Source: Lophium mytilinum
Taxonomy: Eukaryota; Ascomycota; Dothideomycetes; Mytilinidiales; Mytilinidiaceae
NCBI GenBank assembly: GCA_010093605.1
Contig: MU004187.1
Location: 687,383-751,382, forward strand
Length of the DNA: 64,000 nucleotides
Reading direction: 5' to 3'
In this document: positions 1-64,000 of the stretch, one piece after another
How the letters are laid out: the number at the start of each line of letters is the position of its first letter
Position numbering within the stretch: position 1 is the stretch's first letter
Translations under genes and position numbers: made by a program
The notes under the pieces: model-generated
What the model was told of the DNA's origin: nothing
Database searches by the model: none
What the model saw: only the letters and a program-made list of their open reading frames with translations

Positions 1-260
1 TGCAGATCAAAACTGGCCGCTTCATGTTCTTCATCACCCGCCTGACGGAGAACACGAACCTCGCCGCCGCCATCCCGCCCTCGGAGCAGGTCTTCAACGC
101 CGCCCGCATCAACATCATGCTCGCGCGGTCGAAGTTTGCCGAGCTGGATATCGCGAATAAGCCGCGGCCGGGGCTGCAGCAGGCGTTTGCGAGCGTGTCG
201 ATGGGGCATAGTGGGGAGAGCGACGGCGAGGGCGGGAGAGGGGAAGATTTTGGGGTCTGA
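1..260 (+). CDS. 3' end of an unidentified protein-coding gene
   Basis: An open frame runs in from the left edge and stops at 258-260, giving the last ~85 residues of a protein. The first bases (tgcag) could be the end of an intron, so the visible part may be a complete last exon. The peptide has a hydrophobic start (FMFFITRL), then a mixed helical stretch (NAARINIMLARSKFAELD), and ends in a Gly/Glu/Ser-rich tail typical of a disordered C-terminus. I do not recognise the family. Codon use (GCC/CTC-rich at third positions) looks coding over about the first 200 bases, which supports this strand over the overlapping antisense frames. The rest of the gene is outside the window. Confidence 0.5.
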   Translation, partial: QIKTGRFMFFITRLTENTNLAAAIPPSEQVFNAARINIMLARSKFAELDIANKPRPGLQQAFASVSMGHSGESDGEGGRGEDFGV

Positions 261-865
261 GATAGGAGGGTTGAGCGCGGCTTGGGGGCGATTTAAAAGT
301 GCTTTGTTGGTGCGAGATACCCCCTTTGGTTATGGCGTTCGGCGTCGAGCTGAGTAGGAAAAGCGAAGGATGCTCTAGGCGGCTTCGAGGGGATCCTACT
401 GGATAGGAAATTTCGAGGCTGAGGCTATTTTGGACGGGATCTGATCTATAACACCACACCGTTGATTTGACGAAGTCTTGAGTGGTCCTGCACGGAGCAC
501 TCCAACGTACTCTCAGAACCCCTTAATAGGATCTATCAATTTGGAGCTTCTCAATCAAGCATGCTTTCCTGTACATGTCCCAGCATCTTAGCACTGCCTG
601 GGAACCTCCACTTCGCTCTCTAAAACCCGAATAAATAGTGGTGTTCCATGGAATGCAAGTCAGACTCACAGCATAGAAATATCGAGTCTGGCTCGATATA
701 GCGCGTCAAGCAATAACATACCAAAAGCGACTCCAAATCGCACGAACTAGCTCCCGTTCATACATCTCACCACACCGTAATTTCACCCCGTTGCGCTACC
801 CCAATTCAAAGTGTCTGGCCTCCGACATCTTACGGTAGCCTGCTGCACAAAGGAGTCAAACTCAA

Positions 866-909
866 CAGGAACTCAGCAGGAACTCAACAGGAACTCAACA
901 GGAACTCAA
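866..909. repeat. 11-bp minisatellite, four tandem copies
   Basis: Four head-to-tail copies of CAGGAACTCAA lie here. The first has G for A at its last position. The array sits in the ~780-bp non-coding interval between the partial first gene and the 3' end of the glucosidase II gene. Nothing else in 261-1042 looks like a gene. Confidence 0.85.
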
Positions 910-1042
910 CATGTATCAACAAACTCCTCTCCTAGCATTCGTTATACATATACTCTAAGTGTATCACATCTACCCCAACCCTAAAATCCAACTTTTTCCC
1001 AACCCACCCACCCCATCTACCTAGGTACCCTCCCCTCCACAC

Positions 1043-4000
1043 CTACGCAAATTGAATCCTCCACCCCTTCCCCACGGCCACCTTCGGATCCCTCACCACC
1101 GCCCACGCCGCCTTCACCCCCTGCGCCGGATAAAACGTCACCTTCGCCCTCCTCCCCCCTTTACTCTCCTTGACCCCCTCCTCACTAACCGCCACCTCCG
1201 CCAACCCCTCCCACGCCGCCGGCGCACCCACCACAACGACCTTCTCGACCCTCACCTTCGCCATCGCCTTCGCAAACGCCGCCGTCTTCGGCCCCTGCGT
1301 CCCGATATCCGTCGAACTCAGCGCGCTCGTCTCGTGATCAAACACAAACTTCCGGTGGATAGCCGCGCCCTGCTCAAACTCAAACGTCTCGCCGTCGTCG
1401 ATATACAGCGTCCCCTCGGCGTTGCCCGCGCGGTCGAGCACGACGACTAGCGTGAAGGGGTCCCATTTCATGAGGCCGGAGCTGCGGCGCGGGCGGTCGC
1501 GGCGCGGGATGACGTGGCCGCCCTGCATGAGCAGCGGGATCTTGTCCAGGGGCGCTTGGACGGTGTGGTAGCCGGCGCCGGTGTAGGTGGTGTAGTCGAA
1601 GTAGTCGTAGTAGGGTTCGGCGTCGGCGAGGTAGATGTCGACGCTGTTGGCGCCCTCGGTGACGACGGGCTTGGCGAGGAGCCCTGTCGAGCCGACGTAG
1701 AGCTGGTCGTCGATGGCGAAGCCGGCGGCGTCGTCGGGGTGGACGTAGAAATTGGGGCGCACGATGGGCGCGCCCGTCGTGGCGGCTTCATGGAAGGCTG
1801 TGTACCAGGCGGGGAGGAGCTGGTAGCGGAGGCGGAGGGCTTGAGAGATGATTTCTGTGTAGGGGGCGCCAGGGACGTAGGGCTCGCGTCGGCGGGTGTC
1901 GATGTGGGCGTGGCCGCGGAAGAAGGGGTAGAAGGTGCCGGTTTGGTACCAGCGGGTTAGGAGCTCTTTGCTTGGGTTGCCGAAAAAACCACCGACGTCG
2001 GCGCCGGCGAAGGGAAAGCCTGAAATCCCTTGGTTGAGTACCATGGGGATGGATATGGCTAGATGAGACCATTCTGCCAGATTGTCCCCGGTCCACATGG
2101 CACCGAGACGTTGGCTTCCGGCGTAGAATGAGCGGGTTAGCACAAAAGGTCGGCGGACCTCACCCTTCTTTCGTTCCACCATGGCCTCGAATGTGGCATT
2201 GTGGAAAGTCAAGCCATTGATGTTATGCACATCACGGTGCTCCCAGTTTCCATAGTGTAGATTGTCCTTTGGCATGGTCGTTTCAGGGCCGTTGAAGACC
2301 GAGGGCTCGTTCATGTCGTTCCAGATGAAAGTGTTGGCAAAAGTCCCTTTCCAGCTGTCGTATTTGAACAGTGTCGTCCACCATTTGATGGCTGCAGGAT
2401 TGAAGCAGTCAACCCAGTAAGACGATCCAGGCCAACACCAGCCTTCGTAGTCGTTGCCCTCCTTGTTCTTTACTGCAAGGCCTTTGCTCTTCATTTCGTC
2501 GATGACAGGGTATTTGTCCGTGTTCTTAATGTGAGGATCGATGATCGCGACCAGCTTCCTGTCGCGCTTATCCAACTGATTGTGCATTTTCTTGGGATTT
2601 GGGAATGTGAGGGGATCCCAGGTGAAGTACTTCTTACCATCTGTGTACTCAATGTCGAGCCAAATAACGTCGTATGGGATCTTGAATTTGTCGAATTTGC
2701 GATCAACGTCCATGACATCCTCGTCGGTGACATAGTTCCATCTGCACTGGTGGTACGCAATGGCGAACTGCTGTGGCATCGCCGTAAATCCGGTCAATTC
2801 GCCATATTTCTGGGTGATATCCTTGGGGGTAGGTCCAAGCATAACAAATACATCCAATATTCCGCTTTCGGATATCCAATGTGTTTGAGTGTCTGTGACC
2901 GACTTGGTTCCAAGACTGAGGGGATTTTTGGAACCTTTCGATTTTACGATATCAATCCAGGTCTCGGCTGCATTCAACCAGAAAACTCCGACAGTGGATC
3001 CTTTGCGATGAGCTTGCATTAATGGAATGGCACCATAAAGTGTCATAGGGCTGTCCAACTCGTACTCGAAAACGTCGGCATTGTAGAGTCGGTAGGGTTC
3101 ACTGTACTTTCCATCCCCGCCTCTATAGACTTGTTAGTACAACACTCTTGGTTTAAAATTGAAGATATCGTACCTTGTTTCTTTCAAAGATAGCGAGCTT
3201 GCGTGCTCTGGGATTCCGTAGACGTGCTCGTAGCCCGGGAATGAGATGTCCAGAGCGACGGCCTCCGGTCCCTTGGGCTTGGTATCCGTATTGCCACCAA
3301 ATGTCTCCTCCCACCAAGTGCTCTCGTCCTCGCCAGTCTCTTCGGTCGTCTCTGGAGGAGGTTCCTCGCCTTCCTTCGGCTGTGGTTTCTCGACCTTCGC
3401 CCTCCAATGCTCCATATTCAACAGACCCCGCTCGTTGAATTTAATATGTGTTTCGCCATCTCGCTTGAAATTGATACCGAACGGAGAATGCGTTATGACT
3501 GCTTCGTGTGTCCCAGCAGGACCATAGTTCACTCTTGTCGAGCCAGCCTCGGTGTCCCGGCTCAATGCAGCGCCAGTGCTGATTTCGAGGCCCCCAACAA
3601 TAGCCCATTTTGATGCTTCGTTGTACCGCTCTTTTCTCGCCTTGCTATCATGCCGTAGCGTGATATCTCCCTTTTGCCTTTTTTCCTCATCTACCGTCAC
3701 TCGCGCTGTGCCAGATTCCAAAAATGTGACAGTGAGCGGTAACCGGACCGTCTCACCAGATTTTCCGACCGTCTTGAGTATTGTGCCAGACAACTGCCCA
3801 TCTTTGAAGGAAACGGAGGAGGGATCGAGGTTGTAGGGGGAGGTCCAGCTCGTGAGCTGTGCTACGTCGTCGGCGAATGCTCTGTTGCGTTTGCAAAATC
3901 CAGCCTGAGTGCATGTCTTGAAGTTCTCGTGCTTGACCATGACTATACGCCGTATAAGTCTACAATTTCCAAATTCAAAGCAATTTCAATGGACGTCAGA

Positions 4001-4099
4001 CGGAAAACACCTACCAACTGGCGTAAATAGGGAAGTCAACGCGGTAAAAGAAAGGAAAACATCCGTCCAGCTGCGGGGCTGGGGCATTGTGAAGAACAT
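1043..4099 (-). CDS. gls2: Glucosidase II catalytic alpha subunit (GH31), 977 aa, three exons
   Basis: This is the ER enzyme that trims the two inner glucoses from N-glycans (alpha-1,3-glucosidase) and so runs the calnexin folding cycle. Exons on the minus strand are 4099-4015, 3942-3174 and 3122-1043, with introns of 72 and 51 nt; the sum is 978 codons with stop. The start has a CACC context. It opens a short signal peptide (FLSFTALTSLF) joined by exon 2 to VKHENFKTC, the usual mature N-terminus of fungal glucosidase II. The GH31 signatures are present: DVIWLDIEYTDGKKYF, then the nucleophile motif WNDMNEPS (Asp about 554), then MWTGDN holding the likely acid/base Asp, and GADVGGFFGNP. Length is normal for the family. 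It shares a 373-bp divergent promoter with the NDP kinase. Being soluble, the enzyme would need a beta subunit for retention, which is not seen here. Confidence 0.96.
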
Positions 4100-4472
4100 G
4101 GTGGCCTAGACGCAGCTGGTGCTGTCAGGCAGAGTCTCGTACACTTCAGCTGGTGGAGGCTTGGTGTTTGGATGCAGACTGGCCAGGTTGCTCGTCTTGG
4201 GGTTGGCGGTGGAGCAGCAGCTAGCATGTCGCTCCAATTGGCGCTATCAGGGGCTGCACGGCCGCTTTTTTAGCAGCCCCGCCCTAAAGTGCCACCGCAC
4301 TCCCCCCACTAGATACACGACAATTTCTGCCCAGACGCCGCTATATATGACCTCGCAATTCCCCTCTGGCATCCCCGACCCGCCCATCTTCAAGCACCTA
4401 GGACCGAAAGACCGCGCCCGCCTCCGCCATAACATCGAAGTCCACGCCGAACAGGAACGAGAAACCGCCAAC
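4100..4472. promoter_or_regulatory. Divergent intergenic region, glucosidase II / NDP kinase
   Basis: These 373 bp separate the two start codons and must hold both promoters. A TATA-like run (ctatatatg) lies near 4341-4349, about 125 bp upstream of the chosen NDP kinase start. An in-frame ATG inside it (4347) would extend that kinase by 42 residues; see findings. Confidence 0.6.
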
Positions 4473-5241
4473 ATGACCACCGAACAGACGTGAGTTTCCT
4501 CGAGTATCGAGAGAGGAGCGGTGAAGCTAACATTGGGGGTCCAGTTTCATTGCCATCAAGCCCGACGGCGTCCAGGTATGCCATTGTCCCATGCCATTCT
4601 ATTATATCAAACCAGCAAGAGAGCAGAACCATGGAACTCTTCTCTCTGTGCCTGTCACCCCACAATAGATCGAATTGCTAACGTCCTATCAGCGTGGCCT
4701 CATTGGACCCATCATCTCCCGCTTCGAGAACCGTGGGTACGTAGTCCTCATCTTCATTCTTATTTGCACGTTTATAACCTGGACTTCTCACTGACATCCT
4801 CCAGCTTCAAGCTCGCGGCCATCAAGCTCGTCACTCCCTCCAAGGAGCACCTCGAAAAGCACTACGAGGACCTCTCTGACAAGCCTTTCTTCCCCGGACT
4901 CATTGCCTGTATGCCTCCCCTTATATCTTCCCTACACACCATACAAGCACAATGTCCCCATACTAACACACACAGACATGGGCAGCGGCCCCGTCGCCGC
5001 CATGGTCTGGGAGGGCCGTGACGCCGTCAAGACCGGCCGCTCCATCCTGGGCGCCACCAACCCGCTGGCCTCTGCCCCTGGCACCATCCGCGGCGACTAC
5101 GCCCTCGATGTCGGCCGCAACGTCTGCCACGGCTCCGACAGCGTCGAGAACGCCAAGAAGGAGATTGCTCTCTGGTTCAAGGAGGGCGAGGTCCAGACCT
5201 GGAAGAGCGCCCAGTTCGACTGGGTCTACGAGAAGCCATAG
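4473..5241 (+). CDS. ndk1: Nucleoside diphosphate kinase, 153 aa, five exons
   Basis: It transfers the gamma-phosphate from ATP to other nucleoside diphosphates through a phosphohistidine. Exons are 4473-4489, 4545-4575, 4693-4736, 4805-4908 and 4976-5241; the sum is 154 codons with stop. The product begins [19 protein letters not shown], followed by IGPIISRFE and a single NDK domain. The active-site motif is NVCHGSDS with His about 117, and the C-terminus is FDWVYEKP. The 153-aa length is exactly that of cytosolic group-I enzymes, which is why I chose 4473 (context CCAAC-ATG-A) over the upstream in-frame ATG at 4347. The first exon is only 17 nt, so automated models may miss it. The four introns are short and have standard GT..AG ends. 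Confidence 0.96.
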
Positions 5242-5877
5242 ATTATGAAAGTAGGATATGGTGATACGATGCTATGAAAGAGCGGACGGTCTAGGGATCT
5301 TGCTTGCCCTGTCAGGCCTTGACCTAGAATAGAAATACAAAACGTATTCTGCAATCTTCCTGTTGAATTTGTTGGGGAGCTTTGGCATGTGATGATGATC
5401 TTCCCAAACACCAGGGGTCGAAGACCAATATATAGGCTGTGGATTTGATTATCGACGCTTGAAAGCCGACAGTACTAGGCCGTGAGTCCGGGCACGCGGA
5501 TACGACTTTATGAGTATCGCTTTTAAAAGGCAGACACCACTGTCAGAGCATTAAGGCTACTAGAAAACTAACCAGTTAGAAGGTAACGCAAATTCTGGTG
5601 CATGAAACATGACATCGCTTCTAGCTTATGGAAAGACACGTCTGGCAATAGCAAACGAGTATGGAAATATATTTGATTTGAGAATGTTGCAATGAAGGGT
5701 GAAAGGGTCTATGTAAGGCTTCAGCATGCTAACAGAAGTTGCAATTTATTCAAATTTAGAGGCCAATACTCTGATCTTAAGAACTGCCCATCCACTCTGA
5801 ATTGTAGGCCTGCCCAGTGATCGCACACAGTTTACCCTGACCGCTCTATCAAATCCTACCCCTCTGTCGAGCTGAGA
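5242..5877. other. Convergent intergenic region, no gene seen
   Basis: These 636 bp lie between the 3' ends of the NDP kinase (+) and the 749-aa protein (-). They are AT-richer than the flanking exons. I see no open frame with coding character, no RNA gene and no repeat. They presumably hold both 3' UTRs. Confidence 0.6.
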
Positions 5878-8185
5878 TCATTTAGCTCTCCAAACAAGCT
5901 CTATGTTTGGTTCCTCGTCCACCTCCTGCTTGACTTTCGCCTCGGCCGCCTCTATGTCTGCCTTTTGCTCGACATTCGCCCCATCTCCAGCTTGCAGGGT
6001 ATCTCCCTGCTCTGCCTGCTGTCCTTGCTCTGCCTGATATCTCTCCCATGCAGCCCGATTCCTCTCGCCCTCCTCCCACTTCGCCCTCTTCCGCTTCTCA
6101 TCATCCTCCTTCATCCGCTCGAACACCGCTTTCCTCTTCGACCTCCCCTCTTCTCCCCTTTTCTCCCTATGCCTCATCAACGACCCCTGACCCCTCCTCC
6201 TCTTCTTCTCATTCAACTCCCTCAACTCCTCACTGACCCCCTCACTCAACCCCTCCCCAACCTCCCTCACCCCAATCCTCGCCCTCACCTCCTCAAGCAC
6301 CACATCCCTAATCCCTTCCACCACCTTCCCCGGCAAGCCCTCCGGCACGCAAACCGGCCCCAGCACCCCACTCGACCCAACTCCACTCCCCACCCCCGCC
6401 TTCCTCTTCTTCGTCTCCCCCTCCTTCTTCCTCCTCCCCGGCTCCGCCTCTCTTACCTCCCGCCACGGCCGCCCCCAAAACACCTCCACCACCGCATCCA
6501 CCACCACCGCCGCGCCCACCCCCGGCACCCGCGTCCCCGCCACCACCGGCATCGCCCGGCTCGGCGGCCGCAACCGCTCCACCCCGGCCAGCCGCATAAG
6601 CACCTGTGCCTCCTGCGGCACGGCCCCGGTGAACCGGCGCTGCCAGAGGTCGCGGAAGGCGTCGTCGCCGCTGAGGTGCGTCTTCAGCTGCGCGGGCCAG
6701 CCGTAGAGGCCGCGCGGGAGGACGGAGGGGGGGAAGAGGAGGCTGAAGACGGATTTGTAGCGCGCCATTTTGCGGTCGATGGGCGGCGTGGGGGTCAGCG
6801 GGAGGATGGTGAGGTGGGAGGCGAGGGCGGCGAGAGAGGCGCAACGCGGGTGGAGGAGGTTTTGGGCGGCGCGGGGCGCGGAGGTGGTGTCGCGGAGCCA
6901 GGTGGTTAGGGCGGTGCCGGAGGGGAGGGGGGTGGAGGAGGGGTTTGGTGGTGGGTGGGGGTTTTTGAAGAGGGCGGAGAGGTGGGGGTGGGTGGTTGTT
7001 GAGAATAGGGCCGTGGAGAGAGGTTCTTCGGATTTGAGGGCGTCTTCGTGTTCTAGAGTAGCTTCGCTTCTGAGGGTGTCTCCATTCTTGGAGGAGTCTT
7101 CGCTCTTCAGGGTGGCTCGGTCCTTGAGAGTTTCTCTGTCCTTGAGGATATCGATACAGCCTCCGTACATATCGAGAAATTCCTTGAGCCCTGAAACCAT
7201 AAGATCCCACTGTAGAAGCGTCGTAGTCCAGTGGAGTTCCTCCGGGATTTCGCCTTGAGGAGCTTCTTGGATGGATAACAACGACAGCGCCCTCTCGATA
7301 TCTTGAAAGACCCACCGCAGACGAATCCTGAGTATAATGTGTATGGCATACGCGCAATTGTAGTCGAATTCGCCCTTCTTCAACGACTCCCTCGCTAGTT
7401 CTAGTGTGGCTAAGTACGCATCGTCAATCTCTATACCCTCTTTCCTGAGAAGACTTTGCTGGACGATCCCAATCGCAGACTCCACCAGTATCACCCCCAT
7501 CGACGAAATTTTAGGTTTCTCTTTCTCCAGGAAGACCAAGCGTTCGAAGTCTTCTCCGAACGGGGGAAGGTCGTTGACGAGGAACGACACGAAGCTCGAT
7601 TCTCTGACACCAAAGCTGAGACGGTGGACGAACTCCGGCAATCCGGCGCCTAGGGCATATGTCAGAAACGCGCGCTTGAACTTCGCCCGCTTGGCTGGCT
7701 GTTCGAAATGGCCGTGGTATGCCCGGAGAAGCGTGCCGAAGACCTTAACGTGTCTATCGAAGCCCGTTAGGGCAGAGTCGTAGTCAGGAAGGACATCGCA
7801 ATCGGTAATCTCGCCCGGCGCGAATAGGTGCTTGTAGTTACTAGGCAGCTATTAGCTACTAGATGTTGAGCAGTTGCATGTCAGCTAGAGTATCATACCT
7901 GCTTCCGACGTCTTGTTCCATATTCGTAGCAACCACTAGCTCATGATACGGCCGGCTCGACAGCGCGTCCACGGCTGCGGCGACTGTCACGATCTCTCCC
8001 GGTTCACGAGCTAGTAGTACAGACAAAGCCATCGCTTCTCTGTGCTTACCATTTGTTTGTGTCGGGGCGTTCGAGCTGTCGGGAAACTTGTCCATCACGA
8101 GGGAGCACATGGTGGAGAGGGCGCGGATTTGCTGGTCTAGCTCGTAGGCCCACTGCTGGTCGCGATCTTGCTGGCTGGCCTCCAT
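5878..8185 (-). CDS. Unidentified 749-aa protein with charged C-terminal coiled coil
   Basis: Two exons, 8185-7899 and 7840-5878, joined by a 58-nt intron (donor GTATGA, acceptor CCTAG); the sum is 750 codons. The N-terminal ~390 residues are well-mixed globular sequence rich in helix formers (LLRAYHGHFEQPAKRAKF, YNCAYAIHIILRIRLRWVF) with no motif I recognise. Residues ~190-240 hold short degenerate repeats of the type LKDRETLKSED. From about residue 560 the chain becomes highly charged (RSKRKAVFERMKEDDEKRKR), predicting a long coiled coil or basic nuclear-type tail, and it ends in a Gln/Glu-rich stretch. No signal peptide or membrane segment is visible. The reading frame is open through the joined exons; the second exon has no good ATG near its start, which supports the upstream exon. 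I cannot assign a function. Confidence 0.82.
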
Positions 8186-9015
8186 CTTGGGTATATGTTA
8201 TCAAACTGTGCGATGAGTGTGTTGGAAGTCAGAGGCAGCGGAGTATGGCGGTCTAAAGAGGGTGTTGTGGTGTTGTAGAACGCGTCGCGCCAGTGAAAGA
8301 GAGATCAAGCAATTTCAATACGGTTAAGAAAGCGGGAAGTACTGACTTTGTCGTTGACCCACCGCAGCGCCCTCGCTGCTAGTGAGAACACACGTTGCAT
8401 TCGGATTTACAAGGTGGTATGAAAGCCCTAAGTGATGGCCGTCGTAATTGGGGCAAATCCGATGAGATCTGTTGAGGATTTGATTCACAGCCAAGCGATC
8501 CAGGCCAACAGAAGTGCTCACTGAACGGCAACGCATAGCAGTTCGATCATGATTGGGCGGAAGACTGAACAGAACGCGACAGACCACGTGTAGTTTTCAT
8601 CGAGATTCTATCGGTTTACGTCATTTTGACAGGAAACAAAATGACCAGAGAGTACTTATCAGGCAAGCAGCCGCTCAGAAACGCCAGCTTACCACGTGAA
8701 TGCTTTCCGCATCCGAGCTCACCATCGATACCTCCCGCACTCGTCACTGATTCCATGGCCACTAGGGTCACTCAGGGTAGGCTAATACCGGTCAGGAAAA
8801 GGGCACGTAGAAAGGGAGTTTTCTCAACTCAGCATGACCGGCAATTGTGTAGATCGCTAGGAGAGCACTCACGGGCTTGGCAACTCGATTCACGTTACCG
8901 ATTGCTCGTTGTCCACTGTCGGGTAAGGCATCGCCACAAGTCGGGGCTTGAGCTTCATGCGCATAGGAGTATGGCAGGGATAGAGTAGCTTGTATCGCGG
9001 GGACGAGCATGGCTA
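8186..9015. other. Intergenic region, no gene seen
   Basis: This is the upstream region of the 749-aa protein gene and the downstream region of Sen2, both on the minus strand. Several short open frames exist on both strands, but none has a recognisable domain, conserved start context or coding-like composition. Confidence 0.5.
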
Positions 9016-10368
9016 TCAGTCGCGATTTCGATTTGGAATCCATCTCCGCAACACAAACTCGCGGACCTTGTACTGTGTCAAGATCTTGCCAATATCGGTC
9101 TGCTCGATTGCCACATCGGTCTGCGTCGGTGGCGGTATGTCCACATACACCAGAACTAAACTTTTATGCACCTGTGTCTGAACACGATTGACACGATGTA
9201 ACCACCACCAATCCCGTTCAACGCCTTGCTGGGATGCCGCTTTCTGGTCCGGATTTTCAGTCCAGTACGAATGGCTGTAGGACGGTATGATAATGACTGC
9301 GAACTCGGCATGGGAGAACACTGGCCCTCTGTTGTAAAGCAGGTAGTCGACAGCGAACTTCACGCCTGGACGGACTACCCAGCCCAGCGATCGGAAGTGA
9401 TGGTACACAACGTATCTCAGAAGGAAGGCACCATCCGGCTGTAAGTATTGCGACTCACCAGAGGGGAAAGTCGAATGCTCAGCGAATAGTTTCAGAAGCT
9501 TCGAAGACGACATTGGTGAGTCTTTTTCAGACACCTCAAGAGCACCAAGAGCGTAGACTAAGAAGAAGGCCTCTTCGCAGGTCAATTGTAGATGCTCCTG
9601 ATCCTCGACTTCTTCATCTATGTCCTCATCCACGTTTTCAGGGACAATTGAGTCATCTTGGGTTGCCGTTGTGGCAATGTGTGTGCCCGGAAGCGATGTG
9701 GGTGAGGGTAAGGCAACGCCGGCATCAAGTAGTATGTCAGTCGCAATGGAAGCTTCGACAGTCTGAATGAGCGCTGACTCCTCACGGATATCAGGAATGT
9801 AAGCTCCTCCCGGCATCTTCCCTTCGTCCTTCAATTGCTGTTCGATAGTCTCTCTTTCCTTTCTTGCGCGCTCCAGTTTGAACTGGCGTCGGGTCTCCCG
9901 TCTCTGCCGCGTTACTTCTTCGCTGGTCTCCAAGGCTATGAGCCCTCGCCTTCTCTTTTCCTGGTCCAACCAGCGAGGTTCGCTGCGACTGAGCGTGCCT
10001 TTTCCATAGAAGCCTTGTTCCCAAAGAGCTCGAATAGTTTTAGGATCTGTGATATGAACAGCTTGTGTATCGGGGGAAAAATAGCCCTTGTAGAGATTCG
10101 GCAAGTGAGACGACGGCGGCCAGAAATATTGGGAGACCGCTGTCAAAACGATTCGCGCAATGGAGAGCGGGTTGTGGGGAATGAATGATGGCACGGGATA
10201 TATTTCTAGAGGTAGAGGGCGGCTGTGTATCTGAGCGTAGTTGGGCCTCTTCGGCCGAGGCGTCCGCTCTTGAGGTTTCGCAGCGACATTCTCAGGTAGC
10301 TTCCCATTCCCATGGCCAGATGTTACTGCCAGTACCACTCCATCCACACCGTCGACTTTGGAGTTCAT
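9016..10368 (-). CDS. SEN2: tRNA-splicing endonuclease catalytic subunit Sen2, 450 aa
   Basis: It is one of the two nuclease subunits of the heterotetrameric SEN complex; Sen2 cuts the 5' splice site of intron-containing pre-tRNAs. It is a single exon. The N-terminal half carries the fungal Sen2 region (LYKGYFSPDTQAVHITDP, ALWEQGFYGKGTLSRSEPRW) followed by a charged coiled segment (RQFKLERARKERETIEQQL). The C-terminal nuclease domain has the family signature YLLYNRGPVFSHAEFAV and VHKSLVLVYV. The catalytic triad residues expected for this fold can be placed at about Tyr345, His353 and Lys402, so the subunit looks active. Length is close to that of other ascomycete Sen2 proteins. It is divergent from the scramblase gene across 495 bp. 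Confidence 0.95.
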   Translation of the reverse strand: MNSKVDGVDGVVLAVTSGHGNGKLPENVAAKPQERTPRPKRPNYAQIHSRPLPLEIYPVPSFIPHNPLSIARIVLTAVSQYFWPPSSHLPNLYKGYFSPDTQAVHITDPKTIRALWEQGFYGKGTLSRSEPRWLDQEKRRRGLIALETSEEVTRQRRETRRQFKLERARKERETIEQQLKDEGKMPGGAYIPDIREESALIQTVEASIATDILLDAGVALPSPTSLPGTHIATTATQDDSIVPENVDEDIDEEVEDQEHLQLTCEEAFFLVYALGALEVSEKDSPMSSSKLLKLFAEHSTFPSGESQYLQPDGAFLLRYVVYHHFRSLGWVVRPGVKFAVDYLLYNRGPVFSHAEFAVIIIPSYSHSYWTENPDQKAASQQGVERDWWWLHRVNRVQTQVHKSLVLVYVDIPPPTQTDVAIEQTDIGKILTQYKVREFVLRRWIPNRNRD

Positions 10369-10863
10369 ATCCGGGTCTAAATGGCGTCGTGTCGCCTAGT
10401 TCTTGTGTACGTTAGCTTTCGGTCGGGCGAAAATACGTGAAACAAGCATGTTGGTTTGCAGTTGCTCAGATACCGTTGTAGTCTAATACAAATTGGTCTC
10501 TCAGAGGAGAACGAAGAAATCAAAATTCGCTCTTCAAGTGTACAATAAGGTGTCATCTTCGCAATTTGACGCGTCCGCGATGTGAAAAATGTGAGAGTTT
10601 TACTTACAATTTCTCAGCCCAAGCTGATAGACAGACGGACAAGCAGACGGCCGACAGAAGTGAGCCCTGGGGTTGTCGTAGACATCTCCAAGCTTGGTGA
10701 TGATAGAGAGCAGGAGCAGCGCAGATTTTGATGTGAGTCGAAATGGCCGCGGCGCTACGTTCTTCCGGAGCTCTTATCGATAAGGCAGCACGCCAGAGGA
10801 ACGTCAATCTGCCGATGTGAGACATTCATTCATCAAGCATAGAACGCTTCTAGATACCCAGCC
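10369..10863. promoter_or_regulatory. Divergent intergenic region, Sen2 / scramblase
   Basis: These 495 bp separate the two start codons. They must contain both promoters and 5' UTRs. I see no TATA box or repeat that I would name; the minus-strand open frame at 10604-10825 has no coding character. Confidence 0.5.
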
Positions 10864-12644
10864 ATGTTGCCCAGATCGAGGTGGTCCTTGAGACTGCCTC
10901 AAATAATCTACAGGCCCCTATCGACCTCCAACCGACCCCGAGGCCGTCCCTTAAAGAACTCCCTCAGCAAACCGCCACCTTCCTCGCAGTTTCTCCGTCA
11001 CCAGAAACAACCCCAAGAGCCTGCTCCAGCTCAGCCAACTAATGATCCATCCAGGGTCGAAGCTGTCTCAACAGCTCTAAGCCAGGCATCTGATGCAGAT
11101 AATGACCTCCTCACGCCCGTTCATATACCAGAGGATCCCCATGGCGTCCTCAAAGAAAACCACCCCGCCGTCTCGCTGCTCCACAACTCGTCCATCGTGG
11201 TACAGCGGCAAATCGAAATGATGAATGTGTTTTTGGGATTCGAGCAAGCAAATCGATATGTAATAATGGATCCGCATGGGAATCACATTGGCTATTTGGC
11301 AGAGCAGGAGCATGGAATGGGGAACGCTATCGCTCGCCAGATGCTCCGGACCCATCGGAGCTTCACAACACATGTATTTGATAAGCACGAGCGAGAAGTG
11401 CTTCGGGTACGTAGATCTGTGCCACCAAGCCATTAATAAATATCCCGCTTTAATTCTGTGTATATTCGTACTTACAAGTATGTTAGTTTCATCGTCCTTT
11501 CAGCTGGATATCTTCGAGGATCAGAGTCTATGATGCTCAAAATGATACTAAGTCATACTCGCCCTCCACATCTTTACAAGGCACGAGTGTTGGCTCTATT
11601 GCCGGCCAAACGTCTACCCATATCTCGTCCATACCCCTCTCCCAAATGCGAATCATCGGGTCAGCCGAGCAAGAGTGGGCACCTTTGCGTCGAAAATACA
11701 ACTTGTTCCTCTCACGCAACCTCAACCAAACCCAACCCGACCCGAACCTACCCCAGCTAACATCAGGCGATCTTCCTTTGTCCAACTCCAAAGCTTTACA
11801 AGTAGTAGAAGGCGACTCGCGTGAGACTGGAATGATGCAGTTTGCGCGTGTCGACGAGCCATTTTTATCCTGGGACTTCACGCTATTATCAGAAGACAAA
11901 CGGCTGCTCGGCTCCGTCAACAGGAACTTCGCGGGCTTTGCAAGAGAAATCTTCACTGATACTGGCGTGTACGCGTTGCGAATGGATGCAGCAAGTCTTG
12001 CTTCGGAGCCGTCTCATATTATTTCAAAGACCGGCGCACGTCACACTGAAGAAGTACAGTTGACGCCCGGAATGACGCTCGACCAACGAGCGGTTATGCT
12101 TGCTACGGCGGTGAGCATCGACTTCGACTACTTCAGCCGACATAGCTCTCAGACTGGCGGTATGGGATTCATGCCACTGTGGTTTCCCATGGGCGGCGGC
12201 GAAGCTGCTGGAGGGGCAGCTGCCGGGGGTGCGGCTGAAGCTGGTGCCGTTGGAGCGGGTACTGCAGAGGCTCGGACTGCTATGGGCGAAGTTGGTTCTG
12301 TGGCAAGAGGTGTCGGATCCGGTGAAGGTGCAATAGCCGGTGCAGGGACGATGGCTGGATGCGAAGCCATGCAAAGAGGTAGAGGTTCCTCTCCACAAGC
12401 GAATGAGGATGAAAGTCAAAGGGACCCCCTTGGTGGAGGAGGAGACCCGCGAGATGGGGACAGCCCGTGGGCTTCAGATGAAGATTCACATTGGTTTGGA
12501 GACGATTCCCTAGGCAGTAGTTCTGGACCTGGAGATAGCGGCAGTAACATCCCACCAGGGCCACAAGGACCAGGAGGTGATGGGGGTGGAGGAGAAGGCG
12601 GAGGTTGGCTTGATAGCTTTGGTGACTTCTTTGGCGATGATTGA
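10864..12644 (+). CDS. AIM25: Phospholipid scramblase-family protein, probably mitochondrial, 566 aa
   Basis: This family includes mammalian PLSCRs and yeast Aim25; the fungal members are implicated in mitochondrial membrane lipid or stress biology. Exons are 10864-11406 and 11487-12644 with an 80-nt intron; the sum is 567 codons. The join gives EREVLR followed by FHRPFSWISSRIRVYD, the hallmark scramblase strand. The N-terminus (MLPRSRWSLRLPQIIYRPLS) is basic, Ser/Arg-rich and free of acidic residues, as expected for a mitochondrial presequence. The scramblase beta-barrel runs from about residue 100 to 415 (VVQRQIEMMNVFLGFEQANRY to YFSRHS). The tail is unusual: about 60 residues of Gly/Ala repeats (AAGGAAAGGAAEAGAVG), then an acidic Gly-rich end (GDFFGDD). 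The mitochondrial location is inferred only from the presequence. Confidence 0.92.
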
Positions 12645-12906
12645 AGCAATTAGGGCAAAAAAATGTATCACCACTCTGTATCCGGATAGTCTGTAAAGCA
12701 GAACACAATATATGACTCACTACGAACAATACGAGAGACGTATCTTCATTAGAGCTAAACACAAGCTACACATGTCAGTCTCACTATAACGACCAATAAG
12801 GAAGCACTGGGCACGTGCGTCATTGGCGCGACTCCTGCAGAACCTCAACCTTCACCGTCACCTTCGCAGCCAACAACTCCGCTCCAATTCTTTAATACGC
12901 CACCCC

Positions 12907-12914
12907 TATATAAA
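12907..12914 (+). promoter_or_regulatory. TATA box of the Ubc7 gene
   Basis: The octamer TATATAAA lies 93-100 bp upstream of the Ubc7 start codon in a C/T-rich promoter. This spacing is reasonable for a fungal TATA element, given a short 5' UTR. Confidence 0.6.
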
Positions 12915-13006
12915 CATCTTCCAATCATCCCCACCGCTGTTACCTCCATCTCCCCTCTTCAACCTCCTCCAATACCGCCTCACAACCTTTAAACACCACC
13001 CCCACC

Positions 13007-13582
13007 ATGGCCAACCCCGCCAGCAAACGCCTCTTCAAAGAATACCGCGGCCTCTCCTCCGACCCGCCCGAAGGCATCACCGCCGGCCCCGTCACCGAGG
13101 ACGACATGTTCCTCTGGGAAGCCCTAATCCAGGGGCCGGAAGGCACGCCCTTCGAAGGCGGCATCTTCCCCGCCGAGCTCAAATTCCCCAAAGACTACCC
13201 GCTCGCGCCGCCGACGATGCGGTTTACCTGCGAGATGTGGCATCCGAACGGTAAGCAACCGTCCCCATACCGTCCAATCAAGTAAGATGTAAGAAAAACG
13301 GGTTAGCTAACGTGTTGGGGGTTGGCAGTCTACCAAAACGGCACCGTGTGCATCTCGATCCTGCACCCGCCCGGCGACGACCCAAACCACTACGAGCACG
13401 CGAGCGAGCGGTGGAGCCCGATCCAGAGCGTGGAGAAGATACTGATTAGCGTGATGAGCATGCTGGCGGAGCCGAATGATGAGAGTCCGGCGAATGTGGA
13501 TGCGGCGCGGATGTGGAGGGAGCGGCGGAAGGAGTATGAGAGGATTGTGAGGGGGAATGTTAGGAAGGGGCTGGGGTTATAA
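13007..13582 (+). CDS. UBC7: Ubiquitin-conjugating enzyme E2 Ubc7 (UBE2G2 type), 165 aa
   Basis: It is an E2 enzyme of ER-associated degradation; yeast Ubc7 is held at the ER by Cue1 and works with Hrd1 and Doa10. Exons are 13007-13250 and 13329-13582 with a 78-nt intron; the sum is 166 codons. The start lies in an ideal CACC-ATG-GCC context. The UBC fold is complete: [11 protein letters not shown], the HPN motif, and the catalytic site [20 protein letters not shown] with Cys89, the position used by yeast Ubc7. The acidic insertion just after the cysteine is specific to the Ubc7/Cdc34 classes. The absence of a long C-terminal tail favours Ubc7 over Cdc34. The length matches yeast Ubc7 exactly. 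A cognate Cue1 or E3 gene is not in the window. Confidence 0.96.
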
Positions 13583-14341
13583 AAATGATTATACGGCTGC
13601 GCGAGGCTTGTTGTGATTTTGGCCCACTGACTGAACTACTTGTGGTTGACACCGATGTCAGCGGAAAACCCGCTGTCAGCTCCTCTTTGGCGCGTAACAG
13701 CAACCTGCTTTCGAGCGGATATGCGTCGGCCTGTTGTCTCGAGAAGATTGTATGCGGGACCGAGACTCCCTGGATGGCTCTTTCTACCTGGACACCTGGC
13801 ATATTATGGTGGAGAACAGCACTTAACTTTTCCCGTTGTACGCAGGACTATGAAGTCAAGAATTGGAAGGAATGCACAGAATATGCCGCGTTTGGTGAAG
13901 GCGTCCAACAATCTCCCGTTGGTGGGAAGAGTTCGATCTGCAAGCAGCAAGAAGCCACCGGGAAGATGGGTCCTCGAGATGATAGAGACTTGGGTGGGGA
14001 TGACAAGATAGAGGTTAGAGCACAAGAAACCACCATATTAGTATGCATGGCATGGCATTGCGTTAATTGATTTGGGTTTAAGGATCTATATCGTGGCGAG
14101 TTAGCGTTCACAAGACAGGCGATTTCATTGCCATTAAGAAGAAAACCAATTTTATTCAACGCATTACAAGCAAGATGAGCGCTCGCTGTTGAATGAGTGC
14201 CTGCGTGAAGGAATGCAGGCTTATACGCAAGTAAAGTCCAACCGTCCCTGGCCGCTCACAGAAGAATCAGTTCTACCCCATCGAACACAAGGAAAGAAGC
14301 AACAGAGAACAGCTCTCTAGCAATAAGACAGGTGGAAGGAA
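13583..14341. other. Convergent intergenic region, no gene seen
   Basis: These 759 bp lie between the 3' ends of Ubc7 (+) and the Ser-rich basic protein (-). Overlapping open frames occur on both strands, but none contains a domain, signal peptide or convincing composition. Confidence 0.5.
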
Positions 14342-16137
14342 TCAATCAGACTCGCTCGGCCACCCTGAGGAAAGACTCCCATTCGCTTTCTCCTCTTCAG
14401 CAGGCAAAATTATAGGAGGTTCGGACTCTGGGTCGACGAGATCCTCCTGTAGCTCCTTTTCAACAGTCTTCGCCCTCTTCCCCGGCGAAAACGCACTGCT
14501 CGCCAGCCTCTTCTTGGAACTCGTCGTATGGCCTCCCCTCATCACCGGGGCGAGCGGCAAGAACTGCGGCTTTCGGCGCGAGCGGCGCTCATGGTCCGCA
14601 CGCGATGGATCTTTGCCCTTCCGATCCTCGTACGCGTGCTGAGGCATAGACGACATCTGCCGTTCCTCTTTCGCTGAGTCCGAGTCACCATCGTCCACGG
14701 AATCCTCGGGCGACAGAATAATATCAACAGCAGGCGGGCTCTCTCGGTCTCGAGACATACTGTAGTCACCCTGGGAACTTTCCGAGGGCTTGGTGACGAG
14801 GTGCAGTCGCTTGAGTTTGCGACGAGTGAGCTCGGGGGCCCATTGTCCCGGAGGAGAGGGGGACTGTGCGTCTGCGTCGAAGAATCGGGATTTCGACTTG
14901 GGATCAAAGGCGCCGCTTGATCGTTGTCCGTTGGGAGTGATGTCTTGAAGAGCGCTCGAAGACGATGGGCTCATGGAGTCGTACCGGAACGGGTCGCGGT
15001 CGGATCCCCTTTGGGCGCGGCTGGATTCTGGGGTTGGCTCAGGGTCGATATCCTCATGAACGTGGACGAGTGACTTCTCGAGAGTTGGCACAATTTCTGT
15101 ACTGGTCGGCAGGGCTGCAGGGGTGATGTCTTGGAGAGCAAAGATGGGAGACCTTTCGAAAGTCGGCACGACGTCCATAAGCGCACGTGTTTCTGTATCG
15201 AAGTAGTTCGAATCATCCGTGCCCGAGCGGCTATGTGCTCCTTCCTCAGGAATCCTTGGGCCTAGAAAGGGTGACGATCCTAAGAGCCTGTTGGCCCTGG
15301 AGATCTCGTCTCTGGCACGCATAGACTCAGTAGGAGTCGGAGGCCTATAAATTGGAGACCACTTGGGGGACAGCGCAATGTCCTTGAAACCCGAAGCGGC
15401 ATTAGCGCAGCGATGAGAGACGTTCAAGGTCGGGCGGGTCTTTGCTCCCGTTTCGAGACATTTTGACCCGGAAAGTGACGAGCCCAGAATGGAAGAGCGT
15501 GACTTTGATCGGTCGGTTCTGGCATCCGCAGGGTTTGCCCATGGTTGCTCCGAAGGCATGGCCATTTTGGACAGGTAATCAGGATCGAGTCCTTGCCCCC
15601 AAGGAGGACGTCGCCAATTGATCATGTCGAACCTCTTTCGCTTTCCCTGGCCGTCAACACGCTTGATGGCGTCCTGTAGAAGCATGCAGCGTGCCGAACC
15701 GGCGATGATGAGCTCGTGATCTCCATTCTCGAGATAACGCTTGTGCTGGCGCTCGTACGCATCTAGCCGAGCCTGGAGCTGGTCGAGGCTCATCTCGCAG
15801 TACCTGATCTTGAACCAGTTCATCACACGTACATCCCTCCGTACAAGGACCAGAGAAGACTCATGTCCAGATCTGCTGTAGTGACGCAGGTATCGGGAAT
15901 GGCAATGTCCCCCATGGAAATGCGGCGTTGCTTGTAGGAGCAGAAGTCCAATGAGTTGTGGAACGCGGCTTGGCCGGCGATGGCATCGTTGAGGATCTTG
16001 AGGCGTTGTTCGTGGTAGGAAAAGGGGTGGAGTTGGTTGACGTAGTCCCATTTTCCGTCTGCTGCTTCGTCGAAGAGACCGTCGAAACGGCTGGCGTCTT
16101 CGAGACGGGCGAGCTCGTAGAAGCCACGAACTTCCAT
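14342..16137 (-). CDS. Unidentified Ser-rich, probably nuclear protein, ~584 aa
   Basis: The N-terminal ~100 residues (MEVRGFYELARLEDASRFDG, then FSYHEQRLKILNDAIAGQAA) and the following charged segment (LQARLDAYERQHKRYLENG) read as one globular/coiled-coil domain, but they lie in two frames. The simplest join is a 41-nt intron at 15844-15804 (donor GTACGG, acceptor ATCAG), giving 585 codons with stop; a 47-nt alternative (donor GTCCTT) also keeps frame. Without splicing, the first frame ends at a TGA overlapping an ATG (15825-15821); see findings. The remainder is Ser/Pro/Asp-rich with repeated elements such as ALQDITP (three times), and it ends with a basic cluster (SKKRLASSAFSPGKRAKTVE) that could be a nuclear localisation signal. 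The start at 16137 is the first ATG after an in-frame stop at 16161-16159. I do not recognise the family. Confidence 0.75.
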
Positions 16138-17015
16138 GTCGGCGGCGCTAAGTGATGCTTAATAGTACACCGGGGTTATGGATGAGGTGGATGCGATGGG
16201 AGTCGTGAGATGGCGGGTGGAGAAGACAACATGGTCCCGGAACTTTGGGCATGACGAGACAACGATGGAAGGGTAGTTACGAGGCTTTGCACTCATGCTT
16301 ACCCGTATATGTGAGGGGAGAAGGAAAGGACAAGTAGGCTGCAGCCACCAGAAAGCGCAACAGAGCGGCCGCGTTAGAAGCGCCTCCAAGCGTCAATACA
16401 AACCAACATTCAGTCCCTCAACCTCGAGGAGCCCGTTCATGTAGACGGTCTAGTCGAGAAGCGAGGAGTTCTACTTACGGCTCAAGTTTGCTATACATAG
16501 CGCGTGCGTGTTCAGAGAAAGTGAGAGTGGAGTTTCACGGGGAGTGAAGCAAGCATTGTCAGTTCGGCAGCCATCACCCGAAGGCTGTCAGGGTGTGATG
16601 CTGCTATCAGCTGGAAGGAATCTAGTGTGTTTTCCTTTTGAAGGCACTAACATCGCCGTGGTGTTGAGTGGCCACGATGAGTGCTGGTGTCAATGGGGGT
16701 CAGCGGACTTCGGGGATTGTGCGGCATCACATCATCGTGATCTCTCGCACGGTTGGCTGTGGCGCGCGATGAGCAACAGTTTGCTCCAAGCGGCTTGCTG
16801 TGGCAACTCGTAGCATAAGATACGGCTTCCAGGCCTTTGCGGTGCCATTGAGTGTCTTTTAGGTGCGAAAAAAGTGCCTTTTAAGTCTATCCTGCTGCCC
16901 CCAGATCGATCTGCAGTGTCATCGTCGCTGAATCCCCGCAAAATCGCACCACCGCCACTTCCCACTGCCAAGCAAGTGCACGAGAAATCACGCAATCGCA
17001 GAAAACAGGCCCAAC
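16138..17015. promoter_or_regulatory. Divergent intergenic region, no gene seen
   Basis: These 878 bp lie between the Ser-rich protein (-) and the sulfite oxidase (+). A minus-strand open frame (16389-16159) is in the same frame as the downstream gene but is cut off from it by TAA. I found no splice pair that joins them. Nothing else coding is seen. Confidence 0.5.
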
Positions 17016-18361
17016 ATGGTCAAGGTGCGAAATGGCCCCCCTATAGGCCCTATACACACTGCCCGAAGGGGTAATTTGTATACATTCGGCTGACGCTAGG
17101 CCTAAAGCTCGAGCATACCGTCCAGGAGCCTTTAAATCGAGAGCCGCCGCTCGAAAAGCTGATCTCCAGGTACTGAGCACTTCTGACATATCTCCACCTC
17201 CAGCCAGCCAACGAAATCATATATCCAGCGAACCACCATGCTAACATATCCGTTAACACAGCTTCATCACTGAAGAGGGTGGCTATGACCGGAACCATGG
17301 GTGAGTATCCCACCCGCGTCATTCGTAGCACACCCATCTAATACACTCCCAGCCCAATCCCATACCTGGATGCCGCGACCCACCGCGTCGCCATCTACGG
17401 CACCGTTACTCAGCAAGAATTCTCTGTCCAAGAGCTCGCCTCACTCCCCCAGCATACCGTAATATGCGCTCTCCAATGCGCCGGCAACCGCCGCCACACG
17501 ATGCGCACCAAGCTCAAGGAAGTTAACGGCATCGACTGGTTCGACGGCGCCGTCATGAACTGTCACTGGCGTGGCCCCCGTCTCCGTGACGTCTTGCTGC
17601 ACTCCGATCTGGACCTTCCGCACGAGAAGTGGAAGGACGCCCATGTCGCCTTCGCTTGCTTCCAGACGCCCTGTCAGGATGACGAGTACTACGGCGGCAG
17701 CATCCCGCTAGAAAGAGCTATGCAAGAGGATGCCGACGTGATCCTCGCGCTGGAGATGAACGGACAGCCCCTGACGCCGAACCATGGCTTCCCTGTGCGA
17801 GTCGTCACGCCGGGCATTGCGGGTGCAAGATCGGTCAAATGGCTAGACCGCATTACGGTGCAGCTGTCTGAATCGTCCAACTTCTACCAGCAGCGCGATT
17901 ATAAGATTCTGCCCGAGGAGGCGGACTGCGTTGAGAAAGCGAAAGAGTGGTGGAACAAGTGTCCGTCGATCGTGGACATGCCCGTTAACTCTGTCATCGC
18001 GTTGCCGGCCTCTGAGAGCACAGTGAAGCGTGATGAGAACGGGCAGGTTGATGTGAAGGGGTATGCGCTACCAAGTGGACAGGACGGCCCCGTGACGAGA
18101 GTTGAGGTCAGCGCTGACGGTGGCGAGACTTGGGTGCTAGCAGAGTTGATCCAAGCCGAGTCGCCGGAAAAAGGGGTGAGTCTGAAATGGTCGTGGACAC
18201 TGTGGCAAGCGAAGGTGAAGCCGGAGCCTGGGACAGGGAAGAAGTTCTTGAGTCGAGCTATGGATAAGGGCGGCAATGTGCAGGCATCGTGTCCGAAGTG
18301 GAACCTAAGGGGAGTCTCCTACAACGGCTATGGTGAGTCGGAGAACGTTGAAGTCATATGA
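17016..18361 (+). CDS. Sulfite oxidase-type molybdenum enzyme, ~366 aa, four exons
   Basis: It is expected to oxidise sulfite to sulfate using molybdopterin cofactor. Exons from the second onward are clear: 17126-17169, 17262-17300 and 17353-18361, giving EPLNREPPLEKLIS, then FITEEGGYDRNHG, then PIPYLDAATHRVAIYG. The Mo-binding domain carries the cysteine ligand in ICALQCAGNRRHTM and the helix region KLKEVNGIDWFDGAV. The C-terminal Mo-co dimerisation domain (from about residue 215) has VTRVEVSADGGETW. There is no cytochrome b5 domain and no FAD domain, so the layout is plant-type sulfite oxidase, not animal sulfite oxidase or nitrate reductase. The first exon (17016-17024, encoding MVK) is my best guess: it splices in phase through an intron ending GTCCAG, and other small upstream exons are possible. 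The enzyme may be peroxisomal or cytosolic; no clear C-terminal SKL is present (it ends VEVI). Confidence 0.9.
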
Positions 18362-19370
18362 CCCTCTTGTCATCTCTTTAGTCGCATTTGCGCTTTCGGA
18401 TTAGTTAGGTAACCTCATCGGTATGAAGCGATAAAGCATCTTTGGTACAGTACTAGGATACAAGTTTGGGCAGAGTGTCTTTTCTATTGCGTACGGGTTA
18501 TGTTAAGGTGATGGGGCACCACAAACAGCGGCAAACGGGCTAATCGTCAGCCTGTGCAACAACCGTTTTCGACACCACGTGGTAGATGTGAAGAGTATAG
18601 TACTAAGCTAAAAGTCTAAGTATACGGACTTGCTAATATTCAGCTCCGGTCTTGTTCACTCAACATTACTAAAAGAAGCAGCCTAGGTAATCAGTAGACA
18701 GTAAGTTGAGCATCACTTCAGTTCACACGGCCTGGAACCTGACATCGTGCTAAATGTTTAGACCTCACGGGGGTACACACACAGTAATAAACAAGTACGC
18801 GTAATAAACAAGTATGCGTAGTAGGCTTCTGGCTTGTCACTGTATATAGTGCCTTTGCGCTTTCATTGCGTCCTTACACAAGAGCGGTGATGCTCGTCAT
18901 CATCTCTTGAAATTTCAAAAAACGCAAAAAGAAATCCCCCTGTCGTTGCGGTTCGAACACAGGGTCCAAAAAAAGATTCAAGGAGCAAAAGTTCGCCGGG
19001 CAGGGCCCTACGCTACATCTTTGTCGTGTGGAATGGCGCTCTACAGACCCAGGCTGGATTCCAACCCAGCCACGGGGGCGACTTACTAGTGCCCTGGGGG
19101 TCGGCCTGAGTCTCGGAAGACTCAGACGGACCAACCAGGCCACTGATTGCGCTATGGAGTGCCAAGGAATATTTGGAACTATATACTTGAGTTGAGTCGC
19201 GCTCACATGCTAAATTGCATTTACTTACTAAATCACGGCCATCACGCTCACTTACCAAACCACGTCCACCCGCTAGATCACGTTCACCTGTTACATCTTA
19301 ATGGCTAAGCTGCACGCACATACTTGATACCTCTACTCATCTATCTTGACGGCGACTATCTGTGTTCATA
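18362..19370. other. Convergent intergenic region with small repeats and a hairpin
   Basis: This ~1-kb interval has no gene I can support. It contains a 17-bp direct repeat (18784-18817), a strong small hairpin at 19106-19125, a GGTTCGAAC box near 18949 that does not fold into a tRNA, and a weak ~26-bp degenerate periodicity at about 19195-19295. Confidence 0.55.
18784..18817. repeat. Two tandem copies of a 17-bp unit
   Basis: The unit GTAATAAACAAGTACGC occurs twice head to tail; the second copy differs by one C/T change. It is non-coding. Confidence 0.8.
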
Positions 19371-21136
19371 TCAGCTCTTTTCGGCGGATATCACGTCTGT
19401 CGAAATCTCTTTTCCGCCCGCACCTTGCTTCTCCAATGCCTCAACGACAGTATTCTCCTCAAGTCCATCTTTAGCTCCCGCCTTACCAGCTTCTTCAGTC
19501 TCCACCTCTCCTTTCACCTCCACCACCCCTCCCCCACTCTTCTCATCCCTCACCCTCTTCTTCTCCGCCCTCGCCCTATCCTCCCTCTCCTTCCTCGCCC
19601 TCCTCCACCTCGGCCCATAGCGCATCAACACCAAATTCGCTGGCGTATACGCCAAAAACACCAGCGCAAAAAACGTATACGTCCACCCAATCCCCATCTT
19701 CCCCAGCATCGGAATCACAATCGCGCTCGCCGCAGCCCCCAACAAGCACCTGACCAGATTATTCGCCGCCGTCGCCGTCGCTGGCTGCCCGGGCCACGTA
19801 TCCACCATCAAGATACTCATGCACTGGTTCGTCGCGTTCAGCGTCCACCCCAGGAAGAAGACCAGCACCAGCGGCACCGCGAGGTTGGTTTCTGCCTCCA
19901 TTGCCCACCCGTATGCGATCACTACCACGCCGCCTAGTATCTGGAGTGGTAGCGCGATCTGTAGCCGCGCGGTCTCGATGGGGAAGGCGGAGAGGTCTTG
20001 CTGGCGGTTGCGCGTGATGGGGAAGTTGAGGCGGCGGGCGTGGCGACGGTAGTTCCAGTCGACGAGCTTGCCGGTGCTGAAGGCCGACACGAGCGTGCCG
20101 ACGCTCATGGGCAGGAAGACGAAGCCGAGTTCGAGGTCGGTGAAGTGGTAGATGCGTGAGTACTGGGAGGGAATGCCGACGCTGATGGCGTAGAAGTTCA
20201 TGAGTCCGAAGCCGACGGTGAAAAGGATGAGCGCGGATTCGCGGTCCGCGAGGATGCGGAGGGTGCTGAGGGGGTTGGGGACGCGCAGGCGGTAGTTCTC
20301 TGCTACGTAGGCGAGCTGGGTGGGGTCGATGGGGGTCGGCTGGCGGGTTTTGGTCTGGAGGCGGTAGGTGAGGGATTGGTTGATCTTGGGAGGGGGCACG
20401 CTGCCGTCGCCGACGACTTTGCGGCAGGTTTCTGGGAAGAAGAGGAGGAGGGGGATGGCGTAGACGGCGGCGAAGATGATTAGGAACCAGAAGATGGAGC
20501 GCCAGCCCAGGTACTGGCTGAGTACGCCCCCTAGGATGGGAGCTAGAGATGGCCCTAGTACGTTGGGTAGAGAGGACCAGGCAACGTACATCCCTCGCTC
20601 GGAGGATGTGACGACGTCGCCTACGCAACCGATAGCTAGAGCTACGGTGCCGCTGCTACCAGCACTTTGGAGTGCTCGGAGGATCATGAGGGCCACGTAG
20701 TTGTCCTGGACAGCTAGTCCGATGTTTGCAACGATGTAGATGGAGAAGCATATCGTGTAAGCTGGTCTACGTCCCGCGCCGTCAGAGAAGCCTGCTATCA
20801 TTGTTGGTGCTATGCCTTGGATGATCTACGAAGTAATTAGTACTGAGGCGGCATTTAAGTTCTGGATTGAAGTTGGTATACCATATAAGTGGTGATGGTT
20901 AAATTAATGAGTGAGTTGCTGACGTCCATATCTTTGGCAATCGAATTCAAAGCAGGCAGATAGATCTGTGCCGACATTGGCGAGAAGAAAGCCCCGAGCG
21001 ATGCTGTCAGAATTATGATCTTCTTTTGCTTATGGGTGAAGATTGAGTATGCCGGTCCAGTGGCTTCTGGCTGTGAGCTCGCTGGCTCAGCAGCAGGGTC
21101 CTGTTCTGGAGCATTTTCTGGTGCCGTGGATGCCAT
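19371..21136 (-). CDS. MFS multidrug/organic-ion exporter (DHA1 type), 569 aa
   Basis: It is a plasma-membrane proton antiporter of the 12-helix DHA1 class that includes yeast Qdr, Aqr1 and Dtr1; the substrate cannot be read from sequence. Exons are 21136-20882 and 20825-19371 with a 56-nt intron; the sum is 570 codons. The first helix (IIILTASLGAFFSPMSAQIY) is typical of DHA1 exporters, and ALNSIAKDMDVSNSLINLTI and GFSDGAGRRPAY (motif A loop) follow. Motif C-like glycines appear in LGPSLAPILGGVLSQYLGWR. The cytosolic central loop spans about residues 225-280. The C-terminal ~90 residues are highly charged (RARKEREDRARAEKKRVRDE) and soluble, longer than usual. There are no biosynthetic neighbours, so a role in a metabolite cluster is not indicated. 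Confidence 0.93.
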
Positions 21137-21945
21137 GAATCAAAGAATTGCCGCTGAAATTGGAAACTGTTCGTTGGTTTGTAAGATGAAAAGAGGAGAC
21201 GTACGTGATACTGCTTAGACAATTGGTATCTCAGCGTCGAAGTCTCGTGACCACTCGGTATAGTGGAGTTAGCGCGACGGAATTAAGACGCCGAAAATCG
21301 CCCTTGAGATTTAATCGCTAAGGAACAGCAGCCGCGAATCGGAGCGGCACGAGAGCATTGACGAATCATCGGCATGCTATATCGAGCAGTTGCGGAGTAG
21401 TAATTCACGGCTTGCAGACCGCTTTCTTGACCCAAGTGTCGATGATGAAGGTTGAGCATAGAATGGCGGCGTTAATTTCGAATGACTCATGAAGAAGATC
21501 TTGCAGTGATAAGAAGACTTGACAGTTACTAGTAGTCGAGGAATTACAGAAACTTATCACAGAGGCAATAGGGAAAAGCCAATATGGAAAGGGATAGTTT
21601 AGTGCCCCCAATAAAACAATAAGACCACGAGGGCGAGGGACTGTAGTCAATCGGTGCAACACGCGTCTGATGAGAAAATATGATTGCGATCCCCTTCGAA
21701 AGCTCGAGAAGTTGACTCGCATAGTTGACAACCAATATATAACAATACCTTATAGGGGTACCCTCTTATACCTTTATATGCTCTTTCTTCGTCATTGCTC
21801 AAAAGCATAACTACTGCCGCTACACGGTAGCAAAGGTATATATTTCTTCGTCCAAACCAAAACTCCGTGACTGCTATCCTCCAATTATCCATCTCTTCAT
21901 GCTCGTGCGAAAGTTCTCATCCTCCGCCCTCTTACGTGTCGTCTC
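21137..21945. other. Intergenic region, no gene seen
   Basis: This interval is upstream of the MFS exporter and downstream of Hikeshi, both minus strand. It is somewhat AT-rich. Short open frames on both strands lack any recognisable domain. Confidence 0.5.
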
Positions 21946-22617
21946 TCAGCTCTCCTCCGCCCTCTCCAAAAATCCCGGATCCCGTTCCACCCTCTTCTCA
22001 AACTTCCCCCACCACTCTTGGAACGCCTTCAGCGGCACCACCTCCGCCCCACCAGGCCCGGACCCCGCGAAACTCGCCAGAAAATCATACGCATTCTTGA
22101 TAATCCGTTGCGCGAGCACCTTCGTCGGGACCGCTACAGGCGCAGGAGTATGCCTTACGAGCGCCATCTCCGCCTGGCCCCCCTGCGTCTTCAACTGCGC
22201 CATACTCGCCGCCACCTGGCTTGCCGGCTCAATCGAAATCCCCAGCATGACCATCTCCGCTTCCCCGCTCGCGCCGTTGATGTTTGCCCCGTTGATGCCT
22301 TCGTCGACCATCGCGTCCTCGTCGACCTGCCCAATCGCGCTGGAATCACCGGCAGAACCTTTCACGCGGAATATCGCGCTCTCCTTCCCCTGCCCAATGG
22401 CGCCGAGGAAGCGGAAGTCGGGCGCGCCGGGCATTTTGAGGTACACGGCCGCGGCGGTGGCGGGGTCGAGGGTGGTGCCGGGGAGCATGAAGACGACGAT
22501 GTGGGAGAAGGAGGGGGTGGGCGGGATGGCGAAGGCGAATTGGGTGTTTGAGAGGGTGGAGGCGCCGGGGGAGGAGAGGGTGAGGACGGGGCGGGAGGAG
22601 AGGACGAGGCCGAACAT
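21946..22617 (-). CDS. OPI10: Hikeshi / Opi10 family protein, 223 aa
   Basis: Hikeshi carries Hsp70 into the nucleus during heat stress; the yeast homologue is Opi10. It is a single exon. The family N-terminus is clear (MFGLVLSSRPVL), followed by the beta-sandwich with FAFAIPPTPSFSHIVVFMLPG, which carries the FG-nucleoporin-binding surface, and VYLKMPGAPDFRFLGAIG. A Ser/Asp/Gly-rich loop at about residues 105-130 is an insertion common in fungi. The C-terminal domain (VLAQRIIKNAYDFLASF, then AFQEWWGKFEKRVERDPGFL) is the conserved dimerisation helix region. The length is near the ~200-aa norm. No targeting sequence is present, as expected for a cytosol/nucleus shuttle. Confidence 0.96.
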   Translation of the reverse strand: MFGLVLSSRPVLTLSSPGASTLSNTQFAFAIPPTPSFSHIVVFMLPGTTLDPATAAAVYLKMPGAPDFRFLGAIGQGKESAIFRVKGSAGDSSAIGQVDEDAMVDEGINGANINGASGEAEMVMLGISIEPASQVAASMAQLKTQGGQAEMALVRHTPAPVAVPTKVLAQRIIKNAYDFLASFAGSGPGGAEVVPLKAFQEWWGKFEKRVERDPGFLERAEES

Positions 22618-23400
22618 TGTGGTTGTATATAGGGGATTTTTGACTGGTGACTTAGTTCGAAGATCGCTAGGGTGGAATGAGAAGACGGTGGTAGGCTAGA
22701 TGAGCGGGAAGGAGCATTGAAATGGGACGTTCGGAGTGGTGACTGTGGTGAAGGATGCTGGTGGTTCGAGATTCTGGAGGCTTCGGGATGCGTCTATGGC
22801 GATCTCAGCCTTACGGTATAAATCGATAAGCAAACGGTGCTGTATTCCACACAAATTTGGGAACGTCGTTTTTCCTTCTCTCTGTTGAAGCACCACAACC
22901 TGCGGGCAATAAGGTTCGTGAAGTATGCCCTTTAGCCACGAAATATTGCCAAATCCTCGGTAGACCTAACGTCTAGCAGACCAAGAGTATTGAGTCGTGT
23001 ACTCTCACCTCTTGGTCAGTAGGGGTGTCTGAAATATCATTCAGAGTAAGAACAAAGCCCAAGCGAATCCCGAGCCGAGGATTTATAACAATTCTGCTAA
23101 AAGACGTACTGATGCTAGATAATTTGCTCTTTTCACCGATTTCGTCTAGATGTTGCCGAAGCGTTCCACACAAAACACCACAGCTCCTAGTACAAGAGTA
23201 TGCCGGCCCAGGCTCCAGGTTCTGATAACAAAGAAGTCTCCTCCTTCATATCTAAGCCTAAACCATCTCAACGCGAGTGCTACCCCCTAATTCCAGTTCC
23301 TCCGGTTGACCCTCCCATGCCGTCAAGGCTACTACTGCACTAATCGAGCTTACTGCTATTAGGACTGCCATGTTCGCAGATAACACTGCCGTTGGACGAC
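22618..23400. other. Intergenic region, no gene seen on the minus strand
   Basis: This interval is upstream of Hikeshi and downstream of the small three-exon gene. The right end overlaps the start of a plus-strand open frame discussed in the findings. Nothing else is supported. Confidence 0.45.
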
Positions 23401-24155
23401 TCAATGCCGCCACAGCTGCTCTTCCTGTTCCCCACTCGGTCTTCTCCTTCTCCTACCATGTGGTCCGTGTCCTGTCCTATAGTCTTCTTCCTCCTTTTCT
23501 TCATGTCCTTGCTCGGTTGGTAACCTTCCTGGGCGCCATGGGTTGACTTTCCAGGATCGAATTAGCATACGACATTCGTCTTGCGTTGCCTCACTTACAT
23601 CCTGGGGGTGTCAAACGTCCTCCAATGCCTTTCCCGCCGCCACTTCCATTTTGCCCTTGACTCGCGGGGAAAATGTGACCGCTAACTCGAGCCTTCTCCT
23701 CATCTGGCACCTCTTCCGTATCCTGATATTGGGCAGGCTCGCGAGCACTGGTCCTGGGTCGGCTCTGTCCATATTCCCCATATTCCCCAGGTGTGGAGTG
23801 CTGAGACGCGATCTGCCCGTAGCCGTGATGCCCTGAAGCGGATGGTAAGGTTGTCGATGTCGGCTGGTTGTGCGGATAGTGCAAAGACGCTGGCTGAGAA
23901 TGTGACTGATAAGACGCCTGCTGAGCTAGCTGAGAGGGCGACAGAGCTGGAGCGTGCTGAGCCAGCTGAGAGGGTGACTGACCGACGACCGCCGGAGACT
24001 GTTTGTGCCAGAGATACACAGGCTGCCCTTCAAGCCCTTTAGTTGGCATAGTAGAGGAAGATTACATGATTAGCCTTACCCCTGTCGTCATACGTGATAC
24101 GGTAATAGTCGTTGTATTGTGCGCTCCATATCCAACCAGAAGGATTGTCTGCCAT
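23401..24155 (-). CDS. Unidentified 216-aa protein with WW-like N-terminus, three exons
   Basis: Exons are 24155-24080, 24027-23599 and 23546-23401; introns are 52 and 53 nt and the sum is 217 codons. The second intron has a perfect GTAAGT donor and an upstream CTAAT branch site. The N-terminus (SGWIWSAQYNDYYRITYDD, joined to GQPVYLWHK) has paired tryptophans and tyrosines spaced like a WW or SH3-type mini-domain; short proteins starting this way are common in Dothideomycete and Leotiomycete genomes (from memory). The middle is Gln/Ser/Ala-rich with repeats of SPSQLAQ, and the end is Arg-rich (HGRRRRRPSGEQEEQLWRH). No signal peptide or membrane segment is visible. The first intron could instead end 9 nt earlier (acceptor CTAAAG), adding three residues. 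The function is unknown. Confidence 0.65.
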
Positions 24156-25174
24156 CGGAATGCAACTTTAGTGGCCGAATGGTCTCACAGACTTGACGAG
24201 TTAGGGGGAAAAGATATCGAGATCGGTATTGCAACAACTCTGAGAAGAGGACTGTCTCATGGGCGAGGGAAAGCGGGGTCACGAAGTCAGCCGTACGGTA
24301 GAGCCGCATATGAAAGACGCGGAAGAGCTGATTTGCAGATAGCCGATACCAAGGCGATGGATTCGTCAGGCCATGTGGAGGATGTTAGAATTGGTGTGGT
24401 AGCACAAGGCTGAGGTTTGGTAAACCACCAACTTCTGCCCAACCTACTTACTTTGGGCAGCAACGAGTCTGCCTGGCTATATCTTGAGGTCAAGGTAGCT
24501 GCTCTCCATTCTCCTACGATGTCATAGCATTGCTTGTTATGTGTACGTCTTCGTGTCTGCTCAAGCATCTTGAACTTATGGAACACTCTTCGTCACTCCT
24601 CTATTAGCTAAGCTGTTCGTTTTCTTCCTTCTCAACCTTAAGCTTATAATTACCTTTTATTATGGTGGACTCCTCTCCGTAAAGACTGCAGCTCCAGAGA
24701 ACGTGTGTGCCGGTAGATACGAGCTTGAATTCTTGTTAGGACGTTGTGAATAGAGGACCTGTAGGGACTATGTAATGAAGAAGCGTCATTTGTGCAAAGA
24801 GCTGTGCCGATATGAGAGTGTCTGCAAGCGCAGGAGTTGCTTCACCGATCTCAGGTCATGTGACTATGGGCCCTAAAATGGGCTAGCTCTATCTGAATCA
24901 GCAACCACTATTCGACGCGGACGGTCTTCCGCTTCCAAGCCTCCCCTCATGCACCAGCTCTGTTGCACAGCATTTCGTGACAGCCAGTATCGCCCGACGT
25001 GCGTTATTTGGCTGATGGTGGGACAAGGTCCCGCGAGGCAGAACCCCGCCCGAGGCTGAAGCCTCCAGCTAACAGTAAAGACACCGGTCCCCATGGACTT
25101 CAATCTAGGATCATCCTTCCAGAGCCTTGCAAGCGCACCACATTGTTTTCTTTTGCTACGGCACAGTAGTTTCC
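24156..25174. promoter_or_regulatory. Divergent intergenic region, no gene seen
   Basis: This ~1-kb interval holds the promoters of the small three-exon gene (-) and the STAND-like/ankyrin gene (+). Short open frames on both strands show no domain or coding composition. Confidence 0.5.
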
Positions 25175-27591
25175 ATGGCTGACCCACTATCCGTCACAGT
25201 TGGAATTTTGGCTCTCATTGGTGCAGCTGGGAAAACGGTCCAGGGATTGGAAAAAGCATGGGAACTTCGGCATATCGATGAAGACTTCATGGGATTGTCG
25301 AATCAGGTAAAAACGGATGAAACATTCTTCCATTCCATCTAAAATCTGTGCAGGTAACGGGACTAAAGACGCAACTCTATGCCGTCAAAAGTTCGCTCCA
25401 GCTGTTCGAAAGTAAAGATTTCAGTCACCACTGGCTTCGAGACAGCGTTCGCGACACAACGATTTTGTGTGGCCAAGCTGAGTCTGTGCTCGCAGAAATC
25501 GACAAGTTCGTTCAAGACATCACTTCCAAGAGCAGGCGAAGGTTGGGTGCCGCGGTCGAGAATAAGCCGTCCAAAAAGAGATGGATACGTCGGAAACCTA
25601 CATTGATTCGATTGTCAGCTAAAGTGACACCCATTGTAAACTCCCTAACTGTAGCAGCAGGCGTCCTTCGAGCTATTGCTTCAGACGAAAAGATCAACAA
25701 GATTGATCTGAAGGTCACTTTCCTTGCCGTTCAAAAGATCGAAATGCTACGGAATGCAAGCAAAACCGCAACGACAATTGAGAGCGCCATGCCATTGGAA
25801 AACCAACTCGAAGTGTCTATCCGTCAAGCTACAGAGCCTAGCGAAACCAGGATGGGATGCCCCGGCCAAGCCTCGCGGAGATCCTCCATAGATTCTTTCC
25901 ACTCAGCAGTCTCAAGTAGTTCAGAATCCACCCCACGATCACTTTCCAGCATTGTTTCTATCTCTGGGACTATGGGAGACGCGACCTGTGAGCCATTTTG
26001 TCCATGCCAGTGCCATGTCAGTAGCCAAGTAAGAACGCCGCAATGGGCCAAGCACATTCTAGGTACCATGACATTCCACGGCAATGGCTCAATATTCCTT
26101 AATCGACGACCTTGTAACAAGAGCTGTGGCCGGAGTGGGCCAACTTCGATTCAGTTCTCCTACTTCGCCCCTGCTTGGACACTTCTAACGTCGCTGAACA
26201 TTTTCGTCAAGGCACAGAGCATCCATGGTTTTAATATCCGTATGCCACGGGTCATTCCCTACAGTGCTACTGTATGGAGCATTATTGAGCTGGGAAACTT
26301 GCCGACTCTAAAGGAAATGGTCTCACGGAATGCCATATCACCGTATGATGTGAGCCCTTCTGGGATGTCGTTGTTGCAAGTTCGTGTCCTGCCACTTTAA
26401 CAACACTACCATTAAGATATCTAATGAATTATAATCTAGTGCGCCGCTATGAAAGGTCAAAACGATATTTATGAATACCTACTGTTTTTGAAGGCCGATC
26501 CCGACTTCCGAGATGGTACAGGAAAGTAAGTACTATCTAAAATGCGATGTCTGCGAGCTCAGCTGACTCAACGCAAATCAAGAGCAGCGAATCAGCCTGG
26601 AGTTGATCGAGCGCTCAGCGGCGTAGACTTGAATCGAACAGTCAGCAGTACAGCTCGAGCTGCTGCTTACAAGCTATTCATCAACACCAACACACTGGAT
26701 CAACAAGAGTTCAACTTTCTCCACCTGATCATTCTAGGCCTTCGAAGCCTAGACCTCGACCTTGTCCTTAGACAGTGTTTGAGTCCTCAATGTGACATCG
26801 ATGCGCCCGATGTCAATGGACGGACCCCGCTTATTTGGGCCGCTTGGAGAGGCGATATAGAAAGTGTGAATTTACTCATCTCGTCAAAGGCTGACGTCAA
26901 CAGAATCGACCATGAGGGCAACAGTGCATTGGCCAAGGCAGCAAAAGGCGGACACCTCGACTGCGTTCGCGAGCTCCTCCGGGCTGGCGCCTCAGTCAGT
27001 ATCGCAGATAACTGGGGCCAGCAACCCATTCATCACGCAAGCAGCAATAAAGCGAATGGTCTCCTGGTTGTGGATGAGCTGCTGGCGTGCGGCGCGGATG
27101 TAAATGCGCCCAGTGAGGAGGGCACGCCTTTACACGTTGCCGCAAATATGGGATCACTTGACACTGTGCGGCGCCTTCTTGATCGAGGCGCCAGAATCAA
27201 CGAACGAGATGCGGACGGCGACTCGCCTGCTATGATCGCACTACTGTGCTGGAACCAGTCTATATTCGTATACTTGGCGCAGAAAGGCGCAAAGCTGAAC
27301 CATATACGAACCACTGGAGAGAACATTCTTCACCTCGTCATATGGGCCGGATCCACTGATATCTGGAGCATGATTACCGAGAATGCCGGCAGTGAGCAAT
27401 TGAGCGGGGTTGATGCTGGAGCTCTCCATGCAAGCCATGACCTAAGGCACTGCTTCGAACATTGCCGAGATCTCTGGTATGCTGGGACAAGGGGAAAGAG
27501 AGAGGAAGAAGAGATCAGATTCCGGTGTATGATTGAGGCCTTCGAAACTAAGCCTATATCTTGCTTCGTAGGAAAAGGACGAGTTCCCTGA
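25175..27591 (+). CDS. STAND-like N-terminus, Cys-rich module and ankyrin repeats, 750 aa
   Basis: Exons are 25175-25306, 25354-26379, 26440-26525 and 26583-27591; the sum is 751 codons. Residues 1-150 (MADPLSVTVGILALIGAAGK, then GLKTQLYAVKSSLQLFESKD) match the helical N-terminal domain found on many fungal STAND/NLR and ankyrin proteins. Around residues 265-340 is a cysteine module, CEPFCPCQCH followed ~40 residues later by RRPCNKSCGRSG, and an aromatic segment (FSYFAPAWTLL). A first ankyrin-like unit (CAAMKGQNDIYEYLLFLKAD) is encoded by the small third exon. A run of about five ankyrin repeats follows at about residues 490-670 (NGRTPLIWAAWRGDIESVNL, EGTPLHVAANMGSLDTVRRL). There is no NACHT or NB-ARC ATPase between them, so this is a non-NTPase relative. 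An immune or incompatibility role is a family-level guess only. Confidence 0.88.
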
Positions 27592-27831
27592 ACAGCTCGC
27601 AAGCCGCATTAACACAACTACAGTGCTGTCGCTACAGTCTCCACACAGACAATCTAGAACAACGAACCACACACCGATTTTATGGATAGCCCTCGCTCAA
27701 ATACTTCAATTCATTCAAGCAGCGCGAAACACGGGTACCAAGCCATAGTCCTAGAACTTTCACTCGCAGCTCCAGTCACAGAAGACACGCAACGTAGGAT
27801 CATAGTCGTACCATAAACTGTACATCCGAAA

Positions 27832-28570
27832 CTAAGCCAACGAAACGATAAAATCCGCCGCCTCCTGGGCATGATTCGGCACCTCATTCGAATGCACATC
27901 CTCATCCACCCCACTCGCACAAAACGGATCGCCCTCATCACAGTAGCTCCTGAGCACAGCAGCATATGTATTCAGCAACGCCAAGCTATCCCCATTATCA
28001 CTCCTCGTAAAGATCCCGTCTCTAGTCGAAGTGCCCACATCAAACGACTGACCCTCGCTATACGACGGGTCTCCGAAAACAACCACACCAGCAACTTTCC
28101 ACACGTTAGCTCTGCAACCTCAAACATCCAGAACGCATCAACTCACTATTCTTCCGATACGCCTCCGCCAACGGATCCGGCTTCGACACTCCCCCCGCCA
28201 ACGCATCAGTCATCACATTCCCCCCCTGACTGAACCCAACCAGCACAATCCGCGCATCCGGACACGCCGCCACATAGCTATGGATCTTATTGATCGTATC
28301 CGTGATCCCGTCCGCGACAGACTCCGGGTACAAGTCCGCGCAGCAGATCGCAGCCGGGTAGTCCACGGCCACGCTGTCAGATCCCGGCACCGCGTTCTTG
28401 ATCAGCGTGGCGACCTGGCCCGGTTTCCCCTCGCCGGGGGCCTCGTTCGAGCCGCGGGCGACGATGATGTGGAAGCCTGTAGCACAGCTCTGGCGAGGGA
28501 TGAATGGGAGCGCGGACGTAGAAGCGATGAAGAACGCGAGGGTGGCTAAGGGGAGAGAAAGGCGGACCAT
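27832..28570 (-). CDS. Secreted cutinase / acetylxylan esterase family (CE5) enzyme, 233 aa
   Basis: It is a secreted serine esterase acting on cutin, acetylated xylan or similar esters. Exons are 28570-28147 and 28109-27832 with a 37-nt intron (donor GTGAGT, acceptor CAGAG); the sum is 234 codons. The signal peptide is MVRLSLPLATLAFFIASTSA. The mature part has CATGFHIIVARGSNEAPGEG, the nucleophile elbow VLVGFSQGGNVM, FGDPSYSEGQSF, and the Asp/His segment CDEGDPFCASG to DVHSNEVPNHAQEA with the presumed catalytic Asp and His. Cysteines are placed for the usual disulfides. The size and the VARGS opening favour the CE5 acetylxylan-esterase/cutinase-like branch; the substrate cannot be decided here. 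The gene is convergent with the ankyrin gene (240 bp between stops). Confidence 0.93.
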
Positions 28571-28647
28571 GCTGCCGGTTGGCTGGCTTGTCTGGTCGAT
28601 GGAAGCTCGCTGGGCCAGGACAACCTGCTTCCTAGGACTCCGCCATC

Positions 28648-28653
28648 TTTATA
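28648..28653 (-). promoter_or_regulatory. TATA box of the CE5 esterase gene
   Basis: TATAAA on the minus strand lies 78 bp upstream of the esterase start codon, in the context GATGTATAAAGATGG. Strongly regulated secreted hydrolase genes often carry such an element. Confidence 0.5.
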
Positions 28654-29781
28654 CATCTCCAATTCCCGACTGAAGCAAGGGAGCCTCGTTTCGGAGCCAC
28701 TCGCCGACTCGCTTACGCTGGGCCCTACGCGCCGTCATGGGAAACAATCAGCGGGGAAGGCTTTGCTGCGATAGGCAGCCGACGGAGGCCCGGGGGTGCG
28801 TATGGGGCTGCATTGAAAGCTTATTCGCATGTTGGAGGCGGCGGATGGGCGAATGCATTGCGCTGATCGCTGGTGAAACGCGAGAAACAAAACGCGGGAC
28901 AGGGTTCCTACGGCGGGTGTGGCAGGTGCTCTGGGTTTGACCCGGGAGAGTGTGGCGCTGTGTATTGGACTTCGAAAAACGTGGAAGAGAGACGAGGAGG
29001 TAGTGGTGGTCGTCTGATGGTGAGTGGGGTAGTGGTGTTGTCTACGGATGCACTCCGAAATGGGAGTATAGACCTACTGTATGGAGTCTAGCGCTTCGCT
29101 ACCGTCGGCAGGAGGATGGTTGGATGTTCACGAGATCGGCGGCAGAGCGGTTGGTTGGCTGTGTGTAGGGACTTGAACGGGGTGGGCCGCTTAGGCGATG
29201 CTGCGATGTGCTTTCGGACTTCGTGGAGCTTACTGGATGCGGGGCGCTCCATATGATGAATTGCGAAGTGGAGCATGCCTCGGCTTGGTTCATAGTTTGA
29301 TTTAGAGTGCGAAGTGCACTGAGTTTAGGCTGAATAGGAGGAAGAATGCAAGCTTGACGGATACTGGTATTGAGAGGGAAGGCGACCTTGAGAACTGAGA
29401 AACTTGGAATGTGTACCACCTCGGCTCTGCTTTCTACGCCAATAGGACATCTTCAGCTCAGGGCAAGAAACAATAGAAGTTGCAAAGCATATATGCCGGG
29501 GATCGATGTTATAGACGGAGACGACAAGGTGCTGAGGACAAAACCAAGGCGGAATGAGGTCGAGATCAGTGGCTTCGGCTCAACATCTCCCGAACCCTGC
29601 TCATCAACATCACGTGATAAATATAGAAAGTGGTAGTGTTCGAAATCGTATTGAATATTCACAAAAAGAAGACACAGGCTTAAGATGCCATGCGTGGAAC
29701 CGACTTCCCAAATTCCGTCCAAAACGCCCGACTCCGTCAATGGTATACGCCTCCTCTTTATGAATGCATGAAAACCCGCGC
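28654..29781. other. Intergenic region, no gene seen
   Basis: This ~1.1-kb interval is upstream of the esterase and downstream of the 65-aa membrane protein. Open frames of 60-106 codons occur on both strands, but they overlap one another and show no motif, signal peptide or conserved splice structure. Confidence 0.5.
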
Positions 29782-30039
29782 TTAAGATGTCTGCTTCTGA
29801 GGCTCGAGCTCCGCTCCACCAGTGACTCCTTTTAGATAGGCGGATCTGCTCTTCTCGTATCGTGTGTTGGAGTGCTCCATTGCTTTGCCCTCGCTTCGGG
29901 CCACTGTGGTTGTGTATGTACCGGCAAGCACTACAATAGAAAAGGCGTTAGATAAAATCACCTTTGTTATGGGAAAATGGACCAACGTACCCATGAAACC
30001 GGCAAAAGCGGGCCAAAACGATTTAGCTGCGGCAGGCAT
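29782..30039 (-). CDS. Small membrane protein, 65 aa, two exons
   Basis: Exons are 30039-29991 and 29930-29782; the 60-nt intron has a GTACGT donor, a TATCTAACG branch site and a TTCTATTGTAG acceptor, all strong. The product starts MPAAAKSFWPAFAGFMVLAG, giving one short membrane helix after a Lys/Phe/Trp motif, then a basic and polar tail (EHSNTRYEKSRSAYLKG). The FWPAFAGF start recalls small mitochondrial inner-membrane subunits such as ATP synthase subunit j, but the match is too short to name it. The intron length is a multiple of three and has no stop, so the unspliced mRNA encodes an 85-aa variant; see findings. A TATATAG element lies ~190 bp upstream on the same strand. Confidence 0.7.
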   Translation of the reverse strand: MPAAAKSFWPAFAGFMGTLVHFPITKVILSNAFSIVVLAGTYTTTVARSEGKAMEHSNTRYEKSRSAYLKGVTGGAELEPQKQTS

Positions 30040-31422
30040 GTTGGAGATGTGATTTGGACTGAAGACGGTAGAGTTGAGAGTGGATTTTGCGTTGCAAACA
30101 GGCGAATCTAGCGATGTCGATGCGATGATTTCGTAGAACGAAGAATCGATGAATTGCTCTTGATTGGTTGATGCGCTTGTAGTGATGGCTGTGTGTATGG
30201 AATGAAGCCACCCAAGAGAAACAACTACCTCTATATAACGATCTCGAAAACAAGAGTTCCAGCCCACCCACCGGTCAACCCCGAGCCTCGACACCGAGTT
30301 GAGCTCGTGTGTTGCGTGACACCTACCCCGTCTTTACCGCAAACGGCAGTGCTCTTCCCCACCGCAAGGGGCTGCGCAAGGTCCTCGTCAGGTCATATCG
30401 TGACATTTCCGCCGGCAGGATTGGCTGGATCCTCGAGGCTGCCAGCTCGCTTCCAGATTCGGCTCCTTCCGAGCGAGCTGGATGGTATCGTGCGATGAGG
30501 AATTTGGGAAGCGAGGTGGTGCGAACCGGGTTGGTGGGGTGATTTGCTGCGCGTGGTGGTGTGACGGATCCTGGGAATTGTCGGCTGAGGATGGGTTGGA
30601 GCCGGGGCCGCGCCGGGACTCCTCAGGGCCTGGTTTAGATGGAGGGCTCTTTTCAGTGGGTAATGCGAGATATTCTTTATCGTGTTCTTTTATGATTCGT
30701 GGTTGATGGATGACGGGAACCGGGGAAGGGTTGCGCCTCGTGAGGTTGTGTTACCGCTGCTACTTTCTTCTATATTGCTTCTACATGACGACCAAACTCT
30801 AGGCCCTTCCCAATCTGGAAGGATATCTTCAATTTTTCAAATGTTTCTCTTTCAGCCTTCACGATAGCCATTAACATACGATCTTTGCTGTTGTGCTCAG
30901 AGGACTAAGTCTGAGACACGTGAGCTTCACATGACCCACAAACATCCTCACACACTTCCAGAATTGCGAAACAAACAGGCACCAAGCATTACATGCATAG
31001 GAAGACGAATGAATGTATCAGGACATCAGTACTAAGCATCACACATTCGCAAAAACAGTCGCGTAGATCGGGATATTACTGAGTTATCATTGTCGCACTA
31101 ATCTAATTAACGAGATTATCGCTCGAACTTATATCCCGTAACATGGGAACTATCCCAATTAACACACACGGCGGATTCCCCATCGCCATCCTATGACCGT
31201 CCTAGTCCCAGTTTCCCAGATCCCATCCATCCTGACCTTTTTGAAGGAGTGTCTAATAGTAGCCTGTATCCAATGCTAGCCATTCATCGTTAAAAGGAAA
31301 GGTAACCCGCCGATACATGTCGGCCGTGAGGGTTTTGATAATCGTTGCTTCATAGATAGAAGTAAAAGGATATACATTTGAAAGTTCAAAAAAAAGTTGT
31401 TCAAAGGGGGTATTTTTGTCGT
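30040..31422. other. Intergenic region, no gene seen
   Basis: This ~1.4-kb interval is upstream of the small membrane protein and downstream of the GPI-type protein. The part from 30870 is AT-richer. A few open frames on the plus strand near 30190-30870 have no supportable product. Confidence 0.5.
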
Positions 31423-32979
31423 TCAAACGAGCGCGGCAAGGGCCATCGCGCCGGCGAAGAACGCAGCGGCAGCGGGAGTGGCCCTGGCGTTGGCAGCTCC
31501 AGTGAACTGGCTAGGGGCCGGGGCAGTGGAAGATGGGCTCGTGTAGACGGGGATAGACGCCGACGGGACGAAAGTCGGGGCGACGTAGGTAGAGGGAGAA
31601 GACGCAGGGGGAGGAACCACGACCACGGGAGTGGATGCTGGAGGAGGCACCGGTGCGTAGGTAGATAGCGGAGGAACCACGACCGAGGGAGTGGATGCTG
31701 GAGGAGGTACCGGCGCGTAGGTTGATAGCGGAGGCACCACGACCGAGGGAGTGGATGCTGGAGGAGGCACCGGCGCGTAGGTGGATGGGGGAGCGACCGG
31801 GCTGGATGGAGGAGGAACCGGGACGAGGGTAGTCGCCGGAGGCGCCGGGTAGCTAGTCGGGCAGACCGTGGTGTAGATGCTTGTAGTGACCGTGGTGACC
31901 GTGGAGGTGTACGTAGTGCCAGACGAAGTAATCGTGATGACGCTAGTGCAGGGAACGGTCACGGTAGTGACGGTGGTGATCGTGGTGTAGACGGTCTCCG
32001 GTGGCGGGGGAGGAGTGTAAACCGGGGTAGACTCGCAGGGAGTGGTGGACGGGGGTGGCGGGGGAGGAGTGTAGACCGAAGTAGGGTAAAAGGTCGAGCT
32101 TGGCGGTGGGGGAGGAGTGAACACGCTGGAGTTCCAGGGAATGGTGTACGGTGGTGGGGGAGGAGTGAAGATGCTGGTCGGGTAGTAGACTGAGCTGGGC
32201 GTAGAGCTGGGAGTCTCGCTGGACTCGCAAGGAGTCGATGAAGGAGGTGGAGGAGGGGTGTAGACCGAAGTGGGGTAGTAGGTCGTGCTTGGTGGAGGTG
32301 GGGGAGGAGTGCTGGTCTCGCAAGGAGTCGAGCTCTCCGGCGGTGGGGGAGGAGGAGTGTAAATGGAAGACGGGGATGAAGTCGGGTAGTAGACTGAGGT
32401 AGTGGTCTCGTTGCAAGGAGTCGTGTACGGGGGAGGTGGGGGAGGCGTGTACACGCTGGTCGGGTAGTAAACCGAGCTGGGCGTAGAGCTTGGGGTTTCC
32501 GAGGTCTCGCAAGGAGTGGAAGACGGAGGTGGGGGAGGAGTGTACACGCTGGTCGGGTAGTAGACCGAGCTAGAGCTCCAGGTCGTTGGGTAGTAGACTG
32601 AGCTCCAGGTCGTTGGGTAGTAGACCGAGCTGGGCGTAGAACTGGGAGTGGACGACGGAGTTGGCGTCGGGGTCTCGCTGCTTTCGCATGGAGTAGACGA
32701 GGGGGTCGGAGTGGGAGTGTAGACCGACGAAGGAGTCGAAGACGGGGTGTAGACTGGCGATGGAGTCTCGGATGTCTCACATGGCGTCGACGATGGAGTC
32801 GGCACGTAGACGGACGAAGGAGTCGGCGTTGGTGTCTCCGAAGACTCACACGGCGTAGTAGGATAACCTCCAGTTGGGTAAGGGTGCTCTCCTCCTGGGT
32901 AGTAGCCTTCGCCTCCAGCGATAGGGGTGGCAACAGCAACGCCCAGCAGGGCCAAAAGCGAAAGTGTTACTTTAACCAT
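31423..32979 (-). CDS. Ser/Thr/Pro-rich GPI-type cell-wall protein, 518 aa
   Basis: It is a secreted, probably heavily O-glycosylated wall or adhesin-like protein. It is a single exon. A classic signal peptide (MVKVTLSLLALLGVAVATP) is followed by a short Gly/Tyr segment. Then about 320 residues of repeats follow, built from SSTPCETSETP and VYYPTSVYTPPPPP, so cysteines recur at regular intervals. A Thr/Val-rich block (TVTTVTVPCTSVITITSSG, about residues 340-385) resembles mucin-like wall proteins. Three exact-length 20-residue repeats (STYAPVPPPASTPSVVVPPL) follow. The C-terminus (a small-residue omega region NARATPAAAA, then FFAGAMALAALV) fits a GPI-anchor signal. Overlapping long open frames on both strands are by-products of the repeats. 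The exact function is unknown; repeat number is likely variable between strains. Confidence 0.88.
   Translation of the reverse strand: MVKVTLSLLALLGVAVATPIAGGEGYYPGGEHPYPTGGYPTTPCESSETPTPTPSSVYVPTPSSTPCETSETPSPVYTPSSTPSSVYTPTPTPSSTPCESSETPTPTPSSTPSSTPSSVYYPTTWSSVYYPTTWSSSSVYYPTSVYTPPPPPSSTPCETSETPSSTPSSVYYPTSVYTPPPPPPYTTPCNETTTSVYYPTSSPSSIYTPPPPPPESSTPCETSTPPPPPPSTTYYPTSVYTPPPPPSSTPCESSETPSSTPSSVYYPTSIFTPPPPPYTIPWNSSVFTPPPPPSSTFYPTSVYTPPPPPPSTTPCESTPVYTPPPPPETVYTTITTVTTVTVPCTSVITITSSGTTYTSTVTTVTTSIYTTVCPTSYPAPPATTLVPVPPPSSPVAPPSTYAPVPPPASTPSVVVPPLSTYAPVPPPASTPSVVVPPLSTYAPVPPPASTPVVVVPPPASSPSTYVAPTFVPSASIPVYTSPSSTAPAPSQFTGAANARATPAAAAFFAGAMALAALV
31610..31789. repeat. Three tandem 60-bp coding repeats
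   Basis: Three 60-bp units, each starting GGAGGAACCACGACC or a one-base variant, lie in the 3' part of the GPI-type gene and encode 20-residue Pro/Val/Ser repeats. Each unit is a whole number of codons, so copy-number change would keep the frame. Confidence 0.9.
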
Positions 32980-35190
32980 GATGATGGATCACAACAATGT
33001 GAGTTGGAGTTGACTGCGATTGAACGATGGTCGAGTCTGATATAAACGATGGAAACAGAAGAACCGTAGCGAGCGAGTTCTTGCTGGTTTGGGGGGTTGG
33101 GGGATGCGAACGGGTGGCTGGGTACCAAACAGATGCACTGGAGAAGAGCCTCAAATGTGGGAGGAGGTTGGCTCTATATGCACTTTGGAACCAGGCCAGG
33201 CAGGGCTCCGGATATCGGGCTGCCCCCGTGCTTGGAGCATGCTGCCGTGTTCAGGTTGCATGTGCCAAGGGAAGCTTGTGGGCTCTGACGTTGAGCCTCT
33301 GGTGAAGAAATAGTGATCTCCCTGGGTCCGGCTCCTTTGTGGAGGAGCTCCGGCATGACGGCCAGGCGCAAGCTGCCACATGGAGCGTAGGTTTCCGTGA
33401 GTACGGACAGAGCGGTCGTGGGTGCCCGGGCGGGTTGTGCTGGCGAGCGCGGGCCTCGTGGTGGTGAGAGTTCGTATCGATAGGCATAGGGCCAGGGGAG
33501 GATACGCTAGACTACTGCAGGCCGGCCGACGAACCAATTGCTGAGACAACGGTTGGCAGCCATGGCAACGCGGGCTGTAGGACGATGCATTGCGCAGGGA
33601 TAGCGGCAGGTACTGGGTAGCGTTGCCTGACTATCGCCCTGCCCCTCACGCCAATTGCGCGGGAAAACCTGCATGGCCAGTCCCTGCGGCCTGCAAGCCC
33701 AATAAATAAACCACTCATGAGATGCTGATGAAGAGGACATGGACTGAGGATGCTGGAGGCAGCAGAATCGAAGGAAATGCAGCACACTGACGCCGTACTC
33801 GCCAGCAAAACACACGATAGGACAGCGCCGCTCGCTGCATGAATTTAATAGTTACCCAAAGCAGTCACCCTCTGTCGTGTCTGGCGGCGCCGCGCTGGCG
33901 ATGATGCAACAGCCACCCACCAGCAAACGGTCGGCTGGATCTACCCATGTCTCGCACAGTTCACTGGGAGACACGTGCCTAGCCTTGTTTTTCCTCGGTC
34001 TTCGGGTGGCTGAAGTAAAAATAGATAGATAGACGGGTCGATCTTTGCCGGCAAGTGACAGGTGACAGCACCGTTGGGCTGCCCTCGTCCACGACACCCA
34101 TCACTGAAGCGTTCTGCGAGCAGCGATGGAGAAAGGAGGCCGGACAGGCGGTCAGGACAGGCACAGAAACCGCCTTTAGGCTCTGGTTGCTGTGCAACGC
34201 AGGCACTCCAGTCCGTCGAGCTGCAGGGCAGCACTGCTTCGACGGCCTCAGCTCCGGTGCACCATTCATCGGAGGCGGGCGGATCCAACATTCGACTCGA
34301 CCTGCTGCGAGAGCCAGCCCCAGCGTCGCTTGACTGGTGAGGTTGCATGGCGGGTTTATCGGAAAGCAAGGTTCAGGGGCGTGCATGGAGAAGTGGAGAA
34401 GAAGAAGGCTGGAAGAGGCAGAGGGCGGGGACGCTGAGGTTGGTCCCAGCCCGAGCCCCCGCCGAGTGGCTAGCACTCGTTGGCTCTCACCCCTCGCCGA
34501 AGAAACACCATCGTCCGCCATCACGATGCATCGCTAGGCACTCCTTTTCCCTAGCACATCGCGGCACACCACGCTGCTGTTTTGTGTTCCTGCGTCCGTC
34601 GTTGACAACCATGGTACCGCAGGAACCCGTCGTTCCAAGTGACGAAATTTCAGGAGACACCTTCAGAATAAGTCAGTGAACGAGAATTCGGCGGCCACTC
34701 CGTCCTGCAGCTCTCCGCTCGCCGCAGAGGTACATCCGACACATGTCTCTCAGCTCAGCTCTTCGATTCGCGTGCCTGAGGGCATTTGTGGGTCGTTCCT
34801 CTGTCGGCACGAGCAGTGTACCCCTGTGATTCGTCGCATCGCACTGAAGACCACATCCCTGAGTTTAAAACATTCCGCTCTCGCACTCTGCTAGCAGGGA
34901 TGATTTCTTCTGCTGCATCATGCTCAGTCAGATCGGCCGTCGACAGACCAGGCTCTCCACTTGCAGAGTTCTTCATGACTTCTGCCGTGTGGACGCCAGC
35001 CCAGAACCTAGGCCACCCCGCAGGAGTCAAGGAGTCGGCGGTACCTTATCGCCTCCACCAGGTGATAATTGCTGACTCTGTGTGTGCCGAGCAGCTTTTC
35101 GACTCGTCAAAGCCGCCCGAAAAAAACAATACCTCAGAAACCTGTTTGCTGGCACTGGCTGCTGTTCGCCTTATTGAAATGCCTCTTCGG
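32980..35190. other. 2.2-kb GC-normal region without a supportable gene
   Basis: This stretch lies between the GPI-type gene and the transposon block. It has many mutually overlapping open frames of 60-180 codons, but none has a family motif, signal peptide, membrane pattern or coherent exon chain. It is not RIP-like in composition. The left part presumably holds the promoter of the wall-protein gene. Confidence 0.5.
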
Positions 35191-35199
35191 GTCATTTCC
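35191..35199. other. Target-site duplication, left copy (outer transposon)
   Basis: GTCATTTCC immediately precedes the left terminal inverted repeat. The identical nonamer follows the right end at 41949-41957. Confidence 0.93.
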
Positions 35200-36391
35200 G
35201 GGCAACAGAATAGAATGCCAGTAGCTTGGCGCATTTTGTATTACAATGCCAGAAAACGCCATATAGACAATAAAGGACCGAGGCCATGCTAATACAGGCC
35301 TAGAAGCTAGCTTCTAGGCTTAATTAAGCACACCCCCCGTCCTCTACTATCTATAAGGCGTTTTCTAGCATTACATAACTATATATAGGCCTTAGCGTAG
35401 TATTAAACCTTAATTTTATAATATATATAATTAGCCGCTGCCGGCGCACCTCTATATAATATAAGAAAATTAATAAAATTAGCCTAGTATACTCTAACTA
35501 AGGGAAAATAGCCTATAGGACTGTAAAAACGGCCTATATTCTCTAGTATTAGCATCTAAATATATAGAAATAGATAAAAACTCTATTTCTCTATTAAAAA
35601 TTATCTAATTTTAATTAAAATTAAATAGTTAGAAAGCCTCTATACTTATACCTACTATATGTATTATACTCTATTTCTCTGCAGATTCTATACTTATTTC
35701 TAATAGTCGCCCTTTTATCTAAATAGTAGTTACTAAATTACTTTCTTTTATACTATATAGGGCCTAATTACTTCTTCTTTAAAGGTAGAAGAGAGGTAGA
35801 ACTTAGTAGAAGGTTATTAACTCTTATAGGCTATATTATATAATATTCTAGTAAGCCCTCTATAAGTATAGAGGCGTAGCTATTCCTCTATATATAGGTT
35901 TTATATATATAGCTGTAGTAGCTACCTACACGCCTACCTATAATATAGATAATAGCTATTATATAGTAGTAAGAAAACTAGTAATTTTAAAACTCTCTAT
36001 AGGTGTATTTCTTTCTATTAAGCCTTATAATATACACTATAGTATTAAAGTAATACTATACTATAGCCGCGTAGTTATAGTAATTAAATGCTATATATAT
36101 ATTTATCTAGTAGTAATAGCCTAAGGCCTTATAGAGGTTGCGCTTTAAAAGCTTCTACTTAAATAGTATAAAGAATAGAATATTACCCTATACTTTACCC
36201 GGCGGTAGCCTTATAAGCTTAATAGAATAAGCTATAGCTATAGTATATCTCTTAGCGCGTATCTCTATTACGCGGCCCTATAGCAATACTAAAAGGTGCA
36301 AAGTTAATAGCTCTTAGTTATTCCTAATTATTAAATTAAAGGACTTATTCGCGCTGCTTATAATATAGCCGAAGCGCATAGTAATAATATT

Positions 36392-39300
36392 AGGCAATAG
36401 AATAGAATACTAGTAGCTTAGCGTATTTTATATTATAATGCTAGAAAATACTATATAGATAATAAAGGACTAAGGCTATACTAATATAGGCCTAGAAGCT
36501 AGCTTCTAGGCTTAATTAAGTATACCCTCTATTCTCTACTATCTATAAGGTGTTTTCTAGTATTATATAACTATATATAGGCTTTAGTATAGTATTAAGG
36601 CCTTACTTTTATATATAGGCCTATATATAATATATAGCTTATTATACTACTAGTTATATTACTAGTATTCTTATAAGCTACTAGCCTATTAATACAGCCT
36701 TAAATATAGCAGGCTTCTAGCTGCATATTTTTAATAGATAGGCGCCTCTAAGGCCCTTCTAGAGGCGCTTAATAAGCGCCTAAACTATCTAAATAGGTAA
36801 TAGATATATAGGTTAAGTTATTAAAAATATAGGTAAGCTGCCACGCTATAGAAAGCTATAGAGAAGTAGATTTAATAGCTTTATAGGCCTTATCTAGTTA
36901 GAAGAGCTCTAGACTATATTTTATAGTAGCTATACTAAGAAATTATCTATCTATCTTTCTACACTATATTAGTAATAAAAAAGTAATAAAAAATTAATAG
37001 ATTTTAATACTATAAAGCTATAAAAACTTACTATATAGAGGCCCTTCTTATGCCTTTTTAAAGGCCTTAATTTATTCTTTCTAGCTTATATAGCCTCTTA
37101 TATAGCCTTACTATTATTCTATAGCCTTACTATTAAGCTTTATACTTTTTATTCTCTCTATTATTATTACTATAGAGTCCTCTAGTATTCCTTAGATTAG
37201 TAAGGCCTATAGTACCTTCTAGAAGATTAAGGAGATCTACTATAAGGTTACTATAGAGAAAGAATAGAGAATTAAGATTCTTATAAGTAATAGAACTTAA
37301 ATTAACCTATAATATAGTACTACTATGCTATACCTATAGTATCTCTATATAACTTAGTAAGTTAATAACACTATAGAGGTTTAAAAGCTTACTAATAAGT
37401 ATTACTATATTAGCGCGCCCTCTCTAAAGTGTATAGAGCAGTTATAATTAATATACTTAGTAGAGAATCTCCCTCTTCTTAGCTTTATTACCTATAAGAC
37501 GCTAATAGATAATATTTAGGCGCTGGCCTCTATATATCTAGAAGGCCTAATTAATAACTTCTAGGTGCGCCGGGCGTGCCTAATAATATATAGTAATAAT
37601 AAGAGGTCTATAGAGAATAACTATATAAAGATTCTAGAGTACTTAGAGCGCCTAGAGGTTAAAAATCCTAGTATTACTACTAATCTAGTCCTCTACCGCG
37701 GTGCCTTCTAGCGCGTCTTTATATACCCTAAGGAGAGTAGAACCTTTCTTATTTTTAGCCTTAACTAGCTTAGCTTTAATAGAATATATCTAAGAAATAG
37801 GTATAAGAATATAGTACTAATTATAATAGAAAGAGACTAGAATAATAAGGTTTATTTACTTACCTAGGCTATTATAGAGAGCAAGAATAATAAGACATAG
37901 GCATAGTTTATAAGGAAGCTAAAGAAAGCTCTACCGCAGCTTAATACGGCTGGAGTATAGACTATCTACTTATAAGTTTAATTTTTATTATTTATTAATA
38001 ATTTTTAAGTGGATATCTATGCATTTATTTATAGTAGGGATATTAAGTTAAAACGCGTTAATTTTAGTAAGAAATTATGTAGTTTATATATAAGGTTCTA
38101 TTATAATAAATAATATATAGATGTAAATAAAAATTATAATAGCCCCCTCTTAATTTCTATATACCTATTTATAATAGTATTTATACCTCTTAATTTCCTT
38201 CTATATACTTCTTAACGCCGCAGTTAATTTCTATACTAAATTTTATAGTTCCTGTAACTATACTATTCTTATTAATAGATCTATTAAAAATCTACCTACT
38301 TATACTATTTTTTTTATAGTAATTATAATAAAGGCCTCTAGAACACTATTAATAGCCTCTTTCCTTACTACTATAGTATCTACTGCGTTTAGCATCTATT
38401 AGAGAATATTAGGAAGCACTATAGAACTACCTACTTAAAGCTCTTCTTTAAGCTTACTCTTACTGCTAACTAGGTTAAATTTAACGCCTTAATAGCTAAG
38501 ATTATATTTCTTAGGCCTACCGCCGCAGCCTATATTAAGGCTATAGACTTATACTAATAGGTAATAAAGAATATTATTACTATATACTTTAGCTATATTA
38601 TAAGCGGCGCGAATAAGTCCTTTAATTTAATAATTAGGAATAACTAAGAGCTATTAACTTTGCACCTTTTAGTATTGCTATAGGGCCGCGTAATAGAGAT
38701 GCGCGCTAAGAGATATACTATAGCTATAGCTTATTCTATTAAGCTTATAAGGCTGCCGCCGGGTAAAGTATAGAGTAATATTCTATTCTTTATACTATTT
38801 AGGTAGAAGCTTTTAAAGCGTAACCTCTATAAGGCCTTAGACTATTACTACTAGATAAATATATATATAGTATTTAATTACTATAACTACACGGCTATAG
38901 TATAGTATTACTTTAACGCTATAGTGCATATTATAAGGCTTAATAGAAAGAAATACACCTATAGAGAGTTCTAAGATTACTAGTTTTCTTACTACTATAT
39001 AATAGCTATTATCTATATTATAGGCAGGCGTATAGGTAGCTACTGCGGCTATATATATAAAACCTATATATAGAGAAATAGCTACGCCTCTATACTTATA
39101 GAGGGCTTACTAGAATATTATATAATATAGCCTATAAGAGTTAATAACCTTCTACTAAGTTTTATCTCTCTTCTACCTCTAAAGAAGAAGTAATTAGGCC
39201 CTATATAGTGTAAAAGAAAGTAATTTAGTAACCGCTATTTAGATAGAAGGGCGACTATTAGAAATAAGTATAGAATCTATAGAGAAATAGGGTATAATGC

Positions 39301-39761
39301 GCGTAGTAGGTATAAGTATAAAGGCTTTCTAACTATTTAATTTTAATTAAAATTAGATAATTTTTAATAGAGAAATAGAGTTTTTATCTATTTCTATATA
39401 TTTAGATGCTAATACTAGGGAATATAGGCCGTTTTTGCGGTTCTATAGGCTATTTTCCCTTAGTTAGAGTATACTAGGCTAGTTTTATTAATTTCCTTAT
39501 ATTATATAGAGGTGCGCCGGCAGCGGCTAATTATATATATTATAAAATTAAGGTTTAATACTACGCTAAGGCCTATATATAGTTATATAATACTAGAAAA
39601 CACCTTATAGATAGTAGAGAATAGGGGGTATACTTAATTAAGCCTAGAAGCTAGCTTCTAGGCCTATATTAGTATAGCCTTAGTTCTTTATTATCTATAT
39701 AGCGTTTTCTAGTATTATAATATAAAATACGCTAAGCTACTAGTATTCTATTCTATTACCT
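36392..39761 (+). mobile_element. Inner Mutator-like transposon (E2), 3370 bp, inverted relative to the outer copy
   Basis: It starts AGGCAATAGAATAG and ends with the complement of AGGTAATAGAATAG, the RIP-mutated forms of the outer element's ends. It is flanked by AATAATATT (36383-36391) and AATAATGTT (39762-39770), a 9-bp duplication differing by one A/G transition. Its inverted repeats are 36392-36598 and 39555-39761. It is exactly as long as the reassembled outer copy. The outer copy's target site has an intact counterpart inside E2 at 38570-38578, just where the length arithmetic predicts it. The transposase relic reads on the plus strand. Confidence 0.93.
37430..37960 (+). pseudogene. 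RIP-inactivated MULE transposase fragment in E2
   Basis: Reading the plus strand gives a long coherent frame broken only by TAG codons, most in places where CAG or TGG would be expected before RIP. It includes KRSIENNYIKILEYLE, RVFIYPKESRTFLIF, SFNRIYLRNRYKNIVLI and NNKVYLLT. The last two occupy the place of the MULE transposase core (Leu-Asp-Gly-Thr-His-Leu-Lys, then the Asn-Asn segment). The expected first catalytic Asp reads Asn and the neighbouring Gly and Thr read Arg and Ile, all single RIP-type transitions. It cannot make a functional transposase. Confidence 0.75.
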
Positions 39762-40379
39762 AATAATGTTCTTTATTACCTATTAGTGTAAGTCTATAGC
39801 CTTAATATAGGCTATAGTAGTAGGCCTAAGAAATATAATCTTAGCTATTAAGGCGTTAAATTTAACCTAGTTAGCGGCAAGGGTAAGCTTAAAGAAGAGC
39901 TTTAAGTAGGCAGTTCTATAGTGCTTTCTAATATTCTCTAATAGATACTAAACGCAGTAGATACTATAGTAGTAAGAAAGAAGGCTATTAATAGTATTCT
40001 AGAGGCCTTTATTATAATTACTATAAAAAAAATAGTATAAGTAGGTAGATTTTTAATAGATTTATTAATAAAAATAGTGTAGTTGCGGGGACTATAAAAT
40101 TTAGTATAGAAATTAACTGCGGCGTTAAGGAGTATATAGAAGGAAATTAAGAGGTATAGATACTATTATAAACGGGCGTATAGAAATTAAGAGGGGGCTA
40201 TTATAATTTTTATTTATATCTATATATTATTTATTATAATAGAACCTTATGTATAAACTATATAATTTCTTACTAAAATTAACGCATTTTAACTTAATAT
40301 CTCTACTATAAATAAATGCATAGATATCTACTTAAAAATTATTAATAAATAATAAAAATTAAACTTATAAGTAGATAGT

Positions 40380-40910
40380 CTATACTCCGGCTGTATTAAG
40401 CTATAGTAGAGCTTTCTTTAGCTTTCTTATAAACTACGCCTATATCTTATTATTCTTGCTCTCTATAATAGCCTAGGCAAGTAGATAGACCTTATTATTC
40501 TAGTCTCTTTCTATTATAATTAGTACTATATTCTTATACCTATTTCTTAGGTATATTTTATTAAGGCCGAGCTAGTTAAAACTAAAGATAAGAAAGGTTC
40601 TACTCTTCTTAGAGTATATAAAGACGCGCTAGAAGGCACTATAGTAGAGAACTAAATTAGTAGTAATACTAGAATTTTTAACCTCTAGGCGCTCTAAGTA
40701 CTCTAGAATCTTTATATAGTTATTCTCTATAGACCTCTTATTATTGCTGCATATTATTAGGCGCGCCTAGCGCGCCTAGAAGTTATTAATTAGGCCTTCT
40801 AGGTATATAGAGGCTAGCACCTAAATATTACCTATTAGCGTCTTATAGGTAATAGAGCTAAGAAAAGAAAGATTCTCTATTAAGTATATTAATCGCGACT
40901 ACTCTATATA
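40380..40910 (-). pseudogene. RIP-inactivated MULE transposase fragment in E1
   Basis: This is the inverse-complement counterpart of 37430-37960, placed by exact offset (position p in E2 matches 41948 minus (p-36392)). The same fragment is recognisable with a different set of transitions and TAG stops. No functional product is possible. Confidence 0.7.
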
Positions 40911-41948
40911 CTTTAGAGGGGGCGCGCTAATATAGTAATACTTATTAGTAAGCTTTTAAACCTCTATAGTATTATTAACTTACTAAGTTATATAGAGACG
41001 CTATAGATATAGTATAGTAGCACTATATTATAGATTAATTTAAGTTCTATTACTTATAAGAATCTTAATTCTCTATCCTTTCTCTATAGTAACCTTATAG
41101 TAGATCTTCTTAATCTTCTAGAAGGTACTATAGGCCTTACTAACCTAAGAAATACTAGAGGACTCTATAGTAATAATAATAGAGAGAATAGAAAGTATAA
41201 AGCTTAATAGTAAGGCTATAGAATAATAGTAAAGCTATATAAGAGGCTATATAAGCTAGAAAGAATAAATTAAGGCCTCTAAAAAGGTATAAAAAGGGCC
41301 TCTATATAGTAAGTTCTTATAGCTTTATAGTATTAAAATCTATTAATTTTTTATTACTTTTTTATTACTAATATAGCGTAGAAAAATAGATAGATAATTC
41401 CTTAGTATAGCTACTATAAAATATAGTCTAGAGCTCTTCTAACTAGATAAGGCCTATAAAGCTATTAAATCTACTTCTCTATAGCTTTCTATAGTATAGT
41501 AGCTTACCTATATTCTTAATAACTTAATCTATATATTTATTACCTATTTAGGTAGTTTAAGTACTTATTAAGCGCCTCTAGAAGAGCCTTAGAGGCGCCT
41601 ATCTATTAGAAATATATAGCTAGAAGCCTACTACATTTAAGGCTATATTAATAGGCTAGTAGCTTATAAGAATACTAGTAATATAACTAGTAGTATAATA
41701 AGCTATATATTATATATAGGCCTATATATAAGAGTAAGGCCTTAATACTATACTAAGGCCTATATATAGTTATGTAATACTAGAAAACACCTTATAGATA
41801 GTAGAGAACGGGGGGTATACTTAATTAAGCCTAGAAGCTAGCTTCTAGGCCTATATTAGTATGGCCTCGGTCCTTTATTATCTATGTGGCGTTTTCTGGC
41901 ATTATAATATGAAATGCGCCAAGCTACTGGCATTCTATTCTGTTGCCC

Positions 41949-41957
41949 GTCATTTCC
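41949..41957. other. Target-site duplication, right copy (outer transposon)
   Basis: GTCATTTCC follows the right end CTATTCTGTTGCCC directly and matches 35191-35199. The next 390 bp, up to the stop of Dml1, hold nothing I can name. Confidence 0.93.
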
Positions 41958-42347
41958 TCTTGTTAGCTCGCCTTCTCGTATTCTTGCCACGCACTTTGGC
42001 ATCTCTCCAGTCAGCTGTCATTTTTGTGGTTCTTATTCTTAGCTCAACAAGGCTGGCAGTCGATCGGAGCTCGTAAACATGCTTTTCCAGGCCCATGCAA
42101 TTATTGTCTGTCTCCAAGACTCCAAGGATGCTCGTTGGGCTGTTCTTTATCCCCACTTACCTTACCCTTCTCCTCCGCTCCAAGTCATTCGACCATCGTC
42201 ATCGGTGTCTGTGTCTCTGGCCAGTGCTCGTAGAATCCATGCTGAACCCTCTTTTTTTGCATGCATCGCACGAACTGCGCAGATGGTACCTGCACCAGGA
42301 ACTGCCGGACTCCCGGCGGGGAGCTCAGGGCAGATGCTCGCTATGCC

Positions 42348-44534
42348 TCAATCGTCATCATCACTGTCCGTCCCACTGTCCCAGCCTTCTTCATACTCCT
42401 CCGCAATCATAGCCAGCCCGTTCGAAATCGCTTCCCTCTCTTCCACACTCACCAACCGTCTCACAAGCTGCTCTGTAGCCCTCACCTGCTCAGCAACAGA
42501 AGCACACGTCGTCAAGCCCGTGTACACTGCTACCTTTTTAGCCTGACCATCGCCTACGTTGATGATGGATGGGAAGCTATCGAGAAGCGGGAACAGCAGC
42601 GAGGAAGAGTATCTGTAGCCGAGTTAGATCGTGAGTGAATGCCCAATCAAGTAGTGACCAAGATGTTGTAGATGCAGGTACCACGTAAGAATGTAGCCTG
42701 TAACCTCTGTCGACCGACGGCCTCGCGCTCTACAAGGCTGTAACCAAGAAACAAGATATAAGACATACCTCTGAACAATTGGACCACTGTGAAACCTATC
42801 GTGCATGTCTCGACCCTCGCTTCCTTCAGCGATACTCCAAGCCCCTCTGCTCGACTCCGCCCGCCCGAAGATATGATCTTTCTTCCGCCGTGCACCGCGC
42901 TGTCGGACACCAGGTAACTCCTTCGTCGATAAATCAGCATCGAAGTCATTGAGACGGTCGTCCTTAAAATCGGCCTCATCCTGACGTGTCAGCACCGCGC
43001 CGACCTTGTCAGCCTGCGCTGCCTCCGTCACGACTTTATCCTCCAAGACATCCGGGTCCGCAACACTGAACTCCAACTTCGCAATCCGCCTCTTCCCAGA
43101 ATTGTTAATTGTTTCCTCAAGTTCGTTCAAGGACCCTCTCTGCCCGTCTCCCGCCCTTAGCCTCGAGGGCAGCGTCACACTCTCGAACGCCAGAGCATGG
43201 ACTGCAGACGTCTCCCACATCGAGCTCGCGTCAAGCGACAAGTACGACGGCGTTTTCAACGGTGTGTTCGCGACGGGAATGTACACTGAGGCCTGTTCTG
43301 AGATTTCGTAGAGAGAGCGAGCAGAGTTGGCTAGGCGGGTCAATCGCTTCTCGCGGGAGACGGGTTCATCGCCGCCTTGCTCGAGGCCCCAGACCCAGAT
43401 GCCTAATTTGCCGAACTCGTCGCGGAGGCGCTCTGTCCAGCGGGCTGTCCAGCCACCCCAAGCGTCGGTGACGGAGGCGAGGAGTTGGAGGCCCTGGAGG
43501 GAGTCGCATTCTTCTATGAAAGGGCGGAGGTCGCTGATTTGATTTGATCAGCTTTAGTTGAAGTGTGAAGTGATGGCGGAGTCAAAATGAAGCAGTGCCT
43601 ATCCTCTGCTTTCTCTTTCTGTTTGGAAGAAAATGGTAGTTGTACTCACCGATCAAGTAAATCCTCCTCTCTGTCCAACGTCCCGAATAGATCTGCGCCC
43701 ACATCCCACTTTTCCCAGGCTCTGTGAGTTGCATCTCCGACATCGAATTCAGATAGTTGGACCAGGGACTTTGGATGATAGTAAACGCGCGCATAGTCAG
43801 ACCAGTACCGCACCGAAGCAGCCGTGAGCGGAGGTGGTGTTAGACCAGCATCAAGATGGACCTGATATGGGGAGGGCGGAATGGGCGGCGCGTGACGGAT
43901 GATTGGGGGAGAGGACCTATGTTTATAAAATCAAACCCATGCTTTCTATGAGGAACATATGAGTGCGGATGCTATCGATAAAGACCAGTTGATGATTTTG
44001 GCAAATGAAATAGATAAACATCGTAGCCGGAAGACAATGAGAATAATCTCGACTTACCAAACACCCCTCCCACCCGTAGATCCCTCATCCTCAACTTCAT
44101 AAAGCGCATTCACTTTCCTCAAGCTCCCAAACGAGCCCTTGAGATCATAAACTAGAGCGCGCGGTGTGAACGTCTCGGACCCATCGGGTGCGATGCCAGG
44201 CCGAAAGTGGATATCATGATTGACTGGCGACTCTTCCTCGGGTGGGTATGTGAAGTATGATTCCTTTCATCGCCTTTTGTTAGAACGGTTTCGGAGAGAA
44301 GATGAATTTTGGAATTGAAGTGAATTGTGGAGGTGGATATAGAGTTGACAACGTGGTAAAAAAGTTTTGAGAAGTGCGTAGGGTCTGGTGACGCCCTCAA
44401 TGGAAGAGATTTGCAGCTTATGAAAGACCGGGTAATGATAGTCGTGCGAATGGGGGACATACCTGTGTATTCCAGAAATGCGTCCCTAGATAGTTGGCCT
44501 GTTGCCCGAATTGGAGCGTCACTATTTCATGCAT
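42348..44534 (-). CDS. DML1: Dml1/Misato tubulin-like protein, 524 aa, five exons
   Basis: Dml1 is a tubulin/FtsZ-related protein needed for mitochondrial DNA inheritance and partitioning in yeast; animal Misato acts in mitochondrial shape and spindle assembly. Exons are 44534-44463, 44263-44058, 43916-43650, 43533-42769 and 42612-42348; the sum is 525 codons. The start [20 protein letters not shown] is diagnostic (it parallels the beta-tubulin N-terminus). It is followed by [40 protein letters not shown] and [16 protein letters not shown]. Later hallmarks are [18 protein letters not shown] and [16 protein letters not shown]. The C-terminus is acidic (SGTDSDDD). The first intron is long for this window (199 nt). 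Although the stop lies ~400 bp from the RIP block, the coding sequence shows no RIP damage. Confidence 0.97.
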
Positions 44535-45163
44535 GGTGGGGGATGAGGTGGGGGAGTCTCCCGCTGGAGAGTAACTCTCGGCAAGCAAGATGCGATTTCG
44601 TAGTACTTGGTTAACAGCTAAGAGTACTTCTAGAGTTCTTGTGTCTGCTAGCTGTGAAGAGAGGAACCTTGTCTGGTGATGGATGGTGTGTTGTTATTGG
44701 TGCACATGTAGCAAAGATGGTAGATAGTTCCTCATGTTCACGTGGGTTCGCGATCACATCGCAAATTTGCTATGCACGAACCTGAGATATTTACGCGCAA
44801 CGGACGCATCGCGTCGCTTTATTATGAGCCGACTCTCATTATTGGTCTAATGACTCATTGCTCCTCTCCTTTCTCTTTTCTTTTCGGTAAGATCAAAGCA
44901 TACGCCCCAGGCCATTGGATCCAATGGCTATGAGTCTCCTGCACAGCAAATGAAGCCTCCCATATAGCAAATTCGCCGTCGCCAATTTTCAATGTACAAG
45001 AGACTTTCATGACTTACCTTCACCTTTGATCAGACTGTCAGGCCTGGTTTTCGACCTCACCTCATGCCCATCTCCATGCTATGCCAGCAACCAGTGTCGC
45101 TATGCCAAGTGGTCGCAGGTTCAAAGGCAAACTTGCCAGATCCCCACCGCTGAAGCAACACTA
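44535..45163. other. Intergenic region, no gene seen
   Basis: These 629 bp lie upstream of Dml1 and downstream of Sap18. There is a C-rich stretch close to the Sap18 stop but nothing codable elsewhere. Confidence 0.5.
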
Positions 45164-46039
45164 TCACCACCCTCTGCCCCTACCTCTACCCCTCCCAAAT
45201 CCCCCTCCCCCAGGCGGCCCCTGCGGTACTTCACCCCTCCTCCACTCACCAGACGGCACACCTCCCCTCCCTTCGAACCTCGGTCCTCCCCTTCCCCTAA
45301 ATCCGCCATAATCTCCCCTACCCCCAAACCCATTCTCCCTCGGTCCCATACCACCTCTTCCCCCATACCCTCCTCCTGACGGCCCGCGAAACGGCACACT
45401 CAACGGCGGCGGCGCAGCGGCAACCTCTCCACCCGGCAGCGGCGGGAATACAGCACACGAGACATAGTCCCCAATCACGAACCTCACGCTCGCAAGACTC
45501 TTGTCCGCGTCTCCCTCTAGCCTGCTTAACACCTCTTTCACATCCTCTTTTGCGCCGTTCTCAGTCTCATTCCCGTTCTGCGCGTCTGCCGCGTCGAGGT
45601 CCTCGTAGGTTGCGTTTCCGGCGCCGACGATGATGCTTCCGAGTTCCTTAGCTAGGTAGCGCCCAGGGCCGGGGCGGTTCGCGTCTTTGGTGTCGGGGAA
45701 GACGAGGCGGAATGCGAGGCGCGTGCCTACGGCTGGTGAGGGGAGGAGGGAGGGTAGCGCGGTGAGTAGGAGGTGGGTGAGCTCCTTGAGGGTACAGGTG
45801 GGCCAGGTGTAGATTTGGAGGTGGGGTGGGCTTTGGTTGTTTGGGGAGAATTCCTCGAGGCTGTGATGGGTTTAGATGGGTTCGTATTGAATTAAGGATG
45901 GATTGAGCGCTCTGGGTAGCAATAGGGAAAGTGAATGAGGATCTGAGACATACCGGTGGAAAGTGCCGCTTCTATAGAATAGCTTGAGTAGGAAGGGTGT
46001 GGTAGTCTGGCGGTCGACCTTGGGTGTTGGAGCTGCCAT
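45164..46039 (-). CDS. SAP18: Sap18 homologue (Sin3-associated/ASAP complex), 260 aa, RGG tail
   Basis: Sap18 has a ubiquitin-like fold and joins Sin3-HDAC and the ASAP/PSAP splicing complexes. Exons are 46039-45954 and 45860-45164 with a 93-nt intron; the sum is 261 codons. The start reads MAAPTPKVDRQTTTPFLLKL, matching the conserved VDREKT-PLLLR opening. The join gives FHRLEEFSPNNQSPPHLQIY, then TWPTCTLKELTHLL, the central Sap18 motif. FRLVFPD and ASVRFVIGDYVSCAVF close the domain (RFxIGDYLD in animals). The last ~80 residues are an RGG/RG-rich extension (GGYGGRGGMG to GRGRGRGRGW) that animal Sap18 lacks and that may bind RNA. It is divergent from the splicing factor Prp18. Confidence 0.95.
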
Positions 46040-46753
46040 TGTGCTGATTGATAGGTATTTCTATGCGGTCAGTTATAAGAAAGACATGCGCTGCATAGGA
46101 AGAGCAATCGCAGATGTAGTAGGTTGACGTGAATTTGAATGCGAAAGGAAGCTTGACGCTTTGCGACGCGCCAAAGATGTTGGAAGCTCTTCGGCTCCAC
46201 CTTGTTCTCGGGAGCTGGTAAACTGGCCAGGCTTGGCATAGATAGTTCGAACTTATGCGCCGCACGTGACTGTAGCTCTATTATAACTAGGCCCACCACA
46301 GCTCAAAATGAGTGCTCGATTATAAAGGTACAAACTTACACGCTTGATGTAACACATTCTTTCGAGGATAGCAATTGATTCTATCTATGATGCTGTCAGC
46401 TATCAAAGCAGTTGTGAATCTTGCGCTAAAACAGTCACTTTAAAGCAACGAACTACTAGCACACCAGTGCTCCGTCCGGGAGAAATTGGATACTTATGTG
46501 GACTGTTTTGCCATTGTTGCCTTAATACATTTAGACAAGATTGAATCGGACAAATTGAGGAGCTACCTCCTACGCTTTTATCGTGCGGAGTTACAGGCGC
46601 GACCGTGGTTGTGCATGCCAAGCGGGCCCCAATTTACAAGCTCCCTTCCTCACCTCCGCAACCAAATCTCTAACCTGCATCACTGAACAGACAACAAACC
46701 TCACGCCATCACGAACCCCTCCTCTTCTCTTCGCCCTCTTACCACCCCCAAAT
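46040..46753. promoter_or_regulatory. Divergent intergenic region, Sap18 / Prp18
   Basis: These 714 bp separate the start codons of two RNA-processing genes. The open frame that precedes Prp18 in the same reading frame (from 46583) begins in this region and is not needed: the ATG at 46754 gives the conserved N-terminus. Confidence 0.5.
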
Positions 46754-47912
46754 ATGGACTTCGCCGCCCTCCTCGCCTCCCAAATCGCCGCCTCATCCCC
46801 CAACCCCACTGCCTCCACCGCCGCCTCCTCCACCCCCGCGCCGAAAAAGTACCTCAAGCGCTCCGAGATCGAAGCCCAGCGACAAGCCGCCTACCTCGCC
46901 GAAGAAGACGCCGCCGAAGCCGCGCGCCTCGCCAAACTCCGCCAGAAGCGCAAATTCGAAGACGAGGAGGTCGAGCGCGAAGCCGCGCGCAAAGAGAAGC
47001 GGCGGCGGCTCGCCGAAGAATCGCGGGCGCGGCGCGAAGCCGAAGAAGCAGAGGCGGAACGACAGCGGCGAAAGCGACTCGGGCTGCCAGATCTCCCCTC
47101 GAAGTCGAAAGATGGGGAGGGTCCGATGCTGTTGCTAGAGGGCGAGGGAGATATCGAGGATGCAGAGCTGGTGGAGCAGCTGCGGGAGCTGGGACAGCCG
47201 GCGAGGGTGTTTGGGGAGAGCCATCGGCAGCGGTTGAAGCGGTATTGGAGGGTTAGTGGGAAGGGGCCGGCGGCGGTGGTGATGACCGATGGGCCGATTC
47301 CGACGTCGCTGAAGCTGGTGTCGGAGGTGGAGATGAAGGTTGAGGCGAAGGTGCCGAAGGATGTGGAAGGGAAGAAGTTCCTGTTTAGGCAACTGGCGTC
47401 GTATTTCACGATGGTGCTGAAGGAGTGGGAGGTGGCGCTGGCGCATCGCCCGGAGAGCGTGCAGGTCAGCTACCAGGGAAAGCAGGCGTACAATGCTATG
47501 GTCCAAGCTAGGGAGAACATGCGGCCGCTGTTCAAGAAGCTGGAGAAGGGAGAGATTGAGGATGGCATTCTTGAGCCGGTAGTCGAGATCGTTGTTGCAG
47601 CACAGCAGCGAAGATATGTGGATGCAAACGATGGTTATTTGACCCTCAGCATCGGAAAAGCGTAAGTTCCCTTCCTTTGTACTCGCCACAAGAGTTAAGA
47701 GCTAATTGTTTGTTAGTGCATGGCCTATTGGAGTCACCATGGTTGGTATCCACGAGCGGTCCGCGCGAGAGAAGTTGCACGAGAGCGACAAAGGCGCCGC
47801 GCACATCATGAGCGACGAGGTTACACGGAAGTATCTGCAGAGCATCAAACGCTGTCTCAGCTTTGCACAGACGAGATGGCCGCCAGATGATCAACTGCAG
47901 TTGATGGGCTAA
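46754..47912 (+). CDS. PRP18: Pre-mRNA splicing factor Prp18, 367 aa
   Basis: Prp18 is a U5-associated factor that stabilises exon joining at the second step of splicing. Exons are 46754-47661 and 47717-47912 with a 55-nt intron; the sum is 368 codons. The N-terminus MDFAALLASQIA is typical, followed by KKYLKRSEIEAQRQAAYLAE and a long charged helix (EREAARKEKRRRLAEESRAR). The short PRP4-type motif (PARVFGESHRQRLKRYW, about residue 155) is the U4/U6-associated segment found in larger Prp18 proteins. The C-terminal helical Prp18 domain spans about residues 225-360, with FRQLASYFTMVLKEWEVAL and the conserved-region loop DGYLTLSIGKAAWPIGVTMV, and it ends RKYLQSIKRCLSFAQTRWPP. All family parts are present. 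Confidence 0.97.
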
Positions 47913-48403
47913 ATTTGCTGTGTTTCTGCACTTAAGTCCTCCAGCAAGGTGGGGCGATCTAGGGCAGTTCCACATCCGGATATTAAAACAGGGCATAGTC
48001 ATGCTCAAAGATATGACACAGCTGTCAATTCTTATTTAATGGGCGAAGCAGACGGATTTGCTCTTGAAGTGCCAGGAGTTTAAGGCGAATTGGGGCCACT
48101 TGCGAAAGGGGATGGTGCTCCAAGACTGCAAGATTTATAATCGAATCACTCCTGCATCACTCTCGCAACTTGTGTTAAGCGTTAGTGGTACTTAAAGTAC
48201 CCGTTTTATTGGATTAGGACAATCACCACAGCAAGCAACCTGCATTCAACAGTTCTTGATAATTTACAAAGGTTTCCTGGTAGTCATCATCCAAAGCCAG
48301 ACGTGCTATCCAAGCTTCTTCCCTCATAGCCACCACGGCTCGCTGCCGTCACCATGGGTGTAAACAAAATTCCGCCAACCAAGCGAGCATTCAACTAGCC
48401 CAA
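47913..48403. other. Convergent intergenic region, no gene seen
   Basis: These 491 bp lie between the stops of Prp18 (+) and the LCAT-like gene (-). I see no open frame of interest. Confidence 0.55.
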
Positions 48404-51325
48404 CTACGCTTTCGCCTTCTCTTTGCCCTTGCCTTTCTTCTTCTCCTTTCCCTTCCCGTCTTGCTGCTCTGACACTTTCGGCTTCGGTGCCATTGCTTCG
48501 GGCCCCATGCCAACACCCGCTTTTCGAGCCCCTATGACTGCACTCAGACAACGACCGACTGCCTCCAGATCCCCTAGCAGCGTCACATGTCCGCGGTTAC
48601 TGCTCACGACCCCACCTCTGACCACACTGTAACCATCCGGCACCATAGCTGCCCTCGCAAGGACCACCCCATCGCCACTAGCGAACGCCAGCTCGTCGTA
48701 TGCATCCGCGCGCTTGATCGTGTCCCGGCTTTCCACTTTGGCACCGTATACAGTCGGCGTGCTCTTACCGTAGATAACAGCAATGGGAGGATATCTATTA
48801 GTCTTCGCATACTCAGATTCGAAATCGAGCTCTTGCTTGAACTTCTTGACCTCTGCGAGGACACGCGTTAGATACGCGATGGCCTTGTCTTTCGGAATAG
48901 TCGAGGTAGTTGACGGCGACGATGACGCAGGGTTGTTGTAGTCATTCGAGCCCGAATTGTTCTTGTGGCCCATTTGAGGCGCAAACCCAGTGCGCTCTGC
49001 GCCGCCCTCTGCAGCATTCGCCGCGTGCTGGGATTTGCTTGCAGAAACTTCGCGGGCGTTTATCGTTGAGGAACTGCTCGGTGTGGTGCCGACGAATACG
49101 CCATTGGAGTTCATGACGCTGCCGCCGGCGCCGCTACTACCACTGTTACTGCCACGGGAGATAGAGCTCTTGCGGCTGATGATGGAGCTGGGAATAACGC
49201 TGGACATGGAGCTGAGAAGGCCGCTGATGCTTGAAGTGCTGGGTATTGAGTTTAGTGCTGGCAATGGGTATGCAATGCAGGGCGAAAGGCGGCAGTCGAT
49301 CCAGGTGTTGATATCAAAAAAGTCTACGGGGTATTCCTCGCGGGTATTCCTATCGATGAAGCACCTGCCATCCAACGGAAGAAGAGCAAAACTCGTGCGA
49401 ATAGTGAAGTTAACCTGGGCGGTAAGAACACGGGAGCTCAGTAGCACGTCGTCGCCGTTGCGCAAGGGACCGAGGATATTGACACATGTTTGCGGAACTC
49501 CCGCATAGACGACACCAGAGACTAGGTCGGGCTGTTTGTTGATTACATGCCTAGTGATTAGCCCTCCGAGACTGTGGGCAATGACAATTGCGCCTCGTTC
49601 TCCTGGTGGTGCGTCGGGTCTGTTGCATGGCAAATTTGACAAATAGGTAGCTAGTCTCCGGCTAAGAAGGTGCGGGCTCAATCTCCAGTCATAGCCGTAG
49701 TTGTGGACGCGAAGGGTTCCATTTTTGTAGTTTTCAGATGCCCTTAATCTCTTGAAGAGTCTTCGGGAAATATCAACTGGGCCAATGTTGGTGAGCATGC
49801 CGCCCTCGATGATACGCTCTTCCATCGACTCTTCGTCCTCCGGCTCCAGGCCCACTTCAAGATCTACCTTGCGCAAATTCAGGCCAACCTTGATGGGTGC
49901 CCATACTTGTTGTTTCGTGTCGGCTGAGCGTAATATCGACCCTCTGTAGCCACCGAGAATTACGACGTCGCCCGTGAGATCTTTCAAGGCGCCAGTGAAG
50001 TACGGATGCGAGGCGGCGTTGCTTGATGTCATACCCGCGTTCGTTGATGTCTGATTAGCTTTGGACAAGGATATCTTTCGAGGCACAGTGGCCGTGTCTT
50101 CGTTCCCGATGCGTTTGACAGGCACCTTGGTGGGAATAGGATTGACTTGTCGCGCATAATCTAACCTAGAAGTACCAAAATTGAAGTTAGGCATTGTTGG
50201 CAAACTAGGGAGTTTGAAATTTGCATCTTGCCAGCTATCTTTGATCGCCTTGATACGACTATTAACCTGCTCTTGAACGTGTTCAAAGCGGCTATCGTCG
50301 CCCAAGGAAGACGCTCGAGATAGTGACCGATGCATAAGGAGCGAGTTGTCGGATGCGGATCGTCTAAGTTTTGGGTGGTGAGTTGGCGTTTGAACTGCTC
50401 TAAGTCGATCCGGAGTGGGAAGAGGATGTGGACGGTCCGAGTGAATGTCTGCTAGCTCGCTGTGAACTACTGGCGGTGGCCTGTCACGTTGAGGTGGGCT
50501 GGTTGCGACTATAGAGTGGCGCTGCGAGGCAGCTTTTGGATCGTGGCGGGCTTGCGAGTGACTTGGGCCATCCAGCTGTACCAGTGAAGGAGAACCAGCA
50601 CGAGATTGTCTTTTTGATCTCTGCGCGTCTTCTACGGTGTGGTCACCTGCATGGCTACTGTCTGAAACCGAAGAGGTGGAGAAACCCGGTAAAGAGAAGT
50701 TCAGCAGGTTGGGGCTCTTGGGCATGGAGGGCAAATTGAAACTCGAAAGGTACTTCTTTAGCGTCTCCGAGGTCGAGCCCCCAGAGGACGCTCTCCGCCG
50801 GTGGCCGCTGAGGCTCTCGCGCAGAGTGTTCCTAGTTTCGTCAAGACGTTGGAACTTTCGAGGACCAGACTTCCAAGGTGACGGTAGCCTGGCAGGTGGT
50901 GACGCTGGCGATACCTCAACTGCAGGAGGAGTCGTCGGTCGTTCGGGTGTTCGTTGGTCTGTCTCTCTTTTTTCTTCCAGTGCGGTATCCACCCTAAATT
51001 CCCTTTGTTCCTCATCTGGTGTTCCCTCGGGCGACTTCTCCCAGCTGCTATCGAACAGCCCCCCACCTTCGACATCTTCCAATGCGGCGGCCTTTTCAGC
51101 AGCCGGAGTCTTTGGAGACGTGAGCCTTGTTTGCGCCTGTCCAATGCTAACCCCAATGACAGATTGCGCATCTTCAGGCTGGAAGCCCTGTGGATCCGAG
51201 GACTCGTCTTCAGAGGGCGTGAGATCCGGATCGATTATGGACGCAAATTGTATCTCGGCAAGGGCATTTGGACGGGCGCGACGGGGAGAGGGTGTGGAAG
51301 GTATTCCGGCCATGGAATCCGCCAT
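48404..51325 (-). CDS. LCAT-like alpha/beta-hydrolase with long disordered N-terminus, 973 aa
   Basis: Single exon. Residues 1-430 are Ser/Pro-rich and low-complexity, with many RS/SP sites (RRRASSGGSTSETLKKYLSS). The catalytic part, from about residue 440, begins FTGALKDLTGDVVILGGYRG, then LRVHNYGYDWRLSPHLLSRR, and the nucleophile elbow GAIVIAHSLGGLITRHVI (Ser about 585). These match the lecithin:cholesterol acyltransferase/PDAT-type lipase fold, most like the fungal subgroup without a membrane anchor. A linker rich in Ser and Asn (about residues 720-830) precedes a C-terminal part (AKTNRYPPIAVIYGKSTPTV, then GHVTLLGDLEAVGRCLSAVI) that supplies the usual late Asp and His. The protein ends in a Lys/Glu/Gly run (KGKEKKKGKGKEKAKA). 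The substrate, and whether it is acyltransferase or phospholipase, cannot be read. Confidence 0.9.
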   Translation of the reverse strand: MADSMAGIPSTPSPRRARPNALAEIQFASIIDPDLTPSEDESSDPQGFQPEDAQSVIGVSIGQAQTRLTSPKTPAAEKAAALEDVEGGGLFDSSWEKSPEGTPDEEQREFRVDTALEEKRETDQRTPERPTTPPAVEVSPASPPARLPSPWKSGPRKFQRLDETRNTLRESLSGHRRRASSGGSTSETLKKYLSSFNLPSMPKSPNLLNFSLPGFSTSSVSDSSHAGDHTVEDAQRSKRQSRAGSPSLVQLDGPSHSQARHDPKAASQRHSIVATSPPQRDRPPPVVHSELADIHSDRPHPLPTPDRLRAVQTPTHHPKLRRSASDNSLLMHRSLSRASSLGDDSRFEHVQEQVNSRIKAIKDSWQDANFKLPSLPTMPNFNFGTSRLDYARQVNPIPTKVPVKRIGNEDTATVPRKISLSKANQTSTNAGMTSSNAASHPYFTGALKDLTGDVVILGGYRGSILRSADTKQQVWAPIKVGLNLRKVDLEVGLEPEDEESMEERIIEGGMLTNIGPVDISRRLFKRLRASENYKNGTLRVHNYGYDWRLSPHLLSRRLATYLSNLPCNRPDAPPGERGAIVIAHSLGGLITRHVINKQPDLVSGVVYAGVPQTCVNILGPLRNGDDVLLSSRVLTAQVNFTIRTSFALLPLDGRCFIDRNTREEYPVDFFDINTWIDCRLSPCIAYPLPALNSIPSTSSISGLLSSMSSVIPSSIISRKSSISRGSNSGSSGAGGSVMNSNGVFVGTTPSSSSTINAREVSASKSQHAANAAEGGAERTGFAPQMGHKNNSGSNDYNNPASSSPSTTSTIPKDKAIAYLTRVLAEVKKFKQELDFESEYAKTNRYPPIAVIYGKSTPTVYGAKVESRDTIKRADAYDELAFASGDGVVLARAAMVPDGYSVVRGGVVSSNRGHVTLLGDLEAVGRCLSAVIGARKAGVGMGPEAMAPKPKVSEQQDGKGKEKKKGKGKEKAKA

Positions 51326-53126
51326 TGTGATAATTTCTAGAGGGTGGAGAGGACAGAGTATTGCGGCGCCTCAGGTTGTATTTTCAGGCTGTGGCAGTGT
51401 CAGACGACAGATCCGAGAGAGCCGTAAGCTGCGCTTCTCGCAGCCATGGCCATTCTGAAGATGGCGCTGAGTGTAGCTTCGGTGGCGGTCGAGTCTGCAT
51501 CGTTGCGCCTGCCCACAGGATGCCCAGTGCGATTCTCTAGCAATGTCGTCAGATGGGAATGAACAGGGCATGATGAGACAACGGCCACTGACCAAGCACT
51601 GCAGGTGTGCGCCACACCCTCTCCCGCCCGGAGATCCCTTCGTCACTTGTCCCTGAGCGCGCTCTACACCCGTCAAGGGCATCACTTCGCAATTGTCACT
51701 GTCTGGATGAGACAGCTGCTCTGTTCCTGGGCGTATGTCTGCTCAAGCACCTACGCCATACGCCGGCGTCTTGGGGCTCTTGGTGCACGGCGCGTGCCAT
51801 AGTGCATGCCATGGGTCAGCCCTACGGGTCCCCGCGCGAGTCTCGTGGTATGACTCTCCATTGAACCACGAGGACAACAATATCGACAATTCTAACCTTT
51901 GAATGAGAAACTGTGGCCCCAGAAGCAGTAAGAAAGAAGCTCTTGCCCCTTTTCCGCCGCGAACAGGATACTGAAGAAGGAGCGATGTTGCGTGAGATTG
52001 AATTCCGCAGACGGCATATTCGCAGCTTATTAACACGAAGCTCCATTCAATTATTCCACAAACAGTATCGTTGTGCAAACACCGCCGATGCAGGTCCTCT
52101 CTAATGCCTGTTGACGTGCATCTTGTCCCGGCATTCTCTCCGTTATGATCTGACGAGGCTGAGAGAATCTAGGACAGGAGGAGCACTCAGCTTTTCTCCT
52201 ATGCCCACTGCATTGCTATGCCAACGCAGATTGAACTCAACTTTGCCATCTGATCATCCTAAAATATTGACTTCCGCTATGTCGATGATAAGAAGGAATT
52301 GTGTCCACACAGTAGGTTTTTTGTAAACCTGCGGGTGGTCTGCACATCTTCCCCCAAGGAAGTCAGAAATCATCTTTGCAGGCACCTTTCCACCTAATTG
52401 GACTCCTTATGGGATAAAGGTATCCCAATGCGATGCACTTGATATGATACCAGGTCACAGGTTCAGGTGAACGGGTATATTACTACTTATGCTCCACTCC
52501 TGCCCGCTGGGTACCCTTGTGAGAAGTAGCCCAGCCAGCATTTGGCGGATAGTCAAAGGCAGTCCAATTCCCACTGCATGAGGCTTTACTTCTTACCCGG
52601 AGTCGTAAAGGCCCATATATCAACCTCTTCTGATCACATCTAGTAAGCTTCCTCGTGACTGCGGGAAAAGTCGCGACATCTCCCGACCCCCTGCGTAGGA
52701 AGCGCCCGATGGCAGTCTCCACCATCACCGCCTTTCGGAATTTATCGTGAGACTCTCCCAACCGGCGACAACCGATGCATGCCCTCCCGAAATTGCCCTC
52801 AACACACCATGTGTGACAGCTCCTCTTCACCGCATCCAAGACCCAGAATTCTGGAGTCGCACCGCCTGTACACCCCGCATGGAGTAGCCACTGACAGACC
52901 GCATCGCCTGGCCTGACGGTGGTCTGAGGGATTGCTCCGCTTCTTGCAAGAAAATACCGCCTCAAGGTCGGCGGCAGCTCGGCTGACTGTGTATCCTTGC
53001 CGGATCCCGGGGCATGAGCATGTGTATAATATGCGGAGGCCCGGACGACAAGTACATGTCCTCATCGTAATATCATCGCCTTCGACCTCAGCTTCACATC
53101 CATCATCTACTATCATTGATATCAAA
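51326..53126. promoter_or_regulatory. 1.8-kb divergent intergenic region, no gene seen
   Basis: This is the upstream space of the LCAT-like gene (-) and of the 258-aa protein (+). Many short open frames overlap on both strands without motif or splice coherence. A plus-strand frame joined to the 258-aa gene begins at 52932, but its extra 65 residues look non-coding. Confidence 0.5.
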
Positions 53127-53903
53127 ATGGCTTCTTCCGGCCTCTTTCTCCTTTCTCAGCCTCTCCCGCCTAACACATTGTCTCTTGGTCAACTGCTTCC
53201 GAATCCCCTTTCACCGTCATCCGGTCCATTTTTCAGTGCCTCCACCTTAGGAGCACAGGACCTTAGAAAACCCCATATCCAGGCGCGGTACAAAGATTTG
53301 GTTGCTTTCGACGATGAAGGCCGCCTAGCTGCTAGTCTCTCGGGACGGAAGGTCGATCCCTCAAGAAAAGACCTCGTTCTCTTACTCGCGGATGAGATGG
53401 AATACCGCTCTCTTCAGCCCAACTCCGCCTTCGACAACATATGCCAGGACCCCGCTGCACTGAGCTGGATGCGTTCTATGGCTGCACAAAACCAGACCCT
53501 ATACTTCGTTGTTGGCCTCCAAGAACTCAAGAATGCGACCTTCAAGAGCGCCGTGATTCAGGAAGGGCCCCTTGGTGTCTCAGTGACTGAAGGACCCACA
53601 GCTCCCAAGACAAGCCTCCCTCTTCACGTCCGCCGAGACTCATCCATGGATATCACCGATTCCTCTTCCACTGGCGTCTATGGGTTCGAAGTCCGGAAAG
53701 TCCAGTGTCGTCTCGGGCGGACCGATGAGCCTCATCTCCTAGAGGATCTCGATCTCTCCTGGAACTACCACAGGACTGGCGACGGAGATTTGCAGCTGTC
53801 GATTGGCATGAGCAAAGCGTTGCAAGCCGAGGAACTCCGGCTATTGGCTGCCGCAATGGAGGACGCGTCGGATGCTAGCTATAACTCTTCGGACTCGGAG
53901 TAG
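53127..53903 (+). CDS. Unidentified 258-aa soluble protein
   Basis: It is a single exon. I chose the ATG at 53127 (context TCAAA-ATG-G) over the longer frame because the protein then starts MASSGLFLLSQPLPPNTLSL. To my recollection that is a recurrent opening in a fungal-only family of ~250-300-aa proteins (first ten residues hydrophobic, then LGQLL.NPL). Other visible features are DLVAFDDEGRLAASLSGRKV, an alpha/beta core with QTLYFVVGLQELKNATFKSA, and VYGFEVRKVQCRLGR near the end. An acidic Ser-rich tail closes the chain (DASYNSSDSE). There is no signal peptide, membrane segment or known catalytic motif. I can give no function. Confidence 0.8.
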   Translation: MASSGLFLLSQPLPPNTLSLGQLLPNPLSPSSGPFFSASTLGAQDLRKPHIQARYKDLVAFDDEGRLAASLSGRKVDPSRKDLVLLLADEMEYRSLQPNSAFDNICQDPAALSWMRSMAAQNQTLYFVVGLQELKNATFKSAVIQEGPLGVSVTEGPTAPKTSLPLHVRRDSSMDITDSSSTGVYGFEVRKVQCRLGRTDEPHLLEDLDLSWNYHRTGDGDLQLSIGMSKALQAEELRLLAAAMEDASDASYNSSDSE

Positions 53904-55442
53904 GATTGGGCCATGGCATGAAGGTGTTTTGGGTGGGAGCGGCTTTCGGCTTTCATTATGAATGGCGATGGGCGTTTGTGTCATAGCTTGATTCACTTTA
54001 TCTTGTATATATATATCCACATAGGCCTCCCTTGCAGAATGAAACAGTTGTACATTATCAATTTTTGACCTGGAGAAAGCTGTGACCACTAATATCCTAG
54101 CCGTGATATCGCATTGTGGATCGCAATACGCGCAACTCCAGGCCTGGTGCATTGTCCACCTCTTCCATTCGCACACTACTCGCTACTCTTCATGCCAAAA
54201 CCAAGATTTATTGGAGGCGTCCCGCCGCACGCAAGCGAGGCTAGATATAAGCAGACTTCACCATTCATCAAAGGATGCGTTGCTCCTCAAATCAGGCACA
54301 GGAGACTGTTTAGCTCTCCCGACTTCTCAACACCCAGCGTCGACGAGATCCTGGAAAGGTTAGAACCCTTTGACTGTCATGATTACCCGTAGCCGCTTAT
54401 AACGTTAGTTCCATTGAAGTGGGGAAGAAGATACAATGAAAAATGATAAAGTAAGGAGGTAAAGACTAAAGCGGTAGATGAGAACTCGGAAACATGCTGG
54501 TTTCTCTTTAGGAACGCGGGGAGAACCTTCGAGGTTACGCTAGCAATAATAGGAGAAGTGTAAGTAATGGGAGAAGTGTAGGTAATGGGAGAATTGTAAG
54601 TAATGGGAGTATTGGGGGTATTGGGAGTATTGGGAGTATTAGGAGAGATGGGAGATATACAAGTAAATCTACTAGAAGGGGCCAGAGAGGGCAGAGAAAT
54701 TGACCGACGCGGGGTTATGAAAGGCAGGGTAAGGCACAATCATACAAGAACATTTAACCGTTGTACATACATAGTATATTGCCATAATTCCGACTTGCTC
54801 TATAACTAATAAAAAGGCGATTGGGTATAAGATGGGGGTGTCTGTTACTCCAAGATTGCAAGAGAAGAGAAATAGATATGATTCACGTCTATATCGAAAG
54901 TTGATATGCAAAGTATACAACAGAGCTGGCTGATAGTTACATGTGCTTCTCTTGACTTCGCGTTAGTATTTTATACGTAGAGATGCGAGTTTGGCGGGGT
55001 CTGTGGCCTGAGAGCGGGCCAAGCCCTATCCTTTGCATAAAATACGTTAGCATCCCTGGCATCATTGTCAAGGCTGGAGAGCGACTGAATATGATGCAGC
55101 ATGGTGGAGGAACTCAGGTGAGAGCCTGTGTCACAAGCGCGGGCTGTACCACCTGCTGACGGCGCCAGGGGCGCCCTTTGCTTTGCGGCGCAGGCAACCA
55201 CGTTCCGCATCGATGAACTCCCGATCACCATCAAACCTACTTCACTTAACCCCCGGCACATATGGTGGAGGCACTCCATACATCCTCATAACTTCATTTC
55301 GTTGCAACAACGCGTGGCCCCCGAGAGTCTATGTCCTCATCTTTTGCTCAACCAAGTTCAGACTTGCGTTGATCAGAGTGGCCCAGATCTCGTAACCGAC
55401 ATTCATTTCCTATCGAACGACTTGCTTCGGGTTCCAGAGATT
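53904..55442. other. 1.5-kb intergenic region with a minisatellite
   Basis: This interval has no supportable gene. The stretch 54545-54640 is an imperfect tandem array: about three 18-bp units of type GTAATGGGAGAAGTGTAG followed by 9-bp units. Plus-strand frames across it read as simple GVL repeats and are not credible proteins. Confidence 0.55.
54605..54640. repeat. Four tandem copies of a 9-bp unit
   Basis: GGGAGTATT is repeated four times (second copy GGGGGTATT), directly after a related 18-bp array that starts near 54551. Confidence 0.88.
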
Positions 55443-56516
55443 ATGGAGCCGGACAGTCCAAGTGCAGACTGTACAGGTATGACAGAGATCATACCCGAGT
55501 TGGAGAGCCCAGTACCGAGACTTCCTCTACACAAGAGACCTCTCGTGGAGGATGTCACCCCTGAAGAGTTCTGCTACCTCTTGGAACAAGTGAGGAGAAG
55601 AAGAAGAATGAAGATCGATGAAGGCTTTACAATGGCCGAGGATTGCACCTCGTGGCAAGTTGGACAACCCCTGGACAGCTCGAGCCGCGAAGAAAAGATA
55701 TTCGAGAACCCTCATCAATTGTATGTCGACGCCGAAGAAGAAACGAGACAACTCCAGAATGCTGGCGATGTAGTCGAAAAGAGCTATTCAATCTGGTCGA
55801 AATTATCACACGAGCTATATAAGCGCATCTCTTCCCTGTGCTTCACCAATAACGACTCCAACCCCCAACCGGATCTCAAACCTTCTCTTCTACTACGCTT
55901 GCCGACAGAGCTTCGCCTCGAAATATGGCGCTTCGTCTTCTCCCCACCGTACTCCAAGCCCCACCGTGCTCTCTCGCTCCTCCGGACCAACCACCAAATC
56001 CACGAGGAGGCCCACCCCATCGCCTTCCACAAAATCCGCTTCTACTTCCGCAACTACGACAGCCTCAAAGCCCATTTGGCCAGCCTCTCTTCAAAACAAC
56101 TTACCCAACTCAACCACCTCCGCCTCCCCGCTAGATCCCTCGAAGCCGCGCTCAAAGACCTCACCCTCATCCCCCTCCTGGCAGACCTCAGCCACACCGC
56201 CGTCACCATTACACTGCAACTCCCCTCTGGCGCCTCCAACCGCTTCCGCTCTGTGCCTAGTACTATCGCGCTCTATGACTGGCGAACGCGGGCCGAAAAG
56301 GTCACTGGCCTAAGAAAAATTACTGTTGACAACAACGGGTTTTACGATGACTGGAATCTCTTGCTGTTGTTTTTGAATATGCACGCTCTCGATCCGCGGA
56401 CACCTATCCCTGAACTAATGACGGCTGTGTATACGCAGTGGGCGTATACTTTGCGGCGGAGGGGGAAGAGTGAGGGTGGCGGATTTGTTATGGTGATGGA
56501 TAGGTTGGATGGTTAG
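55443..56516 (+). CDS. F-box-like (2EXR-type) protein, 357 aa
   Basis: It is a single exon. The diagnostic segment is SLLLRLPTELRLEIWRFVF at about residues 145-163, the LPxELRxxIWxxxF motif of the large fungal family related to F-box proteins. It is followed by HRALSLLRTNHQIHEEAHPI and FHKIRFYFRNYDSLKAHLAS, the typical continuation in which a change of residence in the protein is scored (RTN.QI..EA). The N-terminal 140 residues are acidic and probably disordered (EDVTPEEFCYLLEQVRRRRR). The C-terminal half lacks known repeats. The ATG at 55443 is the first that gives a credible N-terminus; the frame is open upstream to 55128. F-box-like proteins of this type are numerous in Pezizomycotina, and specific partners are unknown. 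SCF membership is inference. Confidence 0.82.
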   Translation: MEPDSPSADCTGMTEIIPELESPVPRLPLHKRPLVEDVTPEEFCYLLEQVRRRRRMKIDEGFTMAEDCTSWQVGQPLDSSSREEKIFENPHQLYVDAEEETRQLQNAGDVVEKSYSIWSKLSHELYKRISSLCFTNNDSNPQPDLKPSLLLRLPTELRLEIWRFVFSPPYSKPHRALSLLRTNHQIHEEAHPIAFHKIRFYFRNYDSLKAHLASLSSKQLTQLNHLRLPARSLEAALKDLTLIPLLADLSHTAVTITLQLPSGASNRFRSVPSTIALYDWRTRAEKVTGLRKITVDNNGFYDDWNLLLLFLNMHALDPRTPIPELMTAVYTQWAYTLRRRGKSEGGGFVMVMDRLDG

Positions 56517-56871
56517 GAGGGCGAATGGACGTTGTGGGTGGAGCTTGAGGATTGTAAGCTCCGGTAGTTATACTAATAGGTTTTCCCTTTGTATTAATGA
56601 ACTGTATAGTAGACTACACGCAAAGCCCAATAAACTTAATCGCTAATGCTTACAATTGGAGCCGGACATTTGTCTCTGGCTCTGAGCACTCCCATATTAA
56701 AGGCACCGTAGCAGTTGTTGGGGATTGCTGGCATGAGACCCCTGGCCTACCCAAATCTACACATCTATGATGTATATCTCACGACACTCGATTTCTCAAC
56801 CTTAAGGGGATCATTTGATATGTCTAATGACCCACTGCGACGCTCCTACGCCCATCAAGTAACGCCCTTCC
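56517..56871. other. Convergent intergenic region, no gene seen
   Basis: These 355 bp lie between the F-box-like gene (+) and the sugar-type transporter (-). No feature is recognised. Confidence 0.55.
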
Positions 56872-58635
56872 TCAGACCTTCGTCTCCGCACCCTCAACAT
56901 TCTCAACCCGCTTATCCCGCATCTCCAACTCCACCGTCTTCTCCCCATCATGATCCAGCACCTCGGCCAGCCCCCCAACCCCCTCCGTCATCTCCTTCCC
57001 CTTCCTCCCAATCAAATACCACGGCAGCTCAAAGATCGCATCAATCGCCTCCAGACTCTTCCCCGTCGTCTCCGGCAGGAAGAACCACACCCACACCAAC
57101 CCAATCGCGGTAATCGCCGAGAAGAAGAACATCGTCCCCCCCGTCGTCATCCCAATGAACATCAGCGGCACCGCCTTCGAATTCCCGTACTGGTTCGCGA
57201 AATGCAGCGTCATGGCGATCGAGCCGCCCAGCGCGCGCAGCCGCAGCGGGTAGATCTCCGAGTTGAGCAGGTACTGGATGCTGTTCCAGCCCAGCGCCCA
57301 CCCGAAGCCGGAGAAGTAGATCATGACGATGGCGCCCTGGGCGGCGCGTTTCTGGGACGGGGATTGGTGGGGCACGTCGTCGCTGACGGAGGTGTCGATG
57401 ACGAGGAAGAGGGCCATGTAGAGCATGGCGAAGAGCTGTAGGATGATTCCTGAGGAGAGGGCGCGCTTGCGGCCGATGTAGTCGACGAGGAAGAAGGCGC
57501 AGAGCATTGAGGAGATGAATTTGACGAGGCCGAAGATGGCGGTGGCGAAGAGTTTCTCGTTTTGGCCGGTTGTGCCCCTGCGTTTGTCATTAGAAGGAGG
57601 GAGAGAGGGGGGGAGGGGAGGGGGCTTACATCATGGCGAAGTATTCCGGTGCGTAGATGGTGATGCTGTTGGCGCCGGACCATTGCGCCAGAACTTGCGA
57701 CATCACGCTGAGCATAATGCGGTACAGGTTTGAGCGGATGGTGAAGAGCTCGCGCACGGGGCCGAGCCAGGACGTGCCCATGGTGGCTTCGCGCTCGCGG
57801 TTCAGCTGGTCGTTGATGTCGATGATTTCGCTCTGCACGTAAGGATGCTCGATAGGGAGGTTTCGGAGCTGGCTAAGTCCCTTGGCTGCGTCTTCGTGTC
57901 GTCCGACTTTGATGAGCCATCGCGGGCTTTCTTTGGCAAAAAAGCTGAGGACGAAGATGATGCCGGCGAACATGAGGTGCATGGAGTTCGGGACTAGCCA
58001 TTGAGCTTGGGATTTGTCGGAGATGTGGATAGATGAACCCCAAGACGCGAAGTAGGCCAGCATGATCCCAAGATACACAGCTCCAGAGAAGGCGCCCACA
58101 CAAAGACCGCGAATGGCTCTCGGGGCGGTCTCTGCTAGGTACGTAGGCGCAACCACGGTAGTCTGACCGATTCCGATACCTGCAATGAATCGGCCTGCAT
58201 AGACCATACCAATGCTACCTGAGGGAGCGGCTGCAAGGAAGATGGCGATGCCAACGACCCAAATGAGACAAAGCTGCCTAGTAGCCCAGAGACGTCCGAG
58301 TTTGTCGGTGAGATAGAATGCAATGAGTGCTCCGAGAATAGATCCTAATTGGACCATCGAGGTGATGTTGGAGAGCAAATCGGCCTGCTCATGTTTGCTT
58401 TTAGACGGATCTTTGAGGCCAAACTTGGCGATGAAAGGATCGAGGGTCGCGGTAGTTCCAATGAGGCCTTCGTCAATACCTCGAGCTGCTCCCATGATTC
58501 CGAAGACTGGACGCATCGTTAGTAGATCTTCTTGTCAACAAGCTCAGCAAACATACCGAAGACGCCAAACCAGAGACGCCAATTCAGCGACTCCTTCGGC
58601 GTGTCCTTGAGGTTCTCGCGCCATGGGTTCCACAT
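56872..58635 (-). CDS. MFS sugar/quinate-type transporter, 553 aa, three exons
   Basis: It is a plasma-membrane proton symporter of the sugar-porter family, closest in style to the quinate permease-like fungal group. Exons are 58635-58557, 58506-57630 and 57577-56872 (introns 50 and 52 nt); the sum is 554 codons. The N-terminus is MWNPWRENLKDTPKESLNWR, followed by FGIMGAARGIDEGLIGTTAT and the intracellular motif TDKLGRLWATR. The mid signature is GRFIAGIGIGQTTVVAPTYL, then ETAPRAIRG. The cytosolic loop has KESPRWLIKVGRHEDA. Helices 7-12 include QWSGANSITIYAPEYF, and the family ending is FFLPETTGKSLEAIDAIFE. Transport of a sugar, quinate or another polyol acid cannot be distinguished. The next gene on the same strand is an LDH2-type dehydrogenase, which could make a small catabolic group. 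Confidence 0.94.
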
Positions 58636-59955
58636 CTTGACTGTAGCGCAGGAGCGTTGTGAAGCTCTGGTTGAAGCTATCTCTACGATGAGATTGTGGT
58701 TGTCAAGTGAGGTGTGGTGAATGAGGGGTATACAACAGATTCCCACGAGAGCGAATTGGTCACGCGAGACTCAGGTTTCACAAAGGGAGGAACACAATTT
58801 CAAGCGTCTATGCCGTTTTTTATACGCTATCCGCTGGCCAAGCCCCGGACTGTGCTGTCCGCCCACGCAGTTCCCCAACGGATCAACCCCAGAGACCGGG
58901 AAACAATACTCCATGGGGAGAGCAACACGGCTGATGCTACTGAATGAGCGAAAAGTGTGGTGCAGCACGCCTGATGTGCAAGGGAGGGTCGTGGTAATGG
59001 TTACAGTGGCGGTATGGGTTGCAGTGCCCAGCATAAGAATGGGGTCGAAGCTGGGCAAGCTTCACAGCGGTTTCCTGGGCATGCTCGACAAACTACTTGG
59101 CGTCTTCGGAAGGGCCGATATATTCTGGTGGTAAGATCATCTCCAAGGCATCTTGGTGGTGTAAAGGTCGTTGAACATAGACTGTCGTTGGTGGGAAGTC
59201 TCCAGGGTCTAAAACTTCCCCGCTTCCTTTCCGCTTGGCGTCCGCACACCCCTGGGACCAATGACGACGGTAGATCCTTCGGCTTGAGAGTCCTTTCACC
59301 GACGCTACTCGGGGTATTCCTGCACGAGGCCGACCGAGACCTTAGATATACTCGAACGATGAGAGATTTTGTGAGGCTAAACCATGCGTACAGGGTCTAG
59401 AACTGCGGGCTTCCTACTAGCCAGCTTGAAAAACCTTGGAAACTAATCGCACGATTCATGTTTGGGTGTACTAGTTCCTTAGCTAGGTTATAGGGCATAA
59501 GTATGTTTGCTGTAGTGGCGTGCTTTTTTTCTCGTGTTAAGAGTGTCTGTTTACTCTCATGAGAAGCAAGGACGAAAGCAACACACAGTACCATATCCTG
59601 CTCAGGTCCACCCAGAGAAGAAGCTGGATCGTGTTCCCTATTGCGGAGCTGTTGCAGAACTGCGCATTGTTTCGCTCTCGCATTTGCTTTCCCGCTGCCA
59701 AGGCAGAGCCGCGTCTCGAGGTGCAAAGGCGACGAGATCCACTGTTACTCTGCATAGGTCGGTACAGTAGTGTATAACGTAGTCGGAATAGTTGCTGCAT
59801 TCGAACGATAGGGTGCGGGATTTTCCCTGATCGGAAGATTTAGGAATCACGGGCTACAGATAGAAGATAAAAAATAGTAATGTTTGTCGACACGCGCCAG
59901 ATCAATTCATGTGAGTAGTAGGACGAATGATATCTTGAACACGAGACCTACTATC
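58636..59955. other. 1.3-kb intergenic region, no gene seen
   Basis: This interval is upstream of the transporter and downstream of the dehydrogenase. Short open frames of 60-137 codons overlap on both strands and have no recognisable content. Confidence 0.5.
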
Positions 59956-61074
59956 TCAAAGGCGGGCTTTCTCATTGACAATCGGGGGATTGCGGGACTT
60001 GATGCTTTCGACTCCCACCTTTTGAGCCTCTTTGTTGAGAGCTTCGATCTCAGCATCGACATACGGGATTCCATTCCTAAGGCGGTCCTCTTGCATCAAT
60101 TGTTCGATCTCGCCCGGGAAATAGATTCTGTCCACCCCTGCCATCTTGTCAGAATCCACGACTCTTTTATAAAGGTAGTCCATGCGGTCTTTGAACGCCT
60201 CCATATCCATGAACAGATCCGGCTTGATGGCGACGAGAAAATGGCCGACGTCCGCGGGTTTCGATGGATCGTAGGGATTTGTGACATGTCCAGCAAAAGC
60301 ACTCCCAGACAGCACCCCAGAGAAAACGTCCATCATGATTGCCAGCGCCGAGCCTTTCGGACCACCCATTGGAAGCATTACACCCTCCAACGCGCTGGCA
60401 GGATCGTCTGTGGGCCTGCCCTCCGCATCCAGCGCCCAATCCTTCGGTATCTTCTCCCCTCGCCTTAGTGCTTTGTAGATCTTCCCGCGCGCCGCCACAC
60501 TGGGGGCCATGTCCAAGATGAACGGCTTGTTCTTCCCCGCCGGCGCACCACATGCTATGGGCGAGACACCCATAAGCTTAGCTTTGCCTCCCCAGACCGG
60601 CAGCGCGGGAGATGAGTTTGTAAATACAAGACTCATCATGCCCGCGTCTAGCGCCTGCTGTACAACCCAGGCTGACATGCCAAAGTGGTTCGAATGCTTG
60701 ACTGAGACCATGCCAATGCCCATCTCCTTTGCCATGTTTATCGCAGTAGACATGCCCCGATGTGCTGCGAGAAACCCAAAGCCATTGTGTCCGTCAACCT
60801 GAGCGACAACAGGTGTGATTTTGTGGAGGGTAGGAGAAGCTTGAGGATCGAGGACGCCTTGTCGTATGCGTGCCATGTATGAGGGGATCCGGTTGACGCC
60901 ATGGGTATCGACGCCGCGTAGGTCGGCTTCTACGAGGCATTTGGCGACAATGGAAGCATTTTCTCGAGGGACCCCATTGCCAACTAGAACATTTTCGACA
61001 AAGGTTTGGGCGTCCGAGGCAGTTACAAGAAGCTTTGGGCTTTGGTCGTTTGAGTTCGAGCTCGGGGCGGGCAT
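59956..61074 (-). CDS. Malate/L-lactate dehydrogenase (LDH2/MDH2 family), 372 aa
   Basis: It is an NAD(P)-dependent 2-hydroxyacid dehydrogenase of the family that includes ureidoglycolate and 2,3-diketo-L-gulonate reductases, unrelated in fold to classical LDH. It is a single exon. Family motifs occur in order: CLVEADLRGVDTHGVNRIPS (conserved DTHG, with a His used in catalysis), VDGHNGFGFLAAHRGMSTAI, VSVKHSNHFGMSAWVVQQAL, SSPALPVWGGKAKLMGVSPI, FILDMAPSVAARGKIYKALR, and KGSALAIMMDVFSGVLSGSA. The C-terminus (VNEKARL) resembles a PTS1-like tripeptide (ARL), so peroxisomal import is possible; this is inference. The start MPAPSSNSNDQSPKLLV is a normal short leader. It is divergent from the APH-fold gene over 444 bp. 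The true substrate is open. Confidence 0.93.
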   Translation of the reverse strand: MPAPSSNSNDQSPKLLVTASDAQTFVENVLVGNGVPRENASIVAKCLVEADLRGVDTHGVNRIPSYMARIRQGVLDPQASPTLHKITPVVAQVDGHNGFGFLAAHRGMSTAINMAKEMGIGMVSVKHSNHFGMSAWVVQQALDAGMMSLVFTNSSPALPVWGGKAKLMGVSPIACGAPAGKNKPFILDMAPSVAARGKIYKALRRGEKIPKDWALDAEGRPTDDPASALEGVMLPMGGPKGSALAIMMDVFSGVLSGSAFAGHVTNPYDPSKPADVGHFLVAIKPDLFMDMEAFKDRMDYLYKRVVDSDKMAGVDRIYFPGEIEQLMQEDRLRNGIPYVDAEIEALNKEAQKVGVESIKSRNPPIVNEKARL

Positions 61075-61518
61075 CGTATGGCGGATGTCTCTACTATTCC
61101 ACGTGTCAATGAAGGAGGAGTAAGCTTCGTTCTATGTCATGGAACAAGGAGCAGCCTAGATGCTATATAGAAAGAACAAGCTGGTCGAGCATGTCGGACA
61201 TCTCCCCGAGGACCTACATGTAGAAGGTGACTCGAGACGATTGGTCCAAGTTGGCGTAGGAAGGAAGACGCAGCCCTGAAGCTCTCGGAGCGCCATCGGA
61301 GTAGCTCTTGCATTAGCTAAGCGGCGACGATCTCCCATGGTGCTTTCCAAGATTCTTTCTGTCACCTTCAGACCTCGTATATTATTTCTTCTGTCAGTCG
61401 GAAAAAGGAACAGAAGTAACGAGTGTTAGCGGCTGGAAAAGTTTTGTATCTTTCGTAATTTTTTTGATTTCCGTGTTGAAGTCTGTCTTCTCTTGCAACG
61501 TCGCTCTGCATCTCCGTC
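61075..61518. promoter_or_regulatory. Divergent intergenic region, dehydrogenase / APH-like gene
   Basis: These 444 bp separate the two start codons. No TATA box is evident. The sequence just before 61519 is rich in C/T, as often seen before fungal start sites. Confidence 0.5.
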
Positions 61519-62957
61519 ATGAGCAAATACATCAAAGACGATTGGCCTGTGATGCCAGATGGCAGCCCTTTCGATGGCAAAGGGCTGCTTTCTCTTGTTA
61601 ACGGCGGTAAGAGCCCGTTTGATGGAGTCTGGGACGTAAAGCTCCTCCTTCGAGAAATTGAGAAGAATCTCGATGTAAAAGTCATCGATATCCCATTCGT
61701 GTTCAACGGCGCCAACAACTATGTGCGTTCATAGCGCAGGCCCGCTCTCCAATCTCCCATTTACTGAAACCTATTTTGGCCACGCGTAGGGCCTTCATAT
61801 GAAAACTGCCCATGGGCCGGACCTTGTCGCGCGTCTGGCTCGGGGCGACGTCAACATGCCTGAATTCGATGGCCTCTCGATCCGGGTGCAAATTGCAGAG
61901 ATTAAATTCGAGGCGGCAGCTTACCAGCTCCTAAGTTCAGAACCCAGTATACTAGTATCACGTCTGCTCTACTACCGCATCCCCACGAAGCACGGTGGGC
62001 CTGTAGTTAAGCCTCCTCGGAACCTTGCAGGCCGTCGATTGATGGTGTTCGAGAGAGCAGAGGGAGGTAATGACGTGTGGGATGATCTAGATGAGCAAGG
62101 AAAGGTATGTATGCAGCCCTCTTAGTGCATCGATACTATCATACCAACACGCCCCATAGGCTTTCCTCCTCGCTCAGGCAGCGGTCATTCGCGCATCACT
62201 CTTCACCTTTGACCCTCCGCTTGAATTTAGTAGCGCGTGGCTGCTCGATCGCCTTCTTGAGCCAAAACCCACGTCATTCAGTACACCAGTCGCTCCCACC
62301 CGCGAGTCTTGCATACATCTCTTTGAGTCCAAAATCCAAGCAACCATCAAAGACTTAGGCGACGCGATAGGGTGGCCCAGCGACAACCACACAGTCGGCC
62401 CCAAAGCTTTAGCAGCCAAACAATCCCTTTTACGCCTTCTTCCACGCATCATGCCGACAGGCAGGGACGAGGCTTGCTTTTATAGACTTGTTCTTGAGCA
62501 TGGCGACTTCGGTATTCACAACATGTCCATTACAACGGACTCGAACGGCACGCCGCGGGTCACATCTCTATATGACTGGGAGACTGGCTGCATTCTCCCG
62601 GCTCTTTTGTCAGATCCTTTGATGGCCGTGACGGTCGATCTAATAGCAGACGCGGACGCAAAGGCTGCCGTCACGAGAACGCCGGATGATGCAGACGAAG
62701 AGGATTGCATAGAATATACGAAATGGGCTGAATGCTACTTCAAGGTATGTCATAGAGCTGACTTCGGAACATAATGGGAGCAGTATTGACTGTCCAACTA
62801 GGTTCTGTTCAACGAAGCACCTGAGTATGAACATGTAATTCAGGCAGGAAAAGATGCGCGATTTGTGTGGTCTGCGTTACGAGACTGGCCAGGTGACGAC
62901 CCTGAGGCGTATTTTGGTGATTTGGGTACTTGGGCCGAAAGCAGGATGCGAAGATGA
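61519..62957 (+). CDS. Aminoglycoside-phosphotransferase-fold (APH) kinase-like protein, 419 aa
   Basis: Exons are 61519-61722, 61790-62104, 62160-62744 and 62802-62957 (introns 67, 55 and 57 nt); the sum is 420 codons. The catalytic loop is VLEHGDFGIHNMSI (HGDxxxxN, about residues 325-332), followed by SLYDWE as the metal-binding DxE/D segment, the layout of the fungal APH family. Upstream the N-lobe is reduced and divergent: FDGLSIRVQIAEIKFEAAAY takes the place of the usual ATP-binding strands and PTKHGGPVV the small loop. The C-terminus is IQAGKDARFVWSALRDWPGD. These families are abundant in filamentous fungi and their substrates are mostly unknown; antibiotic modification should not be assumed. 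Confidence 0.9.
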
Positions 62958-62987
62958 GATCTAAAGCCTCTCGTGAGTGACATAGTA

Positions 62988-63041
62988 GGCCGTTGATAGT
63001 AGTAACCTCTGGGGGTGTCTCACGTGATCAAGTGAGTCCCC
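62988..63041. repeat. Direct repeat, left copy (partner at 63947-64000)
   Basis: The segment ends with TGTCTCACGT and then GTCCCC. The partner at 63947-64000 shares GTGTCTCACGT, the preceding TAGTAGTAA/TGGTGGTAA segment and the final GTCCCC, about 80% identity by eye over 54 bases. It could be the end sequence of a mobile element. Confidence 0.6.
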
Positions 63042-63341
63042 ATTCATCACAGAATAGCCTCTCGATATTGAGTGTAGTCATCAACGATTAAAGTTATAAC
63101 ATGAAACTATAGGCAATCACAATCGGTGTGATGACATCGCTACCAACCCAACTTACGGACTTCATGCCACTGAGGCCAGTCGAGCGGCGGTATTAGTCTG
63201 CCAAGGTGTTGTGCTAGTATATCTCATTTCGATCTGAGAAACATTGTGTCGAAGCGGATATCAGAAATTGATAGCGTGTAAATCAAGCCTCTCTAGCTTT
63301 TGACCTTGTTTCTCAAAGAAACATGCGGGTGTGGAGCCAGC

Positions 63342-63557
63342 CATACGGCGGTATCGACCTGGAAAAGACAAGTGTTTTCGCACTCTCTGATATAGGCCCT
63401 GCAGCTTTTGACATCCTACCCCTGGTTTTTATGCATAATCAGGGCCATTCAGACGGCGGTATGAACCTGGAAAAGACAAGTATTTACACGCTCTCTAATA
63501 TAGGTCCCACAGCTTTTGACAATACCCCCCTGGATCTTATGCATGATCAGGGCTAGT
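63342..63557. repeat. Tandem repeat, two ~108-bp copies plus relics
   Basis: Copy 1 begins CATACGGCGGTAT (63342) and copy 2 CAGACGGCGGTAT (63452). Both continue through a shared CCTGGAAAAGACAAGT, then CAGCTTTTGACA, and end ATGCATRATCAGGGC. A third start (CAGACAGCG, 63558) and an earlier GCGGCGGTAT (about 63184) suggest more decayed copies. The differences are mostly transitions. Confidence 0.85.
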
Positions 63558-64000
63558 CAGACAGCGTTGCCACCAACAATCATCCTTTCGGAGTCACCTG
63601 AAAAGCAGTCACGAAGCAACTACAGAAAAACGCCATTTCAAAATCGCACCGAGAATCGTGTCATATCGCAATTATGTCTGTTTTCGACCCTTCAGTTACA
63701 AGATCGAGCTAATAGATAGGCATGAGACATCTAAGTCCTCCTACCATGCTAACAAGCTCGCCAAAAACTCGCCAAAAACACATCAATGTAGACAGTCTGA
63801 TATAGACCTTTCAGCATATCGCTGGTACGCATGACAAAAAAGAAAAAGACTCGATTGCTCCCAAATACCATAGAAAGCAGTGAGACAACTCACCTAGCAC
63901 CCTTAATTCTAATCAATTTAATCAAAACATCTTGACGTGCGCCAGAAGGTCGGTGATGGTGGTAAACTCTAGGGTGTCTCACGTAGCTAGGTAGGTCCCC

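Follow-up and report, generated by a model that had tools for sequence, protein, structure and literature searches.

The locus at positions 35200 to 41948 of the window, the 64,000-nucleotide stretch of Lophium mytilinum DNA that was analysed, raises the question of how two interleaved inverted repeats came to lie there in so exact an arrangement. The first-pass annotation had proposed that a 3370-bp Mutator-like (MULE) transposon inserted into a copy of itself in reverse orientation, and its equal copy lengths proved exact to the base. The outer copy consists of a transposase 3' part of 1192 bp (35200-36391) and a 5' part of 2178 bp (39771-41948), both with the coding strand on the minus strand and together 3370 bp long. 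The complete inner copy between them (36392-39761, plus strand) has the opposite orientation and also measures 3370 bp; these limits are given by the inverted arms, the alignment and the transposase remnants. A base by base comparison of the outer copy with the reverse-complemented inner copy gave 216 differences (6.4%), all of them transitions (G/A 65, C/T 55, A/G 49, T/C 47; no transversions), and the aligner placed no gap over the full 3370 bp, as the proposal had anticipated for an end-to-end alignment. A separate repeat search recovered the proposed 1.2- and 2.2-kb interleaved repeats as arms of 1191 nt (35201-36391 with 38570-39760, 94%) and 2187 nt (36393-38579 with 39761-41947, 93%). 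The two arm pairs overlap by exactly 9 bp at 38570-38578, the very place where the inner copy was said to carry an intact counterpart of the site that is broken in the outer copy.

The 9-bp duplications claimed for both insertions are likewise present. By flank comparison, the outer copy has GTCATTTCC on both sides (35191-35199 and 41949-41957; 9/9), while the inner copy has AATAATATT on the left (36383-36391) and AATAATGTT on the right (39762-39770), matching at 8/9 positions with A at the differing site on the left and G on the right. The intact counterpart reads AATATTATT in the inner copy, in the left duplication within the outer copy, and in three near copies elsewhere in the genome (C6, C10a and C5). 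Thus, a complete copy with its target duplication lies within a second copy of that element, itself complete apart from the interruption, and the transposase remnant of the outer copy is split by it. In our judgement, chance inverted repeats are ruled out by the kilobase arms and by duplications that fall exactly at the alignment ends. It is also extremely unlikely that two dispersed copies were collapsed or chimerically joined during assembly. Repeats of 3.4 kb commonly cause misassembly, but here the target duplications sit exactly at the ends of both copies, heavily mutated ends are unique to the inner copy, and each window copy differs from every other near copy at at least 193 sites, in addition to their 216 mutual differences, so neither duplicates a near copy.

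Assignment to the MULE superfamily draws on three features: long terminal inverted repeats of about 225 bp, target duplications within the MULE range of 8-11 bp, and a PF10551 domain in an unmutated cousin. The repeats are lightly mutated in the outer copy (35200-35425, plus; 41723-41948, minus) and heavily mutated in the inner copy (36392-36617, plus; 39536-39761, minus). The cousin (L013; C10:1913354-1916735, GC 0.52) encodes a MULE transposase in which PF10551 and SWIM exceed their cut-offs while PF03108 matches below its own; PF10551 is found in ORF1 (E 1.6e-9, over cut-off), and the remainder of the domain in ORF2 scores 0.0064, below cut-off. Both of its ORFs have matches of 49-54% identity in the two window copies, and the label Mutator-like is thereby upheld. 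In the inner copy, ORF1 (aa 10-299) matches an N-terminal remnant at 37097-37966 (plus, 52% identity) and ORF2 gives two matches, of 51% identity each, to a C-terminal remnant at 38019-39337 (plus). The outer remnants all lie on the minus strand and comprise an N-terminal part (40407-41228, 54% identity to ORF1 aa 15-288), the ORF2 part before the break (39792-40321, two matches to aa 1-79 and 91-177), and the part after the break (35624-36376, aa 190-440). The six frames of the inner copy contain 87-149 stops, with a longest open stretch of 89 aa. The window copies, whose remnants are stop-ridden, are absent from the genome's 17 PF10551 matches (20 candidates scored).

Ten further elements, i.e., the three near copies and seven cousins, are found in the same genome, and the search for the same ends with duplications of about 9 bp was therefore positive. 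In the best parse, flanking direct repeats of 9-11 bp accompany 12/12 elements; they are 9 bp in 9/12, among which the inner copy has one mismatch, while the flanks of C5b and C20 parse as 10/10 and those of C2b as 10/11. Only the duplication of the inner copy, one in 12, is nearly all A/T, so a general AT-rich target preference is without support. The ten pairs among the five near-group copies (inner, outer, C6, C10a and C5) are 92.5-94.6% identical with 0 or 1 transversion per pair, and no unmutated copy of this group was present among the elements fetched from the genome. An origin of the inner copy by local duplication of the outer one was rejected, as inner and outer (216 differences) are no closer than inner and C6 (212) or inner and C5 (227). 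One C-to-A change is common to inner, outer and C5, and one 19-bp tandem unit is lost in all near copies but C6. Both are characters of a type not produced by repeat-induced point mutation (RIP); they have C6 branching first and C10a next, and put inner, outer and C5 in the same youngest group. The absence of indels fits a young burst.

The nest might instead have formed elsewhere, with the 6.75-kb composite later moved as a unit via its outer ends. Such late movement of the whole agrees with the perfect outer duplication and the lightly mutated outer ends. However, it requires an additional step, no second composite was found, C6, C10a and C5 are uninterrupted at the homologous insertion site and have perfect 9-bp duplications of their own, and no other end pair 6.75 kb apart occurs among the end matches listed (at least 37); we consider it improbable. 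End matches 10-27 kb apart on C5, C20, C17 and C1 were examined as potential further self-nests. The C5 element is split instead by an LTR-like insert of about 7.7 kb with a 5-bp duplication, and C20 and C17 each read as one interrupted element from the BLAST layout. In none of the 12 elements was another self-nest evident (for C1, in the parts on either side of its middle of about 7.8 kb).

The differences between inner and outer copies look like the product of RIP, and we infer that RIP was the mutator. RIP makes C-to-T and G-to-A changes only, favours CpA and is confined to repeats; the 216 transitions, the context bias and the GC content of the adjoining DNA agree with this, while CpG is also high. 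The mutated fraction by context is 0.80-0.87 for CA, 0.68-0.71 for CG, 0.24-0.25 for CC and 0.13-0.15 for CT, rates that include ordinary divergence because the cousin used as reference has 227-228 transversions. As CpG is hit nearly as hard as CpA, deamination of methyl-CpG may contribute. DNA adjoining the nest has a GC content of 0.45-0.58. Unique DNA at 31500-33000 passes RIP-index thresholds (TA/AT 1.77-4.20 at GC 0.58-0.64), and the unique segments 35000-35099 and 42449-42949 pass on TA/AT; a RIP index alone is therefore not proof. The differing site between the two target copies of the inner insertion is a C followed by A, and at least one C-to-T change came after nesting. RIP calls for a RID-type methyltransferase and a sexual cycle; the cytosine methyltransferase domain PF00145 matches at three loci of the genome (4 matches), which may include RID or DIM-2. 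The genome also has 152 HET-domain matches, HET domains being typical of filamentous ascomycetes.

The inverted layout could also make the locus a hairpin from which transcripts set off RNA silencing of the family. Mu killer of maize likewise has a MULE transposase gene duplicated in inverted form, but the present nest arose when a full copy inserted and duplicated its target site (compared with the available parts of PMC3440606). If transcribed, the interleaved 1.2- and 2.2-kb inverted repeats would fold into a long hairpin. However, the copies are heavily mutated, differing by 6.4%, and RIP explains inactivation without silencing, which makes a silencing role very unlikely.

The two copies also differ in how their ends were mutated. 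In the outer 115 bp, the embedded inner copy is mutated at 43/110 sites, whereas the four copies adjoining unique DNA are mutated at 2-10 of 105-108. Among the five copies, only the inner one has ends embedded in repeat, which makes an edge rule visible within one family and the self-nest a natural control for it, with the contrast coming from one embedded copy. We find it somewhat more probable than otherwise that RIP here spares the outer 115-150 bp or so of a repeat beside unique DNA and not beside repeated DNA. Such a rule would follow if a site were mutated only where homologous DNA pairs to either side of it. The lightly mutated ends of the non-nested copies could alternatively reflect transposition selecting intact ends, as ends are required for movement and RIPed copies with good ends could move in trans. 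This appears rather doubtful, as the inner copy moved too, yet has the most mutated ends. Moreover, mutations at variable sites are nearly uncorrelated among the five copies (phi -0.14 to 0.17), as expected if the copies were mutated after landing; the test covers variable sites, and a change present in all five may have been inherited from a common ancestor. At 12/12 ends of the six mutated cousins, GC is higher in the outermost 50 bp than 200-300 bp inward, although the rise is only modest in C2b and C5b and may reflect the cousins' base composition before RIP. A second look at edges in the family of the LTR insert gave 7 matches, with no end clearly adjoining unique DNA.

Sparing of the edges sets the locus apart from the RIP described in the available parts of PMC4858203, as does a CpG mutation level close to that of CpA, whereas C-to-T change across the repeat extent with few changes outside is shared. 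The same excerpts report that one construct acquired few mutations over roughly its first 130 bp, but that construct has partial homology, and they also report that single-copy DNA between close repeats can be strongly mutated in Neurospora, so the mutated unit can exceed the repeat (PMC4858203). The accessible portions of PMC12543289, PMC10787394 and PMC11969663 hold no passages on "edge(s)" or the like. The edge contrast was absent from the titles and abstract openings listed, as was any report of a fungal MULE within its own copy; for both, this is weak evidence of absence.

Judged by the excerpts at hand, the closest known elements are fungal MULEs related to Hop1 of Fusarium oxysporum, such as VdMULE1-3 of Verticillium dahliae (PMC3441728, PMC6446971). 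Shared with these fungal MULEs are a length of 3.4-3.6 kb, the PF10551 transposase domain, terminal inverted repeats, a short target duplication (8 bp in VdMULE1; 8-11 bp in MULEs generally) and ends starting GG. The inverted repeats of about 225 bp are longer than in VdMULE (73-86 bp in Table 1, 53-86 in the text) and in the "Fungi" sub-group of Hop (85-99 bp); a further Hop sub-group with fungal members has 30-220 bp (PMC3441728, PMC6446971). The least mutated ends, GGGCAACAG or GGGCAATAG, do not match the Hop-group terminal consensus; they begin GGGCA, against GGNAA in VdMULE and Hop1 (PMC3441728), and any Hop-group affinity is putative. Unlike the most complete of the aphid Ghost MULEs, for which the parts available give no identified terminal repeats or target duplications, both insertions are base-resolved here (PMC6446971). 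Coding MULEs of maize and rice are also disrupted by nested insertions, which over one third of them carry, and 9% in maize and 7% in rice are themselves inserted in other transposable elements; the inserts in maize are mostly LTR retrotransposons, whereas the present nest has the same MULE as host and as guest (available sections of PMC3903597). The first-pass annotation was right about a self-nest without indels, but overstated its interest, as insertions of one element into another are already well documented, missing indels fit a young burst and the differences resemble RIP; this one is ordinary in kind and unusually clean.

Collectively, with anatomy, duplications, relatedness, mutation type and one C-to-T change later than the nesting established directly, and with nothing contradicting nesting found in the window or the family copies, we regard it as very probable that a MULE inserted, a sister copy nested within it in reverse, and RIP-type decay struck both, at least in part after the nesting. 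A 3370-bp DNA transposon bounded by inverted repeats of about 225 bp would have landed at GTCATTTCC, and a sister copy of the same burst would have entered its transposase gene in the opposite orientation, with duplication of 9 bp at that site, presumably by cut-and-paste through the family's own transposase. RIP-type C-to-T mutation of repeated DNA would since have destroyed the reading frames in the two window copies and peppered the three near copies elsewhere with changes, at least some of this damage postdating the nesting. As a base-resolved MULE self-nest, the locus is a tidy textbook case that introduces no new mechanism. It serves as a clock, in that one transposition predates at least some RIP, and as a control, in that an embedded copy can be set against sisters adjoining unique DNA, and it hints that RIP spares repeat ends beside unique DNA. 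Because the nest supplies both, the extent of homology that RIP needs on either side of a site becomes testable by genome comparison and simple constructs in laboratory strains.

The first-pass annotation described a Mutator-like element (MULE) inserted in reverse orientation into a copy of itself, and its observations hold. The outer copy (35200-36391 plus 39771-41948, coding strand -) and the reverse-complemented inner copy (36392-39761, +) are both 3370 bp long, and a base-by-base comparison gave 216 differing sites, of which 216/216 are transitions. An independent inverted-repeat search of the window found two pairs, of 2187 and 1191 nt, which overlap by exactly 9 bp (38570-38578); this is the unbroken version of the site that is disrupted in the outer copy. 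GTCATTTCC is found on both sides of the outer copy as its target duplication, while that of the inner copy is AATAATATT/AATAATGTT. The nest forms an AT-rich island, with GC of 0.26-0.32 across 35200-41948 (750-bp steps) compared with 0.53 in the rest of the window. Each terminal repeat of ~225 bp contains an imperfect internal palindrome (e.g., 35245-35372, and likewise at the other three ends; 76-80% over 67-70-bp arms), giving each end the potential to fold onto itself.

The window occupies C7:687383-751382 of a genome of 43.18 Mb in 24 contigs. Searching this genome with the 227-bp end gave at least 37 matches, some of them to the internal palindrome on the other strand. Ten further elements were retrieved in 16 stretches, namely three near copies (here called C6, C10a and C5) and seven more distant cousins. 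The ten pairs among inner, outer and the near copies show 92.5-94.6% identity and 0 or 1 transversions per pair. The best parse of the flanking duplications was 9 bp in 9 of the 12 elements (inner with one mismatch), 10/10 in two and 10/11 in one, and these last three are ambiguous relative to 9 bp because the score favours longer repeats and offsets were searched. Three cousins, with ends 10-27 kb apart (contigs C20:311248-331146, C17:1238250-1248590 and C1:3456215-3483239), have apparently been stretched by other insertions as ordinary TE nests. The C5 copy is split by an LTR-type element of ~7.7 kb with a 5-bp duplication (fetched stretches L010 2897 to L011 625; contig C5, about 853296-861024), whose LTR start has seven genome matches, two being its own and two lying inside the span of the C1 cousin.

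One cousin (L013; contig C10:1913354-1916735) is unmutated, with a GC of 0.52 and a perfect GTACAACAT duplication, and is a family member that escaped repeat-induced point mutation (RIP; C to T in repeated DNA). Its MULE transposase domain is divided between two ORFs, a SWIM zinc finger is also present, and a MuDR DNA-binding match falls under its cut-off. Both ORFs align to the window copies, stops included, at 49-54% identity, and mark transposase remnants at 37097-37966 and 38019-39337 (+) in the inner copy and at 41228-40407, 40321-39792 and, beyond the insertion, 36376-35624 (-) in the outer copy. As these matches lie on either side of the insertion, the outer transposase was broken by the inner copy between ORF2 residues 177 and 190. 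With related elements carrying 9-bp duplications and a MULE transposase in the cousin, the interpretation as a MULE nested in its own kind also stands. Transversions between C6 and the cousin by codon position number 13, 14 and 25 in ORF1 (301 each) and 23, 10 and 38 in the counted ORF2 stretch (347 each), a third-position lean as would be expected if the lines coded during part of their separation. PF10551 has 17 matches in the genome, 15 with stops; the best (contig C2:1523762-1524052) is stop-free, and other MULE families therefore exist in this genome.

Two characters fall outside the RIP type. C6 and the cousin retain a 19-bp tandem unit that inner, outer, C10a and C5 have lost, and a C-to-A change is confined to inner, outer and C5, with C as the state in the cousin. 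These nest without conflict and order the copies with C6 first, C10a second and inner, outer and C5 last, which places both host and guest in the youngest group. Of the two target copies flanking the inner insertion, one now has T and the other C (inner orientation); the corresponding base is C in the cousin and T in inner, C6, C10a and C5. Since the target copies were identical when made, at least that one change is later than the nesting.

By arithmetic, the chance of finding one 3370-bp sister inside another under random insertion in this genome is about 0.08% for five elements and about 0.5% for twelve. As there are many families per genome, one self-nest somewhere is unremarkable. One account of plant MULEs documents nested insertions into them and notes that insertion of MULEs into other TEs is uncommon (9% of coding MULEs in maize, 7% in rice; PMC3903597), and aphid MULEs are described in another as situated where successive elements inserted into one another (PMC6446971). 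The self-nest is a new instance of an already known sort of event.

Measured against the cousin, and with ordinary divergence included, the mutated fraction of C was 0.80-0.87 in CA, 0.68-0.71 in CG, 0.24-0.25 in CC and 0.13-0.15 in CT. Just outside the nest GC is normal and RIP indices are mostly normal, the TA/AT threshold being passed at 35000-35099 and 42449-42949. The GC-rich stretch 31500-33000 (GC 0.58-0.64, TA/AT 1.77-4.20) passes both RIP-index thresholds, probably due to coding or codon composition; a 518-aa ORF here (31423-32979) has no Pfam match. Across 440 variable transition sites, the copies show almost no correlation with one another (phi -0.14 to 0.17, with 0.02 for inner against outer), with one transversion column and gap columns excluded and sites mutated in all five copies falling outside the test. 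PF00145 has four matches at three loci in the genome. The HET domain, which marks filamentous ascomycetes, has 152 matches, and none in 14 control genomes, the named ones being bacteria and archaea. Together with the mutation pattern, these matches suggest that the host is a filamentous ascomycete. An ankyrin-repeat ORF (349 aa, 26542-27591, +) lies about 7.6 kb from the nest.

Within 115 bp of either terminus, 46 sites vary; inner is mutated at 46, outer at 12, C6 at 6, C10a at 2 and C5 at 13. A Fisher value computed on this biased set, with sites treated as independent, deserves little weight. Because these sites were picked using the copies themselves, we recounted on sites where two or more of the remaining four copies have C or G, and obtained 43/110 for inner, 9/108 for outer, 3/107 for C6, 2/105 for C10a and 10/108 for C5. 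Both ends agree, with 21/55 and 22/55 in inner and 1 to 6 of 52-54 in each of the other eight ends. In this recount inner is still higher at 115-230 bp from the end (16/77 versus 3-8 of 74-77) and lower at 230-345 bp (4/64 versus 7-13 of 68-71); farther in, past 345 bp, the five copies are alike (76-92 of 798-805). When polarised by the cousin, the contrast between inner and the other ends extends to about 150 bp and is absent at 150-200 bp. Among the five copies, only inner ends in repeat and not in unique DNA. The simplest reading, from one embedded copy and hence a sample of one, is that RIP spares repeat edges adjoining unique DNA and that nesting took this shelter away. This edge contrast is the part of the case worth following.
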